Assembly: GCF_017744135.1 (NCBI RefSeq)
Contig: NZ_JAGHQU010000006.1
Span: forward strand, 1-64,000
Source: Endozoicomonas sp. G2_2
GTDB lineage: Bacteria; Pseudomonadota; Gammaproteobacteria; Nevskiales; Salinisphaeraceae
DNA: 64,000 nucleotides
Direction: 5' to 3'
The notes below the pieces were generated by a model, which made no database searches, was not told where the DNA came from, and saw nothing but the letters and a program-made list of their open reading frames with translations. The position numbers and the translations under genes were made by a program. Shown in pieces: positions 1 to 64,000 of this stretch (position 1 is its first letter; every line of letters starts with the position of its first letter).

Positions 1-162
1 GGCCATGGAGATCTCGCAGGACTGGCAGACGGGGCGACGCTATCTGAATATGAGCGAGGACGACAGCGAATAGAACGATTACGCCAACGTCAGGATCGCG
101 TTTTTACAGAAAGAATGTTGCTTAATCACCTGCCGCCGCGACTGGCACAACGCATTCGATAA
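1..162 (+). CDS. C-terminal end of an unidentified protein (partial)
   Basis: Frame 1 is open from the first base to TAA at 160–162, giving 53 residues that end in LLNHLPPRLAQRIR. The stretch is rich in Arg, Glu and Leu, as in a soluble helical protein. The stop lies six bases before the rfbB ATG, which suggests both belong to one transcription unit. The start is outside the window and I do not recognise the family. A shorter alternative in another frame stops at 71–73 and looks less likely. Nothing about function can be supported. Confidence 0.45.
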   Translation, partial: GHGDLAGLADGATLSEYERGRQRIERLRQRQDRVFTERMLLNHLPPRLAQRIR

Positions 163-168
163 CGCTTC

Positions 169-1245
169 ATGAAAATACTCGTCACCGGCGGCGCCGGCTT
201 CATCGGCTCGGCACTCATTCGCCATCTCATCCGCGAAACCGGGCACGAAGTCGTCAATATCGATACGCTAACCTACGCGGCCAACCCCGACGCGCTCGAG
301 AATGCTGCCGACGATCCGCGCTACGTCTTCGAACACGTCGATATCTGCAATGGTGACGCCGTGCGGCGCGTGCTGGCGACCCATCAGCCCGACGGCATCA
401 TCCACCTCGCCGCCGAATCACACGTGGACCGCTCTATCGACGGCCCGGACGATTTCATCCAGACCAACATCGTCGGCACCTTCAACCTGCTCGAGGCCGC
501 CCGCGCGTACTACGAAGAGCTCGACGGCCAGCGCAAGGCGCGTTTTCGTTTCCACCACGTCTCGACGGACGAAGTCTACGGCTCGCTCGGCGCCGACGGC
601 CTCTTCACGGAAGAAACCCCCTACGCGCCCAACTCGCCCTACTCCGCGTCGAAAGCATCCTCCGATCACCTGGTACGCGCCTGGCAGCACACCTATAACC
701 TGCCGACCGTATTGAGCAACTGCTCCAACAACTACGGCCCGTGGCAGTTCCCGGAAAAGCTTATCCCGTTGATGATTCTTAACGCCCTGCGCGGCCGCGC
801 CCTGCCGGTCTATGGCGACGGGCAGAACGTGCGCGACTGGCTTTACGTGGAAGACCACGCCAACGCACTCCAGCAGGTCTTCGAACACGGCCGAATCGGC
901 GAGCGATACAACATTGGCGGTCGCAACGAGGTCACCAACCTGGATCTGGTCCACACGCTCTGCGCCACGCTCGACGAACTGGCGCCAGACCCCGAACTGG
1001 GAGCACGCGAACAACTCATTACTTTTGTCGAGGATCGCAAGGGTCACGATCGTCGCTACGCCATCGATGCCACAAAGATGGTCGGTGAACTGAACTGGCA
1101 GCCGCAGCAAACACTGGAAACCGGCCTTCAACGTACCGTGCAATGGTATCTAGACAATCCCCATTGGGCGGCGTCGATACGCAACGCGGGCTACGATGGC
1201 CAGCGTCTGGGGCTGGCAAGCAGTCATCGCGCCGCCCCCCGATGA
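169..1245 (+). CDS. rfbB: dTDP-glucose 4,6-dehydratase
   Basis: The product is a 358-residue short-chain dehydrogenase of the extended type. It converts dTDP-glucose to dTDP-4-keto-6-deoxyglucose, the second step towards dTDP-rhamnose and related deoxy sugars. The N-terminal NAD-binding motif TGGAGFIG, the catalytic STDEVYG segment, the YSASK active-site motif and the [14 protein letters not shown] segment are all visible and typical of RfbB/RmlB. Length matches the family. No rfbA, rfbC or rfbD is in the window, so the final sugar cannot be named. The 3' end overlaps the next gene by ATGA, indicating coupling. Confidence 0.95.
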
Positions 1246-2405
1246 CGAGCCGCGACGCTCCATACTCCGCGAAGCTGGGTTCTAATACCGCGCTCCTGGT
1301 CGCCAACACGGACTGGTACCTATTCAATTTCCGACTCAACCTGCTCAAAGCGGCAGAACACAACGGCTGGCGCGTCCAGTTCGCCGCGCCGGATACCGGC
1401 TATTTCGCGCGTCTACAATCGCAAGGCTATACGGGCCATGTCGTACCGCTCGCATCCTCCAGCCTCAACCCTTGGCATGAACTAAAAGCGCTCATCGCAC
1501 TCGCGCACACGTTCCGGCGCACCCGGCCGGCGGTGATTCACCTCTTCACGCTCAAATGCGTGCTCTATGGCTGCCTCGCGGCGCCGTTCGCGCGCCGCGC
1601 ACGCATCATCGGTGCGATCACCGGTATGGGGCATCTGTTCACCACCCATAGTTGGCGTACGCGCCTGCTCAAGACACCCGTGCTCGTCGCGCTCAAGCTT
1701 GCGCTCAAGATCGCCGATGCGCATCTGATTTTTCAGAATAGCGCAGACCGCGACGAGTTCGTCGAACACCGGTTGATACTGTTCGAACGCACCACCGTCA
1801 TCCGCGGCTCCGGTGTCGATTGTGACCGTTTCGAACCCGCGCCAAAGCCACGCGATAACCACAAACGGCCCCGACTACTCTTCTGTGGCAGGCTCATCGA
1901 AGAGAAAGGCATCCGCGAATACCTTGAAGCAACACAAATGCTGCGCGACAACGGCTACGTTTTTGAAAGCCAGATCGCCGGCGCACCGTATCCAGGCAAT
2001 CCGAGTTCGCTAAGCGAAAACGAAGTGGAGCGATTGGCAGAGAGCAACGAACACAGCTTCCTCGGCCACCACGAAGACATGGCGACTCTTTTTAAAGAGA
2101 CCGATATCGTCGTGCTACCCACTTACCGCGAAGGCACACCCAAGGCTTTGCTCGAAGCCGCAGCGTGTGGCTGCATCATTGTCACGACCGATATCCCGGG
2201 CTGCCAGGGTATCGTGGACCACGGCCAGAACGGCGCACTTGTCGAACCGCGAAACGCCGGGGCGATCGCCTCCGCCCTGGAAAAGATTCTGAGCAGTACA
2301 CTCGAAGAGCGCCAGGCCATGCGCAAGTGCTCACGCGCAATCGCCATCGAGCGATTCAGCGACCACGAAGTCAACCGAAAAACGCTCGACCTCTACGCCC
2401 CATAG
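1242..2405 (+). CDS. Glycosyltransferase family 4
   Basis: This is a 387-residue GT-B glycosyltransferase, probably adding a sugar to an undecaprenyl-linked glycan on the cytoplasmic side of the membrane. The N-terminus ([18 protein letters not shown]) and the C-terminal donor-site segment [18 protein letters not shown], with its E-x7-E pattern, are characteristic of group 1 enzymes such as PglA-type transferases. I chose the ATG at 1242 because it overlaps the rfbB stop as ATGA. The open frame extends upstream to 1143, but that part lies inside rfbB and does not resemble the family. Donor and acceptor are unknown. Confidence 0.88.
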
Positions 2406-2436
2406 GCAGGACTGGCCCATAACGCGTAACTCGTAG

Positions 2437-2464
2437 GTCGGATTAGCCAAAGGCGTAATCCGAC
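2437..2464. repeat. REP-like palindrome between convergent genes
   Basis: GTCGGATTA at 2437–2445 and TAATCCGAC at 2456–2464 form a perfect 9-bp inverted repeat around a 10-base spacer. Sequences of the form GTAGGTCGGATTA…TAATCCGAC are a familiar dispersed extragenic palindrome in several proteobacteria. It sits in the 148-bp gap between the convergent glycosyltransferase and dehydrogenase genes. It may help end transcription from both sides, but there is no T-run beside it. Confidence 0.6.
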
Positions 2465-2553
2465 AAAACAAGTCGCAAACGCCAGAACACCGTCTTACCT
2501 GATACTCATCCCAAAACCCGGATATCTATAATTACCCGGACCAACTCGAACCA

Positions 2554-3840
2554 TCACAACCGCCCATCCGTGTCCGCAACAGGGAACGCATACTTCACGT
2601 CATAAACGATATGCGGATCGCGACAATAACCACGAATCACCTCGACCCCGGCTTCTTGAAAATCCCGATGCGCCACGGCGACCACCGCAGCGTCATAGGT
2701 GCCGGCTTCCGGTTCTTCGGCTAGCGTCAACCCATATTCGTGATCGACCGTGGCCGCATCCGCCCAGGGGTCGTAAATATCCACGGCCACGTCCATCGAC
2801 GCCAGTTCCCGCACAATATCGACAACGCGCGTATTCCGAATATCGGGGCAATTTTCCTTAAATGTCAGCCCCATAACCAGCACTCGGGCACCGTTGACTT
2901 GGATGCGCTTGCGCAGCATCAGCCGAATCACTTCCTGCGCGATATATCGGCCCATCCCATCGTTTATGCGACGCCCCGCCAGAATCATCTCTGGATGCAG
3001 GCCAACGGCCTGCGCCTTATACGTCAGGTAGTATGGATCCACACCGATACAATGGCCACCAACCAAACCTGGCCGAAAAGGCAAGAAGTTCCACTTGGTC
3101 CCGGCCGCTTCCAACACTTTCTGTGTATCGATACCCAGCCGTGAAAAGATCTGGGCCAACTCGTTCACCAGCGCTACGTTGATATCGCGCTGAACGTTCT
3201 CTATCACCTTGGCGGCTTCTGCCACCGCGATACTGGATGCGCGGTGGATACCCGCCGGCACGATCTCGCCATAAAGCACAGCCAGTCGATCCGCCACGGC
3301 CGGTGTCGATCCGGACACCACTTTCACGATGTGAGCGAGGCCATGCTGGGTGTCACCCGGATTGGCCCGCTCTGGGCTGTACCCCACGAAGAAATCTTCG
3401 TTGAAGATGAGCCCTGAACCCGCCGCCAACAACGGCACGCACTTCTCTTCCGTGGCCCCTGGATATACCGTGGATTCATAGACCACGACATCGCCGGAGC
3501 GCAGGTGCGGCGCCAGCGTTCTAGATGCCGCTTCCAGCGGTCCGAAATCGGGCACTCGTGCGTCGGTGACCGGCGTCGGGACTGTCACGATATAAAGATT
3601 CGCCGTGGCGAGCGCATCAGGGTCACTGACAAAACTCAATTGCGACGCACTCGACAACTCGTCTTCCGGTACTTCGCGGGTTCGATCATGGCCGGCCTGC
3701 AACTGCGCAATTCGCTGTCCGTCAATGTCGAACCCTAGGGTCGAATACCTCTTGCCGAACGACACCGCCAACGGCAAGCCGACGTAACCCAATCCCAGTA
3801 CAGCGATACGCGGCTCACTTAACATCGACTCTTTATGCAT
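2554..3840 (-). CDS. UDP-N-acetyl-hexosamine 6-dehydrogenase (WbpA/TviB family)
   Basis: The product is a 428-residue NAD-dependent nucleotide-sugar dehydrogenase that oxidises C6 of a UDP-HexNAc to the uronic acid in two steps. The Rossmann motif VLGLGYVGLPLAV and the catalytic-cysteine segment GGHCIGVDPYYL are present, and length fits the WbpA/TviB group. A second Met six residues in (MLSEPRIAVLG) is an alternative start. It is the last gene of the minus-strand cluster. With the WlbA-like, aminotransferase, acetyltransferase and epimerase genes at 13.9–21.3 kb it would supply UDP-GlcNAcA; that link is inference from context. Confidence 0.9.
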   Translation of the reverse strand: MHKESMLSEPRIAVLGLGYVGLPLAVSFGKRYSTLGFDIDGQRIAQLQAGHDRTREVPEDELSSASQLSFVSDPDALATANLYIVTVPTPVTDARVPDFGPLEAASRTLAPHLRSGDVVVYESTVYPGATEEKCVPLLAAGSGLIFNEDFFVGYSPERANPGDTQHGLAHIVKVVSGSTPAVADRLAVLYGEIVPAGIHRASSIAVAEAAKVIENVQRDINVALVNELAQIFSRLGIDTQKVLEAAGTKWNFLPFRPGLVGGHCIGVDPYYLTYKAQAVGLHPEMILAGRRINDGMGRYIAQEVIRLMLRKRIQVNGARVLVMGLTFKENCPDIRNTRVVDIVRELASMDVAVDIYDPWADAATVDHEYGLTLAEEPEAGTYDAAVVAVAHRDFQEAGVEVIRGYCRDPHIVYDVKYAFPVADTDGRL

Positions 3841-3874
3841 GAATTGTCCTAGTTAGAATCAAGGGATAGGGCAG

Positions 3875-4912
3875 TTACCCGCTAACCATTGGCCAGAAAC
3901 GGTACGGTAGCCACGCATTGCTGTGCGCCGCGTAGTTAAGCCAAACGAACTGCACCAGCGCATAAAACGCGATGATCGCGCCACGCGCCATGAAACGGCT
4001 ATTGCCGCGCACAAGCTGCGGTAGATAGCTGAAGACCACTAGCTGGATCGGCATGAAATATAACGCGACACGATCTACCGCTGTAGGCGCTTGAAACACC
4101 AGCGGCAAGCATATGATCGAGAACGCCGACATCCAGAACCAAAGCTTATGCTCTTCTGCGGCCATACGAAATCGGTCGCGATACAAGAGAAACAGTGCGG
4201 CCGGAACCACATTCATGGCAACACGGATTGGCCCACCCTCAGAGGCCTGTGAGTATTCGGCGATGACATAGTTTTGCCACAAACCAGATATACGTTCGGC
4301 AAGAAATAACCAGTAAAGTAGCCCGCCGACGATCCCGACCCACAATGATGTCCAGACACGGTTGCGGGTACTGGCGAGCGCCGCCAGCGGCGCGAGGATC
4401 ACCGCGGATTTGTGGAAAGTGGCAGCGATCGCCAGAAGCAGCATGAAACCGACAATCCTGCGGTCAAGCAGATACGTCAGACCACAGAGCATGAAGCCGA
4501 ACGCCACGGCCTGGCGGGTATACCCCATCGCCAGGACAATGACCATATAAGGGATTGCGACCGTCACAGCCAACATAGGCGCCGGCAGACGACGCACGAA
4601 AAGAATTAGGCCAGTGGAAAAAACGGCCCCCGAAAACAGGTTAACCAACCAGACGCCTGCACCGAGCTGCGCTACGACCCAGTTCAGCAGATAGTAAGCG
4701 GGATCTGAAAACGCGAAGAGTTCGACAAAAGCGACATTGCCGGCGCGATAAAAAATCGACACATAAGTGCTCCAGTCGCCGCCAACCTGAAATCTCAGGC
4801 CAATAAACGCGCAAAGCAATGCACTCAATAACAGCCAGCTGGCGGATGAAACGCGCAGCTTAACCATCGCACCGGAAGCGGCCAGCACAAAGGCGGCCCA
4901 ATAAGTCAGCAT
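3875..4912 (-). CDS. EpsG-family polysaccharide polymerase (Wzy-like membrane protein)
   Basis: This 345-residue protein is very hydrophobic, with about nine to ten predicted membrane segments. The N-terminal segment LLCAFIGLRFQVGGDWSTY matches the EpsG family signature near the first periplasmic loop. Such proteins polymerise lipid-linked repeat units at the outer face of the inner membrane. It is the only polymerase candidate in the cluster, which also encodes Wzx, Wza, Wzb and Wzc, so a Wzy role is likely. It lies 34 bp upstream of the sugar dehydrogenase gene in the same direction. Confidence 0.8.
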   Translation of the reverse strand: MLTYWAAFVLAASGAMVKLRVSSASWLLLSALLCAFIGLRFQVGGDWSTYVSIFYRAGNVAFVELFAFSDPAYYLLNWVVAQLGAGVWLVNLFSGAVFSTGLILFVRRLPAPMLAVTVAIPYMVIVLAMGYTRQAVAFGFMLCGLTYLLDRRIVGFMLLLAIAATFHKSAVILAPLAALASTRNRVWTSLWVGIVGGLLYWLFLAERISGLWQNYVIAEYSQASEGGPIRVAMNVVPAALFLLYRDRFRMAAEEHKLWFWMSAFSIICLPLVFQAPTAVDRVALYFMPIQLVVFSYLPQLVRGNSRFMARGAIIAFYALVQFVWLNYAAHSNAWLPYRFWPMVSG

Positions 4913-4923
4913 GTGTGCCGTTA

Positions 4924-5139
4924 TTAGCTAGGGGTTTGGCTTAAATCGACCACTTTCAGCCGATCATTGTAACGCAAAGGCGATAGACCGTATCGATGAC
5001 GACCGAACTCCCTACAGCAAACCTCTAGAGATAGCACCGCATCGACCTCCGGTATCAGCGATTTCGCACCCTGCATTCTCAAACCAATAATGCAGGAATC
5101 CGCGGAACGTAAAGCATGCGGCTCAACTACAGCTCCTTG
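4924..5139 (-). pseudogene. Possible C-terminal remnant of an unidentified gene
   Basis: The 328-bp gap 4913–5240 has no intact gene. On the minus strand one frame stays open for 72 codons, from just after a TGA at 5140–5142 to TAA at 4924–4926. It reads protein-like sequence such as IGLRMQGAKSLIPEVDAVL. There is no start codon with a ribosome site at its head. Its stop lies 11 bp before the polymerase ATG, the spacing expected of a former operon gene. Another frame here is also partly open, so coding status is uncertain. The family is not recognised. Confidence 0.3.
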
Positions 5140-5240
5140 TCAGGGCCATATCGTTAGTTACAAGCTTTGAATGGAGCAAACGCTTCGAAAATATCAAACA
5201 TGGTAAAACTTTTTCTACCCCGAAAAAAGCCAGAGATCGA

Positions 5241-6695
5241 CTACCCATCATCACCTTCGCAGACAGCAGTCGAGCTTTTGCCATAAGTCACGGTGATGGG
5301 TTTCTCGCGCTTTCTGGCAACATGGCTCATAACAAGACTGACCTTACCATTCGGGCCTTTAGGCAGTATTTCGACAATCTCAGTATCGAGGCGAATATTG
5401 TATCCCAGCACACGCTCAAAGCTGTTCTTCACAGCTTGCGATACTGTGGCTTCATCGAATCCAGGTACGAGCACCGCGCGAAGCTGAAATCGATCGTATT
5501 CACGTTGTATGACTTGAGATTCTCTCAATCCATCAACGTATTTCAGTGTACGGTAAGTAAACATGCCTAGCGCTCGACCGTCTGGCGTATAAATTAGGTC
5601 CTCAACTCGCCCCACCACTCCTTCAACGGTTGGGGTCGTCAAACCGCAAGTACAGGTCGCCAGTTCTTGCTGCTTTAGTCCCGAGACGAGATCGCCGGTA
5701 CGGTAACGAATTAGAGGCGTTCTATCCTGAACGAAACTTGTCGCAACAATCTCTCCGTCACCTTCATCGCTAACACCGTCGGGCGTTAAAACTTCTAGTA
5801 TTCCGGACTGCCAACGCACGTGATATACGCCAGCCCGACATTGCTGTACCAACGGCAACCCCTCGCTTGCCGAGTAATAATCAAGGACCGGCGCTTTAGT
5901 TTTGAGCTGCAACTCGTCTTTGACCTCGCCTTGAAGCGTCTCAGCAGTTGTGACAATTGCCTTAAGCGACGAGAGCGTTTTGGGTGACCGGGAAAGCAGC
6001 CTAACCAACTGCAAGATTGCGGATGGATAGCCATCGATAACGCGTGGCTGCAAGTGCTCTACACGCCGACAAATCGCCCATGCATGATCATCGTCCAAGT
6101 GATATGAGGAAACGAAAAGCTGCTGCTCTGCTGCATTATAGACCCAGGGTTTGGCTACCTTTCGCCCCGGCGGTGCAACAAGCCGACCAGAGAGTCTGAC
6201 GCTAGGCTCGAGAATACCTGCTCCTCCGGCATGCCGGATATGATCAGCTTGAAAAGCAAACCGCCTCTGTATAGATGCAAGATCGTGTTCGACCCGCGTA
6301 GGCATGCCAGTAGAACCACTAGTAGAAGACTCGCTATACCGTCGAATACTCTGATTGAGAAAGGCATCGAGATCTTCCTTTAAAGCCGCTTTTCCGAGAA
6401 GAGGCAGCATTGCTAACGAATCATAAAGTGACGCGTTTTTCATCTCCAAAAAATCAATGTGCTCGAAGGCTTCCCGATAATGCCTACAACCTTCTCGCGC
6501 TGATTCTGCGAGCTGCAGAAGTCTCTTGTGCTGCCACTCTCTTTGGCGCTCGGGATACCAGTCTTCGGAATATTCCACGAAGTCAAGCGTACGGTGAAAC
6601 TCGCCGCGGTAGCGTACGATCCGATTGCGCACACCCAGGCCGAGGACAAACGCTTGACGCAGTGGCCATGGTAGTGACTCAAAATTTATTTTCAC
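5241..6695 (-). CDS. CapK/phenylacetate-CoA ligase-like adenylate-forming protein
   Basis: A 484-residue member of the ANL superfamily branch that includes CapK and coenzyme F390 synthetase. The P-loop-like motif SSTSGSTGMPTRVE, the acceptor motif DYYSASEG and the segment TPLIRYRTGDLV are in family order. A cysteine pair (CTCG) follows the RTGDL motif. Relatives inside capsule loci are thought to activate an acid for transfer onto a sugar, but substrates are mostly unknown. It lies between a polymerase and a glycosyltransferase, so glycan decoration is the best guess. The start is the ATG at 6695. Confidence 0.82.
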   Translation of the reverse strand: MKINFESLPWPLRQAFVLGLGVRNRIVRYRGEFHRTLDFVEYSEDWYPERQREWQHKRLLQLAESAREGCRHYREAFEHIDFLEMKNASLYDSLAMLPLLGKAALKEDLDAFLNQSIRRYSESSTSGSTGMPTRVEHDLASIQRRFAFQADHIRHAGGAGILEPSVRLSGRLVAPPGRKVAKPWVYNAAEQQLFVSSYHLDDDHAWAICRRVEHLQPRVIDGYPSAILQLVRLLSRSPKTLSSLKAIVTTAETLQGEVKDELQLKTKAPVLDYYSASEGLPLVQQCRAGVYHVRWQSGILEVLTPDGVSDEGDGEIVATSFVQDRTPLIRYRTGDLVSGLKQQELATCTCGLTTPTVEGVVGRVEDLIYTPDGRALGMFTYRTLKYVDGLRESQVIQREYDRFQLRAVLVPGFDEATVSQAVKNSFERVLGYNIRLDTEIVEILPKGPNGKVSLVMSHVARKREKPITVTYGKSSTAVCEGDDG

Positions 6696-6755
6696 TGGTT
6701 ACGCGCCACCTATAAAGATATTTGAGATCGACTTGCAAACCGCCGGTCGGGACAG

Positions 6756-7850
6756 CTACCCCGCGCTCCTGTAAACTGCCAAGTAATTTTCCGCCGTTGT
6801 AGCCAACGAAAATTTTTCGATAACTCGTTTTCGTGCGTCATGTCCAAGCGCACAAGCCTCCCGTTTGGATAATTTCAGTGCATTGCTCATGCTTTCCGCG
6901 AGAGATTCCGGATCGCGTGGCGCAACTAAAAAGCCGCAGTCGCCTAGAACCTCTTTGACGCCGCCACAATTGGTGGCAACAACGAGTCTTTCACAGGCCA
7001 TCGCTTCGGCGACTACTAGTCCGAATCCTTCGTAGGAGGAAGACAAGACGAAAACGTCACAAATCGACATCAGTTCGGGTACGTCGTGTCGCACGCCCAA
7101 AAAACGTACTTGCGGCGCCACACCTAGAGACTCGGCCAAATCGACTAATTGGGCTCGCAGTGGTCCGTCGCCCACTATTAGCAACTGAGGACAAAAATCC
7201 ATATTTGAAAGTAGAGCGACAGCGCGCAATAAATTTGGGTAGTCCTTCTGGTTCCATAACCTCCCTACCGCAAGCAGCACGGAAGTATTTTCACCTATCG
7301 ACAATTCCGCGCGCAATCGCTCACGCACCTCTGGATCGAACACGAAAGCCGTAGTATCGATACCGTTAAACACCGTAATCATGCGTCCAAGAGTAGTGCC
7401 GCCTTTTTGACGGAATAACTCAACCGCCTCATCAGACACATTCGTCGAAATATCGGCGAGCCAGTCAGTAACGCGATAAGCCAACATACGCGCGGGCTTC
7501 CCTTCGTTGGTGATATGAGCGCTGGAGATCAGCCGCCGCATTGGCGTAACAATCCTAAGCAGTCGCGTAAGAACATTCGCATGTACTAAGTGACTGTTCA
7601 CGACATCTGGTTCGAACTCACGGATCAACCGCCTCAGCCGCCACAAGCTCCGGATCACCGCATACGGACGCCGTGCCATGCAAAGATCGACTAGGCTGAC
7701 TCTCGCGTCCAATGGCTTGAGCGAAGCAGGACCGTGAAAATAAGAGAGCACGACTTCATGCCCTTCGCTGACAAATTTATCCGCCAAAGTTGTGACCATG
7801 CGCTCGGCACCGCCGACACCAAGGCTCGTAATCACGAAAAGTATTTTCAT
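6756..7850 (-). CDS. Glycosyltransferase family 4
   Basis: This is a 364-residue GT-B retaining glycosyltransferase. The N-terminal LFVITSLGVGGAERMV segment and the C-terminal SSSYEGFGLVVAEAMACE segment with its E-x7-E pattern are diagnostic of group 1. The central LAVGRLWNQKDYPNLL region marks the start of the donor-nucleotide domain. It belongs to the minus-strand polysaccharide cluster and is preceded 25 bp upstream by the stop of a decayed gene. Donor and acceptor sugars cannot be read from sequence. Confidence 0.88.
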   Translation of the reverse strand: MKILFVITSLGVGGAERMVTTLADKFVSEGHEVVLSYFHGPASLKPLDARVSLVDLCMARRPYAVIRSLWRLRRLIREFEPDVVNSHLVHANVLTRLLRIVTPMRRLISSAHITNEGKPARMLAYRVTDWLADISTNVSDEAVELFRQKGGTTLGRMITVFNGIDTTAFVFDPEVRERLRAELSIGENTSVLLAVGRLWNQKDYPNLLRAVALLSNMDFCPQLLIVGDGPLRAQLVDLAESLGVAPQVRFLGVRHDVPELMSICDVFVLSSSYEGFGLVVAEAMACERLVVATNCGGVKEVLGDCGFLVAPRDPESLAESMSNALKLSKREACALGHDARKRVIEKFSLATTAENYLAVYRSAG

Positions 7851-7874
7851 TTATTTTCAGCCTCGGCGCAGTTC

Positions 7875-8229
7875 TCAATAAGCTTCGTGATAATCACGTG
7901 GATATTTACCTAATGCTCTCTCTTCGCGGCATAACATCGCGTTCTCAATACAGGCGTCTTTGCAGCTCTCGCTTTCGTTAAGCAACGTAAAAAGCTGCTC
8001 GATAAACTTCTCAATTTCTAGACACAAGGGATCGATCGAATGCCGCCAACGGCAAGACGTCTTCTATAAATTCAACACAGTAATAACCTGCACTGCGCGC
8101 TGATCGCTGGAACGCCTCGCGTATGCACCTCGATGAGAGGTGTAGCGGGGCATTTATGATGGCTGGTAAACGCGAAACGTTTCAAGGGTAATCTTTCTTT
8201 TCGCCGAGGGGTGAAGATTGATCAGTTAA
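7875..8229 (-). pseudogene. Frameshifted C-terminal gene remnant next to the IS3 element
   Basis: No intact gene occupies 7851–8230. On the minus strand three open stretches in different frames follow one another and read like one protein: PLIEVHTRGVPAIS, then GYYCVEFIEDVLPLAAF, then a 62-codon stretch (8063 to the TGA at 7875) ending CREERALGKYPRDYHEAY. Joining them needs two frameshifts. The stop lies 25 bp before the next glycosyltransferase, as in an operon. The upstream part is lost at the IS3 end. The PLIE…RGVPAIS piece hints at a glycosyltransferase, but I cannot name the family. Confidence 0.42.
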
Positions 8230-8235
8230 TGGGCT

Positions 8236-9111
8236 CTACCCCGTTTCGGCGGACGACTGAGAAAAGGTTAACGGATACTTTCGATCATCAGCCGCCATGC
8301 GCTGTCGGATACGCGGATTATGGAAGCGCTCGATGTAATCGAAGACATCGGTTCGGGCTTCGGCCAACGTCTGGTAACGGCGCCGGTTCACGCGCTCTCG
8401 CTTGAGCATGCCGAAGAAGCCCTCCGCAGCGGCATTGTCACCGCAATGGCCGACAGCGCTCATACTGCAGATCAGGTTGTGGCCGCGTAGAAAACGCTGG
8501 TAGTCGTCGCTCGTAAATTGCGTACCGCGATCCGAATGCAATACGACCGGCTCGTCGTGCGTCTCGCGTTGCCAGAGCGCCATCAGCACGGCTTTGAGTA
8601 CGAGATCCGGGGTCTGACGGGCGCTCATCGACCAGCCGACCACGGCCTTGTTATAAAGATCGACGACGACGCACAGATACAGCCAGCCTTCGGCGGTCCG
8701 GATATAGGTGATATCCGTCACCCATTTCGTGTTGGGTTCGAGCGCGACGAAGTCGCGCTCGAGGTGGTTGCGAACATGATCCGGACGAACACCGGAGGGC
8801 TTGGCCCGCCAACGCCGCCGTTGGGGGATGCCCTGAAGGCCGCTGGCGGCCATGAGTCGAGCCACCCGATTGCGGCTGACGCTCTCGCCCTCGAACTGCA
8901 GCGTCTCCGTGATCCGCGGTGCACCGAACACGCCATCGCTGTCGCGATGCAGCGTGTGGATCTTCTCGGTCAGGCGCGCATTGGCACGGGCCCGAGCGCT
9001 TGGCGACCGGCTCGCCCAGGCGTAATAGCCACTGGTCGAAACTTTCAGGCAGCGGCACATTAGCTGGACAGCGTAATCAGAGCGACAACGCCGGATCGTC
9101 GCGTACCTCAC
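8236..9111 (-). CDS. IS3-family transposase OrfB (DDE integrase domain)
   Basis: The product has 291 residues, starting at GTG 9111. It contains the helix-turn-helix-like [14 protein letters not shown] segment and an rve integrase core. The DDE residues are visible in [18 protein letters not shown] and [13 protein letters not shown]. Length is normal for OrfB, with no internal stop, so the catalytic half looks intact. In this family OrfB is made as an OrfA–OrfB fusion by −1 frameshifting; here OrfA itself appears shifted (see the next entry), so activity is doubtful. Confidence 0.92.
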
Positions 9112-9391
9112 GATGATTCCTTGGCGAAGTACGTTGCCGCGTCGCGCAAAAATCGCGCTCCTTCTTGACCTGTGCCAGCTCGCGCTTCAGACGGGCCAAT
9201 TCCTGGTCACGCGGCGTACCGGTGCCTTGGAACGCGCCTTTTGGCGCACGCCAGGCCTCGCGGCACCAGCGGTTGAGCATCGTCGGACTGAGTCCAAGAT
9301 CGCGAGCGACTGCGCTCGCACTGCTTGATGACGAGCGCACCAGCTCAACGGCTTCGGCCTTGAACTCGGCACTGTACTTCTTGCGTGGCAT
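9077..9391 (-). CDS. IS3-family transposase OrfA, probably frameshifted near its end
   Basis: The product has 104 residues. The N-terminus [17 protein letters not shown] is a typical IS3 OrfA helix-turn-helix start, followed by the coiled region [11 protein letters not shown]. After ERDF the frame departs from the family. The T5 tract at 9148–9152 is one T short: with one more T the protein would end [17 protein letters not shown], and its TGA would overlap the orfB GTG. Either a base was lost or the tract is a slippery site. The first explanation fits better, because the alternative frame is the conserved one. Confidence 0.85.
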
Positions 9392-9465
9392 AACACTCCT
9401 TGTTCGGTTCCATGATGAGCCTTCTTTGAAGTGTCCGCATTAACGGGTGAGAACCCCAACATATC

Positions 9466-10221
9466 CTAGCGATCAATGCGCTCATAGAAATAAAAATTCG
9501 CTAAGGATGTATTACTGGCATCTGCAGGATCAAACGGATATCGATTTAAAACCTTATCTATTAACACAAAGTCATTGACTCTCCGATCGACCCAGTCAGT
9601 AAAGATTCGATGTCTCTCATGACCTGATCCAGTGTCGTCGTTAGTATGATTTGATGAGAAAATACCGACATAGCGCTTACCTGCGGCAAATAGCTCCTGC
9701 ATATAAAGGTCGAAAACGTCATCTTCGACAAGATGATAGATCACATCTAAAGAAAGACTAAGATCTGCGCGCTGCCCACTATAATTAGTTCTCGAAACGA
9801 AAGTCTTTGAAACATCACAGCCGAAGCTAGCGCGACACATCTCTACAGCTCTCTGCGATACGTCGACGCCAATATATTCGGGGAAGCGAAATAGTCCGAG
9901 TTGATTCCCGTCACCGCACCCAAATTCGATTACGGAACGAATATCGTGAGTCTCGACAAAATTATTCACAACTTCTGCTTTAAAGTCGGCCAGCCTTCCA
10001 TAGCTGCCGGCCCCGGACGTGCCGGCGTTTGTATATCTTCTTTCCCAATAGTGTGCGCTATTATCAAAGGGAATCCGCTCTGTTCGTGTTATTTTTCGAG
10101 CTAAGCTTTCGAGCGGCGTTTCTGCAATGATTTTTTTAGCGAGATCTGCAACTTTGCGAATCATAAATACGTTGTTCCATGACTTGTCTTCTGGTGATTG
10201 CGATAGCGATAGCCTTGCCAT
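9466..10221 (-). CDS. Class I SAM-dependent methyltransferase
   Basis: This is a 251-residue protein with the SAM-binding motif I VIEFGCGDGNQLGLF near residue 93 and the acidic motif II segment YIGVDVSQRAVEM. It probably methylates a sugar or a lipid-linked intermediate, given its place in the polysaccharide cluster, but the substrate is unknown. The first ATG is at 10221; a second Met about 19 residues in (MIRKVADL) is a possible start. Base composition is AT-rich compared with the core genes. Its stop lies 8 bp from the IS3 element, so the insertion just missed the coding sequence. Confidence 0.78.
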   Translation of the reverse strand: MARLSLSQSPEDKSWNNVFMIRKVADLAKKIIAETPLESLARKITRTERIPFDNSAHYWERRYTNAGTSGAGSYGRLADFKAEVVNNFVETHDIRSVIEFGCGDGNQLGLFRFPEYIGVDVSQRAVEMCRASFGCDVSKTFVSRTNYSGQRADLSLSLDVIYHLVEDDVFDLYMQELFAAGKRYVGIFSSNHTNDDTGSGHERHRIFTDWVDRRVNDFVLIDKVLNRYPFDPADASNTSLANFYFYERIDR

Positions 10222-10439
10222 ATGAGATAGCTAGTCCGCGACTCAAGGCGATCGCTGACTCCGCGAATGAAGCTAAGTTTTAGCGCAGTTTGGAGTTGAA
10301 CCAGCAAGCCTGCTCAGTTTCATTTTAGATCAAATTCACCGAACTAATTCACTCCCAAACTTTTCGGGAATAGCAATGACCAACGAGTGATCGAACGCAG
10401 GCATGTCCGACTAATTATAGATGCAATCGCTCCGTCAGA

Positions 10440-11150
10440 ACACATATTCAAAAACGTTTTCAACGATCAAGGGACAGGCCAGGCTTTGCTGTGACGAGCG
10501 AGCCAAAAAAGCGAGCATTCATTATCGCTTGCGGAGCAGTCGAATCGACTGGCTCCCGCCGCTAAGGAAATCGTCTGTAAGCTGCTTAATTGATATAACC
10601 GGCTAATGCCTAGTGAACAATGCCTATCCGCGTTGAAGAACGGTCGATGCAGAGCCTTTCACTTCGATTTTCGCCAGACTCGCATTAAGGAGTTTCCTTT
10701 CCAGCTCGTCAAGAATAGCAACCTTGACTTGGCTGCTTTTATTGGCACAGGGCGTTCCTTCGGAAGTGAGCCACCGCTCGGGACTCCATGTTGGTAGCGC
10801 GTGAGTTCATCGTCCCGGCACACTTCGCTAGAAGAAAGCAGTTCGTCTCGCTCTGATTTCCGGATAGGAACGGACATTGAACTTGAAGAGCTCAAACGTT
10901 TTGTCGTTTCGCTTAAAAACTGACAACCGCGCTGAACAGGTTGCTAAAATGGATTGAGTGGTTACCGACGTTGTCGCCGATGTTCAATGCAGCCATCTGC
11001 GATGATGGACCGGGTGCTGTTCAGAAACTTAAAGATCGCCTCCAATATATCCAATTTGCAACAACCGAATATATCGATTTGGTAACCAATGAAATCATTC
11101 GCGAATACGGCTATAGTGTGCTTGCGCGAAGAGCGTGTTTTCGCCACCTC
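10440..11150 (-). pseudogene. Decayed FkbM-family methyltransferase
   Basis: The 1.1-kb gap 10222–11328 has no intact gene. Minus-strand fragments follow the order of a FkbM methyltransferase. TIAVFANDFIGYQIDIFGC is followed by ALNIGDNVGNHSIHFSNLF (motif I, family DxGANxGNH) at about 10996–10913, then DKTFELFKFNVRSYPEI, then LAKIEVKGSASTVLQRG (family KIDVEGxE…VLxG) ending at a TAG at 10624–10626. KQLTDDFLSGGSQSI follows, up to TAATGA at 10519–10524. Several frameshifts and stops separate them, and a central piece is poorly matched. The outer limits are approximate. The remaining 11151–11328 shows nothing. Confidence 0.62.
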
Positions 11151-11328
11151 CTTGCCAAGATGATGGGCAACTCATTTCTCCCTAACTTTATCGAGGCCTG
11201 AGGCGGCGTCTGTTTCGAGAGACTTCCTGCCTCATATGCCCGCTTCCTTTTCTCTATAGCACCTTCGGCGCAGACGGATACCGGCCCCATGTCGGTTCTT
11301 CATAAGAAAACGGTGGTTCAGGCATCAA

Positions 11329-12450
11329 TTACAGCGCGATCGGGTCGCCTACTCTCGCCAAATAAATATCGCGCAGCTTCGCCGCTTCCATCTGCACATC
11401 GTAACCCTCGTCGCGCAGGAGAGCGATGTGAGAAGAACTGTTGTTCGCCCTGATCGGCGAAAGGGCGAGAATTCGAGAGACCCATGCGTCGACAGGCAAA
11501 TTCAAACTCACGGGATAAACGCCGGGACATATGATCGCATCGTTCGGTATGTTCTTGGATATCACACACTGCAATCCGTTGGCCTGCGCTTCAATAAGCG
11601 AAATACCTAAACCTTCGAAATGCGAGGGCATCAAGAATATATCCATTGCGCTCATGAATGGACTAACATCGTCTTGTTGGCCGACGAAGAGCACTCGATC
11701 GAGCACACCGAGATCATGCGCGAGTTGCTCGGTTGCCGAACGCAGCGGCCCCTCACCGACCAGCATAAGACGCGAATTCGGGCGCTGCGAAGACAACGCT
11801 GAGAAAACCCGCATAAGCCATTCATGATTTTTCGCAAAGGCGAATCGACCCGTATGGCCCAATACGAGCGCATCAGCCGGGATACCGTGGGCGCGACGCA
11901 CTTCTTCCCGACGCTCAGCAGAATAGCGAAAACGGTCAAGGTCGATGGCGTTCCTAATGACCGTAAACGGACAATTGGAGAACATAAAGCGACCGGCCGG
12001 CTCGGAACAGGCTAGCCGCGTGGTCGCAAACCAGCTGGCCAAAGGAGCCAATAACGGTTTTGCATAGGCCCTGCGTGAACCTAGAAAACTATAAGTGTGA
12101 GAATGGACGATCCGGACCATGTCGTACTTTCGGACCGCAGCAAGCAGGGGCACCCCCCTCAACGCGGAGTGAACGTGCAAGGCCCGATACTCATGCGCGT
12201 GATCGCGCAGGATCCCAGCAAACTTGCGCTGGTAGCGTATCGGCGCGTCCAGGTAACGACCCATTGACCATATACGGCCTCCCAACTGCTCGATTTCGTC
12301 AAATTGCGGCATCCGCTCTAGCGTATCGACTACGAAATCATATGCAAGACCCATTTCAGCATGGATACGCAGGAAATCGAGTAAAAAACTTTCCACTCCG
12401 CCGAAGCGAAATCCAGGTACGAATTGCAGCACTTTCGCGCGGGCGATCAT
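11329..12450 (-). CDS. Glycosyltransferase family 4
   Basis: A 373-residue GT-B enzyme of the EpsF-like type. The N-terminal LQFVPGFRFGGVESFLLDFL matches this group, the donor domain begins at LGHTGRFAFAKNHEWLMRVF, and PSHFEGLGISLIEAQANG carries the E-x7-E pattern. It should act at the cytoplasmic face of the inner membrane in repeat-unit assembly. It sits 72 bp downstream of another glycosyltransferase in the same direction. Its sugar specificity is not apparent. Confidence 0.88.
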   Translation of the reverse strand: MIARAKVLQFVPGFRFGGVESFLLDFLRIHAEMGLAYDFVVDTLERMPQFDEIEQLGGRIWSMGRYLDAPIRYQRKFAGILRDHAHEYRALHVHSALRGVPLLAAVRKYDMVRIVHSHTYSFLGSRRAYAKPLLAPLASWFATTRLACSEPAGRFMFSNCPFTVIRNAIDLDRFRYSAERREEVRRAHGIPADALVLGHTGRFAFAKNHEWLMRVFSALSSQRPNSRLMLVGEGPLRSATEQLAHDLGVLDRVLFVGQQDDVSPFMSAMDIFLMPSHFEGLGISLIEAQANGLQCVISKNIPNDAIICPGVYPVSLNLPVDAWVSRILALSPIRANNSSSHIALLRDEGYDVQMEAAKLRDIYLARVGDPIAL

Positions 12451-12522
12451 TGTTTCTCAGATTCAATTTTAGACTTTTTCGCGCGTATCACGGTTTTTCC
12501 CGGCATTTTTAACCCGATTGCG

Positions 12523-13842
12523 TCATTTAGATATACTAACGGGAAATGTATGCAGGCCATTCTCATACGTGCCCAAATCGCATTGCCGTCCGAGAGCCAT
12601 CGCCTCGATAAGGTTTGCTTCGGCATCAAAACGTTCGTTCCGATCTATAACTCTCTCTTGCGATGTATGGAATGCATTCTCCCGCAGTTTCCTTATATCG
12701 ATTTCATCGTTAAGGATCTTCTCAGTGATATCCACTGCCTCGTCGAAGTCATCCACAAGAAAGCCATTTTTGCCATTCTCGATGTAACCGTCCAGTGAGC
12801 CATCGTTCAATCCGATCACCACAGAACCGGTAGCGAAAGATTCGAAAAAGACATTGCCAAGGTTCGAAAAGTCGTAGAAAAACGGGTTGGCTACGGCATA
12901 ATAGGCGTAGAAGCGGAGATCATCCTGAGCGATGGAGCCTAAGAAGCAAACGTATTCTTTCAACCCGAGCTCCGCGATCAAAGCTTTCACTTCGCTGAGA
13001 TACTTTTCCGACTGAACGCTGCCGCAAAAATACAAGTGAATTGCATACCCCTTTTCATGTAGGTTTTTCAACATGCGCACCACCTTGTCGTGACGTTTCC
13101 ACGGATCGAAACGCGCAGCGAAAAATAAATAGGGGTGAGTCGGAACTTCCCGCCTGCTTCGGACCTTATCAATCGGCTTAACCTCTACCCCAGTTTTCCA
13201 AAAGAGATACTTATAGCGCTCTTTGCGCGGCCTCCAGGCCTGATAGACAGCATCGCCTCGGGTGCCGTCATCCGTCATAAGAAAATAGCTCTTAGGGAGT
13301 CGGAACGATAAGTATTCGGCCGGTTTGCGTAACGCAAGCTTAAAAGCGCCCTGGCGTTGTAGCTCGGGATAAAGCATGGTCCCCATGGCCCGCATTCCGC
13401 ATGGAATGCCATAAACCTTGGCAAAAATATTGCCGACCAGTCCTTCATAGAAAGCCCAGCAAACAATGAAGTCGTATCGCTCCCGTCTTATCGCTCTGTT
13501 TGTATGATAAGCAAGCCGCCCTAACCTACTGAGCCGCCGAAAAATACGTTTGTGCCAAGACGCCTCCAAGGCCGGATCGTAGATATTCGCTTTAAGATTA
13601 TTTTCTGAAAACCAATCGACTTTAACGTCTGCTTCAACATTGTCATTCGATGTGACGACGAAATCGACCTGGTGGCCGCGCTTAGCCAGCCGGTACCAGG
13701 GCTGGAAGAAACCCGGAAGGTGCCTTGCGTCCTCTGCCGTCTTGCCAGACAGGATGTCACGTAGTGGGGTTGCCATTCTGCCGACATAAAGTATTTTCAG
13801 CTTCTTTCGGGTTTCGAGCTCTCGCGGTCGGTGTTCGTCCAT
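12523..13842 (-). CDS. Glycosyltransferase (GT4-like)
   Basis: The protein has 439 residues and begins with a charged leader before LKILYVGRMATPLRDILSG. The C-terminal half contains FFAARFDPWKRHDKVVRML, a typical donor-domain start, and NLGNVFFESFATGSVVIG, where the usual EGFG motif is replaced by a diverged version. That makes assignment to GT4 good but its activity less certain than for its neighbours. It is AT-richer than core genes. It lies 46 bp downstream of the 2-epimerase gene and is likely in the same transcript. Confidence 0.8.
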   Translation of the reverse strand: MDEHRPRELETRKKLKILYVGRMATPLRDILSGKTAEDARHLPGFFQPWYRLAKRGHQVDFVVTSNDNVEADVKVDWFSENNLKANIYDPALEASWHKRIFRRLSRLGRLAYHTNRAIRRERYDFIVCWAFYEGLVGNIFAKVYGIPCGMRAMGTMLYPELQRQGAFKLALRKPAEYLSFRLPKSYFLMTDDGTRGDAVYQAWRPRKERYKYLFWKTGVEVKPIDKVRSRREVPTHPYLFFAARFDPWKRHDKVVRMLKNLHEKGYAIHLYFCGSVQSEKYLSEVKALIAELGLKEYVCFLGSIAQDDLRFYAYYAVANPFFYDFSNLGNVFFESFATGSVVIGLNDGSLDGYIENGKNGFLVDDFDEAVDITEKILNDEIDIRKLRENAFHTSQERVIDRNERFDAEANLIEAMALGRQCDLGTYENGLHTFPVSISK

Positions 13843-13888
13843 CGGTCGATATCCTTGATCTTAAATTTTACAGCCTCTCAACGTGCGT

Positions 13889-14965
13889 CTAGGAACAGCC
13901 CATCAACTCAGCGACAATCTTACCGGCAGCATCGCCGGAGCCGTAGTCGACCGACCTCTCTTGAGACTCGGGAGCCGACTCCCGGATCCACTTGGATATA
14001 AGATGAGAATTAGCTCCCGCGAGAATATTCCAACCTGACGATATCAACTCGCTCCATTCAGTTTCATCCCGAAGGACGATACAGCGCTTACCGTGAAACC
14101 ATGCCTCCTTCTGGAGGCCGCCGGAGTCAGTAGCAACTTTGGCGCAATTCTGAATTAGCCACGTCATTTCCAGATAACTGACGGGATCGACCATCCGCAC
14201 CTGCTCGGCCAAGTCTTCGACCAGCGTGCCGATCTTGCCGCGAAGGCGCGGGTGTACGGGCAGGATTACGGGCGTGTTGCTTTCGGCTAACCCGCGGAAA
14301 ATGCCCTCCAGCCGCAGCGGATCGTCGGTGTTTTCGGCGCGGTGCACGGTGGCGAGTACAAACTCGTCGGCATGCAGCCCGGTTGCCGCGAACCAGTCGG
14401 GGCGGGCGGCCCGCTCGCCGTAGAACAGCGCGGCATCGTACATAACGTCACCGACCTGCCGGACCTTGTCGGTATCGATGCCCTCGTTGCGCAAATGGCC
14501 GACGGCTTCGGCGGTTGGCGCAAAGAGTCGGTCGGCAGCATGGTCGGTCAATATGCGGTTGATTTCTTCCGGCATTTTGCGGTTGAAGCTCCGCAGGCCC
14601 GCCTCGACATGGGCTACCGGAATGTGCAACTTCGCGGCCGCAAGCGCGCCGGCGAGCGTGGAGTTGGTGTCGCCATAGACAAGCACCCAGTCCGGTTTTT
14701 CGTCTATGAATACGCCTTCCACCGCCTCCAGCATCCTGCCGGTCATCTGTCCGTGCGGACCGCCGCCGATGTTCAGGTGGTGGTTGGGCTTCGGAATCGA
14801 CAATTCATCGAAAAACACGTCAGACATGTTCGCATCATAATGCTGTCCGGTATGCACGATGATTTCCTTGACGTCGTGACGCCCGGCGACCGCCCGCGAC
14901 ACCGTCGCGGCCTTGATGAATTGCGGCCTCGCGCCGACGACGGTCACGATTTTCAAAGCTGCCAT
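13889..14965 (-). CDS. Non-hydrolysing UDP-sugar 2-epimerase (WecB/WbpI family)
   Basis: The product has 358 residues from ATG 14965, chosen because MAALKIVTVVGARPQFIKA begins the conserved domain and an AAAGAG-type ribosome site precedes it. The longer frame to 15040 would overlap the upstream gene. TGQHYD, the VYGDTNSTLAGALAA segment and AHVEAGLRS are family hallmarks. WecB makes UDP-ManNAc; WbpI makes UDP-ManNAc3NAcA. Because the wlbA, aminotransferase and acetyltransferase genes lie in the same cluster, the WbpI role is the better guess, though sequence alone does not decide. Confidence 0.88.
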   Translation of the reverse strand: MAALKIVTVVGARPQFIKAATVSRAVAGRHDVKEIIVHTGQHYDANMSDVFFDELSIPKPNHHLNIGGGPHGQMTGRMLEAVEGVFIDEKPDWVLVYGDTNSTLAGALAAAKLHIPVAHVEAGLRSFNRKMPEEINRILTDHAADRLFAPTAEAVGHLRNEGIDTDKVRQVGDVMYDAALFYGERAARPDWFAATGLHADEFVLATVHRAENTDDPLRLEGIFRGLAESNTPVILPVHPRLRGKIGTLVEDLAEQVRMVDPVSYLEMTWLIQNCAKVATDSGGLQKEAWFHGKRCIVLRDETEWSELISSGWNILAGANSHLISKWIRESAPESQERSVDYGSGDAAGKIVAELMGCS

Positions 14966-15006
14966 ATTACTCTTTGTGCCTTGCCGGTTCTGAGAGAGGC
15001 CGAAAG

Positions 15007-16221
15007 TCAGGACAAGATATCGGCATAGATTTGCTGCCATTCCCGCGTGATCGCGACCGGTCCAAAACGACGTTCGCAGCTATTCCGTAATTCCTCGGCG
15101 TTCCATTTCTCGCGCTGGCAGTACAGGTTCTCCATCGCATCCGCCAATGCCAAAGCGTTATCATTTGCGACCAGAAACCCTGAGTCTTCGTCGACGATAT
15201 CTTCTGGGCCGCCGCAGCGCGTCGCAATGACCGGGCGACCCGTGGCAAGTGCTTCTATAAGAACTACTCCGAACGTCTCGAATCGGCTGGACAATACGAA
15301 TACGTTGCAGTCGCGCATTTCCCGGCGAACCTCTATTCGAGATAGCTTGCCGGGGAACTTGACCTGCTTAGAGATACCAAGTCTCTTTGTCTGTTCGATT
15401 AGTGCCGCACGAAACGGCCCATCCCCACCGATAACCAGCTCAACAGCTTCATGCCCAGCGAAGCGTTCGGCAAAGGCGGAAAGGATGATTGTGGCGTTTT
15501 TGTTTGCGTCGAGACCGCTTACATGTAAAAAGCGAAATGCCTTTCCTGTTTTCTCTATGAGCGGCGCTTCAAGGAAATCTACGGCAACCGCATTGGGCAT
15601 AACCGACCATTTGTCGTACGGCATCCCCAGCTTTTCTGCGAGCATTTTCGCAAAGGAGGAACTCACCGCAAAGCGCGCTTCGGCTACCTCTGCTATTTCG
15701 CGCGCCACTCTTAGGCCTACCTGGGGCATCTTTGGGCGCCTGAATACCGAACTGTGTTCGCTAACCACGAAAGAGATACCGTATTTCTCATGCAACGCCA
15801 TCGCTCCCGCGCCGGCGAGCAGCGAGGAGTGGACATGAACTAAATCTGGGCGACCAAAGCGCGCTTCGTATCGGCCATAAACATTCAATGTCAGTCGCGC
15901 GAACCGTCGGGCCGCGAGGCGCCACATTTTCGGCGTCCAGTTAATCATCGCACCGCGATAAGTGGCGATTCCCTGGTCGTTCTCAAAATAGAGTCCGCCT
16001 CGCTTTCGCCATGAGGACAGCGGATTGCGTAACGAGCGCATTGTCAGCGACAGAACGCCTACATCAATCCCTGCGTCCTTCAACGCAAGCGCCTGGTCTC
16101 GAAAAAAACTTCCGCCGATGTCGTCAGCCGATGCCGGATACCAGGACGGCAGGATGAGGATATGCCTCGCATCCGTCCTAGCCTCTCCGACCCTCAGCAT
16201 GTCCTGCCCATCGGGTTTCAT
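15007..16221 (-). CDS. Glycosyltransferase family 4
   Basis: The product has 404 residues from ATG 16221, which overlaps the flippase stop as ATGA. The frame is open further upstream, but that part lies inside the flippase gene. The segment ILILPSWYPASADDIGGSFF opens the acceptor domain. FLHVSGLDANKNATIILSAF opens the donor domain, and SSRFETFGVVLIEALATG has the E-x7-E pattern. Translational coupling to Wzx suggests that it helps build the unit that Wzx exports. Specificity is unknown. Confidence 0.88.
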   Translation of the reverse strand: MKPDGQDMLRVGEARTDARHILILPSWYPASADDIGGSFFRDQALALKDAGIDVGVLSLTMRSLRNPLSSWRKRGGLYFENDQGIATYRGAMINWTPKMWRLAARRFARLTLNVYGRYEARFGRPDLVHVHSSLLAGAGAMALHEKYGISFVVSEHSSVFRRPKMPQVGLRVAREIAEVAEARFAVSSSFAKMLAEKLGMPYDKWSVMPNAVAVDFLEAPLIEKTGKAFRFLHVSGLDANKNATIILSAFAERFAGHEAVELVIGGDGPFRAALIEQTKRLGISKQVKFPGKLSRIEVRREMRDCNVFVLSSRFETFGVVLIEALATGRPVIATRCGGPEDIVDEDSGFLVANDNALALADAMENLYCQREKWNAEELRNSCERRFGPVAITREWQQIYADILS

Positions 16222-17543
16222 GTCTGCTGTCCCCGAAACAATGACCGGGCATTTTTCATGTCCTCTCCCGGCGATAGGATGAACCGCCACCATTGAACCC
16301 GCGAGATTCGGTGCATGAGCAGAAGCCGCACTACGAAGTCCGACGTATAGGCGATGCTTGTCGCTAAGGCCGCTCCGACGATCCCGTAGATCGGAATGAG
16401 CAGGATGTTGCCGATCACGTTCACCACGAGAGTGAGGATGGCCAGATACATGTTGATGCCGACCATTCCACGCGCGGCGAGATCATTGGCGATCACGCGC
16501 CCGCTGGAGATTAGGACAACACCTGGCAGGAGAACGATAAGCGCCGTTGCCGCACCACGAAACTCTTCGCCGAAAAGCAATTCGGTCAACGGTCCAGAGG
16601 CCGCCGCGAGGACGGCTGAGGCGAGTAGCGTGGCCCACATCGTGAGACGTGAAACGAGTGAGGTCAGCGCCCCCCTGCCGACTTCATCCCCTACCATCGC
16701 TGACAGTCGAGGTAGCAATACCGTCGATACGGCGGTCGATATCAGCCACAACTGCTCGATAAGTCTTACCGCAACGGAGTAAAGCCCCGTCGCCGCCGGC
16801 CCGAGCAGCAGGTTTACTAGGAAAATATCGAGACGGTAATTCAAGAACGCCACGATACTCCCCAACTGCGTCTTGAGACCGAAAGGCAGTGCGAGGCGGA
16901 GATATTCAGCACTGTCATCCTTCGCTTCGAGAGGCCCGACGATCCGTCTTACACGCGAGAGCCCCAGTGCCAGCGCGATAACGTGAGAAAGCACCATGGC
17001 GACCAGCACTGAGGGCAGACTGAAACTGTCCAATATCCACAACGCAAGCAGAAACGCTAGCGCCACCGTCGGCTGAGCCAGAACTAAAAAGTTATATTCG
17101 CGGAAATTCTCAGTTGCTTGAACCAAAGACACCGCGATCATCCTTATCATGTTTGGCGGAAACATCAACAGTGCCAACATCAATATATGCGGTTGCGTGC
17201 CGGGAAATAGCACTTCTCCCGCAACCAGAATGACCGACGCGCCGAGCATCAGACCGATCGCGGACATCGCTACGGCTATCTTCCGCGACGCACGCCAAGC
17301 TTGGGCCAAGGTATATTGCCCAGAAGCCACGAAGTAGACATTGGCGGGCCCAATTCCAAGGTTCATCAGCAAGGCAAGCAATGCCGGAACCAGAATTGCT
17401 ACCGTGTATTTCCCAGCTCCCTCAGGACCCAACAGCCTGCTAACAAGAAGGATGATGCCGAGCTGACAAAGGCCGCCTACAAATTGCCGGCCGAATGTCA
17501 GAAAAGTATCGAACGATAACCTTCGCAGGCCGAGAGACCTCAT
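16218..17543 (-). CDS. wzx: Polysaccharide repeat-unit flippase (Wzx-like, MOP superfamily)
   Basis: This 441-residue protein has about twelve to fourteen hydrophobic segments spread along its length, with the arrangement of the polysaccharide transporter family (opening with FDTFLTFGRQFVGGLCQLGI). Such proteins move undecaprenyl-linked oligosaccharide across the inner membrane. The only flippase in the cluster, it pairs with the EpsG-type polymerase and the Wza–Wzb–Wzc export system. A gap of 102 bp separates it from the FkbM gene upstream. The symbol is given by role and context. Confidence 0.82.
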   Translation of the reverse strand: MRSLGLRRLSFDTFLTFGRQFVGGLCQLGIILLVSRLLGPEGAGKYTVAILVPALLALLMNLGIGPANVYFVASGQYTLAQAWRASRKIAVAMSAIGLMLGASVILVAGEVLFPGTQPHILMLALLMFPPNMIRMIAVSLVQATENFREYNFLVLAQPTVALAFLLALWILDSFSLPSVLVAMVLSHVIALALGLSRVRRIVGPLEAKDDSAEYLRLALPFGLKTQLGSIVAFLNYRLDIFLVNLLLGPAATGLYSVAVRLIEQLWLISTAVSTVLLPRLSAMVGDEVGRGALTSLVSRLTMWATLLASAVLAAASGPLTELLFGEEFRGAATALIVLLPGVVLISSGRVIANDLAARGMVGINMYLAILTLVVNVIGNILLIPIYGIVGAALATSIAYTSDFVVRLLLMHRISRVQWWRFILSPGEDMKNARSLFRGQQT

Positions 17544-17645
17544 GCTAAGCCATCGACGTTGAATTGGGGAGGCACGCTATTTCAGCTGCGTGTAGCTGAC
17601 ATGATATCGATACTGCCCTTGCGCTGGTCTTAGAGTTCGCCGCGC

Positions 17646-18497
17646 TCACCTTTCACGGCGCCCGAACTTACGCAAGTACGACAGGGCACGTTTGATTCCG
17701 TTGGCTCGTCCACGTGACAGCTCAAGCGTGACACCACTCAGGATCTCCCGTCGGGCAGGCTGCTCCGAACGGAGGCTTTGTTCAACAATAAAAGCCAGCG
17801 CATCTTCGACCAGCTCCATCCGTCCGGCTTCGGTCTGGTGCCGCTCCAAACTGGAAAAATAATAGTCCCAGCCGACTTTCAGAACTTTCGTCCAACCAAG
17901 CTCATTTAGCAGGTCGAAAGTCTCCTTGAATCTCGGTGAGCTTTCGTGAAGTTCAATCTGCATAATGCCATGGTTGGTTCTGAGAAGATCTCGAGCGCCA
18001 AGCAATACGCTGTATTCATGCCCCTCCACATCGATTTTTAAAACGATGTTCTTTCCCCGCATGCTCAGTAGTTCGTCAAGCGACTGGGTCCTGATCGTGT
18101 CTTCAGACGCATAGGGAAGATCCTTGAACAAGTGCGTATCGCTGATTCCGTTGCCTCCGGAATAATCGGACATTCGACGAAAGCTGGCCGTTCCAGCCTT
18201 ATCCGAGAGCGCTACATCCATGATTCTGATCTTATCCGCAAAGCCGTTCATTTCGGCATTGCGCCGAATCTCATAAACACAGTCTGACATCGGTTCGAAA
18301 GTAAACACTTCCGATATGTTGGGTCGCGCCGCCAGGAAGATCGAATAGACCCCGATATTGGCACCAATATCGAGAAAGGCGACATCGGGCAAGCTTTCGG
18401 CCATTTTCCATAGAAAAAATGGTTGAACCGGCTCGAAGACTTGCGTGAGCTCGTTTCGTTTTTTCGAAACAGAAGTCCAGCGAAATTTGTCGTACAT
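17646..18497 (-). CDS. FkbM-family methyltransferase
   Basis: This 283-residue SAM-dependent methyltransferase carries motif I FLDIGANIGVYSIFLAA, the FTFEPMSD segment and the family signature VLKIDVEGHEYSVLLGA. FkbM proteins in glycan clusters O-methylate sugars, often at or near chain ends. The ATG at 18497 shares one base with the TAA of the aminotransferase gene, so the two are probably coupled. It is intact, unlike the decayed FkbM gene about 7 kb downstream. Acceptor sugar unknown. Confidence 0.88.
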   Translation of the reverse strand: MYDKFRWTSVSKKRNELTQVFEPVQPFFLWKMAESLPDVAFLDIGANIGVYSIFLAARPNISEVFTFEPMSDCVYEIRRNAEMNGFADKIRIMDVALSDKAGTASFRRMSDYSGGNGISDTHLFKDLPYASEDTIRTQSLDELLSMRGKNIVLKIDVEGHEYSVLLGARDLLRTNHGIMQIELHESSPRFKETFDLLNELGWTKVLKVGWDYYFSSLERHQTEAGRMELVEDALAFIVEQSLRSEQPARREILSGVTLELSRGRANGIKRALSYLRKFGRRER

Positions 18498-19600
18498 TAC
18501 ATACGCCTTTTCGACTTAAGGGCGTCGCACACCGCCCCAATAATCTCGTTTTGGGCCGCCTCGTCCATATAGGGATGCATGGGCAGGCTCATGACCTGTT
18601 CGGCAGCCTGCTCGCTTTCGGGGAGCGCGGCTTTAATGTCTTCGACGGCGGGCTGGCGGCTGAGCGGGAGCGAATAGTGCACGGCGGTGGGGACGCCCTG
18701 CTTCTTCAACTGCGCCTGGACCGCCTCCCTGTTCGAGACGCGAAGCGTATATTGCGCCCAGGCGCTCGTCCTGTTCGGCCCGATCACGGGCACGGCCAGA
18801 CCGGCGTCCGCGAACGCCGCATCATAGCGGTCGGCCACGCGCTGGCGGGCGGAAATTTCATCGTCGAGAATCGCCAGTTTGGGCAGCAATATAGCGGCCT
18901 GAAGCGTGTCCAGCCTGCTGTTTATTCCCACACGGACGTGATAATAGCGGCGTTCTTGACCGTGCCGCGCGATTTGCCGCGCAACCTTGGCAATTTTGGG
19001 GTCCGAGGTTAAAAGCGCCCCGCCGTCTCCATAACAGCCGAGCGGCTTGGAAGGGAAAAAACTGGTGCAGCCGATGGTCGCCAGGCCGCAGGACTTACCG
19101 CCCTCATACGACGCGCCAAAGCTTTGCGCTCCGTCCTCGACAACGGCAAGGCCGTGCCGCCCGGCAATGGCGTTGATCGCGTCGAAATCGGCCGGCTGTC
19201 CGTAGAGTGATACCGGCAGGATGGCCTTCGTCCGCTCGGTCAGCGCGGGCTCAATCAGCCCCGGGTCAATGTTGTAACTGGCGGGGTCGATATCGACATA
19301 GACGGGCTTCGCGCCCAGAAGCGCCGCGGCTTCGGCTGTTGCGATATAAGAGAAACCGGGCGTGATGACCTCGTCGCCCGGCCCGACGCCCAGCGCCATT
19401 AGCGCGATCTGCAACGCATCGGTGCCGTTCGCGCAGCTTATGCAATGATCCACACCGCAATATTCAGCGAGCCTTTGCTCCAACTCGTCGACTTCCGGTC
19501 CGAGTATGTACCGACCGTGCGCCATAACACCGTTTATGGCGGTCTCGATTTCGGTGCGAAGCCGCTCCTGCTGTGCTGCTAGATCGACAAAGGGAATCAT
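18497..19600 (-). CDS. DegT/DnrJ/EryC1 sugar aminotransferase (WbpE-like)
   Basis: The product is a 367-residue PLP-dependent aminotransferase from ATG 19600, which overlaps the acetyltransferase stop as ATGA. The frame is open upstream, but [14 protein letters not shown] is the typical family start. [19 protein letters not shown], the [13 protein letters not shown] segment and [15 protein letters not shown], which contains the PLP lysine, are visible. WbpE-type members transaminate UDP-3-keto-GlcNAcA. The order dehydrogenase, acetyltransferase, aminotransferase matches the wlb/wbp di-N-acetyl uronate pathway, which supports that substrate. Confidence 0.9.
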
Positions 19601-20196
19601 GCCGCTTCTCTCATGCGGACCTTGCCGTCGACCAGCTCGTAGACGTCTCCCGTCGCGCTGCATGTGGCAGTAGCATTACCGGCGAGCGGAAGGTCGAGCC
19701 GCACTCCATGCGAGCTCATCCAGCCGATCTGGCGGGCGGGCACACCCGCCATCAGGGCGAAATCGGGCACATCGCGCGTAATAACCGCACCGGCACCGAC
19801 AAAAGCGTATAGGCCGATGCTCACTCCGCAAACTATCGTGCAATTGGCGCCCAGCGTCGCCCCGCGTCTAACATGAGTAGCGCGATACTCATCCTTGCGC
19901 TCCACGAAAGAACGTGGGTTATAGACGTTGGTAAAGACCATAGAAGGCCCACAAAAAACGTCGTCTTCCAGCGTTACTCCATCGTAGATGGGGACGTTAT
20001 TCTGTACTTTGACGTTTTTTCCGAGCGTCGCACGGTTACCAATAAAAACGTTTTGCCCCAAGGAACAATTCTCACCGATAACGGCACCGGCCGATACGTG
20101 CACCCAGTGCCAAATTCGCGTTCCCGCACCCACCATTGCCCCCTCATCTACAATAGCGGTGTCGTGTTTCTGGTAATCGCAACTTTCACGTGTCAC
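19597..20196 (-). CDS. Left-handed beta-helix N-acetyltransferase (WlbB/WbpD-like)
   Basis: This 199-residue hexapeptide-repeat protein ([20 protein letters not shown] and further GxG repeats) has the typical closing segment [20 protein letters not shown]. WlbB/WbpD enzymes acetylate the 3-amino group of UDP-GlcNAc3NA. Position between the WlbA-like dehydrogenase and the aminotransferase supports this job. The final 30 residues extend beyond the repeat domain, as in other family members. The stop overlaps the next start. Confidence 0.86.
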
Positions 20197-20198
20197 GT

Positions 20199-21260
20199 CT
20201 AGTACTCCAGGGGCAACGCAACTTGCCGACCGTCGCGCGCAGAGAGATACGTCGCAATGAGCAGCTCCAATGATTTAAGACCTTCCCGGCCATCGGTCAG
20301 AGGTTTGGCCTCCCCACGCAACGTCGCAATCACGTTGTCGTAATATGCAGGATGGCCGAAACCATATACCGATCTTGTTTCGTAATTTACCCGTGTGATC
20401 TGCTCATCTTCGGGCTTAGGCTCGTCGAACTCCCAGTGCTGGATTTCGTTTACTGCAACACCCCCAACGCGCACTGTTCCTTTCTCTCCGAGAATGGTGA
20501 TCGAGCCTTCTAGATTTTTGGGATAGGTCAGCATTGTGACCGCCATGCTGCCGAGGGTGCCATTTCGCCAGCGAATATTTAAGACTCCAGAATCCTCAAC
20601 TTCTATATCGCGCCCCTGCGTCGCAGTAAAGGAGTGCACGCACTCGACTGGGCCGATAAGCCATTCAAGCAGGTCTACGTAATGACTAGCCTGATTCATG
20701 AACGCGCCACCATCGAATTCCCAAGTACCGCGCCAGCCGGCACTGTCGTAATACTCTTGGGGTCGCGTCCAAAACACGTTCAAGTTAACCATGTAGATGC
20801 GCCCAAAGCGGCGATCTTCCACTGCTTTCTTGAGTACTTGTAACGTCGCGTTATGTCGGTTCTGTTTGACCACGAATAGCCGTACACCTGCGGAGTCACA
20901 AGCTTCCACCATGCGTGTGCCGTCCGACCATCGAGTTGCCATCGGTTTTTCAGTAATCACATGCCTCCCCTCCTGCGCCGCCATAATCGCTTGTTGCGGA
21001 TGAAGACCGCTCGGAGTGCACAGCACAACTGCGTCGGGATCACTCTGACTGAGCAATTCGCCGAGCGTCTCGTGACCCTTGGCACCAGTTCGGCACATCG
21101 CCTCCTGTAATGCTTGCGGATTATCATCACAGACGGCGACTAACTCTAGATTCGCGCTATGCTGCTCGATAGCTTCCAAATGCTTCTGCGCAATGCGACC
21201 GCAGCCGACAAGTGCTAAACGTATTTTTCGATTCGTTATTGGCTTCGACGTTACGAACAT
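20199..21260 (-). CDS. Gfo/Idh/MocA oxidoreductase (WlbA/WbpB-like)
   Basis: This 353-residue NAD-dependent dehydrogenase has the N-terminal Rossmann motif [17 protein letters not shown], the conserved lysine motif [11 protein letters not shown], and the [18 protein letters not shown] segment of the WlbA subgroup. It would oxidise C3 of UDP-GlcNAcA to the 3-keto sugar used by the aminotransferase. It is the first gene of the wlb-like set and ends 2 bp before the acetyltransferase gene. The 127-bp gap to wzc shows no clear terminator, so the whole cluster may be read through from wzb. Confidence 0.9.
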
Positions 21261-21387
21261 AGGTCGGAGTGCCTTATGACTTAGTAATATTTGCTGTAAG
21301 GCATATTAATGCCTCAGGGTTGGTAACAGTGGGTTTACGGCATCTTGCCTATTAAAAACCACCTTCAGTCGAACTCAGCCCATCTCA

Positions 21388-23598
21388 TTAGTATTGATAG
21401 GCGTAGTACCCGTATTTGCCGTAGCCATACTTACGACGATCGACTCTCAGCCCGTTGAATATGGCGCCGGTGAGCTTGATTTCGTCCCGGTGCATGCGGC
21501 GGATGGCTTGATCCACTTCGTGTCCGGTACTGTGTTCGCTGCGCACAACAAGGAACGTGGCGGCGGTGCGGTTGGCGACGATATTGGCATCGGTCACGTT
21601 CAGGACCGGGGGCAAATCGAATAGGACGTAATCGTACTGGTTTTCGAGTTGCGCTTTCATTTCGTTGAAGTGGCGTGAGATGAGCAACTCGGCGGGGTTG
21701 GGCGGGCGTTTGCCCGTTGTCAGCAGGTCCAGGTTATCGACCTTCGATTGCTGGATAACGTCCTTGACGGCGGCATCGCCGGATAGCACCTCCGAAAAGC
21801 CAGGGGTCTGCTCAAGATTGAAAGTGCGGAACAGCTGGCCGCGACGGAGATCGGAATCCACAAGAAGCACACGGGCACCGGTCTGGGCGATGAGTGCCGC
21901 GGTGTTCGCGGCAATGAAGCTCTTGCCACAGGCCGGTGTGGGGCCGGTGATCGCTATGAACTTGGTATCACCCTCGATCATGGCGAACTGCAGGCTGGTG
22001 CGCAGGCTGCGGATGCTTTCGACCGTGGGATCGTCCGGCTTGTGCACGGCGAGCAGATTGAAATCGCGCTTGCGGCGCTTGATGGTACCGACCCAGCTCG
22101 AATGCGGGACCGTGGCGTAAACGGGCAAACCGTATTTCGACTCGACTTCGTTCGGGTCGTCAACGGTCACGCGCAGCAGCGCGCGGGTGAGAATGAGCAG
22201 CACGGCGATGACGATTCCGCCGAGCAGCCCCACGAACAAATACATTGTTCGGGCGGGCGACACCTTGCCGCTACTGGCATAGGCGCTATCCACGATATGG
22301 GACACGCCGGTGATGCCGGCCTTGGTAATCTCAAGACCTTGGGAGGTGTTGAGCAGCTGTGTATACAGCTGGTTATTGACCTCAACGTCGCGGCGCAGTT
22401 GCAATAGATCGGACTCTGCCTGGGGCAAAGTCTTGAGTTGTTCCTGCAGTTCCTGGCGCTGGCGCACAAGGCTCTGGCGTTTTTCGTTCGCGGCCTGCAC
22501 CTGCGGTGCGCGCTGCGTGTACTCCTGAAGGAGTTCCTGGCGCTGGAGTTCGGTTTGCGCGATTTGCTGGTCAATGTTTGTGAGGCGCTGGAAGATCGAC
22601 TGCGCTTCGGCGCTGAGATCGAGCGTACCGCTCTCGGTCTGATAGGCGCGCAGTTTGGTTTCGGCCTGATCGCGCTGTTCGCGCAGCTCCGGCAGTTGTT
22701 CCTTCAGGAAGTCGAGACGGCGTTGGGCCTGTTCCGATTGCTTCTCGACGTTCTGTTCGATATAGGACGCCATAACCGCGTCCAGCCGGCGTTCGGCTTC
22801 GGCAGAGGAACTCGCGGTAAGCGTGAGGTTCAACAGGCCCGAGCCCTGCGGCTGCTCCACGATCGATAGCCGGGATTGCAGGCCGGCGACCGCTGACGGA
22901 TGCGGAACGTAGCGCACGGAAAAATAAGTGCCGGGCTGGGCGTTGAGCGATTCGACGAACAGACGGACAGTACCAATGCCCTGCAGGTTTCCGGTCGCGG
23001 TGGTGCCGACGCGACCTTCGAGCACGCGGTCGCCTTCCGGCGTACGCAGTGTGTATTGACCGCCCTCGCCCGCGATCAGTTTGAACGCGGCCGATTTAAC
23101 CTCCGCCGGCATTTCGATACGGGTGACGTTGACCGATTCATTGCCCCAGGCGTAACCGCCGACGAGCGGCACGCTAAGCGTGCCGCCGAAGTTCGCGCTC
23201 ACGAATCGGGCAATAGGCTCGCCGATGAGCGGGAAATAATCCGGGGCTGCACGCACGCGCAGGTGCAGCTCGTCTACCGCGTCGCTGATGACAGAGCGAG
23301 AGCGGAGAACCGCGGCTTCGGCACTGACGGCCTTGAGCGCGGAACCGCTGCTGGCCATCTGCTGTTCCATGAACGCCTGCGGCGCCATGTTCTGGCTCTG
23401 CTCCACGCGCATGAGCGACGTGGCCTGATAAACGTTCGGCGCTTTCCAGGCGAAGTACGTCGCAAGCAGCAGCCCGACGATGGCGAACAGCAGAATCCAC
23501 GGCCAGCCGTCCAGAATGGTGCCGATATATTCGCGAAGGTCGATCTCCTTTTCTTCGTCGCCGTTGCGTTCGTCGGTAGGGTTCTCTGCTGCTGCCAA
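21388..23598 (-). CDS. wzc: Wzc-type chain-length determinant and bacterial tyrosine kinase
   Basis: This 736-residue inner-membrane protein has an N-terminal Wzz domain with a membrane segment near residues 33–50 and a long periplasmic coiled-coil rich in Gln and Glu. A second membrane segment near residue 460 leads to a BY-kinase domain. The kinase has Walker A GPTPACGKS, Walker A' VLLVDSDLRRG and Walker B YDYVLFDLPPV. The tail is a tyrosine cluster (YGYGKYGYYAYQY), the autophosphorylation site dephosphorylated by Wzb. It controls chain length and export through Wza, whose gene is 11 bp upstream. Confidence 0.95.
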   Translation of the reverse strand: MAAAENPTDERNGDEEKEIDLREYIGTILDGWPWILLFAIVGLLLATYFAWKAPNVYQATSLMRVEQSQNMAPQAFMEQQMASSGSALKAVSAEAAVLRSRSVISDAVDELHLRVRAAPDYFPLIGEPIARFVSANFGGTLSVPLVGGYAWGNESVNVTRIEMPAEVKSAAFKLIAGEGGQYTLRTPEGDRVLEGRVGTTATGNLQGIGTVRLFVESLNAQPGTYFSVRYVPHPSAVAGLQSRLSIVEQPQGSGLLNLTLTASSSAEAERRLDAVMASYIEQNVEKQSEQAQRRLDFLKEQLPELREQRDQAETKLRAYQTESGTLDLSAEAQSIFQRLTNIDQQIAQTELQRQELLQEYTQRAPQVQAANEKRQSLVRQRQELQEQLKTLPQAESDLLQLRRDVEVNNQLYTQLLNTSQGLEITKAGITGVSHIVDSAYASSGKVSPARTMYLFVGLLGGIVIAVLLILTRALLRVTVDDPNEVESKYGLPVYATVPHSSWVGTIKRRKRDFNLLAVHKPDDPTVESIRSLRTSLQFAMIEGDTKFIAITGPTPACGKSFIAANTAALIAQTGARVLLVDSDLRRGQLFRTFNLEQTPGFSEVLSGDAAVKDVIQQSKVDNLDLLTTGKRPPNPAELLISRHFNEMKAQLENQYDYVLFDLPPVLNVTDANIVANRTAATFLVVRSEHSTGHEVDQAIRRMHRDEIKLTGAIFNGLRVDRRKYGYGKYGYYAYQY

Positions 23599-23609
23599 AA
23601 TACGCTTGC

Positions 23610-24854
23610 CTAGTTGTTGTTGTCGCTGATGTTGTCGTACAGCAGATAGCTCTGCGTGATCGCGCTAAGCGAAGGGAGTACAAGCGCCAGGGCACGGTTG
23701 AAGTTCACGAAACTGGCCGGCGCGGCGAAGATGACGTCCCGCGGTTGCAGCTGGAACTGATTGGCCAGCAGCATGCCGCCCGGATTGCTCATATCGAGCT
23801 CGAACACATTGGGCCGCATGACGGTGCGCAGGCCGCGGCCCTGCTCGGTCGTGGTGCTTTCGACGAAGCCGCGGATGACATAGATCGCGCTGGTATCGGC
23901 GCTGGCCAGGCTTACGCCACCCGCGTCGGCAATCGCGTCGCTCAGATACATGCCGCCAGTAGAATACGGCAGGGCTGTCTGCTGGCTGAACTCGCCCACC
24001 ATGAACACGCGGTTGGCGCTATCGTCGATCAGCAGACGGTCGTCCGGCTCGAGCGGAACAGGCCGGCCGGTGGCGTAGATTTCGTTGAGATCCAGCGCGA
24101 TCGATTCGCCGTTGCGCATGAGCACGACGTTCTGTACACCGACGCCGCCGCCCTCTTTCGAGGCCAACGTGTCGCACTGATCGAGCGCCTGCAGCACCGT
24201 GAGTGTGATGTCCGTAATGGGCACGGTACAGGGTTTGACGATATCGCCCGATATATAGACGCGCTGGCTGCGGTATTCACGCACGCGCACATCCACCTGC
24301 GGTTGGCGAATGAACTCGGACAGGCCGTCGGCAATGCGTTCACGCATTTCCTGCAACGTGCGCCCGGCCGCCTGCACCTGGCCGACGTACGGGTAATAGA
24401 TATTGCCGTCGGCACTGACCAGTTGGCCCTGGATGCCATCGTTGCTCGTCGTGCCCGCCGGATTGGTCAGCTCCGGATGGCCGAAAACGATAATCTGCAG
24501 AATATCGCCCGCACCGACCGTGTAGTTGACCGGCGCCGAACGTGCAGCCGAGATCCGCTGTTGGTCTTCGCCGAGTGTACGGCTGGCCTGCTGCTTCTGT
24601 TGGTAATTGATCAGCCCGGGGGTGATCTGCAGCACGCGCGGCTGGTAATCCACCGGTTCTTTCGACAGTTCTTCGTCGTATGTCGCCGAGTCGTCATTGC
24701 CGAAGTCGTACCAGCGGCCGTCGACCGAGCCGGAGTCGTAGCCCGGTAACGCACAGGCGGTTGTCAACAGACCGCCCAGTACGAGCGCCGCATAGACTTT
24801 TAGCGTTCGTGCCCGGGCGCGCGTCGCGCCGCCACCCACAACTTCGTTATTCAT
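23610..24854 (-). CDS. wza: Wza-type outer-membrane polysaccharide export lipoprotein
   Basis: The product has 414 residues from ATG 24854, chosen because a GGGGGAAG ribosome site precedes it and the resulting N-terminus is a lipoprotein signal with lipobox LLTTAC. The frame stays open to 24983 but lacks such features. A Poly_export domain (YTVGAGDILQIIVFGHPEL) is followed by SLBB-type repeats (RVYISGDIVKPCTVPITDI). It forms the outer-membrane channel for the polysaccharide. It lies between wzb and wzc, the classic order. Confidence 0.93.
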   Translation of the reverse strand: MNNEVVGGGATRARARTLKVYAALVLGGLLTTACALPGYDSGSVDGRWYDFGNDDSATYDEELSKEPVDYQPRVLQITPGLINYQQKQQASRTLGEDQQRISAARSAPVNYTVGAGDILQIIVFGHPELTNPAGTTSNDGIQGQLVSADGNIYYPYVGQVQAAGRTLQEMRERIADGLSEFIRQPQVDVRVREYRSQRVYISGDIVKPCTVPITDITLTVLQALDQCDTLASKEGGGVGVQNVVLMRNGESIALDLNEIYATGRPVPLEPDDRLLIDDSANRVFMVGEFSQQTALPYSTGGMYLSDAIADAGGVSLASADTSAIYVIRGFVESTTTEQGRGLRTVMRPNVFELDMSNPGGMLLANQFQLQPRDVIFAAPASFVNFNRALALVLPSLSAITQSYLLYDNISDNNN

Positions 24855-24972
24855 ACCGACTTCCCCCAAAACCACTGGCCGCTCTGCTTTGTCTGATGCA
24901 TGCAAAATAATTGCGGCAAATATCCGAACCGCCGCTCCGGTGTTGCGCGTTAGTATGCCGCACGGCTGGTTA

Positions 24973-25434
24973 TTACGTCCCAAAATTTTTTGTTTCAGGA
25001 GGCGTCAAGCGCGCCCGCCACTGTTCCAGCGCCTCAACGAGCTCGGCGTAGACCTGCTCGAAAACATCGGCACTCAAACGATACGGGTCTTGTATATCGA
25101 GACCGGTCGTCCAGTGGCTGGCCAAAAATATACGTCCGCGTGCTTCCGGATAGTTGGCCGCCAACCAGTCGCGCTGCGCCTTTTCCATGACCAGCACAAG
25201 ATCATGCGCCTGAAGCATCGGGCGGGTGATCTGGCAGCCGCGGTGTTCGGCGAGGTCGAGCTTTTCCCGCTTGGCGATCGCGATCGCGGCGTCCGGCATG
25301 CGCCCCCCATCGACCGCGCCCACACCGGCTGAGGCAATGGTCAACGACGGCAACTCGCGGCGTAGCCAGCCTTCCGCCAGCGGGCTACGACAGATATTAC
25401 CCGTACAAACGCACAATATGCGGTTAATATTCAT
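24973..25434 (-). CDS. wzb: Low-molecular-weight protein tyrosine phosphatase
   Basis: The product has 153 residues from ATG 25434; a TTG six codons upstream is the alternative start. The P-loop CTGNICRS (C-x5-R) lies at residues 10–17, with the catalytic cysteine at about residue 10, and the general-acid aspartate is in DPYRLS. It removes phosphate from the tyrosine tail of Wzc, allowing cycles of polymer assembly. It is the first gene of the wzb–wza–wzc set, and the cluster promoter should lie upstream of it or further up. Confidence 0.93.
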   Translation of the reverse strand: MNINRILCVCTGNICRSPLAEGWLRRELPSLTIASAGVGAVDGGRMPDAAIAIAKREKLDLAEHRGCQITRPMLQAHDLVLVMEKAQRDWLAANYPEARGRIFLASHWTTGLDIQDPYRLSADVFEQVYAELVEALEQWRARLTPPETKNFGT

Positions 25435-25472
25435 ACACTTACGGAATCGCAACTCAAGCCAAGCGCGGCTCG

Positions 25473-25946
25473 TTATCTCACGCTCGCTTCACCGCGCAGG
25501 TTGTCGATCTGATCAACCACACGAATTTTGCTGTAATCCCCCTTGGGCGGCCGCAACGCGACGCAGGAGGCAATAAGCGCCTGGCTGACCGCTGCGTCGA
25601 GGCGCGGCGCGTTCCACTCCATGCCGATGGTGAGCGTACCGTTTTCGATGGCGGTCTTGCTGTTATCCAATCGGACGTTATACCCGCCGGTTGGCCGCTG
25701 CCCCATCTCGACAATCACGACGCCGCCGCTTGCCATTTCGGCATCGAATTCGTTGATGCCGCGGTAGTCGACCCAATCACCGAACGCTGAGGCATCGGGG
25801 AAATACAACACGTTGGAGTCCTGCGACGCGGTCCCGCAATACTGGCTTTCGCCAATAACCTTGGCCTGCGGGCCACCATGGCTGGGGCCCATGGCACAGG
25901 CGGCCAAAGCCATGAGCGTCAAACCGGAGAACAACAGTCGATACAT
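25473..25946 (-). CDS. Lipoprotein with a PrcB-like C-terminal domain
   Basis: The product has 157 residues from ATG 25946. The N-terminus is a lipoprotein signal with the lipobox ALAAC at about residues 12–16. The segment VVIVEMGQRPTGGYNVRL resembles the conserved core of the PrcB C-terminal family, small domains first described beside a treponemal protease. No protease gene is nearby. It precedes wzb in the same direction by 38 bp, so it may be co-transcribed with the export genes. Its role is unknown. Confidence 0.65.
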   Translation of the reverse strand: MYRLLFSGLTLMALAACAMGPSHGGPQAKVIGESQYCGTASQDSNVLYFPDASAFGDWVDYRGINEFDAEMASGGVVIVEMGQRPTGGYNVRLDNSKTAIENGTLTIGMEWNAPRLDAAVSQALIASCVALRPPKGDYSKIRVVDQIDNLRGEASVR

Positions 25947-26144
25947 AGAAGAACTATCCAAACGTGGCTCGATCGAGCGATGCGGTCGCGATGGCGACGA
26001 AGCCTATCATGTTGCGGTTCGGCAGAAGATGAACGCACGCGCAATCTTGCGACGCTTCGGTCGGATTAGCGGTCCGGCGTTGCACGACATCTACACGCAG
26101 CTGCGTGACGCGAACGACGACAACGGTCCTGCTCGGCCCTGATT

Positions 26145-26783
26145 TCAGTCCACAGCAGCAACGAGCTCGTTTTCGATGTAACCGTTGCTACACAGATAGT
26201 CGACGATCTGCGTCACGCCGTCGGCGATGCTGGTTTCGCCAGTGCGCACGTGAATTTCCGGGTGGTCCGGCGCCTCGTAGGGCGCGCTGATTCCGGTGAA
26301 GTTCGGGATGCTGCCGGCACGGGCTTTCTTGTACAACCCTTTGGGGTCGCGCTGTTCGCAGACGTCGAGCGGCGCATCGACGAATACCTCGATGAAGTCA
26401 TCATCGCCGCGCTGCGAGAGGTTTCGCGCCATATCGCGGTCCTGACGGTACGGCGAGATGAATGCGGTGAGATTGATGATGCCGGCATCGCGGAATAGCT
26501 TGGCCACCTCGCCGATGCGGCGGATATTTTCGATACGGTCTTCCGGGCTGAACGCCAGATCGCGGTTGAGGCCGGTCCGCACATTGTCGCCGTCCAGCCG
26601 ATACGTGCGACAACCCATACCGTAGAGCCGCTCTTCCAGAGCGACCGAAAGCGTGGACTTGCCGGAACCGGACAGGCCCGTGAACCAGATCGTGAACCCA
26701 CGATGCTGGTTCAGCACTTCACGATGCTTTCGCGTGATCGTGCCTTCATGCCAGACGATGTTCGAGCTTTTGCTTTTGTTCAT
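26145..26783 (-). CDS. cysC: Adenylyl-sulfate (APS) kinase
   Basis: The 212-residue product phosphorylates APS to PAPS. The P-loop GLSGSGKS lies at residues 36–43, followed by the [16 protein letters not shown] and [20 protein letters not shown] segments that define CysC. No cysD, cysN or cysH is in the window, so this is not the sulfate-assimilation operon. Standing just upstream of polysaccharide genes, it could feed PAPS to a sulfotransferase, but none is visible here. About 200 bp separate it from the PrcB-like gene. Confidence 0.93.
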
Positions 26784-26857
26784 TACAAACCTTCAGACAA
26801 GCAAACCACGGCGCCGTAGCGCCGAGCGAACCCTCGTTCAAAACCTGCTATTCAAAA

Positions 26858-27667
26858 TCAGCATTCAAGACCCGACGCGAGCGCAGGAAGGACTTGTGCC
26901 GCGCGCGCACGCAATCGAACGTTGCACCATTCAGACAGCGCCGTACGCGCCGGGTTGATCTCGATTGTCGCATGACCGGACGCGGCAGCCTGTTGCACGG
27001 GTGCCGCGATGTACGGAAAAACCGCCGTTGTACCCACAGCGATCACGAGATCGAAGCCCTGCGACAACGCGAACTCGTAGCGGCGCACCGCGTCGTCGGG
27101 CAGCATCTCGCCAAACAATACAACCTCGGGCCGGACGATTCCTGCGCACACCGTGCACCGCGGTGGCAGCGAGGCAAATTGCGCATAATCCTCGACAACG
27201 CGGCGATTGCCACAGCGGGTACAGCGCAGCCGATGGGTCGTGCCATGCATCTCGATCACGTCGCGACTGCCGGCCGCTGCGTGAAAACCGTCGACATTCT
27301 GCGTAAGCACGCAGAAACGATCGAATCGCGGCGCCATCCGTGCCAGCGCGGCGTGGCCTTCATTGGGCTTGGCGCCGCGACAGGCGCGTTCGATCTGCGC
27401 GATGTACTTCCAGGTCAACGCCGGATCACGCGCGAACATGTCGCCCGACAACGCGTCCTCGATTGCGATGCCGTCGTCAGTCAGATCGCGATCGTACAAC
27501 CCACCGACACCGCGATACGTCGGCAACCCCGAATCCGCAGACATGCCCGCCCCCGTAATGACAAGCACGCGACGGGCAACGCGCATCATCGCAACGGCGC
27601 GTTCCATATCTTCCTGCGCGAGCGCGGTGTCTTCCATGCGCTGCGCATGGGACGTCGAGTGATGCAT
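26858..27667 (-). CDS. cobB: Sir2-family NAD-dependent protein deacylase
   Basis: The product has 269 residues from ATG 27667; a second ATG at 27637 is equally possible. The motifs are in order: VLVITGAGMSADSGLPTYRG, LTQNVDGFHAAAG, the catalytic His in EMHGTTH, a C-x2-C…C-x2-C zinc site (CTRC, CTVC), and FGEMLPDDA. Sirtuins remove acetyl or other acyl groups from lysines using NAD. The open frame runs on to 29326, but that part is antisense to the photolyase gene and does not resemble Sir2. It is divergent from the photolyase pair. Confidence 0.9.
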   Translation of the reverse strand: MHHSTSHAQRMEDTALAQEDMERAVAMMRVARRVLVITGAGMSADSGLPTYRGVGGLYDRDLTDDGIAIEDALSGDMFARDPALTWKYIAQIERACRGAKPNEGHAALARMAPRFDRFCVLTQNVDGFHAAAGSRDVIEMHGTTHRLRCTRCGNRRVVEDYAQFASLPPRCTVCAGIVRPEVVLFGEMLPDDAVRRYEFALSQGFDLVIAVGTTAVFPYIAAPVQQAAASGHATIEINPARTALSEWCNVRLRARAAQVLPALASGLEC

Positions 27668-27772
27668 CCGGTTAACGATGACGGGCTGGCTTTGCCCGGC
27701 TATTCTGCCCGACCCGTTCGATGTCGCCAAAGCTGACGACAGGTGTGGGCGACGACTGGGAGAAAACACCTC

Positions 27773-29341
27773 TTGGCGCATATCCGAAATCTCGTGATCG
27801 TCCTCGGCGATCAGCTCGACCCCGACCTGTCGGCGCTCGACGACTTCGACCCGGAGCGCGATGTCGTGTGGATGGCCGAGAACGAGACCGAGGCGAACCA
27901 TGTGTGGTGTCACAAGAAACGCCTCGTGCTGTTCTTCGCCGCCATGCGCCACTACCGCGTAGCGCTCGAAGACCGCGGCCTGGCCGTGGATTACCACGCG
28001 CTGACGGCCGACCGCCGACACGACAGCGGCAACGACTTCGACCAGATCCTCACGGCTGCGATCCGACGCCTGAAGCCGCACAGGCTGGTGATGACCGAAT
28101 GCGGTGATCACCGCGTACGCGAAGTGCTCGAGACCTGCGCCCGGAACAACAACCTGAACCTGCAAGTTCGCCCCGATCGACATTTCTATTGCGATCTGGA
28201 CGCGTTCGACGCCTGGGCCGACGAGCGCCAGTCGCTCGTGCTCGAGGACTTCTACCGCGCCATGCGCCGCGAGCACGGTGTGCTGATGGCCGGCGACAAG
28301 CCCCGCGGCGACGCCTGGAACTTCGACAAGTCCAATCGTGAAAGCTTCGGCCGCGGCGGGCCTTCCGACCTGCCCCATGTACGCCAGTTCCGACCCGACG
28401 AGATCACCCGTGACGTGATCGACATGGTCGACGCCCGCTACACCGAGCATCCCGGCGATACCGACGGGTTCGACCTTCCCGTGACGCACGACGAGGCACG
28501 CACCGCGCTGCGCGACTTCGTCGATCACCGGCTGGCGAACTTCGGCGCCTATCAGGACGCGCTCTGGACCAATCTGCAGTTCGGCTACCATTCGCGGCTG
28601 TCCGCCGCTTTGAACCTGCACCTGATCAGCCCGCGCGCGTGCGTCGACGCCGCGGTGGCCGCTTACGATAACGGCGACGCGCCGATCAACAGCGTCGAAG
28701 GCTTCGTGCGCCAGATCCTCGGCTGGCGCGAGTTCGTGCGCGGCGTCTACTGGCGCGAAATGCCCGGCTACATCCGGCGCAACGCGCTGCGTGCGCAACT
28801 GCCCGTTCCCAAGGCGTACTGGGACGGCGAAACCGACATGGCATGCGTGCGCGACGCAATGCGTAACGTGCTCGACAACGGCTACGCCCACCATATCCAG
28901 CGCCTCATGGTGCTCGGCCTGTTCGCGCTCAACGCCGGCGTGCACCCGCGCGCTTTTCACGACTGGCATATGGCGATGTATCTCGATGCCGTCGACTGGG
29001 TCAGCCTGCCCAACGCGCTGGGCATGAGCCAGTTCGGCGATGGCGGCATACTCGGTACGAAACCGTATTGCGCGTCGGGCAATTACATCAACAAGATGAG
29101 CAACTACTGCAAGAACTGTCGGTTCGATTACCGTAAGGCCACCGGCGAGAACGCATGTCCCGTCACCACGCTTTACTGGGATTTTCTCGACCGCAACCTC
29201 GACCAGTTCGCCCATAACCGCCGCATGGTTTTTCAGGTCAAGAATCTCGAGAAAAAGCGCGACGACCCCGAACTCATGAACGCCATTCGCGACGACGCCC
29301 GCGCCTTGCGCCGCCAGATCAAACAACAGGACTATCTATGA
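27773..29341 (+). CDS. FeS-cluster photolyase/cryptochrome (deoxyribodipyrimidine photolyase-related)
   Basis: The product has about 522 residues if TTG 27773 is used, which has a GGGAG ribosome site ten bases upstream; GTG 27743 is the alternative. The NLVIVLGDQLDPDLSALDD start, the FVRQILGWREFVRGVYWREM segment and the cysteine-rich YCKNCRFDYRKATGENACP segment identify the prokaryotic FeS-BCP group. Characterised members repair (6-4) photoproducts with FAD, a lumazine antenna and a 4Fe-4S cluster. It overlaps phrB by ATGA, so two repair enzymes for different UV lesions are coupled. Confidence 0.9.
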   Translation: MAHIRNLVIVLGDQLDPDLSALDDFDPERDVVWMAENETEANHVWCHKKRLVLFFAAMRHYRVALEDRGLAVDYHALTADRRHDSGNDFDQILTAAIRRLKPHRLVMTECGDHRVREVLETCARNNNLNLQVRPDRHFYCDLDAFDAWADERQSLVLEDFYRAMRREHGVLMAGDKPRGDAWNFDKSNRESFGRGGPSDLPHVRQFRPDEITRDVIDMVDARYTEHPGDTDGFDLPVTHDEARTALRDFVDHRLANFGAYQDALWTNLQFGYHSRLSAALNLHLISPRACVDAAVAAYDNGDAPINSVEGFVRQILGWREFVRGVYWREMPGYIRRNALRAQLPVPKAYWDGETDMACVRDAMRNVLDNGYAHHIQRLMVLGLFALNAGVHPRAFHDWHMAMYLDAVDWVSLPNALGMSQFGDGGILGTKPYCASGNYINKMSNYCKNCRFDYRKATGENACPVTTLYWDFLDRNLDQFAHNRRMVFQVKNLEKKRDDPELMNAIRDDARALRRQIKQQDYL

Positions 29342-30786
29342 AGCAACGAGCGATCGTCTGGTTTCGCCGCGACCTGCGGCTGGCCGATAATCCCGCGCTC
29401 AGCGCCGCGCTCAACAGCGATTTCGATGCCATCGTGCCGGTGTTCATTCATGCGCCGGACGAACTGGGCGCCTGGGCGCCCGGCGGCGCACAGCGCGTAT
29501 GGCTGCACCTCTCGCTCGAACGGTTGAGCGCGCAACTGGAAGCGCTGGGGTCGCGCCTGGTCATCCGTCACGGGCCGACCCGCGAAGCACTCGACACGCT
29601 AATCGAAGAAAGCGGCGCGACCGCCGTTTACTGGAACCGTCTATACGACCCGCTCACCATCGCCCGCGACAAAAACGTCAAGAAGCATCTCGACGACAGC
29701 GGCATCGAAACCGCCAGTTTTCAGGCGCACCTGCTGCACGAGCCATGGACTGTGGAAACCAAGCAGGGCGGCCCGTACAAGGTGTTCACGCCGTTCTGGA
29801 AGGCGATCAAGGACCGTAACCTGGACGCGCCGATGGCCGCGCCGGACGCCCTGCCCGAAGTCTGGTCGCGAATCGGCACCGAAACGCTGGCGTCCCTTGA
29901 CCTGCTGCCACGTCTCGACTGGGGTCGCAGAATACGCCAGACGTGGACGTCCGGCGAGGACGGCGCGCACGAACGCCTGGAGCAATTCCTCGATAACGCC
30001 ATCGACAACTACGACAACGATCGTGACCGCCCTGCTCGGCACGGCACGTCGTATCTTTCGCCGCATCTGCACTGGGGCGAGATCGGCCCGCGCCAGATCA
30101 TGCACCGGCTCGAGGAATGGCTCGACACGCACAGCGGCAAGGCGCTTCAGGATCATGCGGCCAGCTTTCGTAGCGAAATCGGCTGGCGCGAGTTCGCCCA
30201 CCACGTGCTCTATCACTTCCCCGAAACCCCGGAGAAGCCGCTCGACCCGCGCTTCGAGGCATTCCCCTGGTCCGGCGACGACGAAGGGCTCAAGCGCTGG
30301 CAACAGGGCCAGACCGGCATCCCCATGGTCGACGCCGGCATGCGTGAACTTTGGGCGACGGGCTATATGCACAATCGCCTGCGCATGACCGTCGCCTCGT
30401 TTCTGACCAAGAACCTGCGCGTGGCCTGGCAACACGGCGAACGCTGGTTCTGGGATACGCTGGTCGACGCGGATCTGGCAAACAACACGCTCGGCTGGCA
30501 ATGGGCCACCGGCTGCGGCGCGGATGCGGCGCCCTTCTTTCGCATCTTCAACCCGGCACGCCAGGGCGAACGCTTCGACAGCGACGGCGAATACGTGCGG
30601 CGCTGGGTACCCGAGCTCGCGAAGCTGGAAAACCGCCATATCCACGAACCATGGAAAGCACCCGCCAAGGCGCTGAAGGTCGCCGGTATCACGCTCGGTG
30701 ACGATTACCCGCAGCCGATCGTGGACCTGAAGGCATCGCGCCGCGAAGCACTGGAGGCATTCGACCAGATAAAGCAGTCGGACTGA
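29338..30786 (+). CDS. phrB: Class I CPD photolyase
   Basis: The product has 482 residues. The N-terminal antenna domain begins AIVWFRRDLRLADNPAL. The FAD domain shows TSYLSPHLHWGEI, the signature TGIPMVDAGMRELWATGYMH and the C-terminal WATGCGADAAPFFRIFNP. The enzyme splits cyclobutane pyrimidine dimers using blue light. Length is usual for class I. Its ATG overlaps the stop of the FeS photolyase gene. Transcription probably ends in the gap before orn, although the strong terminator there faces the other strand. Confidence 0.95.
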   Translation: MKQRAIVWFRRDLRLADNPALSAALNSDFDAIVPVFIHAPDELGAWAPGGAQRVWLHLSLERLSAQLEALGSRLVIRHGPTREALDTLIEESGATAVYWNRLYDPLTIARDKNVKKHLDDSGIETASFQAHLLHEPWTVETKQGGPYKVFTPFWKAIKDRNLDAPMAAPDALPEVWSRIGTETLASLDLLPRLDWGRRIRQTWTSGEDGAHERLEQFLDNAIDNYDNDRDRPARHGTSYLSPHLHWGEIGPRQIMHRLEEWLDTHSGKALQDHAASFRSEIGWREFAHHVLYHFPETPEKPLDPRFEAFPWSGDDEGLKRWQQGQTGIPMVDAGMRELWATGYMHNRLRMTVASFLTKNLRVAWQHGERWFWDTLVDADLANNTLGWQWATGCGADAAPFFRIFNPARQGERFDSDGEYVRRWVPELAKLENRHIHEPWKAPAKALKVAGITLGDDYPQPIVDLKASRREALEAFDQIKQSD

Positions 30787-30817
30787 CCCGCCGCAATCAA
30801 GACCCGGAAGACGGGGC

Positions 30818-30842
30818 AAAAAAAAGGCTCCCGAAGGAGCCT
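30818..30842 (-). terminator. Rho-independent terminator with UUCG loop
   Basis: On the minus strand AGGCTCC pairs with GGAGCCT around a TTCG tetraloop, followed at once by eight T residues (30818–30825 on the plus strand are A). This is a textbook intrinsic terminator. It would end the candidate small RNA or the orn transcript. On the plus strand the hairpin lacks a T-run, so it would stop phrB transcripts only weakly. Confidence 0.9.
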
Positions 30843-31017
30843 CCAATTGCTTATCCCGTACATTGTCGTTCTTGGTTACCCGTGCAGGACGGGCATCGAC
30901 GGGAAGCCAATTCTTTTTCTGCCCGGTGGGCGGTTTATGTTCTACCTCCGAAAGCGCCTGCCGCCTGTGTTATTTTCGTATGGAACGCTGCGGTTCCTGA
31001 AACGGCGCGTTTTCTTG
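30818..31017 (-). ncRNA. Candidate ~200-nt structured small RNA
   Basis: The gap 30787–31133 holds no credible protein gene. On the minus strand a good sigma70-type promoter (31024–31052) would start a transcript near 31017 that ends at a strong terminator (30818–30842). The sequence between can form three more hairpins: GGAAC/GTTCC at 30982–30997, GCCC/GGGC at 30921–30931, and CCCGT/ACGGG at 30879–30893. It does not match 6S, 4.5S, tmRNA or RNase P RNA. A long 3' UTR of orn is the alternative explanation. This is inference from signals only. Confidence 0.5.
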
Positions 31018-31023
31018 ATTTCT

Positions 31024-31052
31024 TTTGTACACGCCCGCCGTGCCGAGGTCAA
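31024..31052 (-). promoter_or_regulatory. Sigma70-type promoter for the candidate small RNA
   Basis: On the minus strand TTGACC (31047–31052) lies exactly 17 bases from TACAAA (31024–31029). The −35 box matches consensus at five of six positions and the −10 box at four of six. It points towards the terminator about 200 bp away, not towards any gene start. Confidence 0.55.
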
Positions 31053-31133
31053 TGTCGTCGCCGTGCCGGGCATTGCCAATCTATCCTGAACTCAGCGCCT
31101 TAGCGCTTGGCCCGCGCAACGACCGCGACGCGG

Positions 31134-31679
31134 CTACACCTTGAGCAGCGTACTCCGGTAATAGGCGAGTTCATCCAGCGAATCGCGAATATCGTCCATG
31201 GCGAGATGGCTGGATTTTTTGTTGAAGCCGGTCGCGATTTCCGGCGCCCAGCGCCGCGCCAGTTCCTTGAGCGTGCTCACATCGATATGCCGATAGTGAA
31301 AGAACGCTTCCAGTTCCGGCATGTAACGCGCAAGAAAGCGCCGGTCCTGGCAGATACTGTTGCCACACATCGGGGATTTGCCGGCCGGCAGGTATGCCGA
31401 CAGGAAATCGATCGTCTGGCGCTGAGCCTCGGCTTCATCGACATCGCTGTCTCGAACGCGGGCAGCCAGACCGGACCCGTTGTGCTGTCGCGTATTCCAC
31501 GCGTCCATCCCGTCGAGCAGCGCGTCGCTCTGGTGCACCGCAAGCACCGGACCTTCGGCGAGCACATTGAGGTTCTTGTCGGTGACGAGTGTGGCGATTT
31601 CGATGATGCGATCACTGTCCGGATCGAGGCCGGTCATTTCGAGATCGATCCAGATCAGGTTGTCTTCGGCGTAACTCAT
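31134..31679 (-). CDS. orn: Oligoribonuclease
   Basis: The product has 181 residues from ATG 31679, the usual family length. The frame is open upstream, but [18 protein letters not shown] is the standard start. It is a DEDDh exonuclease that degrades 2–5-nt RNA and pGpG. The acidic residues in IDLEMTGLD, the [20 protein letters not shown] segment and [18 protein letters not shown] are all visible. pGpG removal links it to c-di-GMP turnover, relevant to the GGDEF–EAL protein 4 kb away. It is divergent from phhB. Confidence 0.96.
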
Positions 31680-31804
31680 AAGGTCGGGATGGAAGATAAA
31701 GCCACATTGTGCGGCTGCCCTCGCCCACGCGCAAAGCACAACGACTATCCGCCCACGGTAGCGCCCCTGTTACGGTGAATGCATACCTCGACCAGGAGTA
31801 CGCA

Positions 31805-32137
31805 ATGACAGCACTTGCCGACCGCCGCTGTGCCCCATGCAATGCGGACAAGCCCGCGTTAGACACGCAGGCGATACAGAACCACCTCGACATGCTCTCC
31901 GGTCGCTGGGAGATCGACGCCGACGGGCGTCTGGTGGCGCGGCTCAAGTTCAAGAACTATTACCGCACCCAGGCATTCGTGAATGCCGTGGCCTATATCG
32001 CCCACCGCGAAGGCCATCACCCGGATATCAGCTTCGGCTATAACACCTGCCGGATCGAGCTGATCACGCACGCGATCGCCGGTCTGTCCGACAACGACTT
32101 CATCAGCGCCGCGAAGATCGACGCCCTGCTCGACTGA
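31805..32137 (+). CDS. phhB: Pterin-4a-carbinolamine dehydratase
   Basis: The product has 110 residues from ATG 31805, preceded by an AGGAG ribosome site; the open frame upstream of it has no family resemblance. The conserved FKNYYRTQAFVNAVAYIAHREGHHPDIS region contains the catalytic histidines, with the family motif at about residues 48–75. It recycles the oxidised pterin cofactor of phenylalanine hydroxylase. No phhA is in the window. It stands alone, between orn and recR. Confidence 0.92.
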   Translation: MTALADRRCAPCNADKPALDTQAIQNHLDMLSGRWEIDADGRLVARLKFKNYYRTQAFVNAVAYIAHREGHHPDISFGYNTCRIELITHAIAGLSDNDFISAAKIDALLD

Positions 32138-32156
32138 GCGCGCCGGTTCGGGCGAG

Positions 32157-32753
32157 CTAGAACGGCCGCCGGCCGGAAAACGCCTGGCTGAGTGTGCCCG
32201 AATCGACGTACTCGAGTTCGCCGCCGATCGGCACACCGTGCGCGATGCGCGATATGCCGGCATCGTGCTGGCGCGCCAGGTCGGCGATGTACTGGGCGGT
32301 GGCCTCGCCTTCCACGGTCGCGCCCGTGGCGAGAATCACTTCCTCGACGCTGCCGTCCGCGAGCCGCGAACGCAGAATGTCGAGGCCGAGTTCGTTCGGC
32401 CCTACACCGTCGATCGGCGACAGCCGACCGAGAAGCACGAAATAGCGCCCGGTGAAGTCCGTGTTCTGCTCGATCGCCATCACGTCCGCGGGGCTTTCCA
32501 CCACGCAGACCAATGCGCCATTGCGTCGTTCGTTGGCGCAGATGTCGCAGAGCTCGGCCTCGGTGAACATGCGACACGCGCGGCAGTGCTGCACGCTGGC
32601 CATCGCCTGTTCCACGGCTTGCGCCAGATAGCGCCCGCCGTCACGCTCGCGCTGCAACAGATGAAACGCCATGCGCTGGGCGCTTTTCGAGCCGACGCCG
32701 GGGAGCACGCGCAACGCGTCGATCAGACGTGTCAAAGCCGGCGAAAACGCCAT
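32157..32753 (-). CDS. recR: Recombination mediator protein RecR
   Basis: This 198-residue protein has an N-terminal helix-hairpin-helix ([20 protein letters not shown]), a four-cysteine zinc finger ([16 protein letters not shown]) and a Toprim domain ([13 protein letters not shown]). RecR loads RecA at gaps together with RecO and RecF. It is the last gene of the conserved dnaX–ybaB–recR operon, 63 bp after ybaB. Confidence 0.97.
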
Positions 32754-32816
32754 CGATTCATCTTCCTCGCGAAAAAAGACTGACCGGCGCCATCGCGCCG
32801 CTCAGTCGGGCAGGCT

Positions 32817-33140
32817 TCAGAACGGCAGGTTCATGCCGGGCGGCAGATCCATGCCGCCGGTCAACTCCGACATTTTTTCCTTGGTCGTCGAGCTGACACG
32901 CTGCACGGCATCGTTGATCGCCGCGGCGATGAGGTCTTCGGCGAACTCACGGTCTTCCTCGAACACGCTCGGGTCGATCACCACGTTCTTGACCTCGTGC
33001 TTGCCGTTCATCACGACCTTGACGAGACCGGCGCCGGATTCGCCGGTAATCTCCATCTTGGCCATCTCTTCCTGGGCTTCCTGCATCTTGCCCTGCATGG
33101 CCTGGGCCTGCTGCATGATCTTGCCTAGTTGACCTTTCAT
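32817..33140 (-). CDS. ybaB: YbaB/EbfC-family nucleoid-associated protein
   Basis: This is a 107-residue DNA-binding protein of the YbaB fold. It opens with a Met- and Gln-rich helix ([20 protein letters not shown]), continues with the strand-rich [20 protein letters not shown] core and closes with [14 protein letters not shown], as in the family. It binds DNA as a dimer. The ATG overlaps the dnaX stop as ATGA, so it is translationally coupled to dnaX. Confidence 0.96.
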
Positions 33141-35158
33141 AGCTCGTCTCGCTTTTCGGTTGCCGCTTTCGGGTGATGAGGTTTGATGGTTTCGGCACGC
33201 AGTTGCGCGCCCAGCCGTTCGCGCAACTGTTGTACGAACGGATCGTTTTCGATCGATGCCACGGCGGCCTGCTGGCGCGCCTGGGCATCTTCCTCGATAC
33301 GCTGCGCCGGCGTATCGCGTGTTTCATCGACGAATTCGATGACCAGTTTCGGTGTCGATGCGGGCGCCCAATGGCGTGCCAGCGCGTCCTGCAGACTGTC
33401 GCGTGCGCTGCCCATCGCCAGGAACTCGTTGGCGCGCGCCAGTGCCAGCACCACCCGCTCGTCATCGAGCCGGCGGCAGACGCCATTGTTGGCCAGCTGC
33501 GCGGCAAATCCGCTGATGTTCAGGTCCGATACAAGATCGTGCCACGCATCGACGCCGTTGGCCGTCGCAGCCGGCGTATCGTCGGGCGCGTCATCGGCGT
33601 TGTTCTCACTCGCGCTCGCGGCTTCCGCGCGCTCGGGCTCGTCCCCGGTGGTTGCGGCGTTCCCCGCCGCTCCGCCATCGGGTTCCGCCTCGGTTGCCGT
33701 TGGGCTGGACGCTTCCTTGGCGGGCACAGCCGATTGCGTCTCCATAGACTCGGAAGCGGGCTGTTGTGCCGGCGCGGGCGCGTCGCTCGCATGCGGCTTT
33801 GATTGCGTTTCGCCGGAATCGACAGGCGCCCCTTTGTTCACTTCGGCATCGGGTTGCGGGGACGCTGCCACGGCGGGCCGGGTGTCTTGCACCGCCGGCC
33901 CGGGACGTTCGGCAGCCGTCGCACGGTCACTTGCACGCGCCGGGCGGTCCGCCTTGCGCAGCTGTTCCCGAACCTGCGCCACACCACTGGACGCGCTCGT
34001 TGTCGCTTTCCGCTCGGGCTGTGGCGTCGCGGCGGGCGTTTCCGTCGGCCCGCCGGACTGTGAAACGCTCAACTGGGCCGGTGCAAATGCCAGCATGCGA
34101 AGCACGCACATCTTCACGCCCACGAGCGGATCCGGCGCATGTGCGAGATCGCGTACGCCCGCGACGGCGATATCGTAGAAGACATGAACCGAAGCCGGAT
34201 CCGCGCGTTCGGCGAGCGATTGCCAGGCCTCGCCGGCGTCGTCCGTGGCTTCGCCAACCACATGAATCGTCGCGATCTGCTGCCACGCCGTGGCCAGCGC
34301 CTCGAGCAGGTAACGCATGTCGATACCCTGCGCGTAGAGCGCCGCGAGCGCATTCAGGGCGTGCGCAGCACGGGCATCGACGATCGCCTCGACCAGTTCG
34401 GCGACACGCCCCTGGCCGATGGTGCCCAGCATGTCGCGCACCGGCTCGGCCTCCAGCCGGCCGCCACTGAATGCGATCGCCTGATCGAGCAGCGACAGCC
34501 CGTCGCGCATGCTCCCGTCCGCCGCGCGGGCGACTTCCGTAAGCGCATCCTCGTCCGCGTCGATCGTTTCGGCGTCGACGATATGGCGCAGCTGGGCCGC
34601 GATCTCGGCCACAGGCAGACGTTTGAGCGGAAACTGCAGACAGCGCGAAAGAATGGTCACCGGAATCTTTTCCGGCTCGGTGGTCGCCAGCAGGAACTGC
34701 ACCCTGGGCGGCGGCTCTTCCAGCGTCTTCAACAGCGCGTTGAAGGAATGCTTGGAGAGCATGTGCACCTCGTCGATGAGATACACCTTCGTACGCCCGC
34801 GCGTCGGCGCGTACTGGACGTTGTCCATGAGTTCGCGCGTGTCATCGACGCCGGTACGGGACGCCGCGTCGACCTCGATCAGATCCACGAATCGGCCGTC
34901 GTCGATTTCCCGGCAGGTGGCGCAGGCATCGCCGCTGCGACAAGGATGTGCTGTCGTGCCGTGCTCGCAGTTCAGGCATTTGGCGATGATGCGCGCCAGC
35001 GTGGTCTTGCCCACGCCGCGCGTGCCCGAGAACAGCAGCGCATGGTGCAGCTTGTCCTGCTCCAGCGCATGCGTGAGCGCGCGTACAACGTGGCTCTGGC
35101 CAACGAGCTCGTCGAAGCGGCGCGGCCGCCAAGTGCGTGCAAGCGCCTGAAAACTCAT
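33137..35158 (-). CDS. dnaX: DNA polymerase III subunit gamma/tau
   Basis: The product has 673 residues from ATG 35158; the start [21 protein letters not shown] is standard, and an upstream TTG is unlikely. It is the clamp-loader ATPase. Walker [13 protein letters not shown], a zinc site ([10 protein letters not shown]), Walker [11 protein letters not shown] and the [19 protein letters not shown] sensor segment are visible. A long Ala, Pro and Glu-rich linker (about 375–530) leads to the tau-specific end that binds polymerase and helicase. I see no clear A-rich slippery site for making gamma. The 4.5S RNA gene lies upstream. Confidence 0.96.
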
Positions 35159-35284
35159 GCGCGAGTACAATCCGATTGGCAGAAATCCGCAGAATGGCTC
35201 GTCATGATTCGCCCGGGATGCGCCGCTGTGCCGCGCCGTTGCTCATACGCATGACTATCGCGTTGCAGGCGGCGGGTTTCAAGC

Positions 35285-35411
35285 GTCGAAGGTGGCGGCC
35301 CGCGCCAGCGACACCCCGGCGCCCGAGTCTGCCGCTGCCGCTGCTCCCTTCCGGGCCTGACGGGGTTGACGGCATGTCGTCGCGGGGGCACCGACGCGGG
35401 CCACCCTCGAA
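35285..35411 (-). ncRNA. ffs: Signal recognition particle 4.5S RNA
   Basis: The minus strand carries the conserved apical loop GGCCCGGAAGGGAGCAGC near 35340–35360. The ends pair over a long stem: TCGAGGGTGG at the 5' side with CCACCTTCGA at the 3' side, and CCCGCG with CGCGGG next to it. This long hairpin with the GGAA/GGGAGCAG motif is diagnostic of bacterial SRP RNA, which binds Ffh. The location just upstream of dnaX is common in gammaproteobacteria. Ends are accurate to within a few bases only. Confidence 0.88.
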
Positions 35412-35544
35412 AGCGGTGGTACGGCCTCGATCGCCAGGCGACCGATCCGTCGTGCGCGCAGACGATACACAAAAAGCGGCGGCTCAGCCAGCGCGGTCTA
35501 AAGCGCTGACCCGCGCGCCGTACGCGTGCCCGGAAATACGCCGA

Positions 35545-37635
35545 TCAGCGCATTGGCCCCGAAACACGGATCGGCCCTTGTTCGCGTTCTAGTAGAGCGA
35601 GCAGCCGATCCGCCGGGAGCGGCCGACTCAGCAGAAACCCCTGCACTTCGTCACAGCCGATACGCTGCAGATACGCGAGCTGCGCCTCTGTTTCCACGCC
35701 CTCGGCCACGACGCGAAGCTGCAACTGGTGCGACAGCCGGATGATCCATTCGACGATCTCGGCCTTGGGCTCGCTGATGTTCGGCAGGTCGGCAATAAAG
35801 CTGCGATCGATCTTGAGCTGCTGGATCGGCAACTGCTTGAGATAAAACAGACTCGAGTAGCCCGTACCAAAATCATCGAGTGCGACCTCGATCCCCATGC
35901 TCTTGAAGCGCCCGAGCGCACTGCGGGCCTGCGCGATCTCGCGCACCGCGAGCGATTCGGTGATCTCGAAGCTGATATACGCCGGATCCAGCCGGTAGCG
36001 TTCCAGACACCCCTGCACCTGGTCCGGCAGGCTCTCGTCGCGGATGCGCACGGCGGACAGGTTCACGGAAATCGGCGGCACGACAAGACCATCGTTGAGC
36101 CAGGCCCGAATATGGCCGCCGACCATGTCGAGCACGTTGATCTCGAGTTCGGTAATGAGGCCACAACGTTCGGCAATCGCGATGAAGCGATCCGGCGAAA
36201 TGAACCCCCGTGTCGGATGCGGCCAGCGAACCAGGGCTTCGGCGCCGACCAGCCGCCGGTCGCCCGTGCGAAACCGCGGCTGGAAATACACCGCGAGGCC
36301 GCCGTAGCGAATCGCGTCCCGCAACTCGGATTGCAGCGCAAAGTCGTCGGACATGCGCGCCCCCATGTCTTCGCGATAACGCTGCACGCGATTCTTTCCC
36401 GCCAGCTTGCCGCCATACATCGCCATGTCCGCTGCGGTGATCAAGGCATCCAGATCGGCGCCGTCGTTCGGACACAGCGCATATCCCACGCTCGCTGCCA
36501 GCTCCCCACCCGCATACTCGACTTGCGAAATCGCCTTGAGCATGCGCGTGCATACCGCCCGGGCATCGTCCTTGTCGGCGATGTCGTTCATGAGCACCAC
36601 GAACTCGTCGCCGCCAATACGCGCAGCCACGTCGCCGTCGGTCAGCGCATCCCGGAGAACCAGCGCGATCTGTTCGAGCAACTTATCGCCGGCCCGGTGG
36701 CCGAGGTGGTCGTTGATGGCCTTGAAGCCGTCGAGGTCGATATAGGCGATCGCGAAACCGACGCCCTGACTTTTCCAGCGCTCCAGGCTCTTGTCGATCC
36801 GCTCGTTGAGCAAGGCGCGGTTGGGCAGCCCAGTCAACGGATCATGCCGGCTCATGTGCAACAGCTCGGCGTTCGCGCGGCTTAACGAGGCAACGAGATC
36901 GGACGTCGAGTTCTCCAACCGCCGATCGAGGATCGAAACGATCAGCGCGATGGCGAGAAAGATAACGGTCGACGCACCGACGAGCGTACCGAGCCAGACG
37001 GTGTCCAGCTTTGCGGACGCGCCGAAGAGGCTGTCGACGCGAAAATGCGCGGCGGCCATGCCCGTGTAGTGCATGCCAGCGATCGCGACCCCGAGCGCGA
37101 GCGCGGCGAGAAATTTCCGCCCGAAGCGGCTACCCGCTTGTGCTTGCCGCAGAAACGATGCAATTCGCAGGGCGACGGCGGACGCAGCAAAAGCGATCAA
37201 GAGCGATACGCCCACAAGGGTCGGCGTGTATTCGATGCCGGGGTGGAGCCGCATTGCGAACATGCCGGTGTAATGCATGCCGCCGATACCGGCGGCCATC
37301 GCGCTCGCGCCCACCACGAGCCGTGCACGCGTCAGCCTGGCGTGCGTGACCGCATTGAGCGCGAAGGCGCAGGCGACGACCGCCATCAGCCACGACGCCG
37401 AGGTAATGTCGACGTCGTAGCCCATGTCCAGCGGCAGGCGAAACGCGATCATGCCGACAAAATGCATCGCCCACACGCCGGTACCCAGGGCGAGCGCCCC
37501 GCCAGCCAGCCAGCCATAGCAGCGCCAGTCACGCCGTTCGCCCATGCGCCCCACCACGTCCAGCGCGGTATAAGACGCGAGGATCGCGACAACAACCGAC
37601 AACGCCACCAGACGCTGGTCGTAAGCGCCGGCCAT
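35545..37635 (-). CDS. MHYT–GGDEF–EAL sensor (diguanylate cyclase/phosphodiesterase)
   Basis: The product has 696 residues from ATG 37635, where the first membrane helix begins; the frame continues upstream without domain content. The N-terminal half has about seven membrane segments with the MHYT repeats MHFVGM, MHYTGM and MHYTGM, thought to bind a metal and sense gases. A GGDEF domain ([10 protein letters not shown]) and an EAL domain ([19 protein letters not shown]) follow, both with intact core motifs. The net effect on c-di-GMP cannot be predicted. It could influence the exopolysaccharide genes nearby. Confidence 0.92.
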
Positions 37636-37988
37636 GTAAACGCTTTCCAAGCCCGGCCCCCTCCATGTAACGAGTCCGCCATTACGTGTCGCGCACGGCG
37701 CGTCCGAACACCGGCAGTTCGGCAGAGCGGGAAAGAACACCGCTATCGGCCCATATACGGCGCGCCCGCTCGATGCCACGTGGTCTCAGGCTGTAAATCG
37801 GCCCGCGCGCCTAAATCTTTATGTATCAGGCAGCTTGCCGGGTCGACACAAGCGCGAGTGCAACGCCTATGCGCCGCGCATCAGTGCCTAAACGCAACCT
37901 GATCAACCCGTAAAACGTACGATGCACGCATTGCGCGCAAAACGTCACAATGCGCTATTGCAGGCATTCATTGCGAAAGGACAACAGT
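37636..37988. other. Intergenic region between divergent genes, no gene seen
   Basis: These 353 bp separate the MHYT–GGDEF–EAL gene (minus) from the small exported protein gene (plus). They should hold both promoters, but I find no convincing box pair and no ORF that looks coding. The AAAGGA ribosome site of the plus-strand gene is at its right end. Confidence 0.5.
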
Positions 37989-38255
37989 ATGAAAACGACA
38001 GCCTTGCTACTGACTCTCGCGTTCGCCCCGACGCTCGCCGTGGCGGCCAACCAGTGTGAAAAATCCGCCGACGGCGACGTGACCTGTCAGCAGGTCAGCG
38101 GCGAGAGCGCCAAGGATTCCGAAACGACGTCGCAGCCGGTCGGCGACGCCCAGCAGACCGAAGATGCGCAGCAATCGGATGAAAAGGAGACGACACAGGG
38201 CGGCGAATTCGGCGACGAGACCACCCAGAGTCGAGAAACGGGAATCGAGTACTGA
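37989..38255 (+). CDS. Small exported acidic protein of unknown function
   Basis: The product has 88 residues from ATG 37989, preceded by AAAGGA. The N-terminus KTTALLLTLAFAPTLAVAA is a signal peptide with AVA-A cleavage near residue 19. The mature protein has two cysteines (NQCEKSADGDVTCQQ) that could form a disulfide. The rest is a low-complexity tail rich in Gln, Glu, Asp and Thr, probably disordered. I do not recognise a family. The tRNA-Ser gene converges on it 53 bp downstream. Confidence 0.65.
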   Translation: MKTTALLLTLAFAPTLAVAANQCEKSADGDVTCQQVSGESAKDSETTSQPVGDAQQTEDAQQSDEKETTQGGEFGDETTQSRETGIEY

Positions 38256-38306
38256 TTCGACCGTGGACGCCGGCGCGCAGCGGAATGCGGGCTGGCGCCC
38301 GGCCGA

Positions 38307-38399
<93 letters not shown>

Positions 38400-38414
38400 G
38401 TTTCGGGAGCGCGG

Positions 38415-38442
38415 ATTGTAACGTATTTCGCCGCGTTACGAA
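38415..38442 (-). promoter_or_regulatory. Promoter of tRNA-Ser
   Basis: On the minus strand TTCGTA (38437–38442) and TACAAT (38415–38420) are 16 bases apart. The −10 box ends 15 bases before the first tRNA base, placing the start a few bases upstream of the mature 5' end. The rest of the gap to 38707 shows no gene. Confidence 0.55.
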
Positions 38443-38707
38443 GCCCCGCCTGCGAGCGTCCGCCTCGTGATATGGACGAATCCAGCCAAAGCTATCCAGA
38501 AACGCACAGGATATGACCTGCGCTTAAGCGAGCCAGTTTGAAAGACGGGAGAGCAAGCGGCAAAGGCCTGCGTGATCCGCGACAGGCCGACATTGCCCCC
38601 TAACGACGGCGTCGACGGTCGGCCGACGGATGAGAGTCTCCCAGGCACGTACGCCGCGTTGCGCCAGATACGGTCTGTCTGGCGGTGTCGGCCTGGGGGC
38701 TAGCTTG

Positions 38708-38992
38708 TTATCGAGCCGCCATCGCCGGCGGCGTCACCAGACAACGGGCCGCGGGGTCTTCGGCGTCGCGATCGGCAGGCACGTCGTCGAAGGTCCCGAC
38801 CGGTCCGGAAGCGACCTCGGGCACACGCATGCTCGGATCCGGCTCCGGCACATCGAGCCCCGCGGGGCTCTTCAACGGCGGAAACGCCTTGGCGTTCATG
38901 TACGGCTGCGATTCGAGACAGGACGGCGTCGAACTGCAGGCCGCCAGTCCGAGCATCGAAAACGCCAGTACGAGTAAAGCCGGTTTAGTCAC
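38708..38992 (-). CDS. Small lipoprotein of unknown function
   Basis: The product has 94 residues from GTG 38992, chosen because GGAG lies six bases upstream and the peptide then begins with a lipoprotein signal (KPALLVLAFSMLGLAAC), lipobox GLAAC. The mature part has FPPLKSPAGLDVPEPDPSMRVPE, a proline-rich pattern I associate with small outer-membrane lipoproteins of other gammaproteobacteria, but I cannot name it. It ends in a further cysteine-containing tail. It lies apart from the yjb operon but points the same way. Confidence 0.6.
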   Translation of the reverse strand: MTKPALLVLAFSMLGLAACSSTPSCLESQPYMNAKAFPPLKSPAGLDVPEPDPSMRVPEVASGPVGTFDDVPADRDAEDPAARCLVTPPAMAAR

Positions 38993-39118
38993 TGCTACTC
39001 CGATAAAAAAGTTATTGACCGCCACGATATCGGCGATCGCATCGTACCACCCGCCCTACGAGCTCACGAGCCCGTAGTCCGCACGAGCGAATGGACCGCG
39101 ACGACTATTAGCCGACTA

Positions 39119-41281
39119 TCAGGGGCCTGCATCCTCATAATCCTGCCAGTAATCGCCCAGCGCGCGCTGGCCGGTCAAACCGTACAGACTGTAACGGCGC
39201 GCCAGCTTCGCACCGCCGTCGCGAGTCAGCGGGCGCCATGCGACCGACGCGTATCGACGGCTCGATTTATTGAAGAACACGTCGAGCGGCATGCTCAGAT
39301 AAATCCCCTTGTCGAAACCACCCTCGCCGTAGTCATCGCCGGCATCGGTAAACGTCGCGTAGGCGCCGAGACGAACCCCGGAGTCGAACTCGCGGGAAAA
39401 ATCGAAAGTCGCACCGATGTCCTTCGCCAGGTAGCGCCCTACGCTGATCTTCGCAAGCACGTCCTTGAAACCCGTATCGACATAGGCCGTGGCGTTGCCG
39501 ACCCAGGTCTCGTAGTCGCGAAGCCCGAACTGCGTATCGAACTCGCGCTGCTTGACCCAGTTCGCATCGATGCCGAAGGCCACGTTGCTGTTGAACGGCC
39601 GATAGAGTATTTCGCCACCCGCGCCGGCATACATCTGCTCGAGATAACCGGCATAGGCCATGCCGAACCAGTTATCAGCAAGGCGCGCTGTGCGCGTGTA
39701 CTGCAGGTTGTAGATGCCAAGATCGGTTTCGTCTAGATATCGCCCGACGAACGTGCGCACGCGCGGCAGATCGGAATCGGCGATGTAGTCGAATTTATCG
39801 AAATTGTCTAAAAGCGTGTAAGCGAGCGTGTTCGAGAACCAACCGTGCTCATCGGTCTTGAGCTGCGTATCAAGCCGCGCAAGGATTTGATAGAGATAAC
39901 CGTCTGGTCCGCCGTAATTCTGGTTGAGACCGGGCGACAGATTCCAAGAAAACACGTCGCCCGCCGATTCGTACACCGTCTCTCCCGCGCTGCTGTCGGC
40001 ACGAGACTGCGAGGAGGTGATGGACGCAACACCGTGGCGATAGTCGTCGCGACTAAACGTGCTTTCGGGCGCGACTAGAAGCGGGTCTTCCGGCAGCGGC
40101 GCACGCGGCAAGATATCCTCTCGCAGATAGAACCCGCGTTCTTTCCAGCGATAACGGAACTTCTGGATATCGCTATCCGCAACGTTGTGCAGTATTTTGT
40201 TCGCTCGAAGCTCGGCTTCCGGCATCGACCGGAAACGCGTGGGCTGGCCTTCGACAATCAGTGAATCGGCATCGCGCGTGATCCGTGTCGCCGATATGCC
40301 GGCGTTCTGCGAGAGATCGCTCGCCACACGCGACCAATCGTCGGCATGGTGGTCAGTACCCGGTTTGGCCGCGACCGGCGGTGCATCGCTCTTCGGCTGA
40401 GACAGGCCCGCCAGGTTTACGCTGAGCGTCGCACCCAACATGGCCGTGTTGCCTCGCTCCCAGGCCGCGGACAATACGAGATTGTCATTCACCCGAAACC
40501 GCGCGCCGATGTTTAGGGGCGAATCCTGTTCCTGAGGGTTATTGAGGGGCTCCGTTTCGTAGTCGTTGCCGTCATACTCAAGTTGTAACGTGAGCGGCTT
40601 GTAAGGGGTTTGATACTGGATCCCACCGAACAAACTCGGGCGCCCCGAGAAGAGTTGTTTGATATTGAAATCGCCGCCCTGCCCCGTGTCTTCGTCTATA
40701 CGCTCAGCGAAACGATCGCCGAAGACACGCAGAGGGTTACCGATATCGCCACGCGATCCCAAATAACCCCAACCGAGACCGAGACTGAAGTCGAAATCGT
40801 GCCAGCGTTTGTTAGCGACCAAGTATTCGCTGCCGAAAAGCCCGGTGCCGCCGAAGTCGCGAAACCCGACCGCGAGCGTCGGCATATACCGCCCTTCGTC
40901 GACCAGTGAAAGCTTGAGATCGACGCCCTTGTCTAGATAATCGCGATCGCCGGCGATGGCCCGTCCGAACAGACGGTTTTCGATCTCCGTATAGCGAAAC
41001 CCTGCCTCAAACCATTCGAAAGGCTGAAAGCTGAACGCGTAGTGGGTGTAGGGGTCGACTTCGTCATAGGTCAGCGACATTTCACCAAGCGCTGCCATAC
41101 GGGCCGTGGGCGTCTGCAGCAAACCGACACCACCGAAGTCGCTCTGAAATACCGGTCGGTTGTCGCTGGCGTCGCTTTGGGCGATCGCGCGAGTCGCCCC
41201 AAGGGGCAACAGGAACGTCACGCCGACGATGACGATCCCGCGCCCCAACATCCGATTGGGTTGAGCTCTTTCGTCAATCAT
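39119..41281 (-). CDS. yjbH: YjbH-family outer-membrane exopolysaccharide protein
   Basis: The product has 720 residues with a signal peptide (IVIVGVTFLLPLGATRAIAQ). The mature start GGVGLLQTPTARMAALGEMSL is the typical YjbH opening, and the remainder alternates short strands as in a beta-barrel. The C-terminal half (DIGATFDFSREFDSGVRLGA, then GGFDKGIYLSMPLDVFF) matches the family end. In E. coli yjbEFGH directs an exopolysaccharide under Rcs control. Its ATG overlaps the yjbG stop by 8 bp. It is the last gene of the operon. Confidence 0.88.
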   Translation of the reverse strand: MIDERAQPNRMLGRGIVIVGVTFLLPLGATRAIAQSDASDNRPVFQSDFGGVGLLQTPTARMAALGEMSLTYDEVDPYTHYAFSFQPFEWFEAGFRYTEIENRLFGRAIAGDRDYLDKGVDLKLSLVDEGRYMPTLAVGFRDFGGTGLFGSEYLVANKRWHDFDFSLGLGWGYLGSRGDIGNPLRVFGDRFAERIDEDTGQGGDFNIKQLFSGRPSLFGGIQYQTPYKPLTLQLEYDGNDYETEPLNNPQEQDSPLNIGARFRVNDNLVLSAAWERGNTAMLGATLSVNLAGLSQPKSDAPPVAAKPGTDHHADDWSRVASDLSQNAGISATRITRDADSLIVEGQPTRFRSMPEAELRANKILHNVADSDIQKFRYRWKERGFYLREDILPRAPLPEDPLLVAPESTFSRDDYRHGVASITSSQSRADSSAGETVYESAGDVFSWNLSPGLNQNYGGPDGYLYQILARLDTQLKTDEHGWFSNTLAYTLLDNFDKFDYIADSDLPRVRTFVGRYLDETDLGIYNLQYTRTARLADNWFGMAYAGYLEQMYAGAGGEILYRPFNSNVAFGIDANWVKQREFDTQFGLRDYETWVGNATAYVDTGFKDVLAKISVGRYLAKDIGATFDFSREFDSGVRLGAYATFTDAGDDYGEGGFDKGIYLSMPLDVFFNKSSRRYASVAWRPLTRDGGAKLARRYSLYGLTGQRALGDYWQDYEDAGP

Positions 41282-42092
41282 TTCTTGATTCTTCTTCGAC
41301 CAAGTTCAACTCGCGACATGCCGACCCAGCCGGCGTATGCGCCAAAAGATGAGCGATAGTGTCGCGAATCCACGGAAACGCCTCGCCGCCCAGGGGTAGT
41401 GCAGCAATAATGCGCGTGCCCGGCGATACCCCGGTGTCGCTGTAGTTGAACGCGGCTTGCCCATAATGCTCTATGGCGCCCTCGGGCGTTACTACGGCAA
41501 CCTTATCGACACCATGCAGTTCAAGCGGGCCATCGCGCCTCGAGAGATCAGAGAGTGCCAGCCCACTCCGCCATTCGACCCGGTCGATTCCACTCGAATC
41601 CCACACTTCAACCCAGGACGGTGGCTCACAGGCGCCGATCGCTGCCACGCGTGATAGCGGAGGCGACTGGCTTGGATGCGCCATCAACCACGCCGGGCTC
41701 CAGTCGCCAGGCTCACGGTAACGCTCGGTCTCGGACAGCCGGGAGCGCCATGTGTCGATAACGCCCGCCAGGTTACGATACGGCCCGCTCTTGAGCCGCC
41801 AACCCAGCTGATCGAACTCCTTGAAAAGGTCTTCTCGCTTCGCCTGTTCGCGAGCACTCGTCGTGTCGGCTCGCAGATACGCGAAAGGCCATTCCACGCT
41901 ACCGAGTTCCGGAAAACTCAGCCACGCATCGATAAGGCTTCCGGGACGCTGCGCGGACTGTGTTTGCACGAGCGTTGTCGATTCCTGCGCGTAGGACAAC
42001 GTCGGCAGAACAGCAACGGCCACAAAAGCGGCTAGCGTAATAGCCGCTGCGCGCGCCCAACGACTAAACGAAACCTCGCAACTACAGTTCAA
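41274..42092 (-). CDS. yjbG: YjbG/GfcC-family periplasmic protein
   Basis: The product has 272 residues from TTG 42092, with AAAGGGG about 8 bases upstream; no ATG in this frame would keep the signal peptide (ITLAAFVAVAVLPTLSYAQ). The GfcC-type pattern is visible in WLSFPELGSVEWPFAYLRAD, the GWRLKSGPYRNLAGVIDTW segment, and the closing ALPLGGEAFPWIRDTIAHLL. GfcC/YjbG proteins act in the periplasm with the matching YjbF and YjbH partners. Flanking yjbF and yjbH make the assignment firm. Confidence 0.82.
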   Translation of the reverse strand: MNCSCEVSFSRWARAAAITLAAFVAVAVLPTLSYAQESTTLVQTQSAQRPGSLIDAWLSFPELGSVEWPFAYLRADTTSAREQAKREDLFKEFDQLGWRLKSGPYRNLAGVIDTWRSRLSETERYREPGDWSPAWLMAHPSQSPPLSRVAAIGACEPPSWVEVWDSSGIDRVEWRSGLALSDLSRRDGPLELHGVDKVAVVTPEGAIEHYGQAAFNYSDTGVSPGTRIIAALPLGGEAFPWIRDTIAHLLAHTPAGSACRELNLVEEESRND

Positions 42093-42141
42093 ACCCCATT
42101 CCCCTTTACATGACCGCTGCCGTCGGTGGCAGATGCCGTGA

Positions 42142-42846
42142 TTACCACCAGGGTCGCGCCACCTGCCAGGTAACCTGCGGCCCGCCGGGCCATGCTACGG
42201 CATCACCGGCCCATATACGATTCGTGTCGGGGTGGCGCCACAGCACCGAACGCGTTGTCTTCCCGCTGTCCCATTCCAGTGTCTCGGTGCAGCGACTCAA
42301 ATCCAACGTCGTCAGCGGCAACTCAACGCTTTCCAGCTCATCGTTACACGCAAACGTTGCCTGGGCACGTCCGGCCTGGGGCTGGCCGCCGGTATTTTCC
42401 CAGCTGCGCTCGACGCGATAAATCACGGGCTGATCGGCTGCAAGCCCCCATGGCTGAATATCCTCGCCACCGGATGTCAGACGATTGGATAGCAGGTTAC
42501 GCTGAAGACCCCGCGTGGAGTTCAAGTAGCCGCCTCGAAAAACGATCGTTTCGCGACTGCTGGATTGCCAGAACGTCAACCCGTCGGCTTGCTCCGCAAG
42601 AATGAGCAGGCCGCCCGGCCCACCCACGGACAGGTCTACGGACGCATAAGGTATGGCGGCAGCCTGCTTGCTCAAGTCCTGCGACTTGACGCCCCCGGGG
42701 AGCGTGGAAGCAAATGTCGCCACCCACGGGCTCTCGCGCCCGCCGACGCACGCCGAAAGTGTGGCCACCACAGATACAACGGACACACAAAGAAAGACCG
42801 CCCGGAGGCGGTCTCTCTTTGCGTACTTGAATGTACGCCTAAGCAC
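42142..42846 (-). CDS. yjbF: YjbF/GfcB-family lipoprotein
   Basis: The product has 234 residues from GTG 42846. The basic leader RRTFKYAKRDRLR precedes a hydrophobic stretch and lipobox LSAC near residue 33. The mature domain (PYASVDLSVGGPGGLLILAE, then WQSSSRETIVFRGGYLNSTRG) is typical of YjbF/YmcC. A later start would lack positive charges before the hydrophobic stretch, so the GTG is preferred although a terminator-like hairpin overlaps codons 11–18. Its start is 14 bp after the stop of the nearer yjbE-like gene. Confidence 0.85.
   Translation of the reverse strand: MLRRTFKYAKRDRLRAVFLCVSVVSVVATLSACVGGRESPWVATFASTLPGGVKSQDLSKQAAAIPYASVDLSVGGPGGLLILAEQADGLTFWQSSSRETIVFRGGYLNSTRGLQRNLLSNRLTSGGEDIQPWGLAADQPVIYRVERSWENTGGQPQAGRAQATFACNDELESVELPLTTLDLSRCTETLEWDSGKTTRSVLWRHPDTNRIWAGDAVAWPGGPQVTWQVARPWW
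42786..42838 (-). promoter_or_regulatory. Tandem hairpins, the second terminator-like, inside the 5' end of yjbF
   Basis: On the minus strand GCGTAC/GTACGC (42821–42838) forms one hairpin. AGACCGCC/GGCGGTCT (42795–42814, loop TCCG) then forms a second, followed by TTTCTTTGT. Both lie just past the yjbE-like gene and within the first codons of yjbF. The second looks like an intrinsic terminator and could reduce transcription of yjbFGH relative to the small yjbE-like genes. Confidence 0.65.
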
Positions 42847-42860
42847 TGTTGATCAGCGAA

Positions 42861-43133
42861 CTACTGAGATGTGCCGACCGTGCCCGTGGTGCCGGTTGCA
42901 CCGAGTTGCACGTTCTCGTCGTCATCGTCGCCACTGTTAGCCAGCGCAATCACGCCGCCAACGAGCGCAGCGGTGGAGAGCGCTGCGAGCGTGCCGTAAC
43001 CGGCGACTGCGGCGGAGCCAGATCCGGCAGCGCCGCCGGAGGCGACCGCGTTGGAGTTGTTCGCGTTCTGGGCCATGGCAACAGGCGACGCCACAAACAT
43101 CGCGATGGCCAGAGCTGCAAAAAGGTTTTTCAT
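42861..43133 (-). CDS. Small exported YjbE-like protein, second copy
   Basis: The product has 90 residues from ATG 43133, with GGGAG about eight bases upstream. The signal peptide KNLFAALAIAMFVASPVAMA is followed by a Gly, Ala and Ser-rich mature region, a hydrophobic stretch TLAALSTAALVGGVIALANS, an acidic run DDDDENV and a Gly–Thr tail. YjbE of E. coli is also a small exported Gly/Ala-rich protein and heads the same operon, so position supports the assignment. It is a paralogue of the gene at 43244–43531. Confidence 0.75.
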   Translation of the reverse strand: MKNLFAALAIAMFVASPVAMAQNANNSNAVASGGAAGSGSAAVAGYGTLAALSTAALVGGVIALANSGDDDDENVQLGATGTTGTVGTSQ

Positions 43134-43243
43134 CGTTATGGCTCCCGTGTAAAGCTAAAGCCTTCGGCTTCATCAACAAAATATCGCGAATACATCTCGC
43201 GCGCAAGCGATTTCTACTAAAACGACGCTAGGCCAGCCGTGGG

Positions 43244-43531
43244 TCAGTTCGTAGTCCCAGTGGTGCCGGTCGTCCCGGTTACCACGTTTTCGTCGTCATC
43301 ATCACCGCCGCCGCTGTTAGCCAACGCAAAAGCGCCGCCGATAACAGCCGCGGCACCGACGCCGGCCAAGACCGCGTTACTACTCACGGCCGCACTGGTC
43401 GATCCAGCGGACCCGCCACCTTCGACCTGCCCGTTAGCGGATTCGCCTTGCGCATTGTTCGCGCTTTGCGCAAATGCCGCGGAGGAAACTGCGAACGCCG
43501 CGAATACTGCGGCAATGACTAACTGTTTCAT
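43244..43531 (-). CDS. Small exported YjbE-like protein, first copy
   Basis: The product has 95 residues from ATG 43531; the longer open frame upstream lacks a signal and runs into dapA. The signal peptide KQLVIAAVFAAFAVSSAAFA precedes a Gln, Asn, Gly and Ser-rich region, a hydrophobic stretch ending GGAFALANSGGG, an acidic run DDDDENV and a GTTGTTGTT tail. The shared layout with its neighbour 110 bp downstream shows tandem duplication. As the first gene of the yjb set, its upstream 106-bp gap should carry the operon promoter. Confidence 0.75.
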   Translation of the reverse strand: MKQLVIAAVFAAFAVSSAAFAQSANNAQGESANGQVEGGGSAGSTSAAVSSNAVLAGVGAAAVIGGAFALANSGGGDDDDENVVTGTTGTTGTTN

Positions 43532-43637
43532 GACTCGATCCGTACCAAGGTTATTAATTTGGTAAGTCATCGCACCATACCACCGCCAGCAGCTAGTACA
43601 AGTGACGCTCATTTGACAGCACACACGACGCCTGCCT

Positions 43638-44534
43638 CTAGCGCACCAACGAGAGTTGCCGCAACGCGTCCAACACCGGCTCATGAAAATGATCCGCGAG
43701 CGGCGTCATGGGCAGGCGAATACCCGGGCCGATATAGCCCATCTGGTACAGGGCCCACTTCACGGCAATGGGGTTGGGTTCCAGAAACAGAGCGGTATGC
43801 AGCGGCTGCAGCTGCGCGTCCAGTGTTTCCGCCTCTTCACGATTGCCTGCGATCGCTGCGGCGCACATCTCGCGCATCAGCCGTGGCGCGACATTGGCGG
43901 TAACCGATATATCGCCCTTGCCGCCGACGAGCATGGTTTCCATGGCCGTGCCGTCGTCGCCGGAGAAGATGTCGATGCCGTCGCCCACTTCTTCGACGAG
44001 CGCATGAATGCGTTCGATCGAGCCCTTGGCCTCCTTGAGTGCCACGATGTTGTCGATGTGCGCAAGACGGGCCACGGTCTCGGGCAGCATGTCCACGCCG
44101 GTACGGCTGGGCACGTTGTAAAGCACCTGCGGGATGTCGACCGCCATCGCGATGGCATGAAAATGCCGGTACAGGCCTTCCTGGGTCGGCTTGTTGTAGT
44201 ACGGACAGACCAGCAGACAGGCATCCGCACCGACCCGCTTGGCGTGGCGGGTCAGCCGAATGGCTTCGTCGGTCGCGTTACCGCCGGTACCGGCAATCAC
44301 CGGCACGCGCTTGTCGACCAGCTCCACCGTGCGTTCGATAACTTCGTCGTGCTCTGAAAAACCCAGCGTCGCAGACTCCCCGGTCGTGCCGACCGAGACG
44401 ATACCGTCGGTGCCCTCGGCAATATGCCAGTCGATGAGTTTCTCGAGACTTTCCCAGTCGACACTGCCATCGGCATGCATGGGCGTGACGATTGCCACCA
44501 TGCTGCCACCGAGTTGTGCGCTGCCTTGAGCCAA
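43638..44534 (-). CDS. dapA: 4-hydroxy-tetrahydrodipicolinate synthase
   Basis: The product has 298 residues. It condenses pyruvate and aspartate semialdehyde in lysine and diaminopimelate synthesis. Visible motifs are GTTGESATLGFSEH, the YNVPSRTGVDMLPET segment with the catalytic tyrosine, and the Schiff-base lysine in VALKEAKGS. Length is that of the family. It is divergent from gcvR across a 117-bp gap, in the dapA–gcvR–bcp neighbourhood known from E. coli and relatives. Confidence 0.97.
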   Translation of the reverse strand: MAQGSAQLGGSMVAIVTPMHADGSVDWESLEKLIDWHIAEGTDGIVSVGTTGESATLGFSEHDEVIERTVELVDKRVPVIAGTGGNATDEAIRLTRHAKRVGADACLLVCPYYNKPTQEGLYRHFHAIAMAVDIPQVLYNVPSRTGVDMLPETVARLAHIDNIVALKEAKGSIERIHALVEEVGDGIDIFSGDDGTAMETMLVGGKGDISVTANVAPRLMREMCAAAIAGNREEAETLDAQLQPLHTALFLEPNPIAVKWALYQMGYIGPGIRLPMTPLADHFHEPVLDALRQLSLVR

Positions 44535-44651
44535 CGTTCTCTCCTCAACACGTTACGGAGCGCCAGTGTAACCGCGTGAAGGCCGCGCTTGTAGTGCTAA
44601 CATAGCCGGCTTTTACGCACCGCCGTACTCGTTCAGGATCACGTCACGCTC

Positions 44652-45191
44652 ATGCCGGAAATCAAGAAGTATCTGTCTATCGTGGCACTGGGGGCGAACC
44701 GCGAGAATCTCGCGCGCGACCTGGTGGGTGCGATCGGGCGTCGCGGCTGCGAGATCAGTGAATGTCGCATCACCCCCCTGGGCGACCATTTTTCCGCTTC
44801 GCTGCTGCTCTGCGGCAACTGGAGCGCGATGGGCAAGATGGAGAGCGCTCTCCCTGGTCTCGCGGAACATCTCGGTCTGTCGATCCAGTTTCAGCACACC
44901 CGCCCCGCCGAGCCGCACAGCGATTTTCGCCCGTATGCTGCGGAAGTGGTGGCGCCGCAACAGCCGCGCCTGCTCGGAGAGCTGCTGGATTTCTTCACCG
45001 ATCAAGGCACGAGCGTGGTGGAAGTCAGCTGCCAGGCCTACGACTCGGGACTGACCGGCGCCGCCATGTGTACCATTCACATGGCAGTCCACGTACCGGT
45101 CAATCATCACCCGCAGACGTTGCGCGACGCGTTTATGGATGTCTGCGACGACCTGCACGCCGACGGCCTGCTCGATCCGATCAAGACCTAG
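44652..45191 (+). CDS. gcvR: GcvR-like ACT-domain regulator
   Basis: The product has 179 residues and two ACT domains. The first begins YLSIVALGANRENLARDLVG. The second follows LLGELLDFFTDQGTSVVEVS. In E. coli GcvR binds GcvA and represses the glycine cleavage operon when glycine is low. The position between dapA and bcp is the conserved one, and this supports the name more than sequence similarity does. No gcv genes are in the window. Confidence 0.85.
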   Translation: MPEIKKYLSIVALGANRENLARDLVGAIGRRGCEISECRITPLGDHFSASLLLCGNWSAMGKMESALPGLAEHLGLSIQFQHTRPAEPHSDFRPYAAEVVAPQQPRLLGELLDFFTDQGTSVVEVSCQAYDSGLTGAAMCTIHMAVHVPVNHHPQTLRDAFMDVCDDLHADGLLDPIKT

Positions 45192-45236
45192 CGCCGGATC
45201 GCAGCCACCCAGACCGCTGAAGGAGTAACCCGACCG

Positions 45237-45704
45237 ATGACGCTGCAAGCCCAGGACCGGGCGCCGGACTTCAACGCCCCTGCCACCGGCGACAAGAAGC
45301 TCTCGCTGTCCGACTTCACCGGCCGCACGCTGGTGCTGTATTTCTACCCGCGCGACAACACGCCCGGCTGCACGCAGGAGGGCGAGGCCTTTCGCGATCT
45401 TTACGACGCGTTTCGCCGGGCCAATGCCGATATCGTCGGCGTATCCCGCGATTCGCTGCGCAAGCACGACAACTTCCGGGCGAAGTACGACTTCCCGTTC
45501 GACCTGATCAGCGACGCGGACGAGAAGCTGTGTAACGCCTTCGGCGTACTCAAGGAAAAGAACATGTACGGCCGCAAGCATATCGGGATCGAGCGCAGCA
45601 CCTTCGTAATCGACGGCGACGGTCTGATCCGCCATGTCTGGCGCGGCGTAAAAGTCCCCGATCACGCCGACGAGGTGCTCGCCGCCGTGCGCGCACTCGA
45701 CTAG
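45237..45704 (+). CDS. bcp: Thioredoxin-dependent thiol peroxidase (peroxiredoxin Q)
   Basis: The product is a 155-residue thioredoxin-fold peroxidase. The peroxidatic cysteine is in FYPRDNTPGCTQEGEAFRD. The usual resolving cysteine five residues later is replaced by Glu, so this is the one-cysteine or distant-cysteine subtype; another cysteine lies in KLCNAFG. AAGGAG precedes the ATG. Its TAG stop codon is part of the inverted repeat of the MITE-like element that follows. Confidence 0.95.
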   Translation: MTLQAQDRAPDFNAPATGDKKLSLSDFTGRTLVLYFYPRDNTPGCTQEGEAFRDLYDAFRRANADIVGVSRDSLRKHDNFRAKYDFPFDLISDADEKLCNAFGVLKEKNMYGRKHIGIERSTFVIDGDGLIRHVWRGVKVPDHADEVLAAVRALD

Positions 45705-45973
45705 GGCCTGTTGCCGTTTCATGCGAGCGCCGCGTTGGAGACCGCAAATCGTGTTCTGCAAGGCGCGAGTCGCCGGTCGTGGCGTGCCACGATCAAGGCT
45801 CGCAACGCCGCAGAGCGCGATTTGCGGCCCAACCCTTCGGGACAAGGGCTGTTTTGCGGCAATCCAGCGTTCTAGCACGCTTGCGCAGAATGACTGCGCG
45901 GCGCGTGCTACGCCTTGTCTTGCCGCAAAACAGCCCTTGGCGCGGACTCGCACGAAACGGCAACAGGCCCTAG
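45701..45973. mobile_element. MITE-like element with terminal inverted repeats
   Basis: The 20-bp sequence CTAGGGCCTGTTGCCGTTTC (45701–45720) is repeated as a perfect inverse at 45954–45973, and pairing continues 7 more bases with one mismatch. Inside are two long imperfect hairpins. One, 45742–45827, is closed by CCGCAAATCG/CGATTTGCGG with TCGTGGC/GCCACGA at its tip. The other, 45843–45939, has a perfect 20-bp stem. No coding capacity is seen. TA (or CTAG) flanks both sides as a likely target duplication. It fills the bcp–phoH gap. Confidence 0.75.
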
Positions 45974-46015
45974 AACGACTTCCGGTTCACGCCCGTCCAC
46001 GGGATCGCTTTTTTT

Positions 46016-47437
46016 ATGTCGCAACGCGTTTTCGTTCTCGATACCAACGTGCTGATGCACGACCCGACCGCGCTGTTCCGGTTTCAGGAACACGACATCT
46101 TCATCCCGATGGTCGTGCTGGAGGAACTCGACGCCGGGAAGAAGGGCGTGTCCGAGGTCGCACGCAACGTGCGCCAGGTCAGCCGGTTTCTCGACGAACT
46201 CATGGCGCACAAGACGCACGAGGAAATCGACGCCGGGCTCGCACTGGATCAGGGCATCGAATTCAACGGCCACGGCAAGGACGACACGCCGCGGGTCACG
46301 GGCCGGCTCTACTTCGAAACGCGACCGGCCGAGGGCACGCTGCCGGCGATGCTGCCGGGCAACAAGGCCGACAATTCGATCCTGATCAGCGCGTTATCGC
46401 TGCGCAACGTGTTCATCGACTCCGAAGTCGTGCTGGTATCCAAGGACATCAACCTGCGCATCAAGGCGTCGGTGATCGGGATCGAAGCCGAGGATTACAC
46501 CAACGACAAGGTGCTGGAAGACCTCGACCTGCTCTATACCGGCCATGCGGAACTGCCCGACGATTTCTGGGAGACGCACGGTCAGACCATGGAGTCCTGG
46601 CAGGAGGCCGGCAACGCCTTCTACCGCCTGCGCGGTCCGCAGGTTGCCGACTGGCATCTCAACGAACTGCTGCATTTTCGCCACGACAACGATGTCGAGC
46701 TGATCACCCGCGAGTTCGACGGCGAAGGCGAGAACATGGGCAGTGTGCTCGAGCTCGCCCAGGATTACCGCGAAGGCAAGCAGGCGGTCTGGGGCGTGCA
46801 TGCCCGCAATCGCGAGCAGAACTTCGCGCTCAATCTGCTGATGGATCCGGAGATCGATTTCGTCACCCTGCTGGGTGCGGCCGGTACCGGCAAGACCCTG
46901 CTCACCCTGGCCGCCGGCCTGGCCCAGACGCTGGACGAATCGCGCTATCGGGAAATCATCATGACCCGCGTGACCGTGCCCGTGGGCGACGATATCGGCT
47001 TTCTCCCCGGTACGGAGGAAGAAAAGATGACGCCCTGGATGGGCGCACTCATGGACAACCTCGAAGTGCTTACCGGCAGCGGTGGCGGCTCCGACTGGGA
47101 ACGTGCCGCCACGAACGAACTGCTGTCCAAGCGCATCAAGATCCGCTCGGTGAACTTCATGCGCGGGCGCACCTTTCTGGAGCGCTACGTCATCCTGGAC
47201 GAGGCCCAGAACCTCACACCCAAGCAGATGAAGACCCTGATCACGCGCGCCGGTCCGGGCACCAAGTTCGTCTGTCTCGGCAATCTGGCCCAGATCGACA
47301 CGCCCTATCTCACCGAAACCACGTCCGGGCTGACCAACGTGGTGGATCGCTTCAGAAACTGGCGCCATGCCGGCCACGTAACACTCGCGAGAGGCGAACG
47401 GTCACGGCTTGCCGATTACGCGTCTGATAAACTTTAG
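46016..47437 (+). CDS. PhoH-family protein with N-terminal PIN domain
   Basis: The product has 473 residues. The PIN nuclease domain starts FVLDTNVLMHDPTALFRFQE and keeps the acidic residues (VLEELD, and DNSILISAL). The PhoH ATPase domain has Walker A GAAGTGKTLLTLAAG and the helicase-like VILDEAQNLTPKQMKTL. PIN–PhoH (PhoH2) proteins from other bacteria unwind and cut RNA; the role here is presumed similar. The ATG at 46016 follows a T-run with no strong ribosome site. A large competing frame over the same DNA is a shadow. Confidence 0.93.
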   Translation: MSQRVFVLDTNVLMHDPTALFRFQEHDIFIPMVVLEELDAGKKGVSEVARNVRQVSRFLDELMAHKTHEEIDAGLALDQGIEFNGHGKDDTPRVTGRLYFETRPAEGTLPAMLPGNKADNSILISALSLRNVFIDSEVVLVSKDINLRIKASVIGIEAEDYTNDKVLEDLDLLYTGHAELPDDFWETHGQTMESWQEAGNAFYRLRGPQVADWHLNELLHFRHDNDVELITREFDGEGENMGSVLELAQDYREGKQAVWGVHARNREQNFALNLLMDPEIDFVTLLGAAGTGKTLLTLAAGLAQTLDESRYREIIMTRVTVPVGDDIGFLPGTEEEKMTPWMGALMDNLEVLTGSGGGSDWERAATNELLSKRIKIRSVNFMRGRTFLERYVILDEAQNLTPKQMKTLITRAGPGTKFVCLGNLAQIDTPYLTETTSGLTNVVDRFRNWRHAGHVTLARGERSRLADYASDKL

Positions 47438-47506
47438 CCACTAGGTGGCTTTACCAGCAGTCTCGCTTTTCATGGCTGACGACTGCTGCCCTACCCGGAG
47501 ATCCTC

Positions 47507-49012
47507 ATGGCCGATGCCGCTATCGCGGACGCTGCCGAAAAGGTGCTTGCGTCCCGTCCCGACAAGGCACAGCTGATCGACAAGCTCGTGGCCGAACTGC
47601 CCGAGCACGTGGTTCTGCACGCCGAGGAAGACCTGCGGCCATTCGAATGCGACGGGCTGTCCGCTTATCGGCAGTTGCCGATGATCGTGATCCTGCCGGA
47701 AACCATCGATCAGGTGCAGACGGCCATGCGCGTGTGCCACGCCAACGATGTCGCCGTGGTCGCACGCGGCGCCGGCACCGGTCTGTCCGGTGGCGCGTTG
47801 CCAATGGATAACGGCGTGCTGTTGTCGCTCGCCAAGTTCAAGCAGATTCTCGATATCGACACCGAGAACCGACGCGCCACGGTACAGCCCGGCGTGCGCA
47901 ATCTCGCCATCTCGGAAGCGGTTTCACACCTCGGGCTGTACTACGCGCCGGACCCCTCCTCGCAGATCGCCTGCTCGATTGGCGGCAATGTGGCCGAAAA
48001 CTCTGGCGGCGTGCATTGCCTGAAATACGGTCTGACGACGCACAACATCGTCCAGCTCGAGATCGTCACCGTCGACGGCGAGCGCATGACCATCGGTAGC
48101 GAAGCGCTGGACACGCCGGGCTACGACCTGCTCGCACTCATGACGGGCTCCGAGGGCCTGTTAGGGGTGATCGTCGAGGTGGTCGTGAAGCTGTTGCCAA
48201 AACCGGAACGTGCCCAGGTGGTTCTGGCCGCGTTCGACGACGTGCGCAAGGCCGGCGACGCGGTCGCGGCGATCATCCAGGCCGGCATCATCCCGGCCGG
48301 GCTCGAGATGCTCGACAGTCCGGCGATCATCGCCACCGAGGAATTCGTCCACGCGGATTACCCCACCGACGCGGCCGCCATCCTGTTGTGCGAAGTCGAT
48401 GGCACGCACGCCGAGGTCGATGAGCATATCGCCGACGTCACCGCGGTGGTCGAACGCGAAGGGGCGACCGAAGTGCGCGTCTCCCGCGACGACGCCGAGC
48501 GGGCCGTGTTCTGGGCCGGACGCAAGGCGGCCTTTCCCGCCATGGGTCGTATCTCTCCCGACTACTACTGCATGGACGGCACGATTCCGCGCAAGGCGCT
48601 GGCCGACGTACTCATCGGCATCGGCGAGCTGTCGAAGAAGTACGGTCAGCGGGTGGCGAATGTCTTCCACGCGGGCGACGGCAACCTGCACCCACTGATC
48701 CTCTACGATGCGAACATCGAGGGCGAACTCGAACGCACCGAGGAATTCGGCGGCGCGATCTGCGAACTGTGTCTGGAACACGGCGGCACGATCACCGGCG
48801 AACACGGCGTGGGGGTCGAGAAGATCGACCAGATGTGTGTGCAGTTCCCGCCGGATGAACTCACCCAGTTTCATGCCGTCAAGAACGCGTTCGACGACAA
48901 GGGCCTGCTCAATCCCGGCAAGGCCGTGCCTACCCTGCATCGCTGCGCTGAATTCGGCGCCATGCACGTGCACAACGGCGAACTGCCCTTCCCCGAACTG
49001 GAGCGACTGTGA
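47507..49012 (+). CDS. glcD: Glycolate oxidase subunit GlcD (FAD-linked)
   Basis: The product has 501 residues with the FAD-binding PCMH domain (VVARGAGTGLSGGALPMDNG, then SQIACSIGGNVAENSGGVHC) and the FAD-oxidase C-terminal domain (ANVFHAGDGNLHPLILYD, ITGEHGVGVEKI). It oxidises glycolate to glyoxylate together with GlcE and GlcF. A GGAG ribosome site precedes the ATG. It overlaps glcE by GTGA, so the subunits are co-translated. No glcC regulator is nearby. Confidence 0.95.
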   Translation: MADAAIADAAEKVLASRPDKAQLIDKLVAELPEHVVLHAEEDLRPFECDGLSAYRQLPMIVILPETIDQVQTAMRVCHANDVAVVARGAGTGLSGGALPMDNGVLLSLAKFKQILDIDTENRRATVQPGVRNLAISEAVSHLGLYYAPDPSSQIACSIGGNVAENSGGVHCLKYGLTTHNIVQLEIVTVDGERMTIGSEALDTPGYDLLALMTGSEGLLGVIVEVVVKLLPKPERAQVVLAAFDDVRKAGDAVAAIIQAGIIPAGLEMLDSPAIIATEEFVHADYPTDAAAILLCEVDGTHAEVDEHIADVTAVVEREGATEVRVSRDDAERAVFWAGRKAAFPAMGRISPDYYCMDGTIPRKALADVLIGIGELSKKYGQRVANVFHAGDGNLHPLILYDANIEGELERTEEFGGAICELCLEHGGTITGEHGVGVEKIDQMCVQFPPDELTQFHAVKNAFDDKGLLNPGKAVPTLHRCAEFGAMHVHNGELPFPELERL

Positions 49013-50073
49013 CGACGTCTGCCGATCAGACCGACCAACTGACCGAACGCGTACGCGCGGCTTTCGAAAGTAAGAGCCCGCTCAAGCTCACCGGCGGCGG
49101 CACCAAGGCTTTTCTGGGCGAACAGGTCAAAGGCGATACGCTCGACGTCACCGGCCATACCGGCGTCGTAAACTACGAGCCCGGCGAACTGGTCATGACC
49201 GCGCGTGCCGGTACGCCGCTGTCCGAGCTCGAGGCCGTGCTGGAAGCCGAAGGCCAGATGCTTGCATTCGAGCCGCCCCACTACGGCGACAACGCAACGC
49301 TGGGCGGCACGATCGTGAGCGGCGTATCCGGTCCGGCCCGGCCGTTCACCGGCGCGGCCCGCGATTTCGTGCTCGGTACCCGTATCATCAACGGCCAGGG
49401 CCAAGCGTTGCGCTTCGGCGGCGAAGTGATGAAGAACGTCGCCGGCTACGACCTGTCCCGGCTCATGGCCGGCGCTTACGGCACGCTCGGCGTATTGCTC
49501 GACATCAGTCTCAAGGTTCTACCGCTGCCCCGCACGCAGATCACGCGCGTGTTCGAACACGGCCCGTCCGAAGCACTCACCCAGATCAGCGACTGGCAGC
49601 GCAAGCCCTGGCCGATTACGGGCGCCTATTGGGAAGATGGCAAGACCTATCTCCGGCTCGCCGGCGCGACCTCGCCGGTCGAATCCGCCTGCGAGAAACT
49701 CGGCGGCGAAACGCTGGACGACGACAAGCCTTTCTGGCGCGACGTGCGCGAACAACAGCGCCCCTTCTTCTCGAACGCGGACAAGCCGCTATGGCGGCTG
49801 TCGCTACCGCCGGCCGCGCCCATGCTCGACATTGACGGCGACTGTGTCATCGACTGGGGCGGCGCCCAGCGCTGGCTCGCGTCCGATATCGACGCGGTCG
49901 CCCTGCGCCGTATCGTCAAGGACGAAGGCGGCCACGCCAGCGTCTATCGCGGCGATGCCAGCCCACGTTTTCATCCCATCGGCGAATCCATGCTGGCGCT
50001 GCAACAGCGACTGAAACGATCCATGGATCCCGCGGGTATTCTCAACCCCGGCCGGATCTACCCCGAACTCTAG
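49009..50073 (+). CDS. glcE: Glycolate oxidase subunit GlcE (FAD-binding)
   Basis: The product has 354 residues from GTG 49009, which overlaps the glcD stop. It has a single FAD-binding domain: KLTGGGTKAFLGEQ, the FEPPHYGDNATLGGTIVSG segment and MKNVAGYDLSRLMAGAYGTL. The C-terminus closes with RLKRSMDPAGILNPGRIYPE, a family hallmark. It forms the oxidase with GlcD and the iron–sulfur subunit GlcF encoded 38 bp downstream. Confidence 0.95.
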   Translation: MTTSADQTDQLTERVRAAFESKSPLKLTGGGTKAFLGEQVKGDTLDVTGHTGVVNYEPGELVMTARAGTPLSELEAVLEAEGQMLAFEPPHYGDNATLGGTIVSGVSGPARPFTGAARDFVLGTRIINGQGQALRFGGEVMKNVAGYDLSRLMAGAYGTLGVLLDISLKVLPLPRTQITRVFEHGPSEALTQISDWQRKPWPITGAYWEDGKTYLRLAGATSPVESACEKLGGETLDDDKPFWRDVREQQRPFFSNADKPLWRLSLPPAAPMLDIDGDCVIDWGGAQRWLASDIDAVALRRIVKDEGGHASVYRGDASPRFHPIGESMLALQQRLKRSMDPAGILNPGRIYPEL

Positions 50074-50111
50074 ATTCCGAACCGGCCCGAATTCCAAGCG
50101 AAACAACGCCC

Positions 50112-51347
50112 ATGCAAACTTCTATCATTCCGCAACTCCGCGATACGCCGGATGGCGAAGAAGCCGACCGCATCCTGCGCGCCTGCACGCACTGCGGTTT
50201 CTGCACGGCGACCTGCCCGACCTATCAACTGCTCGGCGACGAGCGCGACAGTCCGCGTGGCCGCATCTATCTGATCAAGCAGGTGCTCGAGGGCGAAGCG
50301 CCGACCCAGAAGACGCAGATGCATCTGGACCGCTGTCTGACCTGTCGTGCCTGTGAAACGACCTGCCCATCGGGCGTCGAATACGCCAAGCTGGCCGATA
50401 TCGGTCGCGATCTGGTGGATCAGCAGGTCGAGCGGCCCGTTCATGAGCGCGCGATCCGCTGGTTGCTGCGCCATATCGTCGCCTATCGCAACCGCTTCGC
50501 GTTCTTCTTCCGGCTGGGGCATTTCTTCAAGCCGCTTCTGGTCGGCCCGCTGGCGCCGCTGAAGCAGAAAATGCCGCCGCGTCGCAAGGCGCTGGCATGG
50601 CCGAAGAACGACAATGCAACGCGCACCATGCTCGTGCTCGACGGCTGCGTGCAGCCGGTCGCCGCGCCCAACACCAACGCGCACGCGGCCCGTATCTTCT
50701 CACAGCTCGGTGTGCAGCTGATCGCACCCAAGGCGAGCGGCTGCTGCGGCGCCCTGTCCCAGCACCTAAGCCATCGCGAGGAAGCCAACGACTTCGCGCG
50801 CCGCAATATCGATGCGTGGTGGCCCTATATCGAGGATGGCGCAGAGGCCATCGTGCTGACCGCGAGTGGCTGCGGCGCGTCGGTGGTCGAATACGGCCAC
50901 ATGCTTCGCAACGATCCGGCGTACGCCGAAAAAGCCGCACGGGTCTCCGAACTCGCGCGGGATCTCAGCGATATCCTGGCCCAGGAAGATCTAAGCCAGC
51001 TCGGCGATCTCGGCCACGGGCGCCAGGTCGCTTATCACCCGCCCTGCACGCTGCAGAACGCCCCCCAATTGCACGACAACGTCGCCGAGATCCTGGCCCA
51101 GGCCGGCTACAAGCTCACGCATGTGCGTGATTCGCATCTGTGCTGCGGCTCGGCCGGAACCTACTCGATCCTGCAGCCGACGATGGCCAACCAATTGCGG
51201 GAGAACAAGCTCGCCTCGCTGAACGCCGGCGATCCGGATGTCATCGTGACGGCCAACGTCGGCTGTCAGCTGCATCTCGAATCCGCGGCCGGCGTGCCGG
51301 TACGCCACTGGATCGAACTACTGGAGCCCTCAGCAGCCGCCGCCTGA
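50112..51347 (+). CDS. glcF: Glycolate oxidase iron–sulfur subunit GlcF
   Basis: The product has 411 residues with two 4Fe-4S motifs, CTHCGFCTATCP and CLTCRACETTCP, near the N-terminus. Two cysteine-rich CCG domains (KASGCCGALSQHL, SHLCCGSAGTYSILQP) follow. It passes electrons from the flavin subunits to the respiratory chain. The gene ends the glcDEF operon and converges on perM, with a perfect hairpin in between. Confidence 0.95.
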   Translation: MQTSIIPQLRDTPDGEEADRILRACTHCGFCTATCPTYQLLGDERDSPRGRIYLIKQVLEGEAPTQKTQMHLDRCLTCRACETTCPSGVEYAKLADIGRDLVDQQVERPVHERAIRWLLRHIVAYRNRFAFFFRLGHFFKPLLVGPLAPLKQKMPPRRKALAWPKNDNATRTMLVLDGCVQPVAAPNTNAHAARIFSQLGVQLIAPKASGCCGALSQHLSHREEANDFARRNIDAWWPYIEDGAEAIVLTASGCGASVVEYGHMLRNDPAYAEKAARVSELARDLSDILAQEDLSQLGDLGHGRQVAYHPPCTLQNAPQLHDNVAEILAQAGYKLTHVRDSHLCCGSAGTYSILQPTMANQLRENKLASLNAGDPDVIVTANVGCQLHLESAAGVPVRHWIELLEPSAAAA

Positions 51348-51374
51348 ACAGGCGTCGGGTCGTGCGACGGCGCT

Positions 51375-51409
51375 GATCGCGAGATCGCCGCTCAGCCGAT
51401 CTCGCGATC
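51375..51409. terminator. Bidirectional hairpin between glcF and perM
   Basis: GATCGCGAGATC (51375–51386) and GATCTCGCGATC (51398–51409) form a perfect 12-bp inverted repeat with an 11-base loop. It overlaps the last codons of perM and lies 27 bp past glcF. No strong T-run follows on either side, so termination is likely but not certain. Confidence 0.55.
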
Positions 51410-52486
51410 GCTTTGCGGCGACCCGGTGTCCAGCCACGTCTGCGCCTTGCGCGGCCATGCCTTGATGACGGCGTGGACGACGGTGGCCAGCGGGATGGCA
51501 AAGAAAATCCCCCAGAAACCCCAGACGCCACCGAAGAATAGCACCGCCGTGATGATCGCTACCGGGTGCAGATCCACCGCTTCGGAAAACAGCACGGGTA
51601 CCAACACGTTGCCGTCGAGCATCTGCAGCACGCCGTACGCCACCAGCACATAGAGCGTCTGCGCTTCGAAGCCCCACTGTGCATACGCCACCAGCATGAC
51701 CGGCACCGTCATGCCAAAGGCCCCGATATAGGGCACCAGCACGGAAAAGCCGACCAGCGCAGACAGCAGCATGGCGTACTTGAGTCCGAGCAGCGAAAAG
51801 ACCAGGTACGCGACGATCCATACGATCACGATCTCGACGGCCTTGCCACGCACGTAATTGCCGAGCTGTGCGTTCACCTCCGCCCACACATTCTGAACAA
51901 GGCGGCCGTCGCGTGGCCCGAAGCGCGCGAACCAGGTCAGAATCTGGTGCTTGTCGCGCAGCATGAAGAAGACCATCAGCGGCACGAGCAAGAGATAGAC
52001 CGTCAGGTAAAGCAGGCTCATACCGACGACGAGCGAGCGGCTGAGCAAGGCCTGTCGCATGGACCCCACGTCGAAGGTCATGCTGTTGACCATGGCATCG
52101 ATCTGGTCCTGCGTAATCAGTGCCGGATAGCGGCGCGGCAGCGCAGCGATCCAGTCCTGGGCGCTACTGATCAGGCTCGGCACTTCCTGAAGAATCTGGC
52201 CAGCCTGGCGCGTAAGCAACGGCAACAGGGCAAAGCTGACCCACACCACACCAATCAACAACGCGGTCGATACCAGCGCCGCGCCCGCCCAGCGCGGCAG
52301 GCGCACGCGTTCGAGCCATTGGACCGGCCCGTCGAGCAGGTAGGCCACCACGACCGCCGCGAGTACCGGCGTCAGCAGCGCGCCGAATATCATGACCAGC
52401 GCGATACTGCTGACCAGAATCAGAGCCAGCGCGACGACCTGGGGATCGGAAAAGTGGCGGGTGAACCATTCGCGAACGATGTTCAT
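51392..52486 (-). CDS. perM: AI-2E/PerM-family transporter
   Basis: The product has 364 residues from ATG 52486; the frame upstream is open but has no hydrophobic or family content. About eight membrane segments have the PerM arrangement, with two near the N-terminus (VVALALILVSSIALVMIFGA) and the closing FFGGVWGFWGIFFAIPLATV. The family exports small molecules or ions; the substrate here is unknown. Divergence from bepA is the conserved gammaproteobacterial arrangement. Confidence 0.9.
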   Translation of the reverse strand: MNIVREWFTRHFSDPQVVALALILVSSIALVMIFGALLTPVLAAVVVAYLLDGPVQWLERVRLPRWAGAALVSTALLIGVVWVSFALLPLLTRQAGQILQEVPSLISSAQDWIAALPRRYPALITQDQIDAMVNSMTFDVGSMRQALLSRSLVVGMSLLYLTVYLLLVPLMVFFMLRDKHQILTWFARFGPRDGRLVQNVWAEVNAQLGNYVRGKAVEIVIVWIVAYLVFSLLGLKYAMLLSALVGFSVLVPYIGAFGMTVPVMLVAYAQWGFEAQTLYVLVAYGVLQMLDGNVLVPVLFSEAVDLHPVAIITAVLFFGGVWGFWGIFFAIPLATVVHAVIKAWPRKAQTWLDTGSPQSDREIG

Positions 52487-52689
52487 CGCGCAAGCCTGCG
52501 AACTTGTATCACGGGCGCGCTCTGGGCGGCGCCTGCCCGCACGGTTGAAGATATCGGCACATTCACTCCTGTGCGCTGCGTGAGCTGCGCGGGCCCAGCC
52601 GCCGAGCGACGATTGGCCCTGTGTTTTCCGCAGTTTAATCCAATGAACGAAACACGCTAACCTGCGGTCTGAACTCTCGTCGCCCCTGC

Positions 52690-54207
52690 ATGGCCCGCAC
52701 GCTCGTAATGACCGCACGCTGCTCGATTAGCCGACTACTCATCGGCCTGCTCGCCTGTCTGACGGTGGTCAGCACGGTGGCGAGCGCGCGCGACTATCAG
52801 TTGCCGAGCATCGGCCAGCCCGCGGATGCGTACATGTCACCCGCCGAGGAAGACAAGATCGGCCGGCAGGTGGTCGCACAACTTCTCGAACGCAGCCTGA
52901 TCATCGAGGATGTCCAGCTGCGCGAATACCTCACGTCGATCGGGACACGGCTGGCCGAACACACCAGCAGCGACGCCAGCGCGTTTCGTTTCTACCCGAT
53001 CGACAGCAGTCAGATCAACGCGTTCGCCCTGCCTGGCGGCTATATCGGCATCAACGCCGGGCTGGTGACCGAAACCGAAACCGAAAGCGAGCTCGCCGGC
53101 GTGGTCGGCCATGAAATGGCGCACGTCACGCAGCGCCACATCGCCCGTCAGATCGAGGCAACCTCCGGCATGGGCTGGGCAACGGCTGCCGCTATCCTGG
53201 TGGCCGCCATTGCGGGCGGAGGCGACCCGGATGCTATTTCCGCCGCCGTCACGGCCGGCGTGTCCAATCTCGGTCAACAGCAGACCAACTACACGCGCGC
53301 GCACGAATTCGAGGCCGACCGTATCGGTATACGCACGCTGGCCGCGGCGGACTTCAACCCGGACGGCATGGCCAGCTTCTTCGAGAAGATGCAGCGTCGC
53401 TCGCGGCTTTATGGCAACCAATTGCCGGAGATTTTGCTCTCGCACCCGGTGAGCAATACGCGCATGGCGGAGGCCGAATCACGCGCGAAGGACTACCCGT
53501 CGCCTTCGGTGCGCGAGAGCGATGCCTACCCGCTCATGCGCGAACGCGCCCGCGTGCTGATGAGCCGGCAACTAGGCGAGCTGGTGCGCTACTACGAACA
53601 ACGCCGCGCGGATGCCGACGACGGCCAACCGAACGCGGCGATCGACTATGGCTACGCGCTTGCGCTGTCGCGAATTGGCCGCAACGCGGAAGCCGCGCAG
53701 ATTCTCGCGCCGTATGTCGAGCAGAATCCCGACAGCAAGGCGTTCACCCTCGCCCTGGCCGATGCCTACTCGCAGGCCGGCGACACAGGGCGTGCCCGCG
53801 ACATGCTCGAAGCCGCGCGCCGACAGTTCCCGCGCAGCCCGGCGGTCAAGCTCGACTATGCCCGGCTGCTGGTCGACGGCAGCGATCCGGAAGCCGCACG
53901 GGCGTTTCTGCTGCAAGACCGTGACCTGCTCGGCCAGTCCTCGGAAGCGCAGCAAATGCTCGCCCAGGTCGCCGGCCAGCAGAATAATCTCGGCGAGGCC
54001 TACTACCGACAGGCGAAATATTACGAACTGCGCGGCGCGTTCGCGCCGGCGATCAACCAGCTCCGCACCGCCCTGCAGACGGCGGAGTTGAACGCCTTCG
54101 ACAAGGCCCGCCTGCGCGCGTTACTGGACCAGATGGTCCGCGCCTGTCATTCGGCCTGGTCGGAGCGCGAATGCCGCGAACAGGTCACGGCCGACGCGCG
54201 CTACTGA
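52690..54207 (+). CDS. bepA: M48 metalloprotease with TPR domain (BepA/YfgC)
   Basis: The product has 505 residues with a signal peptide (LIGLLACLTVVSTVASA). The M48 zinc site HEMAH is in GVVGHEMAHVTQRH and the third ligand in EFEADRIG. The C-terminal half is made of tetratricopeptide repeats. In E. coli BepA is a periplasmic chaperone and protease for outer-membrane proteins such as LptD. Neighbouring perM (divergent) matches the E. coli order. An ATG seven codons downstream is an alternative start. Confidence 0.93.
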   Translation: MARTLVMTARCSISRLLIGLLACLTVVSTVASARDYQLPSIGQPADAYMSPAEEDKIGRQVVAQLLERSLIIEDVQLREYLTSIGTRLAEHTSSDASAFRFYPIDSSQINAFALPGGYIGINAGLVTETETESELAGVVGHEMAHVTQRHIARQIEATSGMGWATAAAILVAAIAGGGDPDAISAAVTAGVSNLGQQQTNYTRAHEFEADRIGIRTLAAADFNPDGMASFFEKMQRRSRLYGNQLPEILLSHPVSNTRMAEAESRAKDYPSPSVRESDAYPLMRERARVLMSRQLGELVRYYEQRRADADDGQPNAAIDYGYALALSRIGRNAEAAQILAPYVEQNPDSKAFTLALADAYSQAGDTGRARDMLEAARRQFPRSPAVKLDYARLLVDGSDPEAARAFLLQDRDLLGQSSEAQQMLAQVAGQQNNLGEAYYRQAKYYELRGAFAPAINQLRTALQTAELNAFDKARLRALLDQMVRACHSAWSERECREQVTADARY

Positions 54208-54233
54208 GCCAACCCTCCCCGCACGTCTTGGAA

Positions 54234-55439
54234 TTACCCGCTACGCGCGGAGCGTGTCGGCGCCGACTCGGCCGGGCGCACGTCTCGCACCGGCACGATC
54301 GTGTTCCATTGGCGGCAGCTCGGACATTGCCAGTGCAGATAACGCCCCGAGAACCCGCACTGGCCACAGTGGTAGGTCGGCTGGCGTTCGATAATCTGGC
54401 CAAGCGACTGGCGCAGGCTATCGAGTGGCCCTGTCAGGGTACTGCGGGTCTGGGACCACGTCAGGTCGAGCAGGTGATAGAAGCCGATCCAGTTCGGCTC
54501 GCCCTGCAAGTACTGCGAGATATGCGCGATCGCCTCGTCCGTCTTTTTCTGGCGATGCAGAAAACGCGCATACGCAACATGAGGATGCGCGCCGTCGTAT
54601 AGCGGCATGACCTCACGCAGAAACTGCGCATAGCCGGGCGAGTCGTCGATTGCGTCGAAACAGCGACGCATCGGCTCGATGATTTCGCTGATGAAATCCA
54701 CATCCTGACGCATCACCTGGCGATAGATCCGAACCGCGCCGCGGTAGTCCTTCGCATGTTCGGCCATGGCGCCGCCCACCAGGCTCGCGCGGGCGCAATC
54801 ACGAAACGACTGGCGTGCGGATTTGAGATGCCGCTGGGCGATATCCGTCTGGCCGTTGCCGCGCGCCTGCTCCGCCAGTTCGCAGAAATACTGGGCGATC
54901 ACCGGGCGCAGCGACGTGCCACGCACTGTCTCCAGCCGCCGCGTGGTGGCGATGGCCTGTTCCCAGTCGCGCTCCTGCTCGTAGATGGCCACCAAGCCCG
55001 ACAGCGCACGCTCGAGAAACAGATTCTGGTCCGCAAGCTCGCGAAACAGGCTTTCGGCGCGATCGAGCACGCCCGCGCGCAAATAATCCTGTGCAAGCTC
55101 GTAGCGCGCCTGGTTGCGGTGTGCCGCCTTGAGATTGGGGCGCGCCACCAGGTTCTGGTGCATGCGCAGGGCACGGTCGACCTCGCCCTGCCGGCGGAAC
55201 AGGTTGCCGAGCGCGAGATGGGTTTCGGCCGTGTCGTTGTCGACTTCGAGCACGCGCACGAAGGTGGCGATAGCCTTGTCGGCGTCGTCGTTGACCAGCT
55301 GGCTTATGCCGCGCAGGTAGTCCGCATTGACCGGCGGCGTCGGCTCATCGTCGCCCTGCGCTCGTCCGCGTACGTACCAGCCCGACGCTGCCGCAAGCGG
55401 CAGCAAGGCCAGAACGATCCACCAGATGCCATCAAGCAT
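54234..55439 (-). CDS. lapB: Lipopolysaccharide assembly protein LapB
   Basis: The product has 401 residues from ATG 55439, which overlaps the lapA end by 8 bp. An N-terminal membrane anchor (GIWWIVLALLPLAAASGWYV) is followed by TPR repeats and a rubredoxin-like zinc ribbon (YHCGQCGFSGRYLHWQCPSC). LapB controls LPS amounts by guiding FtsH to LpxC. The frame upstream of 55439 lies in lapA and is rejected. Downstream it converges on bepA with a 26-bp gap. Confidence 0.94.
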   Translation of the reverse strand: MLDGIWWIVLALLPLAAASGWYVRGRAQGDDEPTPPVNADYLRGISQLVNDDADKAIATFVRVLEVDNDTAETHLALGNLFRRQGEVDRALRMHQNLVARPNLKAAHRNQARYELAQDYLRAGVLDRAESLFRELADQNLFLERALSGLVAIYEQERDWEQAIATTRRLETVRGTSLRPVIAQYFCELAEQARGNGQTDIAQRHLKSARQSFRDCARASLVGGAMAEHAKDYRGAVRIYRQVMRQDVDFISEIIEPMRRCFDAIDDSPGYAQFLREVMPLYDGAHPHVAYARFLHRQKKTDEAIAHISQYLQGEPNWIGFYHLLDLTWSQTRSTLTGPLDSLRQSLGQIIERQPTYHCGQCGFSGRYLHWQCPSCRQWNTIVPVRDVRPAESAPTRSARSG

Positions 55440-55722
55440 CGTGGATAGGCATGCTCCGCAGATTGGAAATCTCGGCCTGCGCGTCCTTGAGCCGTCGGCG
55501 GGAACTCGAAAGCTGGCCACGCAGCCGCGCGATGCGGGCCGTGCAGACCAGTGCCGCGATCACGAGCCCGAGCACGAAGGCAATCACGAGCAGAATGACC
55601 AGCGGCGCTTCAGTCGTGGTCCAGAGCAGGTCGATCGATACCAGATCGTAATTGAAGAAACCGAACGCCACGCCGAGCACGAGCCCCACGACCACGATCA
55701 GGTTACGAATCAGACGTAGCAT
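55432..55722 (-). CDS. lapA: Lipopolysaccharide assembly protein LapA
   Basis: The product is a 96-residue inner-membrane protein of the DUF1049 family. It has two membrane segments (LIVVVGLVLGVAFGFFNYDL and LVILLVIAFVLGLVIAALVC), then a charged coiled region (LSSSRRRLKDAQAEISNLRS). LapA works with LapB in LPS homeostasis. The start is the ATG at 55722. It stands between ihfB and lapB, the order known from other gammaproteobacteria. Confidence 0.92.
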   Translation of the reverse strand: MLRLIRNLIVVVGLVLGVAFGFFNYDLVSIDLLWTTTEAPLVILLVIAFVLGLVIAALVCTARIARLRGQLSSSRRRLKDAQAEISNLRSMPIHDA

Positions 55723-55782
55723 TGATTTCCCGTTTTCCGCCCCGGCCGACTCGATCCGCGTCGATTGCGGCCTGTCGATCGG

Positions 55783-56070
55783 CTATGAATGGCTCGTGTT
55801 GACGCGTTCGCGCAGTTCCTTGCCGGGCTTGAAGTGCGGCACGTACTTGCGTGGAATATCGACCGCTTCGCCGGTCTTCGGATTACGCCCACGCCGTGCC
55901 GGCCTGTGGTGCACCGAGAAACTGCCAAAGCCGCGGATTTCGACCCGGCCACCGCTGGCCAGCTCCGTAATCACGTCGTCGAGTAGTAGTTTGACGGCAA
56001 GCTCAACGTCACGGTGCGACATATGCGCCTGACGCTGGACCAGCCGTTCGATCAGCTCCGATTTAGTCAT
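55783..56070 (-). CDS. ihfB: Integration host factor subunit beta
   Basis: The product has 95 residues from ATG 56070 with an AGGA site upstream; twelve further codons are open but not family-like. [20 protein letters not shown], the [17 protein letters not shown] segment and [20 protein letters not shown] define IhfB, the last containing the DNA-intercalating proline loop. It bends DNA as a heterodimer with IhfA. It follows rpsA after a terminator, so it probably also has its own promoter. Confidence 0.96.
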
Positions 56071-56139
56071 CCAGCGTCCTCTCCCTGGAAACGCCGCCCC
56101 CGTCATATGCCGTTGGGCATATCCCTAATCAGAAAGGTA

Positions 56140-56173
56140 ATTAAAACGCGGGGCGCCTGCAAGCACCCCGCGT
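56140..56173 (-). terminator. Rho-independent terminator after rpsA
   Basis: On the minus strand ACGCGGGG (56166–56173) pairs with CCCCGCGT (56146–56153) over a 12-base loop, followed by TTTTAATT-like sequence down to 56140. It begins 18 bases past the rpsA stop. It separates rpsA from ihfB. Confidence 0.8.
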
Positions 56174-56190
56174 CTTTCGCCGCGATATTT

Positions 56191-57876
<1,686 letters not shown>

Positions 57877-58008
57877 GGGGGGAGAAAATCCTGCGGCGCA
57901 ACGACTACGGCGCCATCCGTGGTTGATAAAACAATCCGGCAGTGGCCTTGCGCCACGACCGGTCCCATTTAACGCGAGGCCGATATATCCGGCCCTGGAC
58001 CGCTCAGC

Positions 58009-58698
58009 TTAAATCCAGCCCTTTTCGCGCACAAGACGGCGCACTCGTGCGAGTGACGCCGCCACCGATTCGCCGGTGGTATCGATGACATGCGCATCGT
58101 CCGCCGGCTTGAGGGGCGCGACCTCACGCGATGCATCGCGCGCGTCCCGCTCCAATATCTCTCGATATATCCGGTCAAGATTAGCATCAACGCGCATACC
58201 CGACAACTGCGCAAAACGCCGATCGGCGCGTTCCCTGGCTGTCGCGGTCACGTACAGTTTCAGGTCGGCTTCGGGAAAGATGACGGTACCCATGTCACGC
58301 CCGTCCGCGATCAGCCCCGGCGGCACTGCGAAATCGCGCTGGCGAGCAAGCAGCGCCTGCCGAATCGACGGCTGGACCGCCCATTGCGATGCGGCCCCCG
58401 AAACGGCGTCGGTGCGAATGGCATCGGTCACGTCTTCGCCATCGAGCCACACACGCTGACCCGCGCCGGTATCCGGCTCGAAGATCAGGTCGAGATTGCG
58501 CGACGCGGTCACTGCGGCGTCTAGATCCTGCGACCGCCCGGCATCGAGGCCACGCCGCAACGCCAGTAGTCCGACCAGACGATAAAGCGCGCCGCTGTCG
58601 AGCAACCACCAGCCGAGTTCGCGCGCCAGCGCCGAGGCGAGCGTACCCTTGCCGGCGCCGCCCGGCCCGTCGAGCGTCATGACCGGCGCGCGGCTCAT
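58009..58698 (-). CDS. cmk: Cytidylate kinase
   Basis: The product has 229 residues with P-loop LDGPGGAGKGTLASAL at the N-terminus, LLDSGALYRLVGLLALRRGL, and IADGRDMGTVIFPEADLKLY. It phosphorylates CMP and dCMP. Its ATG overlaps the aroA stop as ATGA, a coupling seen in related genomes. The 132-bp gap to rpsA carries the rpsA leader. Confidence 0.97.
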   Translation of the reverse strand: MSRAPVMTLDGPGGAGKGTLASALARELGWWLLDSGALYRLVGLLALRRGLDAGRSQDLDAAVTASRNLDLIFEPDTGAGQRVWLDGEDVTDAIRTDAVSGAASQWAVQPSIRQALLARQRDFAVPPGLIADGRDMGTVIFPEADLKLYVTATARERADRRFAQLSGMRVDANLDRIYREILERDARDASREVAPLKPADDAHVIDTTGESVAASLARVRRLVREKGWI

Positions 58699-60029
58699 GC
58701 GCCCTGCTCGCGCGCGTCGATCACGAGACCGGCCGCGCCGGCCTTGGCGACGAAGCCGGGAAAAGAGGTATCGACATAGTCACAGTCGTCGATCTCGATC
58801 GGCGCGCTCGCTCGCAGACCGGCCATGGCGAAGGCCATCGCAATGCGATGATCCTCGTGGCTATGGATTTGCCCGCCAGTGAAACTGTGCGGCTCCGGCC
58901 GCCCGGTGATGGTCAGCCCGTCCGGCTGCACGCTCACCTCCACACCGAGCGCGGCCAGGCCGTCGGCCATGACCGCAATACGATCGGATTCCTTCACGCG
59001 CAGCTCGGCGGCATCGGTGAGTCGCGTCTTACCCTGCGCACAGGCGGCCGCGATGAAGATCGCGGGAAACTCGTCGATTGCAAGCTCCACGTCGCGCCCG
59101 CCGATATCCACTCCTCTCAGGGACGCCGGGCGCACGACGATATCGGCCACGGGCTCGCCCGCCTGTTCGCGCGTGTTGGTGAGCGTAATGTCCGCGCCCA
59201 TGCGATCGAGAATATCGATCACACCCCGCCGTGTCGGATTGATGCCGACACCGGTCAGCGTCAGCGGCTCTGCCCCGTTGCGCGGTTGCGCGATCGATGC
59301 GCCGACCAGAAAGAACGCGGCCGACGACAGATCCGCGGGCACGGCCACGTCGAACGCCCGTAGCGACTGACCGCCGGCAAGCGACAGGGCCGCCCCGTCG
59401 CGCGAAAGCGCCACGCCGAAAGCGCCAAGCATGCGCTCGGTATGGTCGCGGCTGACGCCGGGCTCGTGCACGGTCGTCACGCCCTTCGCGTAGAGACCGG
59501 CAAGTAGAACGCAGGATTTGATCTGCGCGCTTGCAACCGGCGGCGTGTACTCGATTGCCTGCAGTGACCGGCCGCCCGTGATACGCAGCGGCGCGCGCCG
59601 GCCTTCGCTTCCCGCGATATGCGCACCCATCGCCGTGAGCGGGTCGATGACGCGCCCCATCGGCCGGCGCGAAAGACTGGCGTCGCCGGTGAGAACGCTA
59701 TCGAACGCCTGGCCGGCCATCAGGCCGGACAACAGCCGCATCGACGTACCGGAGTTGCCCAGATCCAGCGGCATACCGGGCGGCGTGAGCCCATCGCGCC
59801 CCACGCCGTCGACCACGAGCGACTCGGCGTCGCGTACGAACGATACGCCCATCGCCTCGAATGCGCGCAGCGTCGCGAGACAGTCCGCGCTTTCCAGAAA
59901 ACCGGTGATACGCGAGCGCCCATCGGCGATCGCCGAAAACATGATCGCACGATGCGAAACCGACTTGTCGCCGGGCACCTGTAGCGTGCCGCCGAGCGTG
60001 CCGCCGGGCTGGACATGAAAACAGCGCAT
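58695..60029 (-). CDS. aroA: 3-phosphoshikimate 1-carboxyvinyltransferase (EPSP synthase)
   Basis: The product has 444 residues from ATG 60029. The frame is open 26 codons upstream but enters tyrA; GGTLQVPGDKSVSHRAIMF is the family start. PLDLGNSGTSMRLLSGLMAG and the late ELRVKESDRIAVMADGL segment are diagnostic. It makes EPSP in the shikimate pathway. The start lies one base after the tyrA stop. In Pseudomonas these two genes are fused; here they are adjacent but separate. Confidence 0.96.
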   Translation of the reverse strand: MRCFHVQPGGTLGGTLQVPGDKSVSHRAIMFSAIADGRSRITGFLESADCLATLRAFEAMGVSFVRDAESLVVDGVGRDGLTPPGMPLDLGNSGTSMRLLSGLMAGQAFDSVLTGDASLSRRPMGRVIDPLTAMGAHIAGSEGRRAPLRITGGRSLQAIEYTPPVASAQIKSCVLLAGLYAKGVTTVHEPGVSRDHTERMLGAFGVALSRDGAALSLAGGQSLRAFDVAVPADLSSAAFFLVGASIAQPRNGAEPLTLTGVGINPTRRGVIDILDRMGADITLTNTREQAGEPVADIVVRPASLRGVDIGGRDVELAIDEFPAIFIAAACAQGKTRLTDAAELRVKESDRIAVMADGLAALGVEVSVQPDGLTITGRPEPHSFTGGQIHSHEDHRIAMAFAMAGLRASAPIEIDDCDYVDTSFPGFVAKAGAAGLVIDAREQGA

Positions 60030-60030
60030 C

Positions 60031-60921
60031 TCAGCCACGCCCCGCAGCAAAGCCGTCGCGCGCGGTCTTGGCTCGACCAAACGTCGTCGCCAGCGTGGCG
60101 CGATCACCGGCCGCGATCGCCGTACGCACTGCTTCGAGATCGCCGATATAGCGGTCGAGCACCGGCAGAATGGCGTCGTGGTTGGCGGTCACGATATCGC
60201 CCCAGAGGTCAGGGTTGCTGGACGCGATGCGGGTGAAATCGGCAAACCCGCCCGCCGCGTATTCGAAGATTTCGGTGCGTTCCGCCATGCGCGCCAACGT
60301 ATCGACGAGCGTGAACGCGAGCACGTGCGGCAGATGGCTGGTCGCGGCCAGTACTTCGTCGTGATGGGCCGCGTCCATCTCGCTGACACGCGCGCCAAGC
60401 GCTGACCAGAGCGCCTCCACGCGGGACAGCGCATCGCGGTCTGTTTCCGGCGTCGGCGTGAGAATGACGCGCCGCTGCTCGAACAGCGTGGCAAAACCCG
60501 CGTCGAGCCCGCTGCGTTCCGTGCCCGCGATGGGATGACCCGGCACGAAGCGCCCGATCGCCGACCCCAGCCCGGCACGCGCGTCCGCAATCACGCTCAG
60601 CTTGGTGCTGCCGGTGTCCGTGACCACCGCGTCCGGCGCCAGCCCGTCGACAATATCGGCAAACACGCCGGGCATGGCGCCGATCGGCACCGCGAGCACG
60701 ACCAGCGTGGCGCCGTCGACCGCCCGCGTCAGGTTCGTCTCTGCCCGATCGGCGAGTCCGAGCGCCCGTGCCCGATCCGCTTCCGCGCGATCGGCCACGC
60801 CCGCGCTGATCCCGCCGCGATAGCCGGCTGCACGCAGACCGCGCGCGATCGACCCGCCGATCAGCCCGAGGCCGACGACACAGATCCGTTCGTTATTCAG
60901 CGCCGTGTCGACAGCGCTCAT
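60031..60921 (-). CDS. tyrA: Prephenate dehydrogenase
   Basis: The product has 296 residues with the N-terminal Rossmann motif VVGLGLIGGSIARGLRAAG, then VVLAVPIGAMPGVFADIV, and VTDTGSTKLSVIADARAGLG. The catalytic-region segment FVPGHPIAGTERSGLDAGFA is present. It converts prephenate to hydroxyphenylpyruvate for tyrosine, using NAD. It is monofunctional, with no chorismate mutase domain. The start overlaps the hisC stop as ATGA, and the stop is one base from aroA. Confidence 0.95.
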   Translation of the reverse strand: MSAVDTALNNERICVVGLGLIGGSIARGLRAAGYRGGISAGVADRAEADRARALGLADRAETNLTRAVDGATLVVLAVPIGAMPGVFADIVDGLAPDAVVTDTGSTKLSVIADARAGLGSAIGRFVPGHPIAGTERSGLDAGFATLFEQRRVILTPTPETDRDALSRVEALWSALGARVSEMDAAHHDEVLAATSHLPHVLAFTLVDTLARMAERTEIFEYAAGGFADFTRIASSNPDLWGDIVTANHDAILPVLDRYIGDLEAVRTAIAAGDRATLATTFGRAKTARDGFAAGRG

Positions 60922-62054
60922 TGCGCGGCAAGAACCGTGTCGAGCGCGGAGAGAAATGTCTGATTTTCCGTCTCGCTTCCGACCGTTACACGCAGATGCT
61001 CAGGCATGTCGTAACTGGCCAGCGGACGCACGATCACGCCCTCGCGCAGCATGGCATCGAACAGCGGGGTGGATTCGCGGCCGCAGTCGAACGTGATGAA
61101 GTTCGCCTGCGACGGTAGACAGGACAGCCCGCGGGCTTCGAGTTCCTGGGCGAGCGAGGCCCGCTGTACCGCGTTCGTTTCGGTGCTGTAGACGACGAAA
61201 TCGTCGTCTGCCAGCGCCGCTTCGGCGCAGTGCATGGCCACCATGTTGACGTTGAACGGCTGACGCACCCGGTTGATGAGGTCGGCCACTTCCGCCGACG
61301 ACAGGGCATAGCCCACACGCAGGCCGGCCATCCCATAAATCTTCGAGAAAGTGCGCGTAACAATCAGATTCGGATACCGTTCCAGCCATGCGCGACTGTT
61401 CGGCCGCTCGCTGTCTGCCTGATATTCGAGATAGGCCTCGTCCAGCACGACCACGACGCCTTTCGGGACCGCATCCATGAACGATTCGATCGCGTCCGGC
61501 GCCAGCCAGGTCCCGGTCGGGTTGTTCGGGCTGGCAATGAACACCACGCCGGTGTTGTCGTCGATATGGTCGAGGAACCCGTCGAGATCGTGCCCGTAGG
61601 GCATGTCGGCCTCGGCGCCGAGCGCCGGCACGACCCGCGTCTCGGCGTTCACCGCGCGCGCGACGATGGGATAGACCGCGAAGGCATACTGCGAGAAAAC
61701 GGCGTTCTTGCCCGGCCCGAGAAATACGCGCGCCGTGAGTTCAAGCACATCGTTGGAGCCGTTGCCCAGCGTAATGCGTGACATCTCGATATCGTGGCGC
61801 ACTGCCAGCTTCTGCTTGAGCGCGAAGCCGTTGCCGTCGGGATAACGGTGCAAATCGCCCGCACCATCGCGGGTGAACGCGGCCAGCGCGCGCTTCACGG
61901 CCGGTGCCGTGCCGAATGGGTTCTCGTTCGAGGCGAGCTTCACGATCGAGCTCAGGCCCAGCTCGCGCTTGAGGTCCTCGATCGGCTTGCCCGGCACGTA
62001 AGTGTGCAGGCCATGAATACCGGCATGCGCCTGCTCCGAGATCGTAATACTCAT
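60918..62054 (-). CDS. hisC: Histidinol-phosphate aminotransferase
   Basis: The product has 378 residues, a class I/II PLP aminotransferase. KLASNENPFGTAPAVKRAL, the FIASPNNPTGTWLAP segment and the PLP lysine in VTRTFSKIYGMAGLRVGYAL are present. In this aromatic cluster the enzyme (hisC2 type) is thought also to transaminate aromatic keto acids, completing phenylalanine and tyrosine synthesis beside PheA and TyrA. It overlaps tyrA by four bases. Confidence 0.95.
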   Translation of the reverse strand: MSITISEQAHAGIHGLHTYVPGKPIEDLKRELGLSSIVKLASNENPFGTAPAVKRALAAFTRDGAGDLHRYPDGNGFALKQKLAVRHDIEMSRITLGNGSNDVLELTARVFLGPGKNAVFSQYAFAVYPIVARAVNAETRVVPALGAEADMPYGHDLDGFLDHIDDNTGVVFIASPNNPTGTWLAPDAIESFMDAVPKGVVVVLDEAYLEYQADSERPNSRAWLERYPNLIVTRTFSKIYGMAGLRVGYALSSAEVADLINRVRQPFNVNMVAMHCAEAALADDDFVVYSTETNAVQRASLAQELEARGLSCLPSQANFITFDCGRESTPLFDAMLREGVIVRPLASYDMPEHLRVTVGSETENQTFLSALDTVLAAQ

Positions 62055-62089
62055 GATTTCAATACGTTCCGAACAGATTTGAACGTGAC

Positions 62090-63196
62090 TTATGAATTCG
62101 AATCGGGGCCGATCGCGCGCGGATAGGAACCCAGAACCTTCAGCATGGCCGCCTGCGACTCGATCGCGTCCAGCACCTGGCGCACACGCGCTTCCTCGAT
62201 ATGGCCTTCCAGATCGATGAAGAAATTGTAGTCCCAGGCCTGGCGACGTGACGGGCGCGATTCGATCCGCGTGAGATCGACGCCGGCCTCTGCCCCGGGG
62301 GTGAGCAGCCGATGCAGCATGCCCGGCTGATTGCGGATCGCCACCAGAATCGACGTCATGTCGTTACCGGTCGCCGGCACGCGCTGATTGCCGAGCACGA
62401 GAAACCGTGTGGTGTTGTTCGGCTCGTCCTCGATGTTCGAGGCCAGCATGGGCAGCTCGTAGAACTCGGAGGCGGCACGACCCGCGATCGCAGCCGCCTG
62501 GCTTTCGGCAGCAACGCGACGCGCGGCCTCGCCATTGCTGGACACCGCTTCGCGAACCACGCCGGGCAGCTGGCGATCCAGCCACTTGCGACACTGGGCG
62601 AGCGACTGCGCATGGGCAACCACCCGCTTGACCGACCCGAGATCGCTCTCGCGCGAGAGCAGGTGATGATGCACCGCCAGCGCCACCTCGCCGCAGATGG
62701 CCAGCGAACTGCCGACCAGCTGATCCAGCGTGTGGCTGACCACCCCTTCCGTCGAGTTCTCGACCGGCACCACGCCGAAATCGGCGTTGCCGGCCTCGAC
62801 TTCGCGAAAGATCTCGTCGATCGCGGGCAACGGCAAGGCCCGCACCGAGTGGCCGAAATGCTTGTAGACCGCGGCCTGGGTGTATGTGCCTTCCGGCCCG
62901 AGATAGGCGACTCTGAGCGGCGATTCCAATGCCAGACACGCCGACATCACCTCGCGCATCAAACGCGTGATGGTGGCGTTGTCGAGCGGGCCTTCGTTGC
63001 GTTCGGCAACGCGGCGCAGCACATCGGCCTCGCGCTCGGGCCGATAGAAATCGGTTCGCTGCTGGGCCTGCTTGATCTGCGCGACATCGAGCGCGACACC
63101 GGCGCGCTCAGCGATAAGAGACTGGATCTGCTGATCCAGTGTATCGATACGCTGGCGCGCCTCGGCCAGTGCCTGATCGTCGGACTTGTCGCTCAT
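62090..63196 (-). CDS. pheA: Bifunctional chorismate mutase / prephenate dehydratase
   Basis: The product has 368 residues. An AroQ chorismate mutase domain (RQRIDTLDQQIQSLIAERAG) is followed by the prephenate dehydratase domain (AYLGPEGTYTQAAVYKHFG, then GVVPVENSTEGVVSHTLDQL). The C-terminal ACT domain has GMLHRLLTPGAEAGVDLTRI and the ESRPSRRQAW phenylalanine-binding motif. It is therefore probably feedback-inhibited by phenylalanine. Gaps to serA (9 bp) and hisC (35 bp) suggest one operon. Confidence 0.96.
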   Translation of the reverse strand: MSDKSDDQALAEARQRIDTLDQQIQSLIAERAGVALDVAQIKQAQQRTDFYRPEREADVLRRVAERNEGPLDNATITRLMREVMSACLALESPLRVAYLGPEGTYTQAAVYKHFGHSVRALPLPAIDEIFREVEAGNADFGVVPVENSTEGVVSHTLDQLVGSSLAICGEVALAVHHHLLSRESDLGSVKRVVAHAQSLAQCRKWLDRQLPGVVREAVSSNGEAARRVAAESQAAAIAGRAASEFYELPMLASNIEDEPNNTTRFLVLGNQRVPATGNDMTSILVAIRNQPGMLHRLLTPGAEAGVDLTRIESRPSRRQAWDYNFFIDLEGHIEEARVRQVLDAIESQAAMLKVLGSYPRAIGPDSNS

Positions 63197-63205
63197 GGCC
63201 GCGCG

Positions 63206-64000
63206 CTAGGCCGCGTCGCTGCCTACCGCGCCGAGATAGCGTACGCACAGCACGCCTTCGATACCGCGCAGTTCCTCGAGCGCCTCGTCGGCCACCTCGG
63301 CGTCAACATCGACCAGCGTGTACGCCACTTCGCCCTTCGACTTGTTGAGCAGATCGGCGATGTTGTGGCCATGCCGCGCGAGCGTCGACGAGATCTGCCC
63401 GACCATGTTTGGCACGTTGTTGTTCACGACCGCAATGCGATGGGCATTGGCGGTCGGCGGCATGATCGCTTCCGGGAAGTTCACCGAATTGCGGATGTTG
63501 CCGACTTCCAAATAGTCACGCAGCTGCTCGGCGATCATGACCGCACTGTTGTCCTCGGCCTCGTCGGTGGACGCACCCAGATGCGGCAGCGTGATCACGC
63601 GCTCGTGGCCACGCAGCTTTTCGGACGGAAAATCGCAGACATAGTAGTTGATCTTGCCGGACTCCAGCGCGCCGAGCACCGCGTCCTCGTCGACGATTTC
63701 GGCACGCGAGAAGTTGAGCAGCACAGCGCCCTTGCGCATCAGCTTGATGCGCTGGGCATCGATAAGCCCGCGCGTATCCTCCACCAGCGGCACATGCAGG
63801 GACACGAAGTCCGAGCGCGACAGCAACTCGTCGATCGACAGCGCTTCGGACACGCCGGCGTTGAGGCGCCAGGCGTTGTTCACCGTGATGCCGGGATCGA
63901 AGCCCTGGACGCTCATGCCCAGGCCCTGGGCGGCATTGGCCACGTTCACGCCGATTGCGCCCAGGCCGGCGACGCCGAGCGTGCGGCCCGGCAGTTCGAC
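63206..64000 (-). CDS. serA: D-3-phosphoglycerate dehydrogenase (partial, N-terminus outside window)
   Basis: The frame is open from the window edge to the stop at 63206, about 264 residues of the C-terminal part. The NAD-binding motif GRTLGVAGLGAIGVNVANAA, the VSLHVPLVEDTRGLIDAQRI segment and the catalytic histidine region ITLPHLGASTDEAEDNSAVM are visible. A C-terminal ACT domain (NNNVPNMVGQISSTLARHGH) follows. It starts serine synthesis. The layout fits the short ACT-type SerA. It is first in the visible part of the serA–pheA–hisC–tyrA–aroA run. Confidence 0.92.
   Translation of the reverse strand, partial: VELPGRTLGVAGLGAIGVNVANAAQGLGMSVQGFDPGITVNNAWRLNAGVSEALSIDELLSRSDFVSLHVPLVEDTRGLIDAQRIKLMRKGAVLLNFSRAEIVDEDAVLGALESGKINYYVCDFPSEKLRGHERVITLPHLGASTDEAEDNSAVMIAEQLRDYLEVGNIRNSVNFPEAIMPPTANAHRIAVVNNNVPNMVGQISSTLARHGHNIADLLNKSKGEVAYTLVDVDAEVADEALEELRGIEGVLCVRYLGAVGSDAA

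Follow-up and report, generated by a model that had tools for sequence, protein, structure and literature searches.

The minus strand between phrB and orn in the window (the whole 64,000-nucleotide stretch analysed here, part of the 3.73-Mb genome G000 of a salt-loving bacterium) carries what is almost certainly a real new RNA gene (Table 1), and we put at roughly three in four the probability that its product, the orn RNA, is a stand-alone sponge of another small RNA, whose gene lies between phaR and pnp (the phaR-pnp sRNA, hereafter the partner). The orn RNA looks like a decoy because its most conserved stretch complements the working part of the partner, which it would probably mop up, freeing genes for the use of varied carbon sources. 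An undescribed structured non-coding sRNA had been proposed at this place in an earlier note, a proposal that covariation and a position kept downstream of orn now support; that note named no function, and the role of sponge is added here.

Table 1. Features of the orn RNA locus, in window coordinates, and of the partner RNA, in contig and locus coordinates.
Feature	Position	Strand	Basis or remark
-35 hexamer TTGACC	31047..31052	-	sequence; TTGA[C/T]N kept in 9/9 species
-10 hexamer TACAAA	31024..31029	-	sequence and nine-species comparison; 17 nt from -35
Predicted sponge sRNA, ~200 nt	30818..31017	-	start placed from promoter; conservation, covariation
Extended pairing site AGGC(G)CUUUCGGAGG(U)AGA	30941..30959	-	duplex energy
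Core CUUUCGGAGG	30945..30954	-	exact complement of partner seed
Outer stem, 5' arm UCCCGU	30899..30904	-	helix 1
Inner hairpin GCCCGU-CCUGC-ACGGGU	30878..30894	-	helix 2; sequence variable across species, pairing kept
A-rich unpaired strand AACCAAGAACGACAAUGU	30860..30877	-	sequence; A-rich in aligned species by eye
Outer stem, 3' arm ACGGGA	30854..30859	-	helix 1
Rho-independent terminator, UUCG loop, eight U	30818..30842	-	scan, sequence, covariation (helix 3)
orn (oligoribonuclease)	31134..31679	-	RNase_T match; upstream on same strand; orthologues used as anchor
phrB (DNA photolyase)	29338..30786	+	convergent neighbour of sponge gene
Partner (phaR-pnp sRNA), 92 nt	C30:93272-93364 of G000 (L090:1539-1631), outside window	phaR strand	model match

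Folding energy on its own is little proof of structure in the orn RNA, the 205-nt segment being modestly low (z -1.98) with 6/200 shuffles equally low. Across an alignment of nine Salinisphaera sequences, 96.2% of 158 cells are paired and 11/19 pairs have changed on both sides; none of 500 shuffles reaches either measure and slid partners pair in at most 59.4% of cells, controls that matter because the alignment was fitted to the model. MAFFT alone placed the inner hairpin wrongly, and for this reason the remaining sequences were aligned with a covariance model derived from the pair G000 and G003 (the two-species model). Pairing is kept with compensatory changes in each of the three helices on which the covariation check suggested by the earlier note was run, namely the outer stem (89.6% of cells paired, two-sided change in 2/6 pairs), the inner hairpin (100%, 5/5) and the terminator (98.6%, 4/8). 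Most of the nine RNAs have a stem like UUCCCG/CGGGAA around a variable hairpin and an A-rich strand, followed by the terminator; the A-rich strand AACCAAGAACGACAAUGU is a possible distal-face site for Hfq, which is encoded in the genome.

At 179-201 nt across the nine species, the orn RNA is longer than a minimal sponge and has structured parts beyond the core, as might be expected of a trans-acting sRNA that acts directly on mRNAs through its variable 5' region or A-rich strand and whose likeness to the partner is secondary. We nevertheless consider this unlikely, for the core CU[U/C]UCGGAGG, common to all nine RNAs, and one G immediately before it are all that is invariant in the first 112 positions, and the exact 10-nt complement of the core, CCTCCGAAAG, occurs just twice in G000, opposite the core itself and in the partner seed.

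Orthologues of orn were found in 56/61 genomes, including 10/14 of the genus, and the sponge unit lies downstream of orn in 9/10 Salinisphaera genomes with orn (the window's own genome being counted in both cases). Of the phrB-orn position that the earlier note had suggested checking, the orn side is thus kept, whereas phrB is not always the neighbour: inspection by eye of G001 and G008 showed none in the 600 nt next to the orn stop. In G013, where orn and phrB are neighbours and the partner is present, no sponge lies between them; neither orn nor sponge was found in G005, G007, G009 and G010. Anchoring on orn was needed because DNA similarity alone gave convincing matches only in G003, G011, G004 and G012. 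Searched against 66.7 kb of sequence, the two-species model picks up the seven remaining orn loci (E 1.2e-15 to 5.1e-4), and in whole genomes it recovers 7/9 sponge loci, both parents included, missing G006 and G001, with unrelated terminators scoring as well as E 2.6e-5. A nine-species model searched against 85 genomes of the order gives E <=2.7e-16 in nine genomes, which are its own builders, and 17 other rows at E 9.7e-6 or worse; the sponge was not found outside Salinisphaera in this search. Ten of these 17 rows were inspected and resemble plain terminators that follow coding sequence, or intergenic stretches, TCGGAGG occurring on the matching strand in L222 and L230 only and hundreds of bases off. 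A sponge was also sought in G015 by the exact core, and rejected: the four complement sites there are the partner and three sites within frames that run for about 200 codons or more without a stop.

The promoter, TTGACC-17-TACAAA on the minus strand, had been read in the earlier note and its sequence is present. Scanning 29500-32500 for consensus promoters listed none, because the scan rule demands T at the last -10 position, and by the scan alone the promoter does not rise above chance. The support for this putative promoter is comparative across species: TTGA[C/T]N, exactly 17 nt and TA[C/A]AA[A/C] recur 3' of orn in 9/9 species, in spacers that otherwise differ, the search pattern having allowed 16-18 nt and having been written after the sequences had been seen. 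None of the -10 variants in the nine species (TACAAA, TAAAAA, TAAAAC, TACAAC) ends in T, whilst TTGA and the 17-nt spacing are constant; with no final T the promoter may depend on an activator. The terminator, also claimed previously, is confirmed as AGGCUCC-UUCG-GGAGCCU followed by U8 (T-run 30825-30818, minus strand), and it has the most pairs (9) among seven terminator-like sites in 29500-32500, where shuffles expect 2.6. Read-through from orn could make the segment, because it lies directly downstream on the same strand, and together with the empty consensus scan this would allow it to be an orn 3'UTR, or a chance terminator with hairpins, functionless on its own; we regard this as very improbable, given that the promoter pattern with its constant spacing stands between orn and the RNA in all nine species and that the helices carry compensatory changes.

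The segment does not appear to be coding, in keeping with what had been noted before. The only ATG ORF in the ORF list that starts within it (30863, 52 aa) extends beyond the terminator, and no Shine-Dalgarno (SD) sequence was seen ahead of it by eye. A small ORF using GGAGG as its SD was considered and rejected, as the window has no start at SD distance after GGAGG and an ATG 10 nt after GGAGG in G004 is not common to the other species; no ORF common to the nine species was seen by eye. As to known RNAs, of which the earlier note recognised none, Rfam gives nothing at gathering on the segment, and at E <=10 it offers just weak matches that fall well short of that threshold: no known family (6S, CsrB, RsmY/Z and others) reaches gathering, and 6S identity is ruled out, a 6S gene over gathering lying elsewhere in the same genome. 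The window's only Rfam matches over gathering are an SRP RNA and a tRNA gene (35300-35396 and 38312-38399, both on the minus strand). No paper on Salinisphaera, Nevskiales or Solimonas sRNAs was among the matches listed from the open-licence PMC literature. GGA motifs are present (CAGGA, CGGAGG), yet an RNA titrating CsrA/RsmA through protein-binding loop GGA motifs, like RsmY/RsmZ, deserves little credence, since there is no Csr/Rsm family match, the GGA motifs are few by eye, and the conserved stretch extends past GGA to CUUUC, as fits the partner.

The partner was first met through two weak model matches 3' of pnp (in G004 and G012), with the core sequence nearby. In G000 its neighbours are phaR (PHB_acc_N, PHB_acc), on the same strand, and pnp, with which it is convergent; it stands behind the promoter TTGACT-17-TATACT and consists of a 5' hairpin, single-stranded AAUCUCCUCC, a hairpin GAAAGGCC-UGAC-GGCCUUUC, UCGCAC and a terminator. 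It was found in 13/14 genomes of the genus and in G015 of another genus; AUCUCCUCC-GAAAGGCC and GGCCUUUCUCGCAC, the seed-hairpin core, are identical in all 14 aligned sequences, and the invariant anti-SD segment is AUCUCCUCCGAAAGGCC. Its structure is paired in 96.9% of 258 cells (slid controls <=69.1%), with two-sided changes in 3/5 pairs of the 5' hairpin; over the whole structure the four two-sided pairs are reached by 31/500 shuffles and the covariation score by none of 500. The partner model matches 80/85 genomes of the order at E <=0.1, with two to five copies in many, whilst its DNA pattern in the GTDB contig collection gives 11 stretches, ten of Salinisphaera and one of Salinisphaeraceae, a count that may omit records of the window's own genome. 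Other families gave more than 100 rows, and in all 16 partner loci loaded from these, both UCUCCUCC(A)GAAAG and CUUUCUCGCAC are present. PhaR or Pnp homologues lie within the 1.5-kb flanks, partly clipped by contig ends, of 14/14 Salinisphaeraceae loci (both in 8), and beside 13/16 of the loaded loci of other families (both in 8). By this comparison the partner is a predicted order-wide anti-SD sRNA family, often multicopy, with no Rfam entry over threshold.

The partner mostly starts on a predicted PhaR-type operator, as does mmgR of S. meliloti. TGC-N3-GCAACA is found at 8/14 Salinisphaeraceae partner loci and is absent from those of G001, G002, G006, G008 and G009, and by eye from that of G013; TATA[CG]TGCAC[CT]GCAACA lies within 150 nt upstream in 15/16 loaded loci of other families. 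The partner start, TGCACCGCAACA, fits the TGC-N3-GCAA part of the Herbaspirillum PhbF motif TG[N]TGC[N]3GCAA, as given in excerpts of PMC3206438, and resembles the PhaR site CAATTGTGCACCGCAGCATTA listed for mmgR in excerpts of PMC12542648, where PhaR is described as the MmgR repressor. A link of the partner to PhaR is plausible on these motifs.

The core of the orn RNA is complementary to the active segment of another sRNA, and this complementarity has been kept in evolution, with an internal mismatch in G006 and G008. The extended site pairs with the partner's 20-nt segment at -27.2 kcal/mol, as low as in none of 1000 shuffles, and the orn RNA without its terminator gives, against the same segment, -26.8 to -32.4 kcal/mol in 9/9 species, where again none of 1000 shuffles per species is as low (shuffle means -13.7 to -16.9 kcal/mol); these statistics are post hoc, having been calculated after the core had been recognised, and they come from nine related species. 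Contiguous Watson-Crick runs measure 10, 10, 13 and 15 nt in G000, G003, G004 and G012, and 15, 15 and 14 nt in G011, G002 and G001. In G008 and G006 one C:A mismatch leaves a 7-nt run, matched by 122 and 387 of 2000 shuffles respectively; G:U pairs extend its other side and the whole duplex is still strong. The CUCCUCC of the partner is open (unpaired probability 0.92-0.99) and the core is partly paired (mean unpaired probability 0.16-0.88 for GGAGG, 0.07-0.55 for CU[U/C]UC). On direct reading, the core looks like the 3' arm of the partner hairpin (as GGCCUUUC in G004, G012, G011 and G002, slightly altered in the remaining five species) joined to the complement of its single strand, a likeness that suggests toehold pairing and strand displacement. 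The 17 family genomes hold 50 CCTCCGAAAG sites, i.e. seven sponge cores, 14 partner seeds and 29 others, five of which lie at a plausible ribosome site (L112, L114, L121, L130, L140); the remaining 24 were examined for stop-free frames and nearby starts only.

Whilst the two RNA genes, their conservation, covariation and complementarity were computed, we infer transcription, Hfq dependence, the direction of regulation, strand displacement and the target set in the following scheme. Free partner would mask the SD sites of uptake and catabolic mRNAs, and the core would imitate the type of ribosome-binding site that the partner recognises. GGAGG of the core would provide a toehold by pairing with the single-stranded anti-SD CUCCUCC. 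Next to it, (GGCC)UUUC, a near-copy of the 3' arm of the partner hairpin, would take the place of that arm, so that the hairpin opens. Production of the sponge would sequester the partner, both RNAs perhaps decaying on Hfq, and would leave the mRNAs free to be translated. Pairing is symmetric, and the roles could in principle be reversed, with the phaR-pnp sRNA as the decoy and the orn RNA as the regulator of mRNAs; we find this hardly credible, as the partner occurs across the order, often in several copies, where the orn RNA was not found, and G000 contains no further exact complement of the orn core. With the partner order-wide and the sponge found in nine Salinisphaera only, the partner stands on its own, and it is the orn RNA that looks like a regulator of the other.

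Carbon uptake and catabolism are a plausible target class for the partner, judged from ribosome sites. AUCUCCUCC complements sites of the form GGAGGAGAU, of which 95 distinct ones with ATG at SD distance exist in the 17 family genomes; several fall inside coding sequence, and L270, one of the 95, is only the complement of the G015 partner. In searches for SD-N0-9-ATG, the SD GGAGGAGAT gave 96 matches (95 distinct), and its one-base control forms GGAGGTGAT and GGAGGAAAT gave 56 and 31 (30 read). That GGAGGAGAT is commoner before ATG than either control in Salinisphaeraceae genomes is an observation that a purine preference at ribosome sites could explain in part. No GGAGGAGAT-ATG site occurs in G014 and G016, which have no partner match, and three occur in G010, the third family genome without a match (81% complete). 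For GGAGGAGAT, GGAGGTGAT and GGAGGAAAT respectively, 71, 20 and 12 ORFs of at least 90 aa follow, a cut-off that loses short genes such as TatA-like ones; they form 57, 13 and 12 clusters at 50% identity, 47, 8 and 8 of them with a Pfam family at E <=1e-8. Uptake systems, on our reading of the Pfam names, account for 20/47 clusters (DctP, DctM, TctC, Peripla_BP_4, SBP_bac_1, GntP, CitMHS and others) versus 3/16 in the pooled controls, and because this gives a Fisher p of 0.13 we claim no enrichment; many other clusters read as catabolic (thiolase, acyl-CoA dehydrogenase, VanA, catechol dioxygenase, acetone carboxylase). The strongest mRNA sites equal the sponge in energy, computed with the partner segment of the window's genome: -32.7 for allA of G010 and G013, and -32.0 for an acyl-CoA synthetase of G012. 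The ribosome site of the G002 homologue of this synthetase, with 77% identity across 400 aa, contains GGCCUUUCGGAGGA. The sponge of G001 and the allA ribosome site of G010 and G013 have 19 identical nucleotides in common. In G000 itself, 2/4 sites precede recognisable genes, those for DctP (L318, clustered with L153) and an OmpW-family protein (L158).

The best reading of the orn RNA by analogy is that it would work as CrfA of Caulobacter crescentus does on the alpha-R8 sRNAs SisA-D, which CrfA sequesters via their anti-SD core (PMC12559287). As far as excerpts of that paper go, both RNAs stand alone and have a G/A-rich site that complements the conserved anti-SD core of a family of sRNAs, the partner family is multicopy in many genera, and the role is carbon-related; CrfA is however alphaproteobacterial, pairs with the core UUUCCUCCCU rather than AUCUCCUCCGAAAGGCC including a hairpin arm, and is proven by experiment, whereas the Salinisphaera sponge is computed and likened to it by description. 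RosA of Bacillus subtilis (excerpts of PMC8216469) is likewise a G-rich sRNA, pairing with the C-rich, SD-masking central-metabolism sRNAs RoxS and FsrA, but it contains three G-rich regions, against the one core of the sponge, and CcpA represses it; this likeness would be convergent, not homologous.

The partner itself shares with MmgR/alpha-R8 (Rfam RF00519, suhB) its short length and an anti-SD segment, and its start resembles the PhaR site listed for mmgR (excerpts of PMC12542648), but it lacks the alpha-R8 10-mer UUUCCUCCCU and scores 17.5 bits at L090 and at best 22.2 (L205) against a gathering threshold of 41. With the Betaproteobacteria toxic sRNA RF02278 it shares a GUCUCCU start and a hairpin terminator, its best score being 25.9 bits against a threshold of 50; it is filed under neither family because it falls below both thresholds. 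Burkholderia cenocepacia and Herbaspirillum seropedicae each carry RF02278 in four copies, and the excerpts of PMC5688073 and PMC7011215 that report this contain neither a PhaR link nor a sponge for it. It is tempting, though rather doubtful, to see here a logic common to the Proteobacteria, in which PhaR, the polyhydroxybutyrate sensor, would control multicopy anti-SD sRNAs (MmgR/alpha-R8, possibly RF02278, and the phaR-pnp family) and lineages would evolve their own sponges, that of Salinisphaera being of a strand-invasion type whose anti-SD toehold opens the neighbouring hairpin.

Should the orn RNA be a sponge of the partner, an sRNA-sponge pair would be added in a little-studied order, with a simple code of one core against one seed and with G013, which has the partner and in which no sponge was found, as its natural comparison. 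The analysis has also uncovered a predicted order-wide anti-SD sRNA family, mostly on a PhaR-type operator, that keeps its place beside phaR and pnp; this operator and position make it directly testable, outside the Alphaproteobacteria, whether carbon storage is linked to the control of carbon uptake at translation.

Further sRNA-like stretches were observed along the way. Tandem partner copies occur at L388 and L389, three in about 520 bases (G019) and two in about 480 (G045), and at least four of the five start with TGC-N3-GCAACA. Near position 208 of L386 (G004:C7), TCTCCTCCGATGCCC stands with a degraded partner-like hairpin and a weak model match (E 1.5e-5), perhaps a decayed second copy. 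The stretch near 1300-1600 of L070 (G001:C4:113330-113426) has the look of a further C-rich sRNA; it is intergenic and contains two copies of the C-rich motif CCCCCGGTCCCCCCCTCGTGCCTCGG, together with AAAAACAACAA and a terminator.
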